Source: Desulfamplus sp. (GTDB taxonomy: Bacteria; Desulfobacterota; Desulfobacteria; Desulfobacterales; Desulfobacteraceae). Taken from it: DNA of 43,215 nucleotides. Position numbers and translations under genes: made by a program. The first letter of the stretch is position 1. Each line of letters opens with the position of its first letter. The stretch is taken from positions 1 to 43,215 of the forward strand of contig JADGBC010000011.1 of assembly GCA_015231705.1 (NCBI GenBank), in the 5' to 3' direction. Below the pieces are notes generated by a model that was not told the origin of the DNA, searched no databases, and saw only the letters and a list, made by a program, of their open reading frames with translations. Below are positions 1 to 43,215 of this stretch, in pieces.

Positions 1-49
1 GCATTTGCATTTGACGCAAGTGCAAGAGATGACAGCACCCGAGTAACTG

Positions 50-370
50 TTGGTCAGAACTATTATGGAGATGTTCTTCTTGGACAGAAGCCAGATAAGC
101 CACACCTGGCATAAACGCGTAGAAAAGGGATATCCGACACCAAGCATAGAAAGGAACAGAGCACTGTTTCCAATCCTTAAAAGATTTGAGAAAGCTGGGA
201 TATTGTCCAGAGGAAGATTTGGTGCATGGCGTTATGAGGTGGGAAATATGGATCACTCATTCATGCAGGGAGTTGAAGCAGCAGGTCAGGCTATTTACCA
301 AGGAGAAGAGCTGACCCTGTGGTATCCGGAAGTTGTCAACTCTGCCCATCCATCAGAAAAGAAAATCTAA
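50..370 (+). CDS. C-terminal fragment of FAD-dependent amine-oxidase-type oxidoreductase, possibly interrupted
   Basis: The 106 residues match the C-terminal end of the NAD(P)/FAD-dependent oxidoreductases (protoporphyrinogen oxidase/UDP-galactopyranose mutase-like) often found in polysaccharide clusters. The signs are RVEKGYPTPS followed by GRFGAWRYEVGNMDHSFMQGVEA, which closes the FAD-binding fold in this family. The family similarity seems to begin right at the first residues of the open frame. The same frame has a TAA at 44-46, just upstream, and the open frame can only start at TTG 50, which has no good ribosome site. The gene is thus either broken by a nonsense or frameshift mutation or is the tail of a longer gene with a sequence error; only 49 bases upstream are visible. 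It runs towards the leftward polysaccharide genes. Family confident, intactness not. Confidence 0.55.
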   Translation: MVRTIMEMFFLDRSQISHTWHKRVEKGYPTPSIERNRALFPILKRFEKAGILSRGRFGAWRYEVGNMDHSFMQGVEAAGQAIYQGEELTLWYPEVVNSAHPSEKKI

Positions 371-376
371 TCCTTT

Positions 377-417
377 TTTTACCGTGAAAATGGATCACAT
401 TTTTATATTAGGGGATG
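377..417. repeat. Partial copy of palindromic repeat R2 (R2-a)
   Basis: The stretch TTTTACCGTGAAAATG followed by CATTTTT and GGGGATGA matches one half of the R2 family (see 8188-8251, 11041-11096 and 23979-24043). It lies in the 59-bp gap between two convergent genes, where its hairpin could help end transcription. The match is partial and degenerate. Confidence 0.4.
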
Positions 418-429
418 ATTGATACACAA

Positions 430-1491
430 TCATATCCGTTTAGCCAAGATATGGTTACGCATTAACTTCAATACCGGACGCTCTACATTCCAGTATAAAA
501 GCCAACCAGCAAGAACAGTTAACACAGAAGCAGATAAAAAGAAGATTGTTATGGATATCTGCCCGTTTATAGGGAAATAGATCTTTAAAAACGGAATAAC
601 CACAGTTAAAAAAGGGTAATGCAGCAGATAGATTGAGTATGATGCATTACCAAAATAAGCTAGACTCTTTTGGCTTCCAAAGAACCTCTCAATATTATCT
701 GACAGGGAAGAGAGCATTAACATTCCGCCAGCCAATCCAAAGCCCAGCGTGATAATCCATAAATCCCAGTTTATGATCTTGTATAAAGAACAATAAAAAG
801 CAGTTAACGAAAATATAATGATTCCGCATATAAATGATGAGTATCCCAGTTTATTTCTCATATATGGAGCAAGTTTCTTTAAATACATCGCAATGTATGA
901 AACAGCACCACCTATCATGAACAGTACGGTATATTTATGAAAAGCATAATGAATGATAAAATAAATCTCGACTCCAAAAAAGTTAGTCAGGATAACTCCG
1001 ACCATCCAGCAGAGAAGAATAATAGTACCCAGAATCCGGTTCAAGATAAGAAAAGAGAATATGATATAAAAAAAAACCTCAAAGGATAGTGTCCAACAGA
1101 CTGGATTGATAAAACTTGGAGGAGGCATCAGAAGGGCAATATTTTGATAAACATTCTCAATAGTGATTAGATGGTTGACCAGAAGCCATGAGGAGATCAT
1201 TGCCAAAGTAATCCAGTAAATAGGATAAATCCTGATAAAGCGCTTTTTTAAATATCTGAAATATCTCCGTGGCTTATCAATATCTTTAAAGTGAACCATG
1301 AAGATAATGAAGCCACTTAAAACAAAGAAGAGATGAACGCCAGAGAAACCAAACATGAAGAGTCCTCCGAGCGGGGAGATCTTGAAATAGGTTTCAATCA
1401 GTTGTGTTGCATGAAATAGCACTACCAGTATTGCTGCTACTCCTCTAAATGCCTGTATTGTATATACAGTATCACTATTTTTTGACGCCAA
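430..1491 (-). CDS. Acyltransferase family 3 membrane protein (OafA/YrhL-like)
   Basis: Integral membrane O-acyltransferase of the acyltransferase_3 family, expected to add acetyl or another acyl group to a surface sugar. Visible signs are the N-terminal IQAFRGVAAILVVLFH motif, LFFVLSGFIIF in the second segment, repeated aromatic hydrophobic helices throughout, and SYSIYLLHYPFL near the end, all typical of the family; about 350 residues is the usual length. The frame stays open to ATG 1602, but the extra residues do not look like the family. TTG at 1491 places the start just before the conserved core and overlaps the end of the upstream gene by 17 bases, as in a coupled operon. It is the last gene of the leftward cluster. 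Family sure, start uncertain, substrate unknown. Confidence 0.8.
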   Translation of the reverse strand: MASKNSDTVYTIQAFRGVAAILVVLFHATQLIETYFKISPLGGLFMFGFSGVHLFFVLSGFIIFMVHFKDIDKPRRYFRYLKKRFIRIYPIYWITLAMISSWLLVNHLITIENVYQNIALLMPPPSFINPVCWTLSFEVFFYIIFSFLILNRILGTIILLCWMVGVILTNFFGVEIYFIIHYAFHKYTVLFMIGGAVSYIAMYLKKLAPYMRNKLGYSSFICGIIIFSLTAFYCSLYKIINWDLWIITLGFGLAGGMLMLSSLSDNIERFFGSQKSLAYFGNASYSIYLLHYPFLTVVIPFLKIYFPINGQISITIFFLSASVLTVLAGWLLYWNVERPVLKLMRNHILAKRI

Positions 1492-3913
1492 GTCGTTCTG
1501 CCCACCCACTGTGAAAAGAGTATGATACAAGCCAATGATATAAGTTTGAAGAAAAAAGTATCTGCCTCTGATCCAGAAAATCCATACATCTGACAAAAAC
1601 ATTCCAGACAGGAGGAAGAAGAATAAAAGTCCAGAGAGCTGGAGGATTGAACGCAGGCAAATAGATATTATGACGCAGGGCAGGATGTATTTTCAATAGA
1701 GTTTCAACAGCAAATCCAACTTTCCTCTGGCGATTAAAAAAAGAGATCATATCAGTAGGATGCAAATGTCTTGCCCTGGCTTCCGGAACATAGATTATTT
1801 TCAAACCCTCCCTGGAAAGCCTGTAACCAAGATCAATATCCTCCCAACCATATTCTTTGAAACATGAATCAAAAGGATTATCTCCCAAAACAGACATACT
1901 CATGGAAATGTGGGATGTATAAAAGCATGTAAATGGCACTTGCTCTCCTGGAGACATCAATTTATATCCAAATTGTGCTCCAAAATTATTAATAAAATCA
2001 AGAAACGGGGAGACATCCATCTTTTCTCTGTCCCAGTCCGTAAATCCAACGACAGCCATGCTGCCATCAATATTCATCTTTTTATGCATACCCATATGAA
2101 TCTGAAGGCAATCTGGCTCAAGCAGAATATCATCGCCGATAAACATGACGATACCGCCATTTACGGATTTTAAACCATAGTTCCTGGCCTGCCCCTGTTT
2201 CTGATTCTCCTGAGTCAAAAACTTTATACTGAAATGCAGATTAGCCTCTTCCTGGTTTCTCCACAGATTCATAAAATCCATTGTCCCATCAGTCGATCCA
2301 TCATCCACCACAATTACATTAAAGTTTTTCAAAGTCTGTTTCATCAATGAAGCAAGAGCCTCTTTCAGAACCTCTTTACGATTGTAAGTGGGGATAATTA
2401 CTGTCAAGTCCTTGCCATCTAAAGCATCGGAAGAAACCTGGAAGAGACTTTCAGTGTTGTTGATGGCTTTAAAATTGATCACCTCAACCGCACAGCCCAG
2501 AATCCTTTTATCTCCATTATTAAAAACAGCGTCTGGAGACCATGTTGATGAAACTATATCAATCTCAAGAATACCTTCTGAATCAGATTGAGCATTGATT
2601 TCAAGAGTGTGCCAACCAAAATGTCCCTTGAATTCAAACTCTCTTATTGATGGTCCACATGATATATTTACCCATACCCCTTCTGCCCTATCAAGAGGAG
2701 GCCCTGGTAACAGGAGGTTTAGTATAACGGAGCCGGAGCAATTAGGTGCAACCTTGAGCCAGCATTTGGCATGACCAGTATTCCATCTTGCTCTCTTGTC
2801 ATCTATGGTTTCAACAAAGTACCATCCACTCCCCAGTCTTCCAATGGCAAGATCGTCTCCCATGGGCAATGAAGTAGCTTTAACTGTATAATCAACTATC
2901 CTTTTCCTGTTTATTTGAGGAATCTGAGGAGGTATGGTGGGAGAAGCTGAAATAAGCCCCTTCATAAAAAGCTCTTCGTCAGAAGGTATTCGAGCTTTTT
3001 GTATCCTTGAACGTTCCAAAAGGGTATCAGGTAACCTGATAAGGTTCCACCAGATAACCTGCATCATCTCTTTCCATGCCTTTCTCCTGATCCACATTCT
3101 GGCGTGCTCAATCAGGACAGACTTGACATTTTTTTTTCTATAGCACTTAAGGATAGATCTGACATTATGGCGCATACCCAAGCGATCCCGCCACCCGTTA
3201 CCGTGCACAACTGCAGTTGTTCCGCCAAAACGGTGATAGACTATGGAGTTGGGACATACATGAACCTGTCCACCAGCAAGCCATATACGCCAGCCAAGAT
3301 CCACATCTTCGTGATACATGAAGAATGATTTGTCAAAGCCTCCAAGGTTCAAAAAGTCCTTTTTAGATATCAGCATTGCCGCTGCAGTTGGGAAAAGCAC
3401 AGGGATGCTGCGTTTTTCAGAGAGCGATTCAATTGCACCATGATCATTTGAAAAACCAAAAAAGTGGTCATATCCATATCCCATCCTGGACATTCCACCG
3501 CCCAGAGCATTCAGAAGTTTGGGATGCTCAATCAGCATAAGTTTTGAGCATGCAGCAGTAATCTGTTTATTTTGAGACATCAGCTCAGACAGATTGAGAA
3601 GCCAGTCAGGATGAACTTCAGTATCGTTGTTCAAAAAGGCAATCATATCCCCTTCTGCAAATTCGACCCCAAGTTCATTGGCTCTCCCGAAACCTAAATT
3701 TTTTTTAGCTTCTATTACTTTGAGCCTGGGTGAATTTTTATTAAACCCAAAATTATTCTTGAGCCAGACAACACTTTCATCCTCTGAACCGTTATCAACA
3801 ACAATAATTTCAAAAGCAACACCTTCTGTAGTTATTAATGAAGGTATGCATTTTTTCAGATGATTTAATCCGTTGTAATTAACGACAATAACTGAAACCG
3901 CAACATATTCCAT
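1475..3913 (-). CDS. Bidomain family 2 glycosyltransferase
   Basis: 812-residue cytoplasmic protein with two GT-A type family 2 glycosyltransferase domains. The first (about 5-255) has SVIVVNYNG, VVDNGSEDES, LNNDTEVHPDW and MYHEDVDLGWR, as in rhamnosyl/WbbL-like enzymes. A middle part (about 350-490), rich in predicted beta strands with the stretch GRLGSGWYFVE, resembles the beta domains found between GT modules in such proteins. The second GT2 domain (about 502-760) has TVIIPTYNRKEV, VVDDGSTDGT, GDDILLEPDC and GWEDIDLGYRL. The start is well supported by GGAGG seven bases before ATG 3913. It probably adds two successive sugars to the polysaccharide made by this cluster. Sugar specificity cannot be read from the sequence. 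Confidence 0.88.
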   Translation of the reverse strand: MEYVAVSVIVVNYNGLNHLKKCIPSLITTEGVAFEIIVVDNGSEDESVVWLKNNFGFNKNSPRLKVIEAKKNLGFGRANELGVEFAEGDMIAFLNNDTEVHPDWLLNLSELMSQNKQITAACSKLMLIEHPKLLNALGGGMSRMGYGYDHFFGFSNDHGAIESLSEKRSIPVLFPTAAAMLISKKDFLNLGGFDKSFFMYHEDVDLGWRIWLAGGQVHVCPNSIVYHRFGGTTAVVHGNGWRDRLGMRHNVRSILKCYRKKNVKSVLIEHARMWIRRKAWKEMMQVIWWNLIRLPDTLLERSRIQKARIPSDEELFMKGLISASPTIPPQIPQINRKRIVDYTVKATSLPMGDDLAIGRLGSGWYFVETIDDKRARWNTGHAKCWLKVAPNCSGSVILNLLLPGPPLDRAEGVWVNISCGPSIREFEFKGHFGWHTLEINAQSDSEGILEIDIVSSTWSPDAVFNNGDKRILGCAVEVINFKAINNTESLFQVSSDALDGKDLTVIIPTYNRKEVLKEALASLMKQTLKNFNVIVVDDGSTDGTMDFMNLWRNQEEANLHFSIKFLTQENQKQGQARNYGLKSVNGGIVMFIGDDILLEPDCLQIHMGMHKKMNIDGSMAVVGFTDWDREKMDVSPFLDFINNFGAQFGYKLMSPGEQVPFTCFYTSHISMSMSVLGDNPFDSCFKEYGWEDIDLGYRLSREGLKIIYVPEARARHLHPTDMISFFNRQRKVGFAVETLLKIHPALRHNIYLPAFNPPALWTFILLPPVWNVFVRCMDFLDQRQILFSSNLYHWLVSYSFHSGWAERLGVKK

Positions 3914-3939
3914 TTATGAACCTCCGATCGAAACCACTC

Positions 3940-5316
3940 TTATGATTGTTTTTTCTCTTGTATGCCCAGGCTCATTTCAAGATTTTGAATGTGTTTCAGA
4001 AGGTCGTTCACATAGTCAATACTCTCTTTTTCCATAACCTCCCGATCCTTTTGGCGTTGCACTATATCATTCTCAAGACTTTGAATATGCCTTAAAAGAT
4101 CGTTAACATAATCAACCCGCTCTTTATCCATTGTTTCCCAATCTTTTTGGAGTTTAATGGTTTCATTTTCAAGTTTTTTGATCTCATTTTCAAGTTTCTT
4201 GATATAAATTTCCCGATCCTTGTCCATCTTTTCCCACTCTTGCTGAAGACTTCTGGTTCCCTGCTCAAGATTCCTGATATCACCCTCAAGTCTATTGATG
4301 TAGGCTTCTCGATCCTTGTCCATCTTTTCCCACTCTTGTTGAGATAGTCTGGTCTTCTGCTCAATATTTATGATATCATTTTCAAGTTTCTTGATATAGG
4401 TTTCTCGATCCTTGTCCATCTCTGTCCAGGTAGAACGCTCTTGTTGGAATTTTTTAACCTCTTCCTTTAAAAGAGTCATTTCCGGTAAAAATTCTCCTCG
4501 CATCTCCTTATTTACAGCCTTATATATCTCAACCATTTTATCAGGTGAATATCTGTGCCAATGTTTTAGATATAATTCTGCACGACCTTTATCCTGCCAT
4601 TGCTCTCCGCCTCCACCGACGATAAAAGAATGGTCAAATATCCTGTAAACAGCCGTAAAAAACGGTAGAAATATCAATTTGGCATGATCTGAGAGTCTCA
4701 GAAGAAGATCCCAGTCCTCAAAGCATGAAAATGAAGAATCAAAGCCCCCTATTTCCAAAAAAAGAGATCTCGGAATAATCAAAGCATTGATGGGTATATG
4801 GTTCTCCCACAAAATAGCATCAGCATTGAAAGGGGTACTGAAGATTTTAAAAAGCTCGCCAGAAAATCCATTACTGCTATAACGCAATGCTTTTACCTTT
4901 CCATGATAAACAACTGGCTCATTATGAATCTCCCTTTCAGGTGAATCTCCATTTTTTATAATCTCAATAAATTCTTTTATCCCTTCTGAAAGAAGAAGAT
5001 CATCGTCATCAAGGAAAAAAACCCAGGGGGCAGAAGATGAGTTAACACCACTGTTCCCAGCAGCCGATCTACCAACACTATCTTTAATATTTATATATAT
5101 GTATGGAATTTTCCCAGTAAGCACTTCATCAACAATATTTTCCACACACGCACCACCATCATTTACAACTATAACTTCAAAAAAATGATACTTCTGATCT
5201 TCAATAGCAAGAAGAGAATCAACAGCCAAAATGCTCTCTAACCCCTCTCTTAATAGAGATGCACGATTCTTGGTACGCATAACTATCGATATTTCAGGGT
5301 TTTGTCTTTTATCCAT
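3940..5316 (-). CDS. Family 2 glycosyltransferase with C-terminal coiled coil built from 32-residue repeats
   Basis: Residues about 8-250 form a GT2 domain: SIVMRTKNRASLL at the nucleotide-binding strand, EVIVVNDGG, the FFLDDDDLLL metal-binding strand, and FSCFEDWDLLLRL near the acceptor site. Residues 296-455 are five consecutive 32-residue repeats with core EWEKMDKDRE.YI..LE..I, strongly charged and heptad-like, so a long coiled coil is expected. Such tails on polysaccharide glycosyltransferases can set chain length or hold enzymes together; here that is inference. The gene starts 8 bases inside the end of the upstream PIG-L/GT gene (ATG 5316) and is followed after 26 bases by the double GT2 gene. 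Sugar specificity unknown. Confidence 0.85.
   Translation of the reverse strand: MDKRQNPEISIVMRTKNRASLLREGLESILAVDSLLAIEDQKYHFFEVIVVNDGGACVENIVDEVLTGKIPYIYINIKDSVGRSAAGNSGVNSSSAPWVFFLDDDDLLLSEGIKEFIEIIKNGDSPEREIHNEPVVYHGKVKALRYSSNGFSGELFKIFSTPFNADAILWENHIPINALIIPRSLFLEIGGFDSSFSCFEDWDLLLRLSDHAKLIFLPFFTAVYRIFDHSFIVGGGGEQWQDKGRAELYLKHWHRYSPDKMVEIYKAVNKEMRGEFLPEMTLLKEEVKKFQQERSTWTEMDKDRETYIKKLENDIINIEQKTRLSQQEWEKMDKDREAYINRLEGDIRNLEQGTRSLQQEWEKMDKDREIYIKKLENEIKKLENETIKLQKDWETMDKERVDYVNDLLRHIQSLENDIVQRQKDREVMEKESIDYVNDLLKHIQNLEMSLGIQEKKQS
3952..4431 (-). repeat. Five 96-bp coding tandem repeats
   Basis: Five units of 96 bases without spacers encode residues 296-455 of the coiled-coil glycosyltransferase. 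Units two and three are nearly identical (both start EWEKMDKDRE); the outer units are more diverged, and the last two share YVNDLL.HIQ.LE. This pattern suggests stepwise duplication inside the gene. Confidence 0.85.
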
Positions 5317-8300
5317 CTATTTCAAAACTCCAATCTTCTCTGACTTTACTCAAATTAGGATTATAAAAAGGGTCGTGTCGAAGGATTGTTCCCCACTTGG
5401 CCTTTATGTTATTCGTTGCGACCGGATCAACATAATAGCCTCTGCTGTAAGACTCATAATGATATAACTGGGCAAACGGGGTGTAGATAATTTGATACCC
5501 CTTATGTCTTATTGTCATACACAGATCTATATCATTATAAATTACCTTGAAATTATCTTGATCAAACCCACCGACCTCTTCAAAAACAGATTTTCTCACC
5601 ATCATGCAGGCACCGGTAACCGCACTTACGTTTCTTACCATAGATGGGAATCCATGATAAAAATCAGTTTCATATCTGTTAACATGCTTAAAGGCATGGC
5701 CAGCAAGCCCTGCTATTCCAACTACAACTCCAGCATGCTGTATTGTATCATTGACATAATAGAGTTTTGCCCCTACAACTCCGACCTCATCACGGCATGC
5801 ATGCTCCAGCATTGCATCAAGCCATTGCTCTGAAATAACCTCTGTATCTGAATTGAGAAAAAGAAGCATATCTCCCTTTGCATGTATGGCAGCGTAGTTA
5901 TTTATTGCTGAATAGTTAAAAGGTTTATCATAGTCCAAAATAGTCAGATTAAGGCCAGAAAGAGATTTCAGTTGACTTAGCAGCAAAAAGGTTTCCCTCT
6001 TTTTACTCTGATTATTTACACAGATAATTTCATAATTTTTATATTCTGTTTTTTCCACTATGCTCTGAATACAGGTCTCAAGAACCTCGTGACTATCTTT
6101 GAATGGAATTATTATAGAGACAAATGTATTTGGATCAAATTTACGTGCAACCCGAAATGACTGCTTGGTCAATCCATCATAAACTTCAGCCTCAACACCC
6201 CTACGCTTCATAGAGAGTGCAATTGCTTTTTTTGCCTTTGATGACGCTCTATCAGAAAAAGATCCTTTAGCATGATAAAATGAATGTTTGTCATGATTAC
6301 CTGAGCATATAACACCAGAAGACTGTGACGAAACACTGTCTGAGACAATTTTTATGTGAAAGTCTCTTGAATTGGCCGTAATTATAGGAGTTTCATTTTT
6401 AGTTGTACCCATCAGGGCATGGCCGTTATCCAGATTTTCCGAGCAGCTATCTACTGCATCAAAGATTCTGCGATGATATAAAATTTGAGGAATATGACGG
6501 ATGTTTGTTGTTAATTCACTCAATTTAAGAAGCAGGTCATATTCACAGCACTCTTCAAATCCAGGAGTATAACCCCCTGCTTTTTGAAAAATATCTTTTT
6601 TGTAAAGAACCAAACTTCCAATGTACATGCTCGACAAAAAAAGATCAGGAGACCAGTCTGGCTTGAAAAACGGCTCCATCCGTACACCTTTGTCTGAAAT
6701 TTTATCCTCATCACTGTAAATACAGTCTGTATCTGGAGATTGTCTGAGAAGTTTTACACATTCATGCAGGGCATCAGTTGCCAGCGTGTCAAATGGCTCA
6801 AGCATACACAAATAACTGCATTCTGAAGAATTAATAATTTGATTAAGATTATTGGCAATTTCCCCATTAATATGAAGATTCTGAACAGTAACTCTGTTGT
6901 CATCCATATATTGATTCAAGAAATTTTTTAAAGACTTATCAACCCTGCAACCTGAATCTTCTAAACTATTGTCCGAATCTTCTGAACTATTGCCTGAATT
7001 TGGCAGGCATATACCTGATGTACTGCCAAGTAGTATCAATTTCCAATTTTTATATGATTGATTCATTACAGATTCAATCGAGTCTGATAAAAGATCCAGA
7101 TAGCAAGAATATGAAGATATAGTTGAGTTCAAACACTGACAGTCATAGCTCAGATTAAAAAGTGGAATGACAACCGCAATATCAGGAACTTCGCCATCAT
7201 TAGCAGATACAAATTGGGTCATTTCGTTGTTTACAGAGTGTTCATTTGCTGCAATCCAGAGATGATATTTTGCTACAGGATCTATTTTTGGGCCAAGTCT
7301 CGACCAAAGTCCAAGGCACTTGTCATCAACTCCTTCTGTAAGAGACAGGCTGATATAAAATGTCTGGCCATCAGAGTATTCAACAGGTTCAAATTCAAAA
7401 GAGACAAAACGGTTATCCATGATGGCTGGAGACATTATTTTAGATGTACGGAGAGGGGTCTGTTCATTCAAACTTGCAAAATCGCAATGTGTATAAAGAG
7501 ATAATTCAAGAATACCCGGGTTGACTCTCATGTAAGTTGCCATGAACAGGTCAATACAGGCCAGATTTTTCTTTGTACACTTTATGGAAAACAGAACAGG
7601 TTTGTTATTAACAAGAGGTATAAGTTCTTTATTGCCATAGGTGTCACTTTCCAGATATATGTCATGCTCTCTAAAATCACCATCCAGCTCATCTTCTGAA
7701 TAAAAGATAGCTATAGGTTCTCTATCTGTAATTGGTAGTTCCGTTAAATCTTGTGGACAATTTTCAGATTCACAGCAGTCGCACCCTTCAGCAAAAGGCT
7801 TTGCATACGATTTAGAACAAGACACTGGCGTGTGAGCATAACTAAAATCATTTTTTTTTTTAAGAGAGAATCTCTTTTTTCTCAGATTCCTGAAAAAAAG
7901 TCTCAAATTCATCATTGATTTGATGTAACCAGATGCCAGTCTATGCGATCTTGACAAAGAAACAACAGAGATATTTTCTTCCAATATTTTTACGATCTCG
8001 TTATTTTTTTTGTTTATCTTTTTAAGAGCCTCTATTTCACTTGTTTTTTCATTGATATCTTTTGCAAGTTCATTTGATAAATTAAAATAGGTTAAAAGTG
8101 TGGCAGCCTGATTGTTTACTTTATCCCTTAACCGTCTTAATTGATTGTTATATGTTGAAGTAATAAAAGATATTTTATTGCCAATTATTTTACCATGAAA
8201 ATGAACATTATCATTTTCATTATTGGGGGTGGCCCAATTCGGCCATGACCGTTTATTATCAGTTGCTGACTTTTCCTCTGCCCATTTCACTTGCCCAGAA

Positions 8301-9016
8301 GGTGAAAGATACTTGAAAACCTGGCTGAAATAGTATTTTTCAGGTGATATGGACTTGCCTGCATCATGGCACCAGAAGCCCTCGGCATACTCAATCTCCA
8401 TTCCAAGAGTAATACTTCGCATTGAGTTAAGGCAAAGTGCGTGCAATTTATAATCAAGCTGTTCAAGCTGACTGGCATAGCATTCTATCGCAGATTCTTT
8501 AACATCAAGGACTGAAGAGATATCAATCAGTCTGTTGATCTCTCCCTGCCTGTTGATCTCATAAAACCAAAGATCAAAATTACAGTCTCTGTTTTCCAGA
8601 AAAGTCAGAATTTTTTGAGTAGTTGCTCTGTGGTCAGGATGAATTTCCTGAAAAGAGGGTAAAAAGATGACAGTAGGCTCTGTTATCCTGATGATCTCAT
8701 CCAGAAAATCTTCGGGAAGGTTTTCAAACAGTACATTTCGATCCCCCATTCCAAGATTAAATGTTTTATCAATACCCAGAACATCTGCCGCCCGTCTGGC
8801 CTCATTTTTTCTAGTCTCAGGGTTGCCCCCCATATCACCATTGGTCACAAACACCACATTCACAGAAATCCCTTTGCTGATAGCAAGGGCAATGGTGCCT
8901 CCCATGCCAAGAGTTTCATCATCAGGATGAGGAGCAAACACAAGATATGGTCCAGAAGGAAGCTGTGAATCAGAATACGGTAAAAGATCATTTTCACTGA
9001 TTATATTAGCAACCAT
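5309..9016 (-). CDS. PIG-L deacetylase fused to two family 2 glycosyltransferase domains
   Basis: 1235 residues. About 20-230 is a PIG-L/LmbE zinc-dependent N-deacetylase: APHPDDETLGMGGT (zinc ligands HxDD), VFVTNGDMGG, and the later IHPDHRATT. About 278-370 is a charged coiled coil, about 395-418 is Cys-rich (CDCCESENCPQ), and about 440-600 is probably a beta domain. Then come two GT2 domains: about 612-850 (AVVIPLFN, CIYSDEDKIS, EPFFKPDWSPDLF) and about 963-1225 (SIIIPFKDS, LLFLNSDTEVIS, AGHAFKH), as in O-antigen GT2 enzymes. The protein would deacetylate an N-acetyl sugar and extend the chain. Two foreign-looking segments coincide with dispersed repeats: R2 at residues about 256-276 and R1 at about 864-889, both between domains. 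An Asp/Ser-rich insertion (SSEDSDNSLEDSG, about 669-689) is also present. It overlaps the next gene by 8 bases. Domains confident; the exact reaction is not known. Confidence 0.88.
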   Translation of the reverse strand: MVANIISENDLLPYSDSQLPSGPYLVFAPHPDDETLGMGGTIALAISKGISVNVVFVTNGDMGGNPETRKNEARRAADVLGIDKTFNLGMGDRNVLFENLPEDFLDEIIRITEPTVIFLPSFQEIHPDHRATTQKILTFLENRDCNFDLWFYEINRQGEINRLIDISSVLDVKESAIECYASQLEQLDYKLHALCLNSMRSITLGMEIEYAEGFWCHDAGKSISPEKYYFSQVFKYLSPSGQVKWAEEKSATDNKRSWPNWATPNNENDNVHFHGKIIGNKISFITSTYNNQLRRLRDKVNNQAATLLTYFNLSNELAKDINEKTSEIEALKKINKKNNEIVKILEENISVVSLSRSHRLASGYIKSMMNLRLFFRNLRKKRFSLKKKNDFSYAHTPVSCSKSYAKPFAEGCDCCESENCPQDLTELPITDREPIAIFYSEDELDGDFREHDIYLESDTYGNKELIPLVNNKPVLFSIKCTKKNLACIDLFMATYMRVNPGILELSLYTHCDFASLNEQTPLRTSKIMSPAIMDNRFVSFEFEPVEYSDGQTFYISLSLTEGVDDKCLGLWSRLGPKIDPVAKYHLWIAANEHSVNNEMTQFVSANDGEVPDIAVVIPLFNLSYDCQCLNSTISSYSCYLDLLSDSIESVMNQSYKNWKLILLGSTSGICLPNSGNSSEDSDNSLEDSGCRVDKSLKNFLNQYMDDNRVTVQNLHINGEIANNLNQIINSSECSYLCMLEPFDTLATDALHECVKLLRQSPDTDCIYSDEDKISDKGVRMEPFFKPDWSPDLFLSSMYIGSLVLYKKDIFQKAGGYTPGFEECCEYDLLLKLSELTTNIRHIPQILYHRRIFDAVDSCSENLDNGHALMGTTKNETPIITANSRDFHIKIVSDSVSSQSSGVICSGNHDKHSFYHAKGSFSDRASSKAKKAIALSMKRRGVEAEVYDGLTKQSFRVARKFDPNTFVSIIIPFKDSHEVLETCIQSIVEKTEYKNYEIICVNNQSKKRETFLLLSQLKSLSGLNLTILDYDKPFNYSAINNYAAIHAKGDMLLFLNSDTEVISEQWLDAMLEHACRDEVGVVGAKLYYVNDTIQHAGVVVGIAGLAGHAFKHVNRYETDFYHGFPSMVRNVSAVTGACMMVRKSVFEEVGGFDQDNFKVIYNDIDLCMTIRHKGYQIIYTPFAQLYHYESYSRGYYVDPVATNNIKAKWGTILRHDPFYNPNLSKVREDWSFEIDG
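6351..6429 (-). repeat. R1 palindromic repeat, copy A, inside a coding sequence
   Basis: Seventy-nine bases matching the R1 family: GTGAAAGTCTCTTGAATT at one end and CCCATCAGGGCATGGCCGTTAT at the other, read here on the opposite strand. It lies within the PIG-L/GT gene in the linker between the GT2 domains and is translated as the R1 peptide (NGHALMGTTKNE to SRDFHIK, Met at residue 869). Confidence 0.88.
8188..8251 (-). repeat. R2 palindromic repeat, copy b, inside a coding sequence
   Basis: Contains TTTTACCATGAAAATG, CATTTTCAT and GGGTGGCCCAATTCGGCCATGACC, the parts of the R2 family in the same order as in the non-coding copies at 11041-11096 and 23979-24043. It is translated in frame between the deacetylase and coiled-coil parts of the PIG-L/GT protein (WPNWATPNNEN and VHFHGK). 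Confidence 0.8.
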
Positions 9017-9034
9017 TTACAAATCAAACTCCAT

Positions 9035-9844
9035 TTAAAGCACATCCCCAAAAGCTGGTCTGGATTTGACAAAAAACCAAGATCCAAACGCAAGTGATAT
9101 AATGGCAAAGACACACATATAGAAAAAAGATACAAAATCAATCTGGTTCATAAGCACAATACTTCTGAACGTATCTATGAAAAAAAACATCGGATTCATC
9201 AAAATAAGAGCCTTCATACCTTCTGGTATCATTGAAGCAGGATAGATAACCGGTGTTGAGAAAAACCAGAGCATCATAACTATACCAAGCAGCTCGGAAG
9301 TATCACGAAAAAAGACATTTAAAGCAGAGAGAAAAAAACAGAATCCCAAAGCAAAAAAAGCCTGCATTATTATTAATATCGGAATGCAAAACCAGTAGAT
9401 ATTAAAAAAGCCTTTAAACAAAAGATAGGTTAACACAATCAGGTAGCCTGTACCATTAACAATAAATGTTGAAATAACTGTACTTACAGGCAAAAGCTCA
9501 ATAGGAAAAACAACCTTTGTTATAAGAGATGATTCACTCAAAAGTATGAATACCGACTTTGAAAGGCTGTCAGCAAACATTATCCAAGGAAAATAACCTG
9601 TTAGAAAGAATATCAAAAACTTGTCTGTTCCTGTCTCTTCAACTGTGACAGACATGCGAAGAACCATGGAAAACACAAAAGAATACGCAACTATTGTGGC
9701 AAGAGGAGAAAGAAATGTCCAAACAAATCCACCCATACTACCTGCAAATCGTCCCCTGATCTCCCTCATCACAAAACCCTTTAACAAAGATTTGTGTTTT
9801 AGGGCCATAACAAAAGGAGTAGCAACATAACTTACTATATTCAT
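9035..9844 (-). CDS. wzm: ABC-2 type polysaccharide export permease
   Basis: Inner-membrane permease of the polysaccharide/polyol phosphate exporter family (Wzm/RfbA/KpsM-like), which moves lipid-linked O-antigen or capsule chains across the membrane with the Wzt ATPase. The 269 residues have the family layout: an N-terminal amphipathic part (LKGFVMREIRGRFAGSMGG), FVWTFLSPLATIVAYSFVF as the first helix, FFLTGYFPWIMFADSL, and the late conserved LWFFSTPVIYPASMIP, with six predicted helices. It lies 18 bases downstream of nothing but the following PIG-L/GT gene, and about 5.8 kb from its presumed partner ATPase at 15612-16874, an unusual separation within one operon. Start ATG 9844 gives the expected N-terminus. 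High confidence in family. Confidence 0.92.
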   Translation of the reverse strand: MNIVSYVATPFVMALKHKSLLKGFVMREIRGRFAGSMGGFVWTFLSPLATIVAYSFVFSMVLRMSVTVEETGTDKFLIFFLTGYFPWIMFADSLSKSVFILLSESSLITKVVFPIELLPVSTVISTFIVNGTGYLIVLTYLLFKGFFNIYWFCIPILIIMQAFFALGFCFFLSALNVFFRDTSELLGIVMMLWFFSTPVIYPASMIPEGMKALILMNPMFFFIDTFRSIVLMNQIDFVSFFYMCVFAIISLAFGSWFFVKSRPAFGDVL

Positions 9845-9918
9845 TATCTAAACGTTTTCTCCATATTGAGTATTTTTTATCTCTTTTAATCTCGTTTTCA
9901 CGTTTGTCAATCTGCCAG

Positions 9919-9998
9919 ATAACGCTCATGCCCTGATGGGCACAACAAAGAATGAAAGTCTCATGATTACAGCTATTTTAGAAGACTTTCACACAAAT
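9919..9998 (+). repeat. R1 palindromic repeat, copy B
   Basis: Fills half of the 172-bp gap between the LpxL-like gene and wzm. TGAAAGTC at 9953-9960 pairs with GACTTTCA at 9984-9991, and GCCCTGATGGGC forms a second small hairpin. The R1 peptide frame is open (MGTTKNESLMITAILEDFHT), but no gene is claimed for it. Confidence 0.85.
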
Positions 9999-10016
9999 AG
10001 ACTATCATGGCTGTTA

Positions 10017-10976
10017 CTATCTACAGTGTTCCATATAGTGCCAATAGAGCCACCCATGCCAGAATGCCGGATTCAGCCTGATGGAAACTTCAAAAGAATT
10101 GAATATCTGGTTCATAATAGATTGAATTTCTTCTGTTATATTGTCGGCATTTTCAGGCTCAATCACTTTTATATTCAATCGGAACGGCACATTAATATTT
10201 TCAGCCCAAGGTGTTACAGCGAGTATTGGGATGCGATATTTTTGTGAGATCACAGCAGCACCAGGAGCAACCATGGTTTTATATTGCATAAAATCAACCG
10301 GAACTTTCTGAGGTGCGTCAGAAGGAGTATCAGGAGCCATTATTATTGAGTTTCCAGATTGTAAATACTTTGTGCACCGTTCAAAAACCTCCCCATTTTC
10401 CATAAAAATGAATTTTTGAAATTCAGTCCAACGTGAAAATAATTTTAATATGGTTTTCTGGGCAGGAGTAATCTGTTTGCCAACGTTTAAAAAAGGGTTC
10501 ATAACCACGAAAGATGCGTCATGCCCAAGCTTGGTGATCAATGACACAAGCATGTATAGTGCCGGAGTATGAGGCGTGACAATAATAAAATTGCGTTTTT
10601 TTAAAAGATCTTTTAGCTCTTTCACATCGGTACAATCAAAAGATTTGATAATCTTGGAAGAATCATTTTTTCTGATCCATATATTTTCAAGGGCAAATCT
10701 TGATTCAAACTTAAGATAATCTTTTATAACAGAGTCCACATTATCATCATCAGCTACACCATGTTTTTTTAAATTTATCTCGGCATTTTTAAGAACTCCT
10801 CTCTCAAAAGTCGAGGCAAAAAACTCCCGAGATCTGAACCAATGGCCTGTCACATCAATAAATCTATATGCACACCTTCCCGCATATGATGCAATCTCAA
10901 GTAAAAAGCCAATATAGATACTCAAAAATAGAGTTTCGACGATAGATAAAATTTTCCCAGTGCGTGAAGATGTCAT
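10017..10976 (-). CDS. LpxL/HtrB-like lipid A acyltransferase family protein, divergent
   Basis: 319 residues with the general layout of the LpxL/LpxM lysophospholipid acyltransferases: an N-terminal membrane segment (about 8-32), a central NFIIVTPHTPALYMLV strand, a later IIMAPDTPSDAPQKVPVDFM block followed by FMQYKTMVAPGAAVISQKYRIPILAV, and a C-terminal NPAFWHGWLYWH that recalls the family ending. In LpxL the catalytic motif is HX4D/E; here the corresponding His (PHTPALY) is followed by no acidic residue at that spacing, so the enzyme may be inactive or act on another acceptor. Its place between the GNAT-like gene and wzm suggests acylation of a lipid anchor or of the glycan. R1 lies downstream, and R2 plus an inverted-repeat element upstream. 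Family likely, reaction uncertain. Confidence 0.62.
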   Translation of the reverse strand: MTSSRTGKILSIVETLFLSIYIGFLLEIASYAGRCAYRFIDVTGHWFRSREFFASTFERGVLKNAEINLKKHGVADDDNVDSVIKDYLKFESRFALENIWIRKNDSSKIIKSFDCTDVKELKDLLKKRNFIIVTPHTPALYMLVSLITKLGHDASFVVMNPFLNVGKQITPAQKTILKLFSRWTEFQKFIFMENGEVFERCTKYLQSGNSIIMAPDTPSDAPQKVPVDFMQYKTMVAPGAAVISQKYRIPILAVTPWAENINVPFRLNIKVIEPENADNITEEIQSIMNQIFNSFEVSIRLNPAFWHGWLYWHYMEHCR

Positions 10977-11040
10977 ATCAACTCTTTATAGTTATTTTTG
11001 TAAAAAGTTTTAGTGGCAGACTCTATGCTGAGCAAATTAT

Positions 11041-11096
11041 CATGGCCGAATTCCGGCCACCCTGAATTATAAAAATCAAAATGCATTTTCAAGGTT
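11041..11096 (-). repeat. R2 palindromic repeat, copy c
   Basis: CATGGCCGAATTCCGGCC, then ACCCTGAATTATAAAAATC, then AAATGCATTTTCAAGGTTG. This is the complete R2 layout in the reverse orientation, and its GGCCGAATTCCGGCC part is self-complementary. It lies in the 266-bp gap upstream of the LpxL-like gene. Confidence 0.75.
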
Positions 11097-11114
11097 GAAA
11101 AAGACTTCCTAAGA

Positions 11115-11213
11115 CTAGTGTTCTTTCAAGGTTTAACTGTCGGGTAAGAAAACACTTGGGATATTGAATGGCCTGAGATTCCACCCGACACCTTAACCTT
11201 GAAGAAGCACTAG
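11115..11213. mobile_element. MITE-like element R3 with 31-bp inverted ends
   Basis: A 99-bp segment whose ends (left CTAGTGTTCTTTCAAGG, right complement CTAGTGCTTCTTCAAGG) match at 25 of 31 positions, both finishing in TGTCGGGT inward. It has no open frame of its own and no clear target duplication except perhaps CTAG. It looks like a non-autonomous element or a large hairpin in the gap before the GNAT-like gene's end. Confidence 0.6.
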
Positions 11214-11242
11214 GAACCTCAAGCTACTCTGCGTCAAGCAAG

Positions 11243-12310
11243 TTATAAAAGATCTCCATCTCCCATATTATAGTACAAATTTGATTGTATCCACTCAAGT
11301 GACGGGGAATGCTCAAAAAGCGAAACTGTCGGAATAATTCCTATAGGTTCCTTCTGATTTTTAAAACCACATGCCAGAGCATTTTGTGCAAGAAAATGTT
11401 TTTCTGGTAGCCATGTCTCAATATGATCTATACCTTCATGCTTTACGCCTTCATGGGTAAGGTATTTTACGATGAGAGATATCACTTTTTTGAACAATGC
11501 TGATGAATTTGGCATTAACATATCAACAATAGATATCTTTGATCCATTGATCTGCAAGACAACAAATGCCTCCAGATCTGTTTTAATATTTGAATTATCT
11601 GACGAATCTGCAAACTTGAGCACAATGTATTGTCTGGCAGGATGGTTGAAAAAACGCCATTTCAAAAATTTTGAATCTCTTACAATGGAAAATGGATAAT
11701 CCTCTTTAGTTTTAGACCACAGACTATCGAACCATGATGCCTCTTTATCGATAAGTGCAACCCGCTCAACAGAAAGTTTATCCAAAGATGAGGCAGAGCC
11801 GTCAGTTAAATCAAAATCATTGTTAACTAAATCAGGTTGAGTGATCCGTTCAGCATCATTTAAACACAATGTCAGATAAACAGCACTAGTAACCATCCTG
11901 TAATTTAAGATCCTCTCGCCTATTGAGTAGTGGAATTCTCCAGGGAACCCATACATAAGAAGCAAATTTTCAGAAGTACAGAAAAATTCCATGAATTGCT
12001 TTGCTGTTTTTTCAAAAATTCTGTTCTGACGATGCATTGGATGGGACATGATATCCATAAGGTGAACTGCCGGAACAACCTTGTTTTCATACTGAAACAG
12101 GTACGGGATACCACCATAAAAAGTCACAACCTCTTCTTCATCAGTGACACATAGCATCATGGCCTGTTCATATGGATTTTCAAGATATTTCCAACGAAAA
12201 ATTTCTGGTGGCATATTGGATTTAAATGCTGTTGTCCATAAATTCAATACGCCTGATTCATCTTTATCTCTAAAAGGCCTTAAAGTGTATTTTCCATCAA
12301 AAATTTTCAT
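11243..12310 (-). CDS. GNAT-fold acetyltransferase-like protein
   Basis: 355 residues. The N-terminal half resembles the GNAT fold: YTLRPFRDKDESGVLNLW at the first strand and helix, then FRWKYLENPY, VVTFYGGIPYLF on beta strands, and VHLMDIMSHPMHRQNRIFEKTAKQFM, which corresponds to the acetyl-CoA-binding loop and helix although the R/QXXGXG/A loop is replaced by HRQNRIF. The C-terminal half, with KFLKWRFFNHPARQY, resembles the second domain of two-domain GNAT proteins found in polysaccharide and peptidyl clusters. GGAGAT lies six bases before ATG 12310. It may N-acylate an amino sugar made in this pathway. Family moderately sure, substrate not known. Confidence 0.68.
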   Translation of the reverse strand: MKIFDGKYTLRPFRDKDESGVLNLWTTAFKSNMPPEIFRWKYLENPYEQAMMLCVTDEEEVVTFYGGIPYLFQYENKVVPAVHLMDIMSHPMHRQNRIFEKTAKQFMEFFCTSENLLLMYGFPGEFHYSIGERILNYRMVTSAVYLTLCLNDAERITQPDLVNNDFDLTDGSASSLDKLSVERVALIDKEASWFDSLWSKTKEDYPFSIVRDSKFLKWRFFNHPARQYIVLKFADSSDNSNIKTDLEAFVVLQINGSKISIVDMLMPNSSALFKKVISLIVKYLTHEGVKHEGIDHIETWLPEKHFLAQNALACGFKNQKEPIGIIPTVSLFEHSPSLEWIQSNLYYNMGDGDLL

Positions 12311-12368
12311 AAAACTATCTCCAAAAATATCATCCCCCTATTAAGAATAGGGCAAGAAGTGTCGTTAA

Positions 12369-13466
12369 TTACTCGGATCTGATCAATCTATTGGCGGTTG
12401 ATATTAAGTCCATAAGCACCCTCTCCTCACGCCAGTTTTTTTCGCAAAGGGGAATTTTATATCTGAAGTTATGAGGGGCAAGAAAACATCTTGAACAAAG
12501 AGTGAGCCGGTCAGTTGAACGGGCAAGAAAAATTTCTCTAACCCTTTCAATACTGTTGCCCTTCCATATCTCCTCAAGAGTATTGTATCTGATATTACCC
12601 ACCACATTAAATCCATCATAATCATAACAACACAACACCACGTCTCCATTCCACAAAACAGATACTTCAGAAAAAGGTGCGGCACAGGGGCTGGCATTTT
12701 TCAAAAGAGGCCCACTTCCGCCTGTTTTTGTTTTTTCAACCAAATCAAGATCTCCAAATCCTGTATTGTCAGCACTGTAGAAAAAAACATCAGGTTCAGG
12801 ATACTTTATTTTCAATTCATCAAGAGCTTTTTGGGCAGTACAGTAAGAGGATTTTGCATTACCGGCATTGCCTGACCGTATACCGTTTAAATCATCTGAA
12901 CTGTCTGACTGAGTGTCGTGTGACCCTCTGCTGTTCTCATCAAGAGCAACGGTCTGTATAACCTTTACAATATTTCGATCCGAATTTCGGGCAATTTTAA
13001 TGAAAGAGTCCATAAGTTCAATACATTTATGGTATGTTTTCTTTATCCCCCGTACTTTCATAAGTCCGCTATCTGTAAAAGCATCAAGAGAAAAACAGAC
13101 AATACCCGGACCCGCGTCAACAATTTTGCGTGAAATATTTTCATTGAGCGTTGAGGGATTAAGGGAAATTACAGATATAAGCCCTGCCCTATCAACCATT
13201 TTTATCATGGTATCTATTTGAGGATGGAGTATGGCCTCTCCAAAATGGTGGAGTCTGACAACTCTTTGCTCTTCAGGAAACATTGTCAGAACCCTTGCAA
13301 AATCATCAAGGTTCATATACCCGGTCAGCCTTGCCATCTTTCCTGCTCCCCGTGGACACATGATACATGTATATGGGCAATGGTTGGTTGGTTCTATTTC
13401 ATAAATATATGGAAGCTGAGGTATTGACATGTCCATATGGGTTATGTATTTGCTCATCTTCACCAT
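12369..13466 (-). CDS. Radical SAM/SPASM domain protein
   Basis: Radical SAM enzyme: the CxxxCxxC cluster motif is CPYTCIMC (about 32-39), followed by the RLHHFGEAILHP strand (the GGEP-like region) and LNPSTLNE. The C-terminal SPASM part has CAAPFSEVSVLWNGDVVLCCYDYDGFNVVGN, a Cys run for auxiliary clusters, and ends in LCSRCFLAP. A Ser/Asp/Gly-rich insertion (about 175-205) breaks the usual core. The stop of the upstream methyltransferase overlaps the start (TGATG), so ATG 13466 is preferred; GTG 13469 and ATG 13457 are possible. Together with a second radical SAM gene and methyltransferases it probably modifies a sugar or a lipid anchor of the polysaccharide, by analogy with other LPS-linked SPASM proteins. 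The reaction cannot be read from the sequence. Confidence 0.85.
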   Translation of the reverse strand: MVKMSKYITHMDMSIPQLPYIYEIEPTNHCPYTCIMCPRGAGKMARLTGYMNLDDFARVLTMFPEEQRVVRLHHFGEAILHPQIDTMIKMVDRAGLISVISLNPSTLNENISRKIVDAGPGIVCFSLDAFTDSGLMKVRGIKKTYHKCIELMDSFIKIARNSDRNIVKVIQTVALDENSRGSHDTQSDSSDDLNGIRSGNAGNAKSSYCTAQKALDELKIKYPEPDVFFYSADNTGFGDLDLVEKTKTGGSGPLLKNASPCAAPFSEVSVLWNGDVVLCCYDYDGFNVVGNIRYNTLEEIWKGNSIERVREIFLARSTDRLTLCSRCFLAPHNFRYKIPLCEKNWREERVLMDLISTANRLIRSE

Positions 13467-14515
13467 CACATGACAACAGAAATAAGTTTTCTAAAAAGTT
13501 TGAGTGCCCTTAGAGTCAAAAAACGGAGTGCTCTGCATAACAATGCTGCAAGGATAATTTTGAATTCGGGTTTACTGTTAATATGATTACCGTAAAGAGA
13601 AATTCTTATGTTCATTATTCCAGCTTGCCAGAATCGCCACGAAGGTTCCGGCAAACGATCATCTTTCTCCCTGTCTGTTTTTTTTATGTCTGATATAAAA
13701 TCTTTCAAGCTGATTGTAAGCAGCGTATAAAATAGATATAGCGTCTGATATTTCTCTTTTTCAGGAACCATTTTGCAGGCAGTTGCGGCATGAAAGGCAC
13801 CCGTCTCAAACTGCCCCATCCACAAAAGCAGATTTCTGGCAAAGCAATAGTGGCTTTCCGCAAGAAATTCAGATGTTTTAAGGTGTGCGGGAAGAGAACT
13901 TGAAAGAGAGTGAGAATTTGCTTGAATATCACCCTCTACCTTATAGCTGAAACCATCATGATCCCATGCAATCTGGACACATGGTATATTTGAAAAATCA
14001 ACAAAAAGCCTTTTCTGAAGCTCTGGGGAGTCCCAAAGTGGCGGAAGGGCAAAATTCATGAACGGAGAGTCATTGTAGGTAACAGGCTCAAATGTCAGGC
14101 AGCCATCAACCGAATCAACAAGCCATCTGTGGGTGGGATGCCCTGCATAATACTCTGTCCATTTACGGGGTGTTTCAAGAAAGCCTGCCTTTGCCACCCG
14201 CATCAACTCTTGGCATGCTCTGGCAGGAGAGTCGACATGCTCAAGAACATGAAGACAGATCACAAAATCAAAGGAATTATCCTTAAACGGCAGAGAATGA
14301 ATATCTGCCTGCACATAGGTTGAGCCATCTCTTTTAACCGAAGCAGCCGAACCATCTCTGTGGCTGTTGCCAAATCCGTAATCCATATCCACAACAACAC
14401 TTGCAAACCGGAATGGATTTGCACCTCCGCCAACATCAAGAATTCTTGCATCTGGAGATATACCAAGCTGTGAAAAAAGAAGATCATGATCCCCTGATGA
14501 GTAGCTTCTATCCAA
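13466..14515 (-). CDS. Class I SAM-dependent methyltransferase
   Basis: Rossmann-fold methyltransferase. Motif I is ARILDVGGGANPFRF, the acidic end of strand 2 is VVVDMDYG, and motif IV is FDFVICLHVLEHVDSPARACQELMRVAK, typical of the Methyltransf_11 type. The following FLETPRKWTEYYAGHPTHRW resembles methyltransferases paired with radical SAM genes in surface-polysaccharide clusters. The C-terminal 120 residues are helical and without a known match by eye. It starts at TTG 14515: an in-frame stop lies 12 bases upstream and GAGGAG sits eight bases before the TTG, which decides the start. It overlaps the next gene by one base. Likely an O- or N-methylation step; substrate unknown. Confidence 0.82.
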   Translation of the reverse strand: MDRSYSSGDHDLLFSQLGISPDARILDVGGGANPFRFASVVVDMDYGFGNSHRDGSAASVKRDGSTYVQADIHSLPFKDNSFDFVICLHVLEHVDSPARACQELMRVAKAGFLETPRKWTEYYAGHPTHRWLVDSVDGCLTFEPVTYNDSPFMNFALPPLWDSPELQKRLFVDFSNIPCVQIAWDHDGFSYKVEGDIQANSHSLSSSLPAHLKTSEFLAESHYCFARNLLLWMGQFETGAFHAATACKMVPEKEKYQTLYLFYTLLTISLKDFISDIKKTDREKDDRLPEPSWRFWQAGIMNIRISLYGNHINSKPEFKIILAALLCRALRFLTLRALKLFRKLISVVM

Positions 14516-14604
14516 AACAGACGCTCCTCATGCAGCCATCAAATAAAATTTTTCCTGAATAGTTCTTCAACATAAAACAGAGCAATTTGCAATCAGGGCA
14601 GATA

Positions 14605-15612
14605 TTATATTCCTTTTGGTTGATCAAAAGAGGCTCTCCTTGAATAAACTTTCTGTGACGGTGTTTTTATAACTTCATATCCCTTATCGTGTGGTAATTC
14701 ACAGCGGCTGTACTCTTCTGCCCAGGAGTCACAAACACGGCACATAGGATGGCTGTCATATTCTCCATTTGTGTGCAACTCTCGTATACGTGACATCTCT
14801 TTACCATTCCACAACTCCAGCAAACTGTTGACTTGAACACCCTTACCAGGTGGATGCCCCACCTGGTAAGGCGAATGGTCAATAAGTCCTACCTTTCCAG
14901 GCGAGTGGTCAATATTAAAATCTTCACAGCACAGTCCAAGCCTGCCATCCCACGCGACCACGGCTTGAGACCACAAAAGAGGACAGGGCTTTCGTTCAAC
15001 CGTAATGTCTGGCCACCTTTTGCTCTGAGGAGGATTTCTGTAGTGGGAGACCATAACAGAATCGACTTTATCTATCCATTTTTCCACAAAGCTCTCCTGT
15101 TGATCAAATATCTGATCATAAGCAACCATATTGAGCTTGATATTGGGAAAACTAGATTTTTTTTCCTTTTTCATACGAAGAAGAGTTTCAAGATTATTTT
15201 CAACTCGAACGAGATCTGAGCCCTTACGTATCATGTCATGAGTTTCAGGATCTGTACCGTCAATACTGACTGCGATCCAGTTGAGTTTTATATTGATTAT
15301 AAAATCTGCCCATGACTCATTAAGAAGCATTCCGTTGGCCAGAAAGCCGGTTCTGATAGAAGGAAAAGTTGCGGCAAACTGTAATATATCCCTGAACTGA
15401 GGGTTTAAAAGAGGCTCTCCACCACCATGAGCTGTCAGTTCAACATCTTTACCCCATGAAGCCATCTCCTTTATAACAGGCTCCCAAACCTCTTTTTTCA
15501 TATTGCCAAAAGGACGTTTTACAAACCCGCAGGGGCCATGCAGTGCACAACCAAGACAGGAAAGGTTACACAGAGCACTCACTTCTAAAATCACATTAGC
15601 CGGAATAATCAT
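14605..15612 (-). CDS. Radical SAM/SPASM domain protein with an internal palindromic insertion
   Basis: The cluster motif is CNLSCLGC (about 15-22), unusually followed by more cysteines (ALHGPCG), then AHGGGEPLLNPQF as the GGEP motif and SIDGTDPETHD. The C-terminal SPASM part has CPLLWSQAVVAWDGRLGLCCEDFN and MCRVCDSW. Between these Cys groups, where relatives have a short loop, lie about 25 residues (DHSPGKVGLIDHSPYQVG and on) encoded over a perfect 13-bp inverted repeat at 14841-14871 plus a short direct repeat. Its start overlaps the wzt stop by one base (TGATG). Likely a modification enzyme for the exported glycan or its lipid; the reaction is unknown. Family confident. Confidence 0.85.
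   Translation of the reverse strand: MIIPANVILEVSALCNLSCLGCALHGPCGFVKRPFGNMKKEVWEPVIKEMASWGKDVELTAHGGGEPLLNPQFRDILQFAATFPSIRTGFLANGMLLNESWADFIINIKLNWIAVSIDGTDPETHDMIRKGSDLVRVENNLETLLRMKKEKKSSFPNIKLNMVAYDQIFDQQESFVEKWIDKVDSVMVSHYRNPPQSKRWPDITVERKPCPLLWSQAVVAWDGRLGLCCEDFNIDHSPGKVGLIDHSPYQVGHPPGKGVQVNSLLELWNGKEMSRIRELHTNGEYDSHPMCRVCDSWAEEYSRCELPHDKGYEVIKTPSQKVYSRRASFDQPKGI
14841..14871. repeat. Perfect 13-bp inverted repeat inside a radical SAM gene
   Basis: CCTTACCAGGTGG, five bases, then CCACCTGGTAAGG. The following bases hold a direct repeat (GGCGAATGGTCAATA at 14871 onwards and GGCGAGTGGTCAAT near 14900) with a partial third copy of the arm, CCTTTCCAGG. All of it is translated, in a loop between SPASM cysteines. 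Confidence 0.9.
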
Positions 15613-16874
15613 CAGTTGCCACCTTTTCTCCTCTTTTCAGGTTCAATTTGCCATGAACCTTTTAATGAGACTCTTCCCATTCCCTTTTCAGGGTTTATGA
15701 GCACAGGGCCAATCCGCTTGCTATCATACCACAACAACCCTGTATCATCAGAAACCGCACCCAATAACATAAAGGAACCAACACGTAAAGGGATAAAGTC
15801 AATAACATAGCTGACATTGATTACATCTCCACGATTATAAGGTCCACAGGGTATAGAATCATAATTTGTAAGAGTCGCCCCGACTATCTCCTCCTCACCG
15901 TTCATTATTGCAAAACCAAAATTGGGCATTATACCCTCTGTCATAACCTCAACCGCCATTTCAAGACGCAGTGGTTCACGGGAATTCAGGGTCATATTAT
16001 CAACAACCTTGCCCTCTATTGATTTAATGGCAAATGATAGAATCAGGCAATCTTTTTCAGGTGCAACGTCCAGAGGCTGATCTTCAGACGAAGCAGTGGG
16101 ATTTACACCTCTTTTTTCTTCACCATCAGTTCGGTTTTGATTTTTATCCCTCTTTTTATTGCAGAACTCTTCATACTGGGCAACCACCTCATCACACTTG
16201 CCAGCTTTTCTTACCCTTCCATTTTCAAGCCAGATCACCCGTTCACAAAGCTCCTGAACATGATACATGGAGTGGCTGCAAAAGAGCATAGTCCGCCCCT
16301 GCTCCTTAAAATGATTCATCCTCTGAATACATTTTTTCTGAAATCCCATGTCCCCGACAGCAAGAGCCTCATCAATAATAAGAATGTCAGGATCAACCAT
16401 AGTTGCAATGGAAAAAGCAAGCCTTACATACATGCCGGACGAGTAAGTTCTAACCGGTCTGTCAATAAACTCTTCGAGTTCAGCAAAAGCTATGATCTCA
16501 TCTTCTTTCTTCTTTATCTCTTCATCAGAAATTCCAAGCAAAGATGCATTAAGATATATATTCTGACGACCCGTAAACTCAGGATGAAATCCTGCACCAA
16601 GCTCCAGAAGAGCTGCTACCCTACCGTTAACCTCAATAGTTCCAGTGGTCGGCTGAACAGTTCCTGCAAGAAGTTTCAGAAGAGTTGATTTACCAGCACC
16701 GTTATCACCAATAATACCTAAAGATTGCCCAAGCCCCACTTCAAAAGAGATATCTTTGAGCACTTCAAAAACCTTGTGCATTGGTTTTCTCAGCAATGCC
16801 TGTAAAAGTCGATCATGAGGCTTGGCATAAATATAATAATTTTTATTAACATTTTGAACATTTACTCTTAACAT
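15612..16874 (-). CDS. wzt: Polysaccharide export ABC transporter ATPase with C-terminal carbohydrate-binding domain
   Basis: ATP-binding partner of the Wzm permease. The nucleotide-binding domain (about 1-245) has Walker A GDNGAGKST, the signature YSSGMYVRLAFS and Walker B ILIIDEALAVGD, plus the KPHDRLLQAL part found in Wzt/TagH/KpsT. After a polar linker, about 290-420 forms a beta-rich Wzt C-terminal domain (FAIKSIEGKVV, PLRLEMAVEV, FGFAIMNGEEEIVGATL), which in E. coli O9a and O8 reads the finished chain end before export. The open frame continues upstream to 16976, but MLRVNVQNV at 16874 is the usual N-terminus, with AGGG before it, and lies 7 bases after the upstream stop. High confidence. 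Confidence 0.93.
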   Translation of the reverse strand: MLRVNVQNVNKNYYIYAKPHDRLLQALLRKPMHKVFEVLKDISFEVGLGQSLGIIGDNGAGKSTLLKLLAGTVQPTTGTIEVNGRVAALLELGAGFHPEFTGRQNIYLNASLLGISDEEIKKKEDEIIAFAELEEFIDRPVRTYSSGMYVRLAFSIATMVDPDILIIDEALAVGDMGFQKKCIQRMNHFKEQGRTMLFCSHSMYHVQELCERVIWLENGRVRKAGKCDEVVAQYEEFCNKKRDKNQNRTDGEEKRGVNPTASSEDQPLDVAPEKDCLILSFAIKSIEGKVVDNMTLNSREPLRLEMAVEVMTEGIMPNFGFAIMNGEEEIVGATLTNYDSIPCGPYNRGDVINVSYVIDFIPLRVGSFMLLGAVSDDTGLLWYDSKRIGPVLINPEKGMGRVSLKGSWQIEPEKRRKGGN

Positions 16875-16881
16875 AAATACC

Positions 16882-17769
16882 CTATTTTTTCTGCCATTGA
16901 GCAACCAGATAAGATGACATAAAATGTGTGTGTAACGGAAGAAGTTTGGACTCCAGGAACAGGGCAAATGGTGCAATAATTTTTTTTACCCTCAACGGGA
17001 TTCTCAATATCAGGCTGTTATAAATAAGGTAATAGGCAATATTACCAAAATACTTTACATTGACAGTATCGAACAGTCCCACAAAATTCTTTTCAAGCAC
17101 CACATAATCCACAGCAGACTCATTACTCATGAAAAAATGGTCTGCTGCATACCAGAACCGCCTGGCATTGTCCACAACAGTGTTGGCATGCGGTTCTGCA
17201 AAAACAAAAAAACCGCCAGGCTTGAGGAGTCTGTGGATCTCCCTGACTGTCTGATTCTCATTCGGATGAACATGATGAAGTCCTCCGCACATTAAGACAA
17301 CATCAAAAAACGAGTCAGGAAATCCTGTATCAAGAATTGACCTGACATAGCTATCTGCATCGGGAAAACGTCTTCTGTAAAGTTCTATCTGCTTATCAGA
17401 TATATCAAGCCCATGAAGTTCACATCTCTCCTGAGTTACAAACTCTGATATCTGACCGCTTCCACACATAGCATCCAGAACGATCTTGCCTTCAAGATTG
17501 ATGTTTTGAACCATCGGCTTATATATGAACCTTTCTCTGTAGATCCTTGAGTAGTGATCATTATAGTGCAGCAGGTACTGATCTCCAATGATCTCAAAGA
17601 AATCTTTCTGGATATCTTCACTCTTTTGAGACACACAAAGATTTTTCTGGATATCTCCACTCTTTTGAGACACATAAAAATCTTTTCGTATATCTTTACC
17701 CTTTTGATATACACTATTTTGATATACCCGAGAGACACTTCTACCGGATTTGTCATTTTTTTTACACAT
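16882..17769 (-). CDS. Class I SAM-dependent methyltransferase with N-terminal 13-residue repeats
   Basis: Core from about residue 60: KIVLDAMCGSGQISEFV (motif I), HGLDISDKQIELYRRRF (motif II acidic residue), FFDVVLMCGGLHHVHPNENQTVREIHRLLKPGGFFVFAEP (motifs IV-VI), a standard Methyltransf_11 arrangement. The first 58 residues are an unusual extension: three 13-residue units (VYQKGKDIRKDFY, VSQKSGDIQKNLC, VSQKSEDIQKDFF). The C-terminal part holds a hydrophobic stretch and basic residues (PLRVKKIIAPFA) that may touch the membrane. It overlaps the upstream methyltransferase by 8 bases. Probably methylates a sugar or lipid of the pathway; substrate unknown. Confidence 0.82.
   Translation of the reverse strand: MCKKNDKSGRSVSRVYQNSVYQKGKDIRKDFYVSQKSGDIQKNLCVSQKSEDIQKDFFEIIGDQYLLHYNDHYSRIYRERFIYKPMVQNINLEGKIVLDAMCGSGQISEFVTQERCELHGLDISDKQIELYRRRFPDADSYVRSILDTGFPDSFFDVVLMCGGLHHVHPNENQTVREIHRLLKPGGFFVFAEPHANTVVDNARRFWYAADHFFMSNESAVDYVVLEKNFVGLFDTVNVKYFGNIAYYLIYNSLILRIPLRVKKIIAPFALFLESKLLPLHTHFMSSYLVAQWQKK
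17596..17712 (-). repeat. Three 39-bp coding tandem repeats
   Basis: Three 39-base units encode residues 20-58 of the methyltransferase; units two and three differ at few positions, unit one more. A shorter degenerate piece (CTATTTTGATATACCCGAG region) precedes them in the gene, suggesting that growth began from the VYQ motif. Confidence 0.8.
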
Positions 17770-18478
17770 TGCCTGCCACTAAAACTTTTATGGTTACGGG
17801 ATTAAGAAGAAGACGTATATTCTTTAAAGGAGATACTAGCAACTTTGATGGCTCTTTAAATGAACATACAATATGAGTATGGCACCCAACGGCTTTTAGT
17901 ATTGATGCTAATCGTTTTTCCGAAAAGAGAAACACAGGAGGATAATTTAAAATTTCAAGGCTTTTACTGACAACAGGAAAAAGAAGAGATTCAACAAGTT
18001 CAACAACATCAGCAACTGTATTTTCAGCTATGATTATTTTACCTCCTGGCCGAAGAACTCTTTTTGCCTCCTCAATAGATTTTTGAATATAATCAAGAGT
18101 CTTGCTAAATGTCTCCTGAGCAAAATGGTGAATTGAAAAATGGAAAAGTATCGTATCAAACGAGTTGGAGATAAAAGGAAGGCTTGTCGATTCTCCACAA
18201 ACACTCAAAGAAGAAGATGCCCCCGAAGATGAGTGAGCAGACAACAACACCGGTGAGATATCGTAGAAAACATGATCTCCACAAGATTTGAAAAGAGTTA
18301 CACCTCCGCTTCCGATATCAAGTATATCTCCTTTGACATGGCCATTAATGGCATTAAAGGTACGGGTATATATAGCAGCATACTCTTTTGCCACGGTCTT
18401 TATGTAATCAGAACCCAGAGCATTAAAAAAGTCAGCCTGCTTTTGTACACTTGATTTTTTATATCCTGATAAACTCAT
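17762..18478 (-). CDS. Class I SAM-dependent methyltransferase
   Basis: 238 residues with motif I GDILDIGSGGVTLFK, VFYDISPVLLSAH (strand 2), a post-motif region ESTSLPFISNSFDTILFHFSIHHF (motif IV), and RVLRPGGKIIIAENTVADVVE (motifs V-VI), as in ubiE/Methyltransf_11 proteins. A Ser-rich stretch (HSSSGASSSLSVCGES) lies in the loop after strand 2. The start is three bases after the GT2 stop, and GGGAG about 12 bases upstream can serve as ribosome site. It lies next to another methyltransferase of the same class; the two may act on different positions of one sugar. Substrate unknown. Confidence 0.82.
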   Translation of the reverse strand: MSLSGYKKSSVQKQADFFNALGSDYIKTVAKEYAAIYTRTFNAINGHVKGDILDIGSGGVTLFKSCGDHVFYDISPVLLSAHSSSGASSSLSVCGESTSLPFISNSFDTILFHFSIHHFAQETFSKTLDYIQKSIEEAKRVLRPGGKIIIAENTVADVVELVESLLFPVVSKSLEILNYPPVFLFSEKRLASILKAVGCHTHIVCSFKEPSKLLVSPLKNIRLLLNPVTIKVLVAGNV

Positions 18479-18481
18479 AAA

Positions 18482-19735
18482 TTAATCCAAGGCTCCCTGC
18501 TTCTTGAAGTAACTCTTCCTGCTCCTTGAAGCAACTGCCCCACCATTTTCCTTGCTGCCGATATCAAGATCATCTGAACTGTTGCCATTATGATTCAAGT
18601 TTCCACTATTATTCAGGTTGCCGCTATGATTCAAGGAGTGTTGATTCTGTTTTTTATGCACATTTTTTATATAATACAGTGGCCGGTCTCGAACCTCCTC
18701 AAAAACTCTGCCAAGATACTCGCCAAGAACTCCGAGCACAATCAGCTGAACGCCACCAAGGAAAGTCAGCTCCACAAACATAACAGTCCAGCCCGGAACC
18801 TGGATGGAATCAGTAAAAAGCTTCAGGTAAAGTGCGTGAAAGCCAAGAAGAAACCCCATTATGGAAAAAAAGATCCCGATACCTGCTGCAATCCTCAATG
18901 GAACATAGGAAAAAGTGGTAATGGCATCAAGTGATAAAAGAAGTGATTTCCAGAAAGAGTACTTTGATTCTCCTGCAAATCTTGGAGACTGATCGTAATA
19001 TACATTGGCAGTAGAATAGCCCATCCAGGAGACAAGTCCCCTTATGTAGCGTCTCCGTTCACGAATATTACTCAATGCCGTAACAACTTTTCTGTCTAAA
19101 AGCCTGAAATCACCCACATCCTCTCTGGAAACAACATCATAATCTGCAATTTTTCTGAACACCGAATAGAAAAGAGACGCAGCATAGCGCTTTAAACGCC
19201 CCTCTCCCTCTCTCTTTGTTCTAGCACCATTTACAACATCAAATCCCTGCTGCCATTTTTCGATCATTTCATGAATGACCTCAGGAGGGTGCTGCAGATC
19301 ACCGTCCATGGTAACCACTGCATCTCCGGATGAGTGATCAAGCCCTGCAGTAATAGCAATCTGATGGCCAAAGCTTCTGTTAAGGCTCACAACAATAATG
19401 GAAGGGTCATTTTCCTGCAATGTTTTTAATATCTCAACAGAGTTATCACTGCTGCCGTCATCAACAAAAATGATCTCCACACTGTAATTCAGACAACATT
19501 TTTTGTTGTTATTGTTTATTTCAGAAACTGCCCAATTTAGATTGCAGTCTGAATCACTCTTATTGAAAACTGAATCACTTTTAACAGAATCACTTCTATT
19601 AAATAGAGCACAAATTCTTTTATACAACTCAGGAATATTCAAAGCCTCATTGTGAACAGGAATTACAATAGAAATCCATTTATTAGGGAGTTCAGCCTGA
19701 CTTATTGACAACTTACGGTCATTACTAAATTTCAT
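18482..19735 (-). CDS. Polyprenyl-phosphate-type GT2 glycosyltransferase (GtrB/DPM1-like) with two membrane helices
   Basis: Transfers a sugar from a nucleotide donor to a polyprenyl phosphate carrier at the inner membrane, by family analogy (GtrB, ArnC, Dpm1). Signs are ISIVIPVHNEALNIPELY, VDDGSSDNSVEIL, SLNRSFGHQIAITAGLDHS, the TMDGDLQHPPEV DxD strand, DVGDFRLLDRKVV and ERRRYIRGLVSWMG; then two helices (about 288-320 and 330-357). Two parts are unlike relatives: a Ser/Asp/Asn-rich insertion at about 46-85 built from NxSDS repeats between the first two strands, and a C-terminal tail from about 365 with LNHSGN-type repeats of 18 bases. Start ATG 19735. Highly confident in family. Confidence 0.9.
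   Translation of the reverse strand: MKFSNDRKLSISQAELPNKWISIVIPVHNEALNIPELYKRICALFNRSDSVKSDSVFNKSDSDCNLNWAVSEINNNNKKCCLNYSVEIIFVDDGSSDNSVEILKTLQENDPSIIVVSLNRSFGHQIAITAGLDHSSGDAVVTMDGDLQHPPEVIHEMIEKWQQGFDVVNGARTKREGEGRLKRYAASLFYSVFRKIADYDVVSREDVGDFRLLDRKVVTALSNIRERRRYIRGLVSWMGYSTANVYYDQSPRFAGESKYSFWKSLLLSLDAITTFSYVPLRIAAGIGIFFSIMGFLLGFHALYLKLFTDSIQVPGWTVMFVELTFLGGVQLIVLGVLGEYLGRVFEEVRDRPLYYIKNVHKKQNQHSLNHSGNLNNSGNLNHNGNSSDDLDIGSKENGGAVASRSRKSYFKKQGALD
18580..18640 (-). repeat. Short 18-bp coding repeats in the GT2 tail
   Basis: Three 18-base units (TATGATTCAAGTTTCCAC, TATTATTCAGGTTGCCGC, TATGATTCAAGGAG) encode the LNHSGN-like run in the C-terminal tail of the polyprenyl-phosphate GT2. Confidence 0.7.
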
Positions 19736-19807
19736 CGCAATTTAAGCCTTTTACATATGACATTTTACTGTATTTATCCCTTATTTTGTCTATATCTCTC
19801 AACGCTT

Positions 19808-19901
19808 TTTATGTGAAAGTCTCTTGAATTAGCAGTAATCATGGGACTTTCATTGTTCGTTGTGGCCAAGAGCAATACCCCGCTCCGGCCGTGCCGGTTA
19901 T
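19808..19901 (-). repeat. R1 palindromic repeat, copy C (longer subtype)
   Basis: Same ends as the other R1 copies but with a longer middle carrying CTCCGGCCGTGCCGG, a second hairpin. The R1 peptide frame is open in reverse (NRHGRSGVLLLATTNNESP and on to SRDFHIK). It fills the gap between the YfhO-like gene and the GT2 start, and adjoins a partial R2 copy. Confidence 0.85.
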
Positions 19902-19938
19902 CATGAAAATTAAGAATGCATTTTCATGGTAAAAGCCC
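19902..19938 (-). repeat. Partial R2 repeat, copy d, overlapping the YfhO gene's end
   Basis: CATGAAAAT, nine bases, ATTTTCATG plus GGTAAAA is the R2 hairpin. It follows R1 copy C directly, giving an R1-R2 compound. The last codons of the YfhO-like gene (TMKMHS and the stop at 19910-19912) lie within it. Confidence 0.75.
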
Positions 19939-22570
19939 CGAGAATAGTTATAAAGCAAAAAGAGACAGCAGAGATCCAAAGACCATTTCTAAAAGAATCT
20001 GGCCTGAAAACAAACCTGATCTCCTTGTCTGTACCCGAAACCATGACTCCCATAAAAGTCGAGCTTATTTTTTGTATCTCTTCAGGTCTTCCATCAACAA
20101 ACACCTTCCATCCTGGAAACCACACCTCACTTAGTATGATAGCTGAAGCAGATATATCATCATCAAGGCTTTGATTATTGTTTATGACTATCTCGTTCGC
20201 TTTATATTTTATAATTTGCGGTGAACCCTTGCCAAAATTAATCTGATCTGTTTGAGTCAAGTCAATATTTTCAAAATCGATATCATGCAGATTTTGAAAC
20301 GCTATATTGCTCAGATTCTGAAACTCCATACCATTTGGATCCTGAGCCACAGTATCACTCTTAGCCTTATCATCGCTCTGATTTTGAAGTCTGGAATAAT
20401 TCAAATCTTCCACACTGTTAAGGCGGTTCACCCTGAATGCCCTAGGATAACAATCTCTATTTTCATATACTCTGCCATCAAGGCCTTGATATACAAGACT
20501 GAATCTGTCAGAATTGAAAATCTCATCATTGTTATCAGGTGGGGTGACAATATACCTCACATTCAAAAAATTGAGCCCGCCGGAATCCAAAGATTGAATC
20601 TCACAGGTAAAAACAGGGCTGTAGATGCCATTCACCTGTGTCAAGATTTTCTCATAGGCATATATCTTCATTGGATCATAACCGGTGATACTGTCATAGC
20701 CATAGACTTGCTCTGCACCTGCTATCAGAGAGCCTTTCCAGCCAACCACCCTGTATTTGCCGGGTTGTGATGTTATGAATTTTATAACAGGTGATTCAGG
20801 AAAGACTTTTTGCCTATCCACAAATGTATTGTAATCAATAGAGAGATAGCCATATTCAGCAAAAATCATTGCAACTGCAATAAATGGAAATAGCACAGCG
20901 ATTTTTCTATTATAGGTTGTTGCAATGTAGATTGTTGCAAAACAGAGGACTCCTATAAATCCGAGTGAGATAAAAAACAGGGCTATTTTTTCAAGTCTGT
21001 AATTTAAATAGAGTGGATCAATCTCATGCAGCGTGGAAAAATGGATCAGCAGCACGATAATACCCAAAACAAATACTACAGCCATAATCTGAAGTAGCAG
21101 CGTCCCTTCTGGACGTTTAGTCCAGAAGGATGAGAGTTTGCCATATGCTGTTTGATGTGTTGAAATATTACAAATAGCCTGAGATCCTGCTGTTGCAAGT
21201 ACTGTCATGCAAAAGACAAAGACAAAAATCAGCCTGTAGTTTGCGGCCATTGAAAAGAGCGGAAGTTTTGTTGCAACATCATAAAAGAAAGGAACTCTGA
21301 CAACCATTACAAGAGCCAGTAAAGCTGCAATAACAAAAAAGGATTTGCCGTATTTATGAACAGTACTGGAAGTTTGATCTCTTTTTTTTAATCTGTGCAG
21401 GATGGCTGTGCAGGCAAGAAAAAGCCCTGTAACACTGAAAAAGGTATTCTGCTCATTGTAATTTGCAAATGTCCAGTAATTACCATGAACAGGGTTTCCA
21501 AAAAAATCGGGATTAATAGTGGTTCCTGCAACCAATTTCAAGAGATCTGCAAACTTGAATTCACCAAAGATGTTGTTTTTCTGCTCTATTATCTCAAAAT
21601 AACGGGTAGTATAAGGCAGATACTCCATAAAAGGTAGAAGCTGAAATGCGACACACCCGATAGAGAGGATACCTGCACCAACCAAAATTAAAGTACGCCT
21701 GTATATCGAAACAGCAGAAGTTCCTGCAATCCAGTTGAGATAGAGTTGATAAAAAAAATAAGGCACGATAAGCAGATACATGTGAAAGGATGACTCGGGA
21801 TGTCCGCCTAAAAACTGGCATACCGACAGCAAAATCAAAATAAAAAACCACGCTTTGGAGCGGCCTGAAGCTATTTTGTGCACAGAGAGCATCAACCACG
21901 GCAGATACATTATTACAGTTATGTTTGGATAATTTGAAAGCCAGACAATCTGAAAACCTGCAAATGCAAATAGAGTTCCGCCAATGAAACACGGCATCCC
22001 TGAAAAATTTAAATCTCTTAGAAAAAGAAAAGTCCCTGTTGCCACAAACACAATACGCAAAAACGGCATTAGTGTCGTGAAATCTGCAACTGTCATGAAA
22101 TATAGAAAAATATTAAGAGGATTGAACAGAGCTGACGCAAAATTGGCAACAAGAGGAGATCCGCTGTAAGAGTGAAAATTCCATAACGGAACATATCCCT
22201 CCTCCATGCCTCTTTTCAGGGAACTCATCCATGGGTAGTAATTGCTTAAAGCATCGCCTAACAGCGGATTGTGAGGAAGAGTGTCGGGCGGATAATCTGC
22301 TTTCCACGGATACATCCAGCACAAGATATCTCCTGGCAGAAGAGTAAAATCATAAATCAGAGCCTGCCAGAAAAAAACCATTGCCATTGCCCAGTAGGCA
22401 GTGATAGCAATCAGGCATGACTGGCCAAAAAAATAGCCGTGCATGAACGACCAGCAACGACTCTCTTTCGTAAATGCCGTAAAGTTTCGTGGTTTTCTGC
22501 AAAACACAATTGACAAAACAACCAGCAACATAAAAACAAAAATTATCAAAACACGAAACGGAATTTCCAT
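19910..22570 (-). CDS. YfhO-family multi-span membrane protein
   Basis: 886 residues with a long series of hydrophobic helices from about 4 to 590 and a C-terminal soluble part with the YfhO/GT-C look. The N-terminal periplasmic loop has DILCWMYPWKADYPP and NPLLGDALSNYYPWMSSLKRGMEEGYVPLWNFHSYSGSPL, the family's marker. The C-terminal region has GGLNFLNVRYIVTP, CYPRAFRVN and SEVWFPGWKVFVDGRPEEI, the strongly conserved domain end. In Bacillus, YfhO is needed for lipoteichoic acid glycosylation, and relatives are taken as GT-C polyprenyl-phosphate-sugar transferases; pairing with the neighbouring GtrB-like enzyme fits. A short Gln/Asn-rich repeat run lies near residues 720-760 (LQNQSDD, FQNLSN, FQNLHD). 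The ATG directly abuts the stop of the upstream gene. Its last residues come from an R2 repeat. Confidence 0.85.
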   Translation of the reverse strand: MEIPFRVLIIFVFMLLVVLSIVFCRKPRNFTAFTKESRCWSFMHGYFFGQSCLIAITAYWAMAMVFFWQALIYDFTLLPGDILCWMYPWKADYPPDTLPHNPLLGDALSNYYPWMSSLKRGMEEGYVPLWNFHSYSGSPLVANFASALFNPLNIFLYFMTVADFTTLMPFLRIVFVATGTFLFLRDLNFSGMPCFIGGTLFAFAGFQIVWLSNYPNITVIMYLPWLMLSVHKIASGRSKAWFFILILLSVCQFLGGHPESSFHMYLLIVPYFFYQLYLNWIAGTSAVSIYRRTLILVGAGILSIGCVAFQLLPFMEYLPYTTRYFEIIEQKNNIFGEFKFADLLKLVAGTTINPDFFGNPVHGNYWTFANYNEQNTFFSVTGLFLACTAILHRLKKRDQTSSTVHKYGKSFFVIAALLALVMVVRVPFFYDVATKLPLFSMAANYRLIFVFVFCMTVLATAGSQAICNISTHQTAYGKLSSFWTKRPEGTLLLQIMAVVFVLGIIVLLIHFSTLHEIDPLYLNYRLEKIALFFISLGFIGVLCFATIYIATTYNRKIAVLFPFIAVAMIFAEYGYLSIDYNTFVDRQKVFPESPVIKFITSQPGKYRVVGWKGSLIAGAEQVYGYDSITGYDPMKIYAYEKILTQVNGIYSPVFTCEIQSLDSGGLNFLNVRYIVTPPDNNDEIFNSDRFSLVYQGLDGRVYENRDCYPRAFRVNRLNSVEDLNYSRLQNQSDDKAKSDTVAQDPNGMEFQNLSNIAFQNLHDIDFENIDLTQTDQINFGKGSPQIIKYKANEIVINNNQSLDDDISASAIILSEVWFPGWKVFVDGRPEEIQKISSTFMGVMVSGTDKEIRFVFRPDSFRNGLWISAVSFCFITILGAFTMKMHS

Positions 22571-23836
22571 TTACACCAAACTCCGCCCAAACTTAGGAGC
22601 CCGCTTCATAAAAAAAACAGACTCTATCCATTTAACAACAAAAATGCCGGATTTTATTGATGGTTTTTCCACCAGATAGTAGAATGTTACAGCTATAATA
22701 AACGAGGTTGCAGTAGAAAAGATCAGGGCAAAAAGATGTGATGTTACACCGATTATCTGAATCTGATTCATCCATTTTATAAAGCATGGTGTAATTATGA
22801 TCAAAACAACTATATGACACAGATAGAGGCTATATGAAATTTTCCCCACAAAATTAAAACAGGGTACATTTAAAACATACTGAATCGTTCTTGATCCCAT
22901 GCATGAGAGCAGAATAAGCATCGCACCAAAAGCGTTAAAATAGGGGATCATGTGAGCAGGAAAAAACTCTGAATACCATGGGAATACAGTACTTCTAAAA
23001 GAGTATAAGAGCAGGCCTGCTGAGATAATCGTCAATTTCAAAAAGAAGGTTGATTTGCATATAAACAGATTAAGATCTCTATAATATTTAGATATCAATA
23101 TGCCGAGGTAAAAATGGAACAAAGATACCAGAAATACTGAAGCCTCCACTCCAAGAAAGCTTACCGAGAGAATGTCTGCGACTGACAATAAAACAGCAAG
23201 AACTGTAAAAAAAGCCATACTTCTATAAGCTAATGATATCAAAAAGGGCATCATTAAAGATAACTGCATCTCTAATGTGAGGCTCCATGCCTGGGGAACA
23301 AAAGTCTGGACGGTTCCAGGTAAGATGAGGAGTGCCTGTTTGAGCAATACGTATATGGAAATTGGCATATCTTTCCACAAAGAATAAATCCAGACACTTC
23401 TGTTAGGGTCTGTTGGATAGACTATGTACAAATACTGAAAGGCCAAAATCGAGAGAATCAGTACAGCAAGAAAAGGGGGCAATATCCTGAATATCCGTTT
23501 GACACAAAACTTAAGTATCTCATTAGCATCAAATCCTATCCTTGAACGGTCAGAACCTGAAGAGACAGAAGTGTTTTCAATATCCGGATTGAAGTACTTA
23601 AGAGATAGAACAAAGCCACTTAGAACAAAAAACATCGAAACTCCAGCCAGACCATCCCAGAAAATCTGTAATGGGGTATTCTCGTATCTCATCAGCCCCC
23701 CAGGCAGACCAAACCCCAATGCAAAATGTGACCACAGAACAGCAAGAGCTGCAAAACCTCTCACAGTATCAAGATAGTCCAATCTTTTAATGGCTCCGGT
23801 TGTGCGGATGATATTGGATAATGAGGAGTCTTTCAT
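22571..23836 (-). CDS. Acyltransferase family 3 membrane protein
   Basis: The conserved N-terminus is KRLDYLDTVRGFAALAVLWSHF, followed by LAGVSMFFVLSGFVLSL, ILPPFLAVLIL, SLTLEMQLSLMMPFLI and ISYSLYLCHIVVL, with about ten helices: a typical OafA-like O-acyltransferase. The open frame extends to 24022, but the extra N-terminal residues are translated R2 repeat and spacer, without family likeness. ATG 23836 has AAGGAG eleven bases upstream and lies near the first conserved residues; ATG 23890 and 23869 have no ribosome site. It is the first gene of the leftward cluster; the second paralogue at 430-1491 lies at the other end. Acyl group and acceptor unknown. Confidence 0.85.
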   Translation of the reverse strand: MKDSSLSNIIRTTGAIKRLDYLDTVRGFAALAVLWSHFALGFGLPGGLMRYENTPLQIFWDGLAGVSMFFVLSGFVLSLKYFNPDIENTSVSSGSDRSRIGFDANEILKFCVKRIFRILPPFLAVLILSILAFQYLYIVYPTDPNRSVWIYSLWKDMPISIYVLLKQALLILPGTVQTFVPQAWSLTLEMQLSLMMPFLISLAYRSMAFFTVLAVLLSVADILSVSFLGVEASVFLVSLFHFYLGILISKYYRDLNLFICKSTFFLKLTIISAGLLLYSFRSTVFPWYSEFFPAHMIPYFNAFGAMLILLSCMGSRTIQYVLNVPCFNFVGKISYSLYLCHIVVLIIITPCFIKWMNQIQIIGVTSHLFALIFSTATSFIIAVTFYYLVEKPSIKSGIFVVKWIESVFFMKRAPKFGRSLV

Positions 23837-23944
23837 AACTCCTGTGGCTCCTTCATAAGAATTTTTCATACAAGTCGGACTATTTAACATAAAAATTTTA
23901 ATAAGAAAACTAATGGATTTTTTTCTTGTTCCTTCTTTTTCCAG

Positions 23945-23974
23945 TTGATAGAGTAAAATAGTATTTTTTAATAT
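23945..23974 (+). promoter_or_regulatory. Candidate sigma-70 promoter for the Ter locus
   Basis: TTGATA at 23945-23950 and TAATAT at 23969-23974, with 18 bases between, 85 bases before the first vWA gene. Transcription would begin near 23981, at the left edge of R2 copy e, which would then be the mRNA leader. Prediction only. Confidence 0.4.
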
Positions 23975-23978
23975 CAGA

Positions 23979-24043
23979 CGGGCATGGCTTTTTCCAGGGC
24001 CACCCCGAATCATGAAAATCATAGTGCATTTTCACGGTAAAAA
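23979..24043 (-). repeat. R2 palindromic repeat, copy e
   Basis: Full-length R2: GGGCATGGC, CCAGGGCCACCCCGAATC, ATGAAAATC and GCATTTTCACGGTAAAA. It lies between the divergent acyltransferase and vWA genes; the ribosome site of the vWA gene (AAGGAGG) starts directly after its end. Confidence 0.8.
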
Positions 24044-24058
24044 GGAGGATAAGGAGTT

Positions 24059-24694
24059 ATGTCTCGAAGACTACCCATTTATATTGCAATTGATACATCT
24101 GGCTCCATGTATGGAGAGCCTATTCAATCTGTCAATGTCGGACTTCAGGCTATGGTAAGTGCCTTGCGTCAGGATCCACATGCTCTTGATTCTGTGTTTT
24201 TATCTATCATTACCTTTGATATCACTGTTAAAGAGATATTTCCATTGACTCCTCTTGAGCAGGTTCAGATACCTGAAATTGTCTGCCCAAGATCAGGTCC
24301 TACATACCTTGGAGAGGCACTTGCACTTGTAGTGAACAGGGTCAAACGAGATGTGATGCTCAGTACAGAGGATCGGAAAGGGGACTGGAGACCAATGCTC
24401 TTTTTAATGACAGACGGATCTCCTTCAGATACTGCCCGATTCAACGAGATTATTCCTGAACTCAAAAATTGTCACTTTGCAAAAATTATTGCCTGTGCAG
24501 CAGGCCCCAAAGCAAAAACCGAATACCTCAAACAGATTACCGAAACAGTTGTAAGTCTTGATACTACAGACAGTACTGCCTTTGCAAGTTTCTTCAAATG
24601 GGTCTCTGCAAGCGTGGAGATGAAAAGCATTGGTGCAGGAAGCACAGATACCACTCTACCCCCTCCTCCTGATGAGATTATGCTGGTTTTATAA
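24059..24694 (+). CDS. TerY-like vWA domain protein
   Basis: 211 residues forming one von Willebrand factor A domain of the TerY type, expected to bind a metal and act as an adaptor in the cytoplasm. The MIDAS motif DTSGSM is at about 11-16, the threonine/glycine part SGPTYLGEAL at about 80, and the FLMTDGSPSD end at about 125. It begins RRLPIYIAIDTSGSM, the TerY N-terminus. A strong ribosome site (AAGGAGGATAAGGAG) precedes ATG 24059. The next gene is a similar vWA protein (RRLPVFLLLDVSDSM), so the pair arose by duplication. It ends in a proline run (LPPPPDEIMLVL). Described TerY-P triads pair vWA with PP2C and kinase; both follow here. Role in stress signalling is by family inference. Confidence 0.85.
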   Translation: MSRRLPIYIAIDTSGSMYGEPIQSVNVGLQAMVSALRQDPHALDSVFLSIITFDITVKEIFPLTPLEQVQIPEIVCPRSGPTYLGEALALVVNRVKRDVMLSTEDRKGDWRPMLFLMTDGSPSDTARFNEIIPELKNCHFAKIIACAAGPKAKTEYLKQITETVVSLDTTDSTAFASFFKWVSASVEMKSIGAGSTDTTLPPPPDEIMLVL

Positions 24695-24799
24695 AAAGAT
24701 TCAAAAAAGCAACACTATTTCAAATAGTTAGCCTATTTAATTACAGTTATTTCAAAATCTGTCAAGGTGCACGACAAAACTATTGTAAGGATGATAAGT

Positions 24800-25870
24800 A
24801 TGAGACGTCTACCAGTATTTTTACTGCTTGATGTATCTGATTCCATGATTGGTGAGCCTCTTCACCACCTTGAAAAGGGGATTGATACTCTTATAAGCAA
24901 ACTTCGGCAGGATCCACATGCCATTGAAACGGTCTATATCTCTGTTATTGCTTTTGCAGGACAGGTCAAAACTATTGTTCCTCTTATGGATCTTCCCTCT
25001 TTTTATCCCCCGCGACTTCAAGTCGGGGCAGGAACATCGCTTGGCCTTGCACTTGAACATCTTATGAGAGAGATTGACAAAAAAGTTATAAAGACCACCC
25101 GTGAACGCAAAGGAGACTGGAAGCCTCTGATCTATCTTATGACAGACGGAAAGCCTACAGATAAATGTGATGATGCCATTTCAAAATGGAACAAAGATTT
25201 TGCAAACAGGGTAAATCTGGTTGCAATAGGGCTTGGAGAGCATGCATCTACCGATATTTTAAGAAAATTTACAGACAATGTTTTAAGTTATAATGGTGAA
25301 GATGGTGCGGACTTTGCCCGCTTTATAGAGTGGATGACAATGTCTGTAAAATCTCAGAGTGTCAAACTTATTGAAAACCAAAGCAAATATGAATTCAACG
25401 TCTCTTTGGAAAAAGTGAGCAGTATTGTTCAACTTGCAAAATCTGGCCAGACTCTGCAGCCGGATGATGACCATGTGATTCTTGTAGGCAGATGTCAGAC
25501 CAAGCATAATCCATATCTTATAAAATATGACAAAGTGCCCTATACACAGATACTTCTTCCAAATGCGTCAGGAGATGGCAAAGAAAAAAGATATTTCAAT
25601 GTATCAGGCTCTTTTCCGGTTGAGGAGAGCTATTTTGAGTGGTCAGGTTCAATGACCGGAATTGATCCTAAAATAAGCATAACTTCTCTTTATGGTACAA
25701 GCAGTTGTCCTCAGTGCGGCAACAGAATTGCTAACGGCTTCTGCTCATGTGGAAAGATGTTCTGTATTTCAGGTGCAGGCCCTGCACAATGCCCCTGGTG
25801 CGGACAGAAGGCAATAATGGATTTTATGGATCCAGATGATGAGTTTGAGATTTCAAGGTCACGGGGATGA
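24800..25870 (+). CDS. TerY-like vWA protein with C-terminal zinc-ribbon domain
   Basis: vWA domain (about 1-200): MIDAS DVSDSM, GAGTSLGLALEHL, and IYLMTDGKPTD. The C-terminal part (about 300-345) has a Cys-rich zinc-binding TerY-C domain: CPQCGNRIANGFCSCGK, then CPWCGQKA. The middle beta-rich part (about 210-300, ILVGRCQTKHNPYLIKYD) is not known to me. The frame opens at GTG 24767, but ATG 24800, nine bases after AAGG, gives the same N-terminus as the paralogue upstream. The gene ends three bases before the PP2C gene. In the TerY-P triad the vWA protein probably brings phosphatase and kinase to a target. Family confident, target unknown. Confidence 0.87.
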   Translation: MRRLPVFLLLDVSDSMIGEPLHHLEKGIDTLISKLRQDPHAIETVYISVIAFAGQVKTIVPLMDLPSFYPPRLQVGAGTSLGLALEHLMREIDKKVIKTTRERKGDWKPLIYLMTDGKPTDKCDDAISKWNKDFANRVNLVAIGLGEHASTDILRKFTDNVLSYNGEDGADFARFIEWMTMSVKSQSVKLIENQSKYEFNVSLEKVSSIVQLAKSGQTLQPDDDHVILVGRCQTKHNPYLIKYDKVPYTQILLPNASGDGKEKRYFNVSGSFPVEESYFEWSGSMTGIDPKISITSLYGTSSCPQCGNRIANGFCSCGKMFCISGAGPAQCPWCGQKAIMDFMDPDDEFEISRSRG

Positions 25871-25873
25871 CAA

Positions 25874-27976
25874 ATGGATAAAGCAAGTACGGGAAAAACA
25901 AAAAAGTATCTGCCTCTATGCCGTGAGCTACTCAAGCTAAAAAATATTAATGATCCAGAACCTGGAATACTTGAAGCATTTATAGGCGATGAGACTGTTT
26001 CTGGCCATCTTGACTATATGAGTGGTTATCTTATGACTCTATGGGATAAACAGACCCTTAAAAACAGAGGTCATGAAGCACAACAACAAAGTGACATAAA
26101 AACACTTGATAGAAATGACCGGAGACTGACAAGACAGAACAGAGAGTTTTCTTCATTGCAGGAGCTGTTAAATGTTGATACATCACCTCTCTCCTCAGGG
26201 AAAAAGCCAGACCCAGGCTCAGCACAAACACCAGATAGAAATACAATAATAGAGCCTGAATCAGGCATAACATCAAAACCAGAACCAGCACCAGAAGTAA
26301 TATCAGGAACAACAGCAGAACCAGTATCAGACACAATAACAAAGCCTCAACCTATCACAACTGATGAGGGCTCAAAAACAGCAAAACCTGAACCAAATCA
26401 GGTGGAAAAAGAGAAGACTCCCATGCCAATACCATTGAATATAAACAGGGATGATCCTGTCAAAACTGAGAAATATGATCCTGCCGATCCTGAAAAAAAA
26501 CCGAAAAAATCCCATTATTCTTCTTTTGATTTCAGGCTTCCCAATGCCACGGTCGGAAAACCATACTCTTCAGGTTTTACAGTAACTTTTCAAGGCAGTG
26601 CTATAAACCTGCAAGATATTGAGATTCTTGACATAAAAGGTCTCGAATCAACAGGTCTTGATTTTGAATCAACTGTTGCCGGACAGGAAAAAACGATTGC
26701 TGAACATGGCAAGACCGCATCTAAAGATAACAAGGCTGCTACTGTCATCAAAGATACTGTCATCAAAGGAGAACCCTCAAAAAGCGGTGAAATAGAGATT
26801 GATATCTTTTTCCGACTTAAAAACAGTGAAAAGGGGCATAAGGCCAAATCTGTTTTTGTTATTAATCCTGACCCAAGATCTTTGTGGAAAGATATACCAT
26901 CTGACAAAAGTTCCCTGTTCTGGAAACCAGATGAGGATAGACTGGAAATAGAGGCCGAAGATGGATGGAAAATGGTTGGAGCAAGCAAAAGAGGCCGATC
27001 TCACGCCCATGAAGGAAAATGCAGGGATGACCATTTTCTGATCTCTTTTTTATCCTCAAAAAAATGGCATATTCTTGCTGTCGCAGATGGTGCGGGAAGT
27101 GCTGCTCTTTCCCGTGAAGGCTCAAGAATTGCCGTTACCGAGTCAGCCAGAGTTCTTGCTGAAAAATTAGAGGTATTTGACAGCGAGATTGTCGATATAT
27201 TAACTACAATGTCAGCAAGCGAGTGCGTAATTGAAAACAGATCCGTTACGGTTAATGAGACCAGTACGGTTGACGAGGGTAGAGAGGATAACCGCGGCAG
27301 CAGTTTGGTAAACAGACTTAAAGAGACTCTTTATAAAGTATTCAGCCTTGCTGTATATGAGCCGGTAAAGGTTATACACGAAACTGTAAAGCAAATTGCA
27401 AAACAACAGAATGATCCTCTAACAAATCCCCTTCTATCAAATGAGCTGATGTCAAAAAATATTAACCCGCAGTCAAATCAGAGCAAGGTTAAATTCAGAG
27501 ATTTTCATACAACACTTATACTTGCGGCACACAAAGAGATTGATGGCAGACACTTTGTTGCCTCGTACTGGATAGGTGATGGAGGTATCGGTCTTTATAA
27601 TGAGGGGGATTCTATAAAAATTCTTGGTGAAGGGGACAGCGGAGAGTTTGCTGGCCAGACAAGATTTCTTGACAACAATGCTATCACCAGCGAAGATATA
27701 TACAGGCGGATCTGCTTTGAATATCAAAAGAGTATGACAGCATTGGTACTGATGAGCGACGGTATAACCGATCCTGTTTTTGAAACAGATCAAAAACTTG
27801 GGACCCTTGCTGTCTGGGACAGGGTGTGGAAGGAAAATATAAGCAAAATGCTCACCGACAAAACGGATCAGACCGGTGCAAACCTGCTTGAATGGCTCGA
27901 CTTCTGGTCACAGGGAAACCATGATGACAGAACTGTGGCACTGCTTTACAGGCAAGAAAAAAAAGAACCATTGTGA
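25874..27976 (+). CDS. PP2C-type protein phosphatase with proline-rich linker and Ig-like domain
   Basis: Metal-dependent Ser/Thr phosphatase of the PP2C_2 type at about 360-695: SHAHEGKCRDDHFLI, ILAVADGAGSAALSREGS (metal-binding Asp and Gly), YWIGDGGIGLY, LVLMSDGITDP and the final HDDRTVAL all match the family's metal-site residues. The first 75 residues are helical. About 105-205 is low complexity, rich in Pro, Glu and Thr with repeats such as PEPAPE and TAEPVSDT. About 205-335 resembles a bacterial Ig-like (He_PIG) domain: FRLPNATVGKPYSSGFTVT. An insertion of Asp/Glu/Asn-rich residues (about 440-480) lies between PP2C strands. It follows the second vWA gene by three bases, so translation is coupled. 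In TerY-P systems it opposes the kinase. Confidence 0.85.
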   Translation: MDKASTGKTKKYLPLCRELLKLKNINDPEPGILEAFIGDETVSGHLDYMSGYLMTLWDKQTLKNRGHEAQQQSDIKTLDRNDRRLTRQNREFSSLQELLNVDTSPLSSGKKPDPGSAQTPDRNTIIEPESGITSKPEPAPEVISGTTAEPVSDTITKPQPITTDEGSKTAKPEPNQVEKEKTPMPIPLNINRDDPVKTEKYDPADPEKKPKKSHYSSFDFRLPNATVGKPYSSGFTVTFQGSAINLQDIEILDIKGLESTGLDFESTVAGQEKTIAEHGKTASKDNKAATVIKDTVIKGEPSKSGEIEIDIFFRLKNSEKGHKAKSVFVINPDPRSLWKDIPSDKSSLFWKPDEDRLEIEAEDGWKMVGASKRGRSHAHEGKCRDDHFLISFLSSKKWHILAVADGAGSAALSREGSRIAVTESARVLAEKLEVFDSEIVDILTTMSASECVIENRSVTVNETSTVDEGREDNRGSSLVNRLKETLYKVFSLAVYEPVKVIHETVKQIAKQQNDPLTNPLLSNELMSKNINPQSNQSKVKFRDFHTTLILAAHKEIDGRHFVASYWIGDGGIGLYNEGDSIKILGEGDSGEFAGQTRFLDNNAITSEDIYRRICFEYQKSMTALVLMSDGITDPVFETDQKLGTLAVWDRVWKENISKMLTDKTDQTGANLLEWLDFWSQGNHDDRTVALLYRQEKKEPL

Positions 27977-28055
27977 TTTATGTGAAAGTCTCTCTAAATA
28001 GCCGTGATTATATGACTTTCATTTTTGGTTGTGCCCATCAGGGCATGAGTGTTAG
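27977..28055 (-). repeat. R1 palindromic repeat, copy D
   Basis: Begins directly at the stop codon of the PP2C gene (TGA 27974-27976) and fills most of the gap to the kinase gene. It is the only R1 copy whose peptide frame has a stop (…IITAI then TAG). Its GAAAGTC/GACTTTC arms can pair. Confidence 0.85.
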
Positions 28056-28108
28056 TAAGAATAGCTAAGAATTAAGGATCAGACTCAAAAAAAGGAGCGG
28101 ATTCAACA

Positions 28109-29611
28109 ATGGTTGATATTGCCATAGCCACTACTTTGGACGGTACCAAAGTCGAGTATGTGAACAAAATCATAGGTTCAGGCGGCATGAAAGATGTCTA
28201 TTTCACACCGGACAGAAAGCAGGTTGTCGCATTTTTTAGAAACGATCCTGATCCACACTCCTTTGAACGTCTTGAGATGATTACCGGACGGTACAAAGAG
28301 AGTATTTTTAACCGTGAAGGTGGAGAATACTGGGACAATTTCTTCCGGTGGCCAACCAAAATTGTGAAAAACGCTGACAATAAAACTGGCATAGTTGTTC
28401 CTACATATCAGGAGCACTTTTTCTTTGCCAAAGGTTCTGCAAATCAGGATTTTTTAAAGATACAGGGAAAGGAAAAAGAGGGAAAATGGTTTGCCTCTCC
28501 AACAAACAGGTATAAATATCTTGAAAAATCAGAGCAAGGTGACTGGTCAAGCTATATAAAAATATCCATTGCCATTGCAAGAACAGTACGCAGACTCCAC
28601 GCAGCAGGGCTTGCACATTCAGATCTCTCATACAAGAATGTCCTTATCGACCCCATAAAGGGCAATGCCTGTATAATTGATATAGACGGACTTGTAGTAC
28701 CAGGCAAATACCCTCCAGATGTGGTTGGCACACCAGATTTCATTGCTCCGGAGGTTATTCAGACCTCACATCTTCCAAAAAATGATCCACTGCGGAAGCT
28801 GCCTTCCATATATACTGACAGACACGCCCTTGCAGTGCTAATCTATATGTACCTTCTGCTTCGCCATCCGCTAAGAGGTGACAAGGTTCATGACATTGAT
28901 GATCCTCAAAGGGATGAAGATCTCTCAATGGGAGAGAAGGCACTATTCATTGAACACCCGTCTGACACATCAAACCGAATCAAAACCGAATATGTCAAAT
29001 CCTCTGAACTGCCCTGGAAAGATACGGTGGCACTTCCATACACAATAACAGGACCATATCTGACCCCGCTTTTTGACAGAGCATTTATAGATGGACTCCA
29101 CGCACCTGAGAAAAGACCCACTGCTGATGAGTGGGAACAGGCACTTATCAAAACCGTTGATCTTATTCAACCCTGCCAGAATCCAGACTGCGAGCAAAAA
29201 TGGTATGTATTTGACAACACAACAAAACCGGTCTGCCCCTTCTGCAAGACAGCGTACAGGGGTAAACTGCCTATTCTGAACCTCTACTCATGCCATTTAA
29301 AGGGAAAATTCATGTCAGACAACCACAGACTGATGGTATATACTGAACAGTCTCTTTTTAAATGGCATATTAACCGCAAAGTTGTCCCAAATGAAAGATT
29401 AAGCCCTGATGAGAAAAAAAGGGTAGGCTATTTTATATTGCACAATGGCAACTGGCTGCTTGTAAATCAGAATATTCCTGATCTTTATGATAATAGCCTT
29501 AAGAAACATATCCCGACCGGAAAAACAGCACTTCTTCAAGATGGAACTCAGCTTCTGTTCTCCAGAGAGGATGGAGGGCGTCTTGCGTTTGTGCAGATGG
29601 TTGAGGGCTGA
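28109..29611 (+). CDS. Ser/Thr protein kinase-like protein of the TerY-P locus
   Basis: 500 residues. Kinase fold at about 10-345: glycine loop GSGGMKDVY, the catalytic strand HSDLSYKNVLIDP (HxD with N), and IIDIDGLVVPG, where the usual DFG is DIDG, then PEVIQ and DRHALAVLIYMYLL. The ordinary VAxK lysine is unclear (RKQVVAFFRND may be it), so nucleotide binding may be modified. About 355-395 is a zinc ribbon (CQNPDCEQKWY, CPFCKTAY), and the end is beta-rich, perhaps FHA-like (GNWLLVNQNIPDLYDNSLKKHIPTGKTALLQDGT resembles an FHA ending). AAAGGAGC precedes ATG 28109. This is the kinase of the TerY-P triad, opposite to the PP2C protein. Confidence 0.8.
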   Translation: MVDIAIATTLDGTKVEYVNKIIGSGGMKDVYFTPDRKQVVAFFRNDPDPHSFERLEMITGRYKESIFNREGGEYWDNFFRWPTKIVKNADNKTGIVVPTYQEHFFFAKGSANQDFLKIQGKEKEGKWFASPTNRYKYLEKSEQGDWSSYIKISIAIARTVRRLHAAGLAHSDLSYKNVLIDPIKGNACIIDIDGLVVPGKYPPDVVGTPDFIAPEVIQTSHLPKNDPLRKLPSIYTDRHALAVLIYMYLLLRHPLRGDKVHDIDDPQRDEDLSMGEKALFIEHPSDTSNRIKTEYVKSSELPWKDTVALPYTITGPYLTPLFDRAFIDGLHAPEKRPTADEWEQALIKTVDLIQPCQNPDCEQKWYVFDNTTKPVCPFCKTAYRGKLPILNLYSCHLKGKFMSDNHRLMVYTEQSLFKWHINRKVVPNERLSPDEKKRVGYFILHNGNWLLVNQNIPDLYDNSLKKHIPTGKTALLQDGTQLLFSREDGGRLAFVQMVEG

Positions 29612-29627
29612 CAACTGAAGAACCTTA

Positions 29628-29720
29628 ATAACCGGCACGGCCGGAGCGAGGTATTGATCTTGGCCACAACGAAGAATGAAAGTCGCATAATTACTGCTAT
29701 TTCAAGAGACTTTCACATAA
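29628..29720 (+). repeat. R1 palindromic repeat, copy E (longer subtype)
   Basis: ATAACCGGCACGGCCGG at the start and GAGACTTTCACATAA at the end, with the same longer middle as copy C. The R1 frame is open (ATTKNESRIITAISRDFHIN). It lies between the kinase and pgpA-like genes; the pgpA ribosome site AAAGGA begins at its right edge. Confidence 0.85.
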
Positions 29721-29733
29721 ACAAAGGACGCAT

Positions 29734-30258
29734 TTGAAAAACATGGCTAACAAGAAAAACTCTACCAAAAAACAGACATCAACTGCAGAAAAAATTAAAA
29801 TCATATCTGGATCTGCATTTTATCTCGGGTACAGTCCTGTAATGCCCGGAACATTTGGGGCACTTCCTGGAATTGCCATATATTTTGGATTGTGGAAATT
29901 TCTGCCACCCGATTTCCTGAGAATCGCACTTTTGGCAGTTGTTATCTGCTTAATGCTTCTTAACTACTACCTGACCCCCTGGGCAGTCCGCTACTGGAAA
30001 TCCAAAGATCCATCACAGTTTGTGCTTGACGAGATCATAGGTTTTTTGTGCGTGCCAATCTTTTACGGTGCCCATGATTTTGCAGGAACAGCCCTCAAAG
30101 GATTCATATTGTTCAGAATTCTGGATATGATAAAGATTTTTCCGGCAAACTATGTGGACAAGAATGTCAAAGGCTCGACAGGTATTATTTTTGATGATGT
30201 AATATCTGCCGGATATGCTGCTTTAGGGCTTTTCTTTCTTGATTATATTCAATTTTGA
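29734..30258 (+). CDS. pgpA: Phosphatidylglycerophosphatase A family protein
   Basis: 174 residues with the PgpA layout: GYSPVMPGTFGALPGIAIYFGLW at the start (the usual PGTxGS/A segment), a hydrophobic helix, FVLDEIIGFLCVP (the DExxG motif), FILFRILDMIKIFPANYVDK, and GIIFDDVISAGYAALGL at the end. The family removes the phosphate of phosphatidylglycerophosphate in the inner membrane. The ribosome site AAAGGA fits TTG 29734 (five bases) better than ATG 29743 (fourteen), so TTG is chosen. The gene is preceded by R1, separate from the Ter genes, and followed by an 130-bp hairpin-rich gap. Confident in family; whether it is the housekeeping enzyme cannot be said. Confidence 0.88.
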   Translation: MKNMANKKNSTKKQTSTAEKIKIISGSAFYLGYSPVMPGTFGALPGIAIYFGLWKFLPPDFLRIALLAVVICLMLLNYYLTPWAVRYWKSKDPSQFVLDEIIGFLCVPIFYGAHDFAGTALKGFILFRILDMIKIFPANYVDKNVKGSTGIIFDDVISAGYAALGLFFLDYIQF

Positions 30259-30272
30259 TGGTCTCATAAAAA
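30256..30272 (+). repeat. Half copy of the GATGGTCTC repeat
   Basis: TGATGGTCTCATAAAAA overlaps the pgpA stop codon and matches the left end of the hairpin element at 32028-32130. The two lie as direct repeats on both sides of the GNAT-nitrilase gene. Confidence 0.5.
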
Positions 30273-30292
30273 TAATCAATTCTCTTTTGCAC

Positions 30293-30368
30293 ATTATGAA
30301 CTAAACAAGTTCATAATCTCACAATTTATTATCGACAAAGTTTTGTCGATGCGGCACTGATAAGTGCC
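30293..30368. promoter_or_regulatory. Row of three perfect hairpins upstream of the GNAT-nitrilase gene
   Basis: ATTATGAACT/AGTTCATAAT (30293-30302, 30308-30317), ATCGACAAAGTTTTGTCGAT (30331-30350) and GGCACT/AGTGCC (30353-30358, 30363-30368) follow one another within 76 bases and end 20 bases before the start codon. They could be an mRNA leader structure, a terminator for pgpA (the first hairpin lacks a T run), operators, or a mobile repeat. No choice can be made from this window alone. Confidence 0.6.
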
Positions 30369-30388
30369 TAATCAAAGGTAGTTGACCA

Positions 30389-31927
30389 ATGCCCAAAGAC
30401 TCTTTACATAAACTCGGACTGCGGCATCTTCAAATAGAAGATTATGAAGCAGTTAAGAATATCAGTGCCAAAGCATACAGTGGATTATCAGAACCCTGGA
30501 CAAAGGAAGAACTTAACTCCCTTATTAACTGTTTCAGTGAAGGACAAATCTGCATCGAAGATAATGGAAAACCGGTAGCAGTTGCACTTTCCATTATGAT
30601 AACTTTTAGTCTGTTTGGAAAGCAACATACATACAATCAGATCACCGCAAATGGAACGTTCAAATCCCATGATCCAGAAGGAGATTACCTGTATGGGATT
30701 GAGGTATTTGTGGATCCTGATTATAGGGGTATGCGCCTCGGGCGCAGACTCTATGATGCCCGAAAGGATCTGGCAGTCAATCTCAATTTAAAAGGAATTC
30801 TTCTGGGGGGCAGGATTCCAGGGTATACAGATCATGCCCAGGATATCTCTGCACATGAGTATATCTTAAAAGTGCAAAACCGTGAACTGATTGACAATGT
30901 CCTGACATTTCAGCTCTCCAATGATTTTCATGTGTTGAATCTACTGAATAAGTACTGGCCTGAAGATCGACCATCCAAGGGACATGCGGTTCTGCTTGAG
31001 TGGCTCAATATATATTACCAGCAAAAAACACGACTCATTGGCGGTACCAAGTCCATTGCCAGGGTGAGTGTAGTGCAGTGGCAGATGCGTCGGTTTATCT
31101 CATTTGACGATTTCATGCAGCAGGTGGAATTTTTTGTCGATACGGTCTCTGATTATAAATCGGATATCGTGCTCTTTCCGGAGCTGTTCAACGCACCATT
31201 GATCCATCTCTATGAGGATAGAAGTCCATCTGAAGCCATGATCATGCTGGCGGAGCACACCGAAAAGATGCACCTGGCCATGATAGATATGGCCTTGAGT
31301 TATAATATAAATATCGTCACTGGCAGTGTACCAGCCATTAATGATGACGGCCACCTGATTAATGTGGCCTATCTCTGTCGGCGGGATGGTACCTGGGATA
31401 GCCAGGAAAAGCTCCACATTACCCCGGATGAGGATACTCACTGGGGATTTGTCGGTGGAACTACCCTTAAAGTGTTTGATACAGATGTCGGAAAAATTGG
31501 CGTTTTGATTTGCTACGATGTGGAATTTCCGGAATTGGCAAGACTTCAGGCCGAAAAGGGGATGAAGATCCTGTTGGTTCCGTTCTGGACCGATACCCAG
31601 AACGGCTATCTCAGAGTACGAAGATGTGCCCAGGCCCGGGCCATTGAGAATGAGTGTTATGTAGCCATTTCCGGTAGTGTGGGCAATATACCAAAAGTTG
31701 AAACCATGGGGATTCAATACTCACAGGCCGCCATATTTACGCCGTCCGACTTCTCTTTTCCCCATGATGCCATTGCCGCAGAGGCTACTCCGGGGGTTGA
31801 AACCACCCTGATTACCGACCTGGATCTGGATCTGATCAAAGAGCTTCGAGCCAAAGGGAGTGTGCGGAACATGGAGAGCCGTAGGACTGATCTTTACAAT
31901 TTGCAGTGGATTTCAACAGATGTGTGA
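30389..31927 (+). CDS. GNAT acetyltransferase-nitrilase (carbon-nitrogen hydrolase) fusion protein
   Basis: 512 residues. N-terminal GNAT domain (about 8-200): RHLQIEDYEAVKNISAKAY, GIEVFVDPDYRGMRLGRRLYDARKDL (acetyl-CoA loop), LLGGRIPGY. C-terminal nitrilase-superfamily domain (about 220-505) with the Glu-Lys-Cys triad in LFPELFN, EKLHITPDED and LICYDVEFPELAR, as in amidases and carbamoylases. GNAT-nitrilase proteins of this length are a known bacterial type of unknown substrate. The bases 31381-31440 contain 33 G+C, above the surrounding genes, which suggests separate ancestry; the gene is also bracketed by direct repeats. A hairpin row lies in front. Family highly sure, substrate unknown. 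Confidence 0.9.
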   Translation: MPKDSLHKLGLRHLQIEDYEAVKNISAKAYSGLSEPWTKEELNSLINCFSEGQICIEDNGKPVAVALSIMITFSLFGKQHTYNQITANGTFKSHDPEGDYLYGIEVFVDPDYRGMRLGRRLYDARKDLAVNLNLKGILLGGRIPGYTDHAQDISAHEYILKVQNRELIDNVLTFQLSNDFHVLNLLNKYWPEDRPSKGHAVLLEWLNIYYQQKTRLIGGTKSIARVSVVQWQMRRFISFDDFMQQVEFFVDTVSDYKSDIVLFPELFNAPLIHLYEDRSPSEAMIMLAEHTEKMHLAMIDMALSYNINIVTGSVPAINDDGHLINVAYLCRRDGTWDSQEKLHITPDEDTHWGFVGGTTLKVFDTDVGKIGVLICYDVEFPELARLQAEKGMKILLVPFWTDTQNGYLRVRRCAQARAIENECYVAISGSVGNIPKVETMGIQYSQAAIFTPSDFSFPHDAIAAEATPGVETTLITDLDLDLIKELRAKGSVRNMESRRTDLYNLQWISTDV

Positions 31928-31949
31928 TTCATTGCTTAATTGTTATTAA

Positions 31950-32181
31950 TACCTTCACCAAATTTTGCTTTGATCAAAATTATAGTCTGTAGCCATATCT
32001 CTATTAATTGCACAACATAGCAAAGTTTGATGGTCTCGTAAAAAGTCCGAAACAGGCAGATTTTCAGATTGTAACCCATTGGTTTTATTGAACGCCTATT
32101 TGGGAAAACCGACTTTTTACGACTTCATCAAGTTTATGTTATATCATTGTTCACAAGCCTATTTTAAATTTGGCGAAGGTA
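31950..32181. mobile_element. MITE-like element with TACCTTCRCCA ends
   Basis: TACCTTCACCAAATTT at 31950-31965 and AAATTTGGCGAAGGTA at 32166-32181 are inverted with one mismatch. The end sequence equals that of the element remnant at 39025-39466 (CAATACCTTCGCCA), so both may be mobilised by one transposase. The 232-bp element has no open frame and contains a second repeat, the hairpin at 32028-32130. Confidence 0.6.
32028..32130. repeat. Hairpin repeat with GTCGTAAAAAGTC ends
   Basis: Left end TGATGGTCTCGTAAAAAGTC at 32028-32047 and right end GACTTTTTACGACTTCATCA at 32111-32130 match at 17 of 20 positions when inverted. It is nested within the 31950-32181 element. Similar GATGGTCTCGTAAAAAGTC repeats occur in Desulfobacterales genomes as far as I recall; that memory is unverified. 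Confidence 0.65.
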
Positions 32182-32230
32182 GAGCTTGTCTTCACAAAGC
32201 CAAGAAATAATATCAACAAAAGAGAACAAC

Positions 32231-32262
32231 AAGGGCAGGATCAACAACGGTTCTGCCTTTTA
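32231..32262 (+). terminator. Terminator-like hairpin
   Basis: AAGGGCAGGA, ten bases, TTCTGCCTTT then TATT: a seven- to eight-pair stem followed by a weak T tract. It could end transcripts from the GNAT-nitrilase gene 300 bases upstream. Weak call. Confidence 0.35.
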
Positions 32263-32405
32263 TTCCCCACATACCCTGCCTTGCCCCCTCTTTTACCCAC
32301 CTTATTTTTTTTAGGCAATGGAAATTATGTAGCTTAAATAAAAGCATGTTATCATTGCCATAAAATAGTATCTCCCACTTTGCATACATATTTCTGAAAT
32401 TCTTA

Positions 32406-32441
32406 TTGACAGATTAAAACATTTGTTTTATTCATTTGTTT
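32406..32441 (+). promoter_or_regulatory. Candidate promoter with overlapping direct repeats for the efflux operon
   Basis: TTGACA at 32406-32411, 17 bases, then TATTCA at 32429-32434. CATTTGTTT occurs at 32420-32428 and again at 32433-32441, 13 bases apart and overlapping the -10 element, a position suited to the TetR-type regulator encoded in this operon. Prediction only. Confidence 0.35.
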
Positions 32442-32488
32442 AAATCACTTTTTTTTATCAGACATCAAATGGGCATTTTCATACTCTG

Positions 32489-32513
32489 GTCAACCCCGAA
32501 TCATGAAAATCAG
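32489..32513 (-). repeat. Partial R2 repeat, copy f
   Basis: GGTCAACCCCGAATC followed by ATGAAAATCAGG matches the middle of the R2 family. The second hairpin arm is missing. Confidence 0.5.
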
Positions 32514-32588
32514 GTTTGAACTTACTTGTCATAACAAAACTTCCTCTAATAGAATCACTTTACTCACAGGAAAGTTGAATTTAACGCC

Positions 32589-34589
32589 ATGGACATAACA
32601 CCACCGGCCATTGAAGCATCGGCACTTACCAAAAGATTCGGAGATATTATTGCTGTTGACAATTTAAGCTTCAAAGTAAACCCAGGTGAAATTTTCGGTC
32701 TGGTAGGCCCTGACGGAGCAGGAAAGTCAACAACCCTTCGCATGCTATCCAGCATAATGGATCCGACATCAGGCTCTGCTGCCATTGCAGGGTACGATGT
32801 CATAACAGAGGCTGATTTAGTCAAGGATCAGCTTGCATACATGAGCCAGAAATTTGGCCTCTATCCCGATCTCTCTGTAATGGAAAACATCAATTTTTAT
32901 GCTGACCTTTACGGGGTCTCCAGAAAAGGACGGAGCACAAAAATAGATGAACTTCTCAATTTCAGCCAGATGAGACCGTTCAAAAAAAGAAGAGCTGCAA
33001 ATCTCTCCGGAGGAATGAAACAGAAACTTCAGCTTGTATGTGCCCTGATTCACACTCCTCGGGTTCTTCTTTTAGATGAGCCTACAAATGGTGTAGACCC
33101 TGTCAGCAGAAGGGATTTTTGGAAGATACTTTATCGTCTGTTAAAAGAGAGTGTCTCAATTCTTGTCACCACAGCCTATCTTGATGAAGCTGAACGGTGT
33201 GACCGTATTGGACTGATTGATCATGGTAAAATGATTGCGATCGGCAATATGGATGAAATCAGAAGATTGATGAATGGTAGGATCCTCTCCATAAGAAGCA
33301 CAGAGGCAAGATTAATAAACCGGATTTTACGCAGCAACAGAAATATTAAGAGCAAAGGTTTTATTAACGTGAACCTATTTGGAGACAGAGTTCATGTTGT
33401 CTCGTCCGATATTGTAAAGACTGAACACTATTGCAGACTTTTCTTGGATAACGCCGGTATTGAATATAAGGATATGAAAGAGATTATCCCAAGCCTTGAG
33501 GATGTGTTTGTAAGCATGCTTGATAATGATGATAGACAAAGAGATCCTGACAAGTATGGATCTGACAAAACAGAACAAGTTCTTGAAAGCACTGATCTTG
33601 AAAGCACCGATACTGAACGCACTGATCCTGAAACAAGCGATATTGCAACAACTTCGGTTCATGGCGATCAATATTCCCACTCCATGAAAGAGAGACTATC
33701 CAAAGCTGTCACCGTAAATAATCTCACCCGCCGTTTCGGGGATTTTATAGCCGTTAACAACATAAGTTTCGACGTGCCCAAGGGTCAGATATTTGGCTTT
33801 CTTGGTCCTAACGGTGCCGGAAAAAGTACCACGATCCGCATGTTGTGTGGACTTCTTGAACCCACTGAAGGGGACGGCACCGTTGCTGGCTTTAATGTAA
33901 GAAATCAGTCAGAAGAGATAAAGCAGCATATAGGATACATGAGCCAGAAGTTCTCTCTGTATGAAGATTTGACTGTGGAGGAGAACATAAATTTTTACGG
34001 TGGAATATATGGACTCAAAGATAAAAGGCTTGAGACAAGAAAAGAGTGGGCAATAGAGATGGCAGGTCTGAAGGATCACCGTAAAAGCCTCACAAAAATA
34101 TTGAGCGGTGGCTGGAAACAGCGTCTTGCCCTTGCATGTGCGATTCTCCATGAGCCCCCCATTATTTTTTTAGATGAACCAACAAGCGGGGTTGACCCTA
34201 TCAGCAGAAGAGCATTCTGGGATCTGATTTACGAGATGGCAGAGCACGGCATCACCATATTTGTAACAACTCACTATATGGATGAAGCAGAATACTGTGA
34301 CCGGATCGCCCTGATTTACGGCGGTGAGATGATAGCAATGGGAACACCAATGGAGCTTAAATCAAGACTCATAAATCAAAGAGAAGCTCAAAATAGAGAA
34401 CATAATGTTGTCGCCACAGAAGATAAATTTACCACTACAGCAGATAACGTTACCGGGATAGGAGATAAAGCTGCCCACATGGAGCATAAAATTGCCGGCA
34501 CAGAAGGTAAAAATATAGATATTATTCCAAATATGGAAGATGTTTTTATCTCCCTGATTGAAGAGGTTGACCAGAAGAAAAATCTTTAG
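32589..34589 (+). CDS. ybhF: Double ATP-binding subunit of an ABC-2 drug exporter (YbhF-like)
   Basis: 666 residues with two fused nucleotide-binding domains. First: Walker A GPDGAGKST (with Asp, as in E. coli YbhF), signature LSGGMKQKL, Walker B VLLLDEPTNGVDP. Second, from about 370: GPNGAGKST, LSGGWKQRLALACA, IIFLDEPTSGVDP. The linker has four five-residue units (LESTD, LESTD, TERTD, PETSD) and the end has an insertion of about 35 residues, DKFTTTADNV and on, both unlike E. coli. It powers the two permeases encoded downstream. AGGAAAG precedes ATG 32589. Order F-TetR-G-S-R is close to E. coli ybhGFSR with cecR. Family highly sure; substrates (in E. coli, drug and cation export have been proposed) are not known here. 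Confidence 0.87.
   Translation: MDITPPAIEASALTKRFGDIIAVDNLSFKVNPGEIFGLVGPDGAGKSTTLRMLSSIMDPTSGSAAIAGYDVITEADLVKDQLAYMSQKFGLYPDLSVMENINFYADLYGVSRKGRSTKIDELLNFSQMRPFKKRRAANLSGGMKQKLQLVCALIHTPRVLLLDEPTNGVDPVSRRDFWKILYRLLKESVSILVTTAYLDEAERCDRIGLIDHGKMIAIGNMDEIRRLMNGRILSIRSTEARLINRILRSNRNIKSKGFINVNLFGDRVHVVSSDIVKTEHYCRLFLDNAGIEYKDMKEIIPSLEDVFVSMLDNDDRQRDPDKYGSDKTEQVLESTDLESTDTERTDPETSDIATTSVHGDQYSHSMKERLSKAVTVNNLTRRFGDFIAVNNISFDVPKGQIFGFLGPNGAGKSTTIRMLCGLLEPTEGDGTVAGFNVRNQSEEIKQHIGYMSQKFSLYEDLTVEENINFYGGIYGLKDKRLETRKEWAIEMAGLKDHRKSLTKILSGGWKQRLALACAILHEPPIIFLDEPTSGVDPISRRAFWDLIYEMAEHGITIFVTTHYMDEAEYCDRIALIYGGEMIAMGTPMELKSRLINQREAQNREHNVVATEDKFTTTADNVTGIGDKAAHMEHKIAGTEGKNIDIIPNMEDVFISLIEEVDQKKNL
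33582..33641 (+). repeat. Four 15-bp coding repeats in the YbhF linker
   Basis: Encodes LESTD, LESTD, TERTD and PETSD between the two ATPase domains; the first two units differ only in silent positions. Confidence 0.7.
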
Positions 34590-34650
34590 GCTTACAACCT
34601 GCTGTAACCTTTCAGTAACAGTATCAAAAAGAAATTATAAGGGTTGAAGG

Positions 34651-35292
34651 ATGTCAAAAAATACCATGACAACAAGAGATAGAATTATTCAAGTGGCCGG
34701 TGATATCTTTGGAATGGAGGGTTTTAAAGCGGCCACCATCAGAAAAATTGCTGAAGCCGCCAATGCTAATGTCGCGTCAATAAACTACTATTTCCGGGAC
34801 AAGGAGGGACTTTATGCAGAGGTGCTTGAAGAGCTTTTTGCATATGGTTTCAAAAAATTCCCTTCAAATATGGGACTCAACCTCCACAGTTCACCGGAAG
34901 AGAGACTTAAGGCTTTTATCAGAGGTATGTTTTTCAGGCTCATGAGCAGTGACGGATGGGGTGGTATCTCCGGAAAAGCCAGATTGCTCGCAAGAGAGCT
35001 TATGGAGCCGACACCTGCTTTTGAAAGCACAATTGAAAAGTACATCAAGCCCCACAAGGATATTCTTGTCTCCATTCTGGCTGACCTGACAGGGCCAGAT
35101 GTTGAAATAGACAAACTTCTCCTTTGCTCTATAAGCATTATCGGCCAATGCATCTACTACGCATTTGCCACACCGGTTATCCAAAAAATAGCACCTGAAT
35201 TCACACCTGTCGAAGAGAATCTGGAACGTCTTGCCGACCATGTGTACACTTTTTCAATTGGCGGTATAAAAGCCATAAAGGAGTTCTCATGA
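34651..35292 (+). CDS. cecR: TetR-family regulator (CecR/YbiH-like)
   Basis: 213 residues: helix-turn-helix at about 8-55 (RDRIIQVAGDIFGMEGFKAATIRKIAEAANANVASINYYFRDKEGLYAEVL), then a C-terminal ligand domain resembling the CecR/YbiH type (DUF1956) with FIRGMFFRLMS, LLARELMEPTPAFE and SIIGQCIYYAFATPVI. CecR in E. coli represses ybhGFSR and rhlE and responds to antibiotics; here the gene is inside the operon, 61 bases after ybhF, and overlaps the next gene by four bases (ATGA). GAAGG is directly before ATG 34651. It probably represses its own operon through a site near 32406-32441. Family confident; gene name by context. Confidence 0.8.
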   Translation: MSKNTMTTRDRIIQVAGDIFGMEGFKAATIRKIAEAANANVASINYYFRDKEGLYAEVLEELFAYGFKKFPSNMGLNLHSSPEERLKAFIRGMFFRLMSSDGWGGISGKARLLARELMEPTPAFESTIEKYIKPHKDILVSILADLTGPDVEIDKLLLCSISIIGQCIYYAFATPVIQKIAPEFTPVEENLERLADHVYTFSIGGIKAIKEFS

Positions 35293-36467
35293 AAAAAAGA
35301 CTGAGAATTATCATTGCCCTTATTTTGCTGATAGCTGCGGGTTATGTGCTTTACTTGCGTCTTAATCCTCAGAAAGATAGTGGAAAACTTATGGTTTCAG
35401 GAACCATAGAAGCCACTGAAACCCAACTGAGTTTCAGAATTCCAGGCGTTGTTTCAGAACGTTTTGTGGATGAAGGAGAGAGTGTAAAAAAGGGTCAGGT
35501 AATTGCCACTATGGAGAGTATAGATCAGCAGATTGCAGTTGCAAGAGCAGAGGCGGTTTTGGCGAATGCACAGGCACTGCTTGCCGAACTGGAATCAGGA
35601 AGCAGAGTCCAGGAGATCGAGATCTCACACGCCCGTGTGCTTCAGGCAACCTATCTTCTTGCCGACCTTCAAAAAGGGAGCCGATCCCAGGAGATTGAAA
35701 GTGCAAAAGCAGAGCTTGACAGTGCTCTTTCTGGTGCAAAAACAGCAGCAATCCAGCTCAATCAGGCAAAGGCAGACTATAACAGATACAATACACTCTA
35801 CAAAAAAAATGGTGTAAGCCAGCGTGATTACGAGCACTATAAAACCCAGTATGAGACTGCAAAAAACAGGGTTCTTGAGACAGACGCAAGGGTCAAAGCT
35901 GTTCGACAGGCATTAAGCCTCAGACTTGAAGGGACTCGGGAAGAGGAGATAAAAAGAGCCAAAGCAGCTCTTGAACAGGCTCAGGCAGAATATGATCTTG
36001 TAAAGACAGGCCCCAGAAAAGAGAAGATTGAGCAGGCAGAAGCTCAGGTAAAAATTGCACAAGAGAGCCTGAATCAGGCAAAGCAGCAGCTTATTTATAC
36101 TGAACTAAAATCTCCGTCTGACGCAATTGTATTGAGTAAATCCGTAGAACCCGGAGAGTATCTTAACCCATCATCTCCAGTTGTCTCAATTGGCGATCTA
36201 AGACACCCCTGGCTTCGGGCATATGTAAATGAGCTTGATCTTGGCAAAATATCTCTTAATGACAAAATGGTTGTGACCACAGATGCCTTTCCAGAGAGAA
36301 AATTTCAAGGCACTGTCCGCTTTATAAGCAGCGAGGCTGAGTTTACCCCCAAGTCTGTACAGACTTTTGAGGAGCGGGTAAAACTTGTGTACCGGATTCG
36401 GATTGACCTTGAAAATCCTGACCTTCTCTTGAAACCCGGCATGCCGGCAGATGCGGTAATTCCATGA
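35289..36467 (+). CDS. ybhG: HlyD-family periplasmic adaptor (YbhG-like)
   Basis: N-terminal membrane anchor (about 5-24), then the biotinyl-lipoyl-like part GTIEATETQLSFRIPGVVSERFVDEGESVKKGQVIATM and a long coiled-coil hairpin (about 80-260) with AxxxLxxA repeats, then LKSPSDAIVLSKSVEPGEYL and a beta-barrel part. It would link the inner-membrane permeases to an outer-membrane channel. The hairpin has a duplicated unit around SGSRVQEIE and KGSRSQEIE. The start overlaps the tetR stop (ATGA) and the end overlaps the first permease start, so the genes are translationally coupled. 392 residues is longer than E. coli YbhG because of the coiled coil. Family sure. Confidence 0.85.
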   Translation: MKKRLRIIIALILLIAAGYVLYLRLNPQKDSGKLMVSGTIEATETQLSFRIPGVVSERFVDEGESVKKGQVIATMESIDQQIAVARAEAVLANAQALLAELESGSRVQEIEISHARVLQATYLLADLQKGSRSQEIESAKAELDSALSGAKTAAIQLNQAKADYNRYNTLYKKNGVSQRDYEHYKTQYETAKNRVLETDARVKAVRQALSLRLEGTREEEIKRAKAALEQAQAEYDLVKTGPRKEKIEQAEAQVKIAQESLNQAKQQLIYTELKSPSDAIVLSKSVEPGEYLNPSSPVVSIGDLRHPWLRAYVNELDLGKISLNDKMVVTTDAFPERKFQGTVRFISSEAEFTPKSVQTFEERVKLVYRIRIDLENPDLLLKPGMPADAVIP

Positions 36468-37651
36468 ATATCCAAAGACTTGGTGCAGTTGCCAGAAAAG
36501 AGTTTATCCATGTCATGCGGGACTGGAGAAGCCTGTTCCTTGCTCTTGCCATTCCCATTATCCTGATTCTTCTTTATGGCTATGCCCTTACTCTGGATCT
36601 TCGGAATGTGCCAACTGTGATATGGGATCAGTCCAGAACCAATGTGAGCCGTGATATTTTAAGCCTTTTTCAGGGATCACCCTACTTCTCCATTACAGGT
36701 TACAGTAACAGCTACCGCGACATTCAGCATGAGCTTGACACAGGCAGAGCAATGATCGCCATTGTAATACCCTCTGATTTTGCACAAAAAGTAAAGGCTG
36801 GCAAACAGGTTGCAATTCAGGTAATAGCAGATGGCAGCGATGCCAATACATCACGCCTTGCAATGGGATATGCCTCAAGTGTTGGGATGATCTTTGCAAC
36901 CAATGTCGTTGCAAAACAGATGGCCATCAAGGGGAATATGGATATGCTTGATCCTGATCAGACAGCCCAATCAAGCAGGGCAAGCCAGTCAGCCAGACTG
37001 GTGCAGCCTGTGGATCTGGTACAGCGATCATGGTACAATCCAGATCTCAGAAGCCAGAATGTTCTTGTCCCTGGCATAATAGCCCTTGTAATGATCGTTG
37101 TTGCTGCAATGCTGACCAGCGTAACTATCGCTCGTGAGTGGGAAACCGGAACTATGGAGCAGCTTATAAGCACACCTCTGAGGGGGCCAGAACTTATCAT
37201 AGGCAAGGTGATACCCTATTTTATCATCGGCATGACAGACGTTGCAGTTGCAGTTGCAATGGGCAAATGGATCTTCAATGTTCCGATTGTAGGCAATGCC
37301 GGACTTCTCTTTGCCATGTCTGCCCTGTTTCTGACAGGTGCTCTATTTTTTGGTATGACCTTGAGCATAACACTCAAATCACAGGTACTGGCAAGCCAGA
37401 TCGCCATTGTTGCAGGATTTTTGCCTACACTTATATTGAGCGGATTTGTGTTTGCCATTGAAAACATGCCGCTGCCGATTCAGTGCATAACATTTATTGT
37501 TCCGGCAAGATATTTTATCGCAATTCTGCGAGGAATATATCTTAAGGGTATAGGGCTTGAGATTCTCTGGATTGATGCTCTGTTTTTAGGTGTTTATACA
37601 TTAATCATGATTGTTCGGGCACACAAAAAATTCAGATTCAAACTTGAGTAG
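36464..37651 (+). CDS. ybhS: ABC-2 type permease (YbhS-like)
   Basis: 395-residue ABC-2 permease: N-terminal RKEFIHVMRDWRSLFLALAIPIILILLYGYALT, a large external part (about 55-225: DIQHELDTGRAMIAIVIPSDF, QVIADGSDANTSRLAMGYAS), then five helices including REWETGTMEQLISTPL, LFLTGALFFGMTLS and FIVPARYFIAILRGIYLKG. This is the YbhS/YbhR/YhhJ pattern. About 165-185 is a low-complexity insertion (TAQSSRASQSARL). It follows the adaptor gene by a four-base overlap and precedes a paralogue, so the pair would form the exporter channel. Substrate unknown. Confidence 0.85.
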   Translation: MNIQRLGAVARKEFIHVMRDWRSLFLALAIPIILILLYGYALTLDLRNVPTVIWDQSRTNVSRDILSLFQGSPYFSITGYSNSYRDIQHELDTGRAMIAIVIPSDFAQKVKAGKQVAIQVIADGSDANTSRLAMGYASSVGMIFATNVVAKQMAIKGNMDMLDPDQTAQSSRASQSARLVQPVDLVQRSWYNPDLRSQNVLVPGIIALVMIVVAAMLTSVTIAREWETGTMEQLISTPLRGPELIIGKVIPYFIIGMTDVAVAVAMGKWIFNVPIVGNAGLLFAMSALFLTGALFFGMTLSITLKSQVLASQIAIVAGFLPTLILSGFVFAIENMPLPIQCITFIVPARYFIAILRGIYLKGIGLEILWIDALFLGVYTLIMIVRAHKKFRFKLE

Positions 37652-37702
37652 CTCAACTATGGAACAAAATCCGTTCAACCACACAAAAACAGGAGCAAGC
37701 CC

Positions 37703-38830
37703 ATGCTTCACCGTATAAGACAGATGCTTATCAAGGAGTTCTTGCAGATGCTTCGCGACCCCCGAATGAGAGTGGTGATCTTTGGGATTCCTGTTATTCA
37801 GATGATGATTATGGCATTTGCCCTTACTACAGATGTGATGAATATCCGTACAGCACTTCTTGATATGGACAAAACCGCAGCTTCAAGAGAACTTGTCAGC
37901 GGTTTTACATCAAGCGGCTACTTTAAAATATCGCATAATCTTGACTCAATGAATGAGATTACCCCTCTTTTAGATCATGGGGATGTGCGGGCGGTTCTTC
38001 ATATTCCAGCAGGATTTTCAGAAGAGATTACAGCCGGAAGGAGAGCAAAAGTTCAGATGATTACCGATGGCACAGACAACAACAGTACGGCAATTGTTCT
38101 TGGATATGCCAACAATGTAATAAGTACTTACGGGAACAAGATTATGATGGAGCGGCTGAACAAAAAGGGTATCACCGAAAATCCCATGCATATTAAAACC
38201 ATACCAAGGGCATGGTTCAATACCAATCAGGAGAGCAAATACTACTTTGTCCCATCCCTTATTGCTGTAATGCTCTTTATATTCAGCCTTCTTCTTACCA
38301 GTATCGGTATTGTAAAGGAGAAGGAGATCGGTACAATTGAGCAGGTCATGGTGACACCCATACGACGTCTTGAATTTATTCTGGGCAAGACAGTTCCCTA
38401 CATGATTACAGGCTATATATCCATGTCCATAATGCTTGTTGTTGCCTTTATTGTTTTTGGGGTGCATGTTAAGGGAAGCCTTTTTCTGCTCTATCTGTTT
38501 GCAGGGGTATATCTTTGCGGCAACATGGGCCTTGCTCTTATTATCAGTGCCAGTTCATCAACCCAGCAGCAGGCAATGCTTACAAGTTTTCTTATTCTCA
38601 TGCCCTGCGTAATGCTAAGCGGATTCATGTTCCCGATCCACAACATGCCTCATGCTGTCCAGTGGGTAACCTTTCTTAATCCAATGAGATGGTTTCTTCA
38701 GATCTTGCGGGGAATTGTCATGAAGGATGTGGGGATAGCAAGCCTTTGGCCTGCAATTGCTGCTCAGTTGATATTGTCAATATCTTTTATCACCATTGCA
38801 TCGGTCAGATTCAAGAAGACAATGGCATAG
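37703..38830 (+). CDS. ybhR: ABC-2 type permease (YbhR-like)
   Basis: 375 residues paralogous to the upstream permease: RIRQMLIKEFLQMLRDPRMRVVIFGIPVIQMMIMAFALTTDV, an external part (about 45-215), then KEKEIGTIEQVMVTPIRRLEFILGKTVP, FLILMPCVMLSGFMFPIHNMP and NPMRWFLQILRGIVMKDVG, as in YbhR. AGGAG lies eight bases before ATG 37703. Last gene of the efflux operon; a gap of about 780 bases with an R1 copy and an inverted-repeat element follows. Family sure. Confidence 0.85.
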   Translation: MLHRIRQMLIKEFLQMLRDPRMRVVIFGIPVIQMMIMAFALTTDVMNIRTALLDMDKTAASRELVSGFTSSGYFKISHNLDSMNEITPLLDHGDVRAVLHIPAGFSEEITAGRRAKVQMITDGTDNNSTAIVLGYANNVISTYGNKIMMERLNKKGITENPMHIKTIPRAWFNTNQESKYYFVPSLIAVMLFIFSLLLTSIGIVKEKEIGTIEQVMVTPIRRLEFILGKTVPYMITGYISMSIMLVVAFIVFGVHVKGSLFLLYLFAGVYLCGNMGLALIISASSSTQQQAMLTSFLILMPCVMLSGFMFPIHNMPHAVQWVTFLNPMRWFLQILRGIVMKDVGIASLWPAIAAQLILSISFITIASVRFKKTMA

Positions 38831-38865
38831 AGAAGAGGTGGGGAGATCTTTTTATAGTTTTCTAT

Positions 38866-38944
38866 ATAACGGCCATACCCTGATGGGCACTACGAAAAAT
38901 GAAATTCTTATAATTACAGATATCTCAAGAGACTTTCACCTAAA
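38866..38944 (+). repeat. R1 palindromic repeat, copy F
   Basis: ATAACGGCCATACCCTGATGGGC to GAGACTTTCACCTAAA. The R1 peptide frame is open (NGHTLMGTTKNEILIITDISRDFH, here split for reading). It follows the last efflux gene. Confidence 0.85.
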
Positions 38945-39024
38945 ATTCATGCAAAAAAACATATTTTAACGTCAAAATCCATTATCAAGATGATTCACGA
39001 ATCAATTCTAATGGAGTATTTTAT

Positions 39025-39466
39025 CAATACCTTCGCCAAAAACTTGAGGAGAATAATAAGTTAAGAGCATAAATTTATGTAAAAATGAGGAACAACTCTG
39101 ATAGAATTGAATTGACAGAGACAATAACATCAGAAGGAGTTCCTCATGTTGAAACTTATGCCCTATTTGGAGTGTTTAAGCCAGAATTTTCCGAAAAAAA
39201 TTGTAAGACTGCTGGGAATTGTGAATCAGTAACTCCGCCAATTTATCCATGTGGATGGTCAATGTTTCCCAGACAATGCTGGTGACATCCGGCGAAAAAA
39301 GTATTCTTGACCTGAAAGCCCGTCATCACGGGCTTCGTGCACAGGAAATATTTAAAATACTTCCTGAAAACACAAAATCGATTAATATTGTGCAGATATT
39401 TGAAAAGATTCCTGTCTTAGGACGGATTCATGGGGAGAAAAAGGCTGCTTAGTGGCGAAGGTATTG
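39025..39466. mobile_element. Insertion-element remnant or MITE with exact 14-bp inverted ends
   Basis: CAATACCTTCGCCA at 39025-39038 and TGGCGAAGGTATTG at 39453-39466 are exact inverted ends, 442 bp apart. Within, frames of about 66 residues (GEKSILDLKARHHGLRAQEI and on to 39452) look like coding remains but are not complete and not recognised by me. A hairpin (GAGGAAC/GTTCCTC) lies at about 39088-39145. The ends match those of the smaller element at 31950-32181, which points to one transposase acting in trans. Confidence 0.6.
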
Positions 39467-39505
39467 TAATCAAAAACTAATATTTTAATAATAATCTCCT
39501 AATAT

Positions 39506-39550
39506 TCTTAAGCTATATTAATTCTTAATTAACACATATATAGCTTAAGA
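39506..39550. promoter_or_regulatory. Long AT-rich palindrome upstream of the 92-residue gene
   Basis: TCTTAAGCTATAT at 39506-39518 and ATATAGCTTAAGA at 39538-39550 are exact inverted arms; between them TTAATTCTTAATTAA is itself a palindrome. It ends 63 bases before the start codon. It may be an operator or a leader hairpin for the following gene. Confidence 0.5.
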
Positions 39551-39612
39551 GACTGTAAATGATTACAGGAAATGATAATTAAAATAAAATGTTATTTTAA
39601 GGAGATAAAATT

Positions 39613-39891
39613 ATGACAACTGAAATAATATCAGATGAGCTGGCAGAAGTAATTTTTGATTCAATAGATATTGATGCGATTCTTAAAGTTGCATTGCAAG
39701 AGCGAGATTCAATGTTGTCTGAGTCGCCTTTGCTTCGTGAATTTCAAAAAGATATTGATAAAACAGTCAACGGGTTTAAAGATGTAACCAAAAGATTAGA
39801 GTCTTTAGCACTTGCAGCAAGAACATTTAATATAAAAAGAGAAATACCTGAGAAAATAGCACAACTTGAAAAAAGCATGATGTTTGCGTAA
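39613..39891 (+). CDS. Small acidic helical protein of unknown function
   Basis: 92 residues, MTTEIISDELAEVIFDSIDI at the start, then mostly charged helix: ERDSMLSESPLL, REFQKDIDKTVNGFKDVTKRLESL, AARTFNIKREIPEKIAQLEK. No signal peptide or membrane segment and no family recognised. TAAGGAG lies eight bases before ATG, a strong site, so the gene is probably real. An AT-rich palindrome precedes it and a terminator-like hairpin follows, which makes it a single-gene unit, or a first gene before the sensor fusion. A chaperone- or antitoxin-like adaptor role cannot be excluded, but nothing supports it. Confidence 0.65.
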   Translation: MTTEIISDELAEVIFDSIDIDAILKVALQERDSMLSESPLLREFQKDIDKTVNGFKDVTKRLESLALAARTFNIKREIPEKIAQLEKSMMFA

Positions 39892-39903
39892 ATTTTAATA
39901 GTG

Positions 39904-39931
39904 GCCGAACAATTCTAATAGGTTGTTCGGC
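39904..39931 (+). terminator. Hairpin terminator after the 92-residue gene
   Basis: GCCGAACAA at 39904-39912 and TTGTTCGGC at 39923-39931 pair perfectly over nine bases with a 10-base loop, 13 bases after the stop codon. The T tract after it is weak (TTCACTTGTTTA). Confidence 0.55.
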
Positions 39932-40008
39932 TTCACTTGTTTATGACCTATTAAATTTAATTTTTCATAAGATTTATATACAAAATTTTATGCAATCAGG
40001 AGAAAAAC

Positions 40009-42267
40009 ATGAAACTTTCAAGAGAGATAAACATACTCATTGCCGTTAGTATGTTGATATTGGGAACACTTTGTGCTGCTGTTTCAATATACTCTATCCA
40101 AAGTAACAGCCAGAAAGAGAGAGAACATCTAAGAGAACTTTTGATGAGCGAAAGAAAAAATAATCTAAGAGACCTTGTTGCAGGTGCTTACTCTGTCCTT
40201 GATACAGCCAATTTTTACGAATCAGCTCAAAAAGCGTTAAGCGATATGCGTTTTGGAGAAAAAAACCAAAACTATTTTCTTGTTGTAGATACTGATGGAA
40301 TGTTTTGGGTTGATCCAGCTCACCCAGAGCTTGTTGGAAAGGTGAAAATAGATATGGTTGATGCTGAAGGTCAAACATATATTCAAAATATAATAGCTGG
40401 TGCAAAGTCTTCCAAAGAGGGTTTTGTAAATTATAAAGATGTGCCAGAAGGTGGAAAAACTCCTTATACACGACTTCTTTATTACAAATATTTTGAAAAA
40501 TGGAAATGGGTTGTCTGTGCTGGAATGTATATAAATGATATTGAGAATGTTCTTGTTAAAAAAGAGCAAGAGATTCAAAAAACCATGTTCAATCAGTTGA
40601 TACAGATATTGGCTCTTTTTGTTCTTGGACTTATTGTAAGCGTTATATTTAGCTCTCAACTTATTACAAAAAGAATTGTGCGTCCTCTTATGAAAATAAA
40701 AGATGCTGCTGAAAGAATAGGTCAAGGAGATTTCAGCAATAATATAGAGATAAAAGCCAGCCGTGAGATTACACACCTTGCAAAGTCAGTGCAGAGTATG
40801 CAGATAAGCCTTGATCTTGCTCTTAAAATGACAACCAAAATGAAAGAAGAGCATAAAAATATGCGGGAGCAACACAAAAACATGCAGGCTCAACAAAATA
40901 ATATGCAACAAAAAATAGAATCCCAGAAAAAATCAACTGCTGAAAGCAATTCAGGTCATGCAGTGAAATCAAAAGCTACATCTAAGGCAGTTACTATGGC
41001 TATGATATTTATTCTTATAACTATTTTTCAGACATTAGCTCCATCTAAAATGGTATCAATGGCAATGGCATCTATAAACAAACCTGTAAAAATTCTTATT
41101 GAAGGTTCAACAACTGTGCTTCCTATAGCTAAAGAGGCTGCAAAAGCATACATGAAAGAGAACAGCAATGTTGATATTACCGTAAAAAGCAGTGGCTCTG
41201 GTAATGGTATAAAAGCTCTGATTGATGGAACAGTTGATATTGCTAATTCGTCCAGATTTATAAAAGATAAAGAGGCATCAATGGCGTATGAAAAAGGCAG
41301 GGTTCCTGTCCCTTTTAGAATTGCTTATGACTGTATCGTGCCAATTATTCATAAAAATAACCCTGTCAAAAATATCACAATGGAGAATCTTAAGAGAATC
41401 TACAGTGGAGAGATAAAAAATTGGAAAGAGCTTGGCGGGAATGATGCCCCTATAGCAATTTTATCAAGAGACCCTTCATCAGGAACATTTGAGGTTTGGA
41501 ATGAGATGGTTATGGTTGATACCCCTCTAACACCGACTGTTCAACCAAAAACATCAGGTTCTGAAGTTATTAAATCGGTTATTAATACCCCAAATTCAAT
41601 TGGGTATATTGGAATTGGTCATCTAAATTCAACTGTAAAGGCTCTTTCTGTAAATGGTGTTACAGCTTCTGAAAGCACGGCAGTCAATGGTTCATACCCA
41701 ATTACAAGACCTCTTTTTATGTTTACAAAAGGTTTTCCTTCTGGAGATGTGGGAAAATTTATAAACTTTATGCTTGAACCAAGTCAGGGACAAAATTCTG
41801 TTAAAAAGGCTGGCTATCTCTCTATCTATTTACCAAATAAATCGCAAGGTACACCATGTCCTGAAATTGCCCCTTGCCCTGAACAAAAACCATGCCCTGA
41901 ATCAAAACCATGTCCTGAAAACGCTTCAATTTCATCAACCAATCCTTGCCCGCCCTGCCCTGACAATAAGGCAGCAGAGTCTAATTCTGCTGAAATAAAC
42001 TCTAATTCTATTTCCCAAACATCAAGCAAAACATCAAACAAGACAACCTCTAATGATTTTGAAAAGATGGGCACAAAAGATCAGGTAACGCTTATTCAAA
42101 AATTGCTAAAACGTCTTGGTTATAATGTTGGCGGGATTGATGGAATTTGGGGACCTAAAGTTTCAAAAGCATATTCACAGTTTCAAGTTGACCACAAAAT
42201 TGAGCCTGTATATCCAGATATTTCATACTCTGTGATTAAAATTATGGAGGAAAGAGTAAACAATTAA
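40009..42267 (+). CDS. Cache-HAMP-TM-PstS-like-PG-binding multidomain sensor fusion
   Basis: 752 residues. TM1 about 7-30; a Cache-type periplasmic domain about 40-185 (MRFGEKNQNYFLVVDTDGMFWVDPAHPELVGK, YFEKWKWVVCAGMYI); TM2 about 193-218; a HAMP domain about 218-275 (RIVRPLMKIKDAAERIGQGDFS, ASREITHLAKSVQSMQ); a coiled coil about 275-312 (KEEHKNMREQHKNMQAQQNN); TM3 about 327-355 (MAMIFILITIFQTLAP), ending in AMAS, which resembles a signal-peptidase site; a PstS-like phosphate-binding fold about 358-610 (LIEGSTTVLPIAKEAAKAYM, SSGSGNGIKALIDG, SRDPSSGTFEVWNE); a Cys/Pro run about 617-650 (CPE repeats, CPPC); and a PG_binding_1 domain about 685-750 (IQKLLKRLGYNVGGIDGIWGPK). No kinase, GGDEF or methyl-accepting output domain is present. 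AGGAG lies six bases before the start. It is followed after 28 bases by a solute-binding gene. Each domain is recognisable; the combination and function are inferred. Confidence 0.8.
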   Translation: MKLSREINILIAVSMLILGTLCAAVSIYSIQSNSQKEREHLRELLMSERKNNLRDLVAGAYSVLDTANFYESAQKALSDMRFGEKNQNYFLVVDTDGMFWVDPAHPELVGKVKIDMVDAEGQTYIQNIIAGAKSSKEGFVNYKDVPEGGKTPYTRLLYYKYFEKWKWVVCAGMYINDIENVLVKKEQEIQKTMFNQLIQILALFVLGLIVSVIFSSQLITKRIVRPLMKIKDAAERIGQGDFSNNIEIKASREITHLAKSVQSMQISLDLALKMTTKMKEEHKNMREQHKNMQAQQNNMQQKIESQKKSTAESNSGHAVKSKATSKAVTMAMIFILITIFQTLAPSKMVSMAMASINKPVKILIEGSTTVLPIAKEAAKAYMKENSNVDITVKSSGSGNGIKALIDGTVDIANSSRFIKDKEASMAYEKGRVPVPFRIAYDCIVPIIHKNNPVKNITMENLKRIYSGEIKNWKELGGNDAPIAILSRDPSSGTFEVWNEMVMVDTPLTPTVQPKTSGSEVIKSVINTPNSIGYIGIGHLNSTVKALSVNGVTASESTAVNGSYPITRPLFMFTKGFPSGDVGKFINFMLEPSQGQNSVKKAGYLSIYLPNKSQGTPCPEIAPCPEQKPCPESKPCPENASISSTNPCPPCPDNKAAESNSAEINSNSISQTSSKTSNKTTSNDFEKMGTKDQVTLIQKLLKRLGYNVGGIDGIWGPKVSKAYSQFQVDHKIEPVYPDISYSVIKIMEERVNN
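41857..41965 (+). repeat. CPE coding repeats with six cysteines
   Basis: A run of short units (CPEIAP, CPEQKP, CPESKP, CPENAS) then CPPC, partly repeated at 18-base period (AAAACCATGCCCTGAATC). It joins the PstS-like and peptidoglycan-binding parts of the sensor fusion, so six Cys would be placed in the periplasm. Confidence 0.75.
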
Positions 42268-42295
42268 CAACAGTTAAGATAAACAGGAGGCTTTT

Positions 42296-43153
42296 ATGCT
42301 GAAAAAAATGTTGGTAATTGCACTAATATCAATAATGTCTGTTTTAGTTTTTCTGATTATACCTTTGGTTCCGTTGAGAGCTTTTGCAGATGTAATTACT
42401 TTAAGAGCTGATAATTGGTATCCATACAATGGAGAACCAAACTCTGAAAAGCCTGGCTATATAATTGAAATAGCTGATCATATCTTCAAAAAAGCAGGGC
42501 ATCAGATTGACTATAAACTCCTTAATTGGGCAAGAACCTGTAAAGAAGTTGAATCAGGAAAATGGAATGGGGCTGTGGGAGGTTCATACGGAGAAAATTC
42601 TGGCTGTATATTCTCTGAAGAAGAATTGGGAATAATGCAGAACACTTTTTATATAAAAAAAGGGGCTGCAACTTGGAGGTACGAAGGAATTGAATCTTTA
42701 AAGTTGGTAAAGGTAGGGATAATCAAAGATTACTCTTATGGTAATGATGAGCTTAATAAATATTTGCAACAAAGAGAAGCTCCCTTTGTTCAGGTAGTTC
42801 ATGGAGATAACCCTTTGGAGTCAAATATAAAAAAGCTATTGCTTGATAGGATAGATGTTGTAATTGAAGATAAATCTGTTTTTGAAGCAATGGCTCATAA
42901 AATGGGTGTTTTACGAGATGTAGAGATAGCGGGAACTCTTCCAACAGACGAATCTAATTATGTTTTTATAGCCTTTTCTCCAAATAACCCAAAATCAAAA
43001 GAGTATGCCAACCTTATTACAGAAGGGGTAAGAGAGATGAGGGCAAATGGAAAACTAAAAGAGATTTTAAGCTCTTATGGTTTAGAGGTGGGGTGTCCAA
43101 ATCGCCATATTTGGCTTGCTCACGATTTGGCCCCCCCTCTCAGAGTTTTATAA
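42296..43153 (+). CDS. Family 3 periplasmic solute-binding protein with altered C-terminus
   Basis: 285 residues with a signal peptide (about 1-31, MLKKMLVIALISIMSVLVFLI to AFA). The body is SBP_bac_3-like: TLRADNWYPYNGEPNSEKPGYIIEIADHIFKKAGH, ACxxVExGKWNGAVGG, FYIKKGA, VGIIKDYSYG, LLLDRIDVVIEDKSVF, and the end VREMRANGKLKEILSSYGL, where most relatives stop. Twenty-two further residues (EVGCPNRHIWLAHD to the end) follow over a hairpin (CCAAATCG at 43097-43104, CGATTTGG at 43123-43130), so the tail probably comes from an inserted palindrome. AGGAGG precedes ATG 42296 at a good distance; spacing of 28 bases to the sensor fusion suggests one operon and a related sensing task. Amino acid-type ligands are usual but unproved here. 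Confidence 0.83.
   Translation: MLKKMLVIALISIMSVLVFLIIPLVPLRAFADVITLRADNWYPYNGEPNSEKPGYIIEIADHIFKKAGHQIDYKLLNWARTCKEVESGKWNGAVGGSYGENSGCIFSEEELGIMQNTFYIKKGAATWRYEGIESLKLVKVGIIKDYSYGNDELNKYLQQREAPFVQVVHGDNPLESNIKKLLLDRIDVVIEDKSVFEAMAHKMGVLRDVEIAGTLPTDESNYVFIAFSPNNPKSKEYANLITEGVREMRANGKLKEILSSYGLEVGCPNRHIWLAHDLAPPLRVL
43097..43130. repeat. Hairpin at the end of the solute-binding gene
   Basis: CCAAATCG, 18 bases, CGATTTGG: a perfect eight-pair stem inside the last codons of the gene, followed by a C tract. It underlies the unusual C-terminus. Confidence 0.6.
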
Positions 43154-43215
43154 AATGCTCATAGTTTCTATACAAAATAGCTCAAACAGGGGCTATGAAG
43201 CTGTCGCATAGCTAC

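Follow-up and report, generated by a model that had tools for sequence, protein, structure and literature searches.

The RPE of Rickettsia are described as short stem-loop repeats found across one genus, many of them in frame within unrelated conserved protein genes and others between genes (PMC2229807, PMC10969869). A 2024 review singles them out for their unusually high frequency of in-frame fusion, and 44 RPE insertions are reported for R. conorii (PMC10969869). The Correia (NEMIS) elements of Neisseria comprise an open 107-bp class that is common in genes and a 155-bp class with stop codons that is found almost only between genes; they carry 24-bp terminal inverted repeats and target duplications (PMC2229807). 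REP sequences of the GTAG and CGTC families are reported to lie mostly between co-directional or convergent genes, some supplying a TAG stop codon and some being genic (PMC3733652). For Desulfotalea psychrophila REP counts are given, and the passages concerned list no intragenic ones (PMC12306157). The QMITE1 and QMITE2 sequences of Coxiella burnetii are miniature elements, some of which are located in frame in the interior of hypothetical open reading frames (PMC5896051).

R1, the repeat family analyzed here, resembles RPE in lying in frame and on one strand inside many unrelated proteins (30 full-length copies of its SHORT subfamily in 29 called genes), and its division into SHORT and LONG subfamilies is reminiscent of the two Correia/NEMIS size classes. 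RPE are about 105-150 bp long and belong to Rickettsia, whereas R1 units of 75 or 90-91 nt occur in another genus, have an ATA^A target and form tandem arrays. Unlike Correia elements, R1 lacks a terminal inverted repeat and any duplication above 2 bp. REP sequences measure 20-40 bp, bear a GTAG or CGTC tag and are discussed together with RAYT transposases, whereas R1 is longer and supplies TAA. The QMITE1/QMITE2 elements also differ from R1, being 150-400 bp long and having direct repeats of either 2-3 or 7-11 nt (PMC5896051). The earlier note on this DNA had drawn the comparison with RPE; it works as an analogy, based on in-frame insertion in unrelated genes, but the host genus is not Rickettsia. 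R1 may accordingly be termed an analogue of RPE by behaviour, not by sequence comparison.

The R1 family in the window and in its genus

Six R1 copies with common ends and a common frame were located by the earlier note in the window (the whole 43,215-nt stretch of DNA analyzed), and our analysis recovered all of them:

6351..6429, strand -: R1 copy A, SHORT, inside the glycosyltransferase gene and predicted to be translated with it
6351-6425, 75 nt: inserted unit of copy A, deduced from the empty sites of other copies
5309..9016, strand -: host gene of copy A, 1235 aa, with a PIG-L domain (residues 25-135) and a glycosyltransferase family 2 domain (residues 967-1148)
9919..9998, strand +: R1 copy B, SHORT, intergenic, frame open
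19808..19901, strand -: R1 copy C, LONG, intergenic, frame open
27977..28055, strand -: R1 copy D, SHORT, intergenic, with one TAG in the peptide frame
29628..29721, strand +: R1 copy E, LONG, intergenic, frame open
38866..38944, strand +: R1 copy F, SHORT, intergenic, frame open

The SHORT copies (A, B, D and F) span 78 nt from TAAC to AAA and contain a 75-nt inserted unit, and the LONG copies (C and E) measure 93 nt. The reading frame used in the PIG-L/glycosyltransferase gene is stop-free in five of the six copies, the exception being the TAG of copy D, as had been noted before. Copy D directly adjoins the end of the gene at 25874-27976. The designation of R1 as palindromic holds in so far as two small hairpins are present, but these are modest (DNA-fold z-scores of +0.15 to -3.44 for the six copies).

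The genome from which the window derives (G000) is a 3.6-Mb, 75% complete assembly of 282 contigs. Its screening with the R1 tail GACTTTCACATAAA, allowing at most one mismatch, yielded 196+205 = 401 matches, compared with 1+3 = 4 for a reversed-pattern control, so the family accounts for about 400 matches in this genome. R1 is abundant in five of the ten genomes of the genus: the others carry 266 (G001), 230 (G002), 72 (G003) and 26 (G004) tails, and the remaining five 1-4 each. In 48 genomes outside the genus the tail is near chance level, with 0-12 occurrences each (maximum 12, in G023, vs 4 in the control). No Rfam family was matched at gathering thresholds by the window and four other stretches, and the core pattern had no exact match in IMG/VR virus contigs. 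No description of the family was found among the matches listed for open-access literature on Desulfamplus repeats, “Desulfo” REP and genic palindromic elements or MITEs. R1 is a real family, of an established kind and new within the scope of these searches.

Rates were derived from set A, i.e. 41 stretches of the genome, totalling 541,538 bases, picked regardless of genes (the window, L025-L044 and L065-L084), 11 of which were chosen since the tail was listed on their contigs. Sets B and C were chosen via peptide matches and were excluded from the rates. Set A contains 100 R1 copies, 85 of them full length, and the counts given for it omit the 15 partial matches. The two subfamilies have a common 3′ half, and LONG has a different 5′ hairpin. 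SHORT copies usually run for 78 nt from TAAC to AAA, and LONG copies are 93 nt in 21 of 52 cases and 94 nt in another 21. Tandem copies are joined head to tail, with 15 of the 17 spacings in all stretches read being 75-76 or 89-93 nt; these spacings and the empty sites described below define units of 75 nt (SHORT) and mostly 90 or 91 nt (LONG).

R1 contains two internal hairpins and a direct ATAA at each end. Of the 140 copies aligned at both ends, 136 have an A at position -1 of the flank, which identifies the target as ATA^A; positions -7 to -5 are T-rich. The net gain of 75 nt at empty sites leaves room for a target duplication of at most 2 bp (AA), which is conceivable because of the A-run. 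One SHORT-sized copy (L124:3372-3452) encodes a peptide unlike the others, WRITATIEEMKVFIKTGHYRDFLIK, and perhaps represents a further subfamily or a G001-like one. G001 itself (L045-L064) contains mixed tandem arrays of several diverged subfamilies, with 31 head-to-tail junctions among 95 matches; the corresponding figure for set A of G000 is 10 among 99.

R1 copies inside protein-coding genes

Genes were predicted by simple codon-score calls. The called genes of set A contain 13 of the 33 full SHORT copies, all in sense orientation and in one frame, and none of the 52 full LONG copies (p = 8e-7), one of which overlaps a gene end by 40 nt. A partial copy (L073:5017) is also genic and has the same frame as the full ones. 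In all stretches read, the 30 sense SHORT copies in 29 genes use a single frame; two of their alignments ended 1-2 nt early and the frame was corrected accordingly. The peptide is recognisable in every one of the 30, the residue preceding the insert is always D, N or Y, and that following it is K or N in 29. At least 60 open codons were found on both sides in 27 copies, the other three being near the gene start. Three antisense copies were detected in called genes, all in sets B and C (two LONG, and one SHORT in a weak call). Among the genome-wide peptide matches (150 of 395 candidates scored), 34 are within open frames of at least 300 residues, one with a stop.

The expectation that copies would be found in the same frame inside many unrelated proteins was borne out by these 30 SHORT copies and by all three sense genic copies read in G001, and the other genomic copies are not all intergenic. 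The claim that nearly all copies keep the frame was overstated, because in set A only 25 of 33 full SHORT and 25 of 52 full LONG copies are free of stops in that frame from end to end. A separate group of copies (six of the 85 full copies in set A, 15 across the three sets) has its first base precisely at the TAA that terminates the preceding gene, e.g. L031:7152, L033:3642, L035:10353, L037:6337, L071:840 and L079:6597. An insertion at such a TAA leaves the protein unchanged.

Only one of the 29 host proteins scanned was without a Pfam match. The hosts identified are 1-deoxyxylulose-5-phosphate synthase (DXS), MutL, FtsK, RecJ, urocanase, proline racemase, ComEC (two copies), a PEP-utilising enzyme, an MFS transporter, histidine kinases, a ketosynthase/FabA protein and others. 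The insert lies between called domains in DXS, MutL, RecJ and the second ComEC copy, and in urocanase, proline racemase and the PEP-binding domain it occupies a stretch missing from relatives or solved structures. An AlphaFold model of the inserted urocanase, built on an 8-sequence alignment, was poor (mean pLDDT 43.3) and therefore uninformative on the insert. Immediately before the second ComEC copy (L042, around 16100) there is a run NNSHALMDT, which looks like the start of another, truncated R1 copy.

In the glycosyltransferase of the window, the peptide of copy A corresponds to 25 residues, N864-I888, N-terminal to the called GT2 domain (967-1148), and its site is taken for a linker. The nearest relatives of this protein are encoded by MAGs named Desulfamplus, which makes Desulfamplus the probable genus of the R1 carriers. 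Relatives are shorter at this site (ten aligned, all among the alignments listed), and none of them has the unrelated run of equal length that the earlier note had named as evidence against an insertion. The stretch between the conserved blocks is longer than in the aligned relatives, and the repeat accounts for roughly half of the extra length relative to the closest ones. A weak R1-like match within the same gene (window 8212-8253, strand -; 15.5 bits, E = 0.0014) is absent with a larger model at E 0.001, and is possibly an old, decayed R1 copy.

The 31 genic copies (30 full and one partial) were compared with the close relative G003. Nine, including that of the glycosyltransferase, had no relative among the G003 loci fetched, and in most of the remaining comparisons the loop was too diverged. 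Clean empty sites were found for L110 and L112, where G003 has the TAA target intact and lacks exactly 75 nt. A net 75 nt is also missing from G003 in MutL (L107), with a changed target, and in DXS (L102), where the alignment was parsed by eye. This one relative thus reveals the exact ends of the element. The FtsK copy (L035) is common to G000 and G003, with one extra in-frame codon in the latter, and the second ComEC copy (L042:16130) is also present in G003, with further changes.

Probable loss of gene-breaking insertions and other explanations of the single frame

In our judgement, R1 elements are very probably short non-autonomous mobile repeats of one genus, whose single frame stems from the loss of gene-breaking insertions. 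They would insert at ATA^A, usually after a T-rich stretch, with no resolvable duplication of more than 2 bp. A SHORT insertion adds 75 nt; in sense orientation, and with the target read xAT-AAx, it would be read through by the ribosome, placing 25 residues (consensus NGHALMGTTKNES-IITA-SRDFHI) between D/N/Y and K/N and leaving the downstream frame intact. Insertion in other frames or on the other strand would usually bring in a stop codon and be removed by selection, so the surviving copies would be those on one strand and in one frame. LONG elements (90-91 nt, about half with a stop, and 21 of 52 of the frame-shifting 91-nt kind) would be retained in intergenic DNA, in some cases on a gene's TAA stop codon.

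When all frames of the SHORT copies of set A are compared, the peptide frame is open in 23 of 33, vs 0-4 of 33 for each of the other five; by the whole-element count it is open in all 13 genic copies compared with 12 of the 20 others (p = 0.01). The ATAA targets number 1153 in-frame sense, 3225 other genic and 1528 intergenic. With equal survival, about one quarter of genic copies would therefore be expected to be in frame and sense, not 13 of 13. The genic fraction of SHORT (0.39) is close to that expected from in-frame targets among in-frame plus intergenic ones (0.43; p = 0.73), which indicates that in-frame insertions survive about as well as intergenic ones, whereas insertions in the remaining genic positions are missing. 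Given a single frame that is mostly stop-free, and a genic share that matches expectation, the loss of harmful insertions is the most likely reason for the kept frame. Of the two reasons offered by the earlier note, purging is thus favoured, and use of the peptide found no positive evidence.

Genome G001 shows the pattern predicted by a filter on frame and length. Of the 35 tandem spacings there, 23 measure 79-80 nt, and although 35 of the 63 full copies are stop-free in one sense frame, only four of 95 matches lie in called genes: one antisense and three sense (two of them in one gene), the latter being diverged and in the G000 frame. Avoidance of stops and of frame shifts is nevertheless incomplete as an explanation, since LONG copies that are open and of the right length are absent from genes: in set A, none of 13 right-length, stop-free LONG copies is genic vs 11 of 23 SHORT copies (p = 0.0026). 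In addition, 25 of 52 LONG copies have one stop-free antisense frame, and no LONG copy of set A is genic. The stronger 5′ hairpin of LONG, or its youth, may matter here. A more far-reaching proposal, which we put forward only tentatively and with more doubt than belief, is that SHORT is adapted to genes: with 25 codons, a usually stop-free frame and a phase-compatible target, its entry would be almost cost-free and would make it a translated passenger, a state rarely or never reached by LONG, even when open and of the right length, or by the G001 units of mostly 79-80 nt.

Selection could instead act on the peptide itself, not only on the open frame, if R1 had been co-opted in many proteins as a linker or surface loop. 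Every genic copy has a recognisable peptide, synonymous changes among these copies exceed expectation (108 of 275 vs 74 at random positions), and the FtsK copies of two species have stayed in frame through seven non-synonymous and five synonymous codon changes. However, a like excess was observed in the other copies (112 of 311 vs 86 expected), and since the two groups do not differ (p = 0.44), the excess looks inherited from the subfamilies. This comparison drew on the 71 of 88 full SHORT copies that measure exactly 78 nt and are aligned at both ends, 29 of them preceded by at least 15 and followed by at least 60 open codons. It is biased towards conservation, as many of the 42 others were found through the peptide. 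Moreover, the hosts are functionally unrelated, and the comparable sites are variable linkers or loops. We rejected a selected peptide on the basis of the similar synonymous share in genic and other SHORT copies; the comparison of the 29 with the 42 gave no sign of peptide-level selection, and the recruitment of R1 for its peptide is very improbable.

Somewhat less remote, yet still unlikely, is the view that R1 is a REP-like DNA or RNA element kept for a function in transcript ending or mRNA stability or as a binding site, its presence in genes being incidental. LONG copies between co-directional genes are oriented with the genes in 33 cases vs 5 against (set A, 11 contig-edge copies omitted), a skew that candidate targets in the same gaps hardly show (493 to 429), and hairpin pairing is about equally kept in genic and other SHORT copies. 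SHORT, however, has no orientation bias (7 to 6), Rfam gives no match at curated thresholds, and only 2 compensatory pairs occur among 923 pair positions, so the pairing is explained by recent copying. Finally, in an assembly as incomplete and fragmented as this one (75%, 282 contigs), genic copies might result from misassembly at a repeat or from spurious long open frames, but the host proteins compared are conserved on both flanks of the insert, and G003 shares two insertions in place and has empty sites for others; an artefact is hardly credible. The loss of gene-breaking insertions thus remains our preferred explanation.

Probable mobility of R1 and its significance

Both SHORT and LONG include copies that differ from another copy by 0-2 mismatches, which supports recent spread. 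No autonomous element with R1 ends was found among the partial matches in the stretches read, which cover about a quarter of the incomplete genome. Long open Y1 matches were detected in G001 and G004, which carry R1, and in G005, G007 and G008, which do not, while G000, G002 and G003 (with R1, all incomplete) have Y1 transposase fragments or none. A Y1/REP-type transposase is not favoured as the mobiliser, because Y1 genes do not track R1 across these genomes, several of which are incomplete. R1 models applied to 12 loci with Y1 matches detected one partial R1 head, beside a decayed IS in G000 C7 (L031:9589-10485). At this locus the R1 head fragment is followed by the IS with its Y1 transposase fragment and possibly an IscB-like gene; the IS is read as an insertion next to R1, not as its parent.

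Elements derived from IS200/IS605 insert 3′ of a fixed short target without duplication and have subterminal hairpins. The A at -1 in 136 of 140 copies, the empty sites and the hairpins of R1 fit these traits, and its putative insertion mode (a fixed short target, little or no duplication, and hairpins near the ends) resembles that of the IS200/IS605 type.

The fusions of RPE with proteins could be explained by relaxed selection in an intracellular host; to our knowledge, the sulfate-reducing genus carrying R1 is not known to be intracellular. R1 appears to be another family with RPE-like behaviour; the number of genes it occupies is comparable to the 44 insertions of R. conorii, and its hosts include MutL, DXS and FtsK. 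Because the two subfamilies and the other unit length of the relative provide natural controls, the cost of a foreign 25-residue peptide would be measurable from survival ratios.
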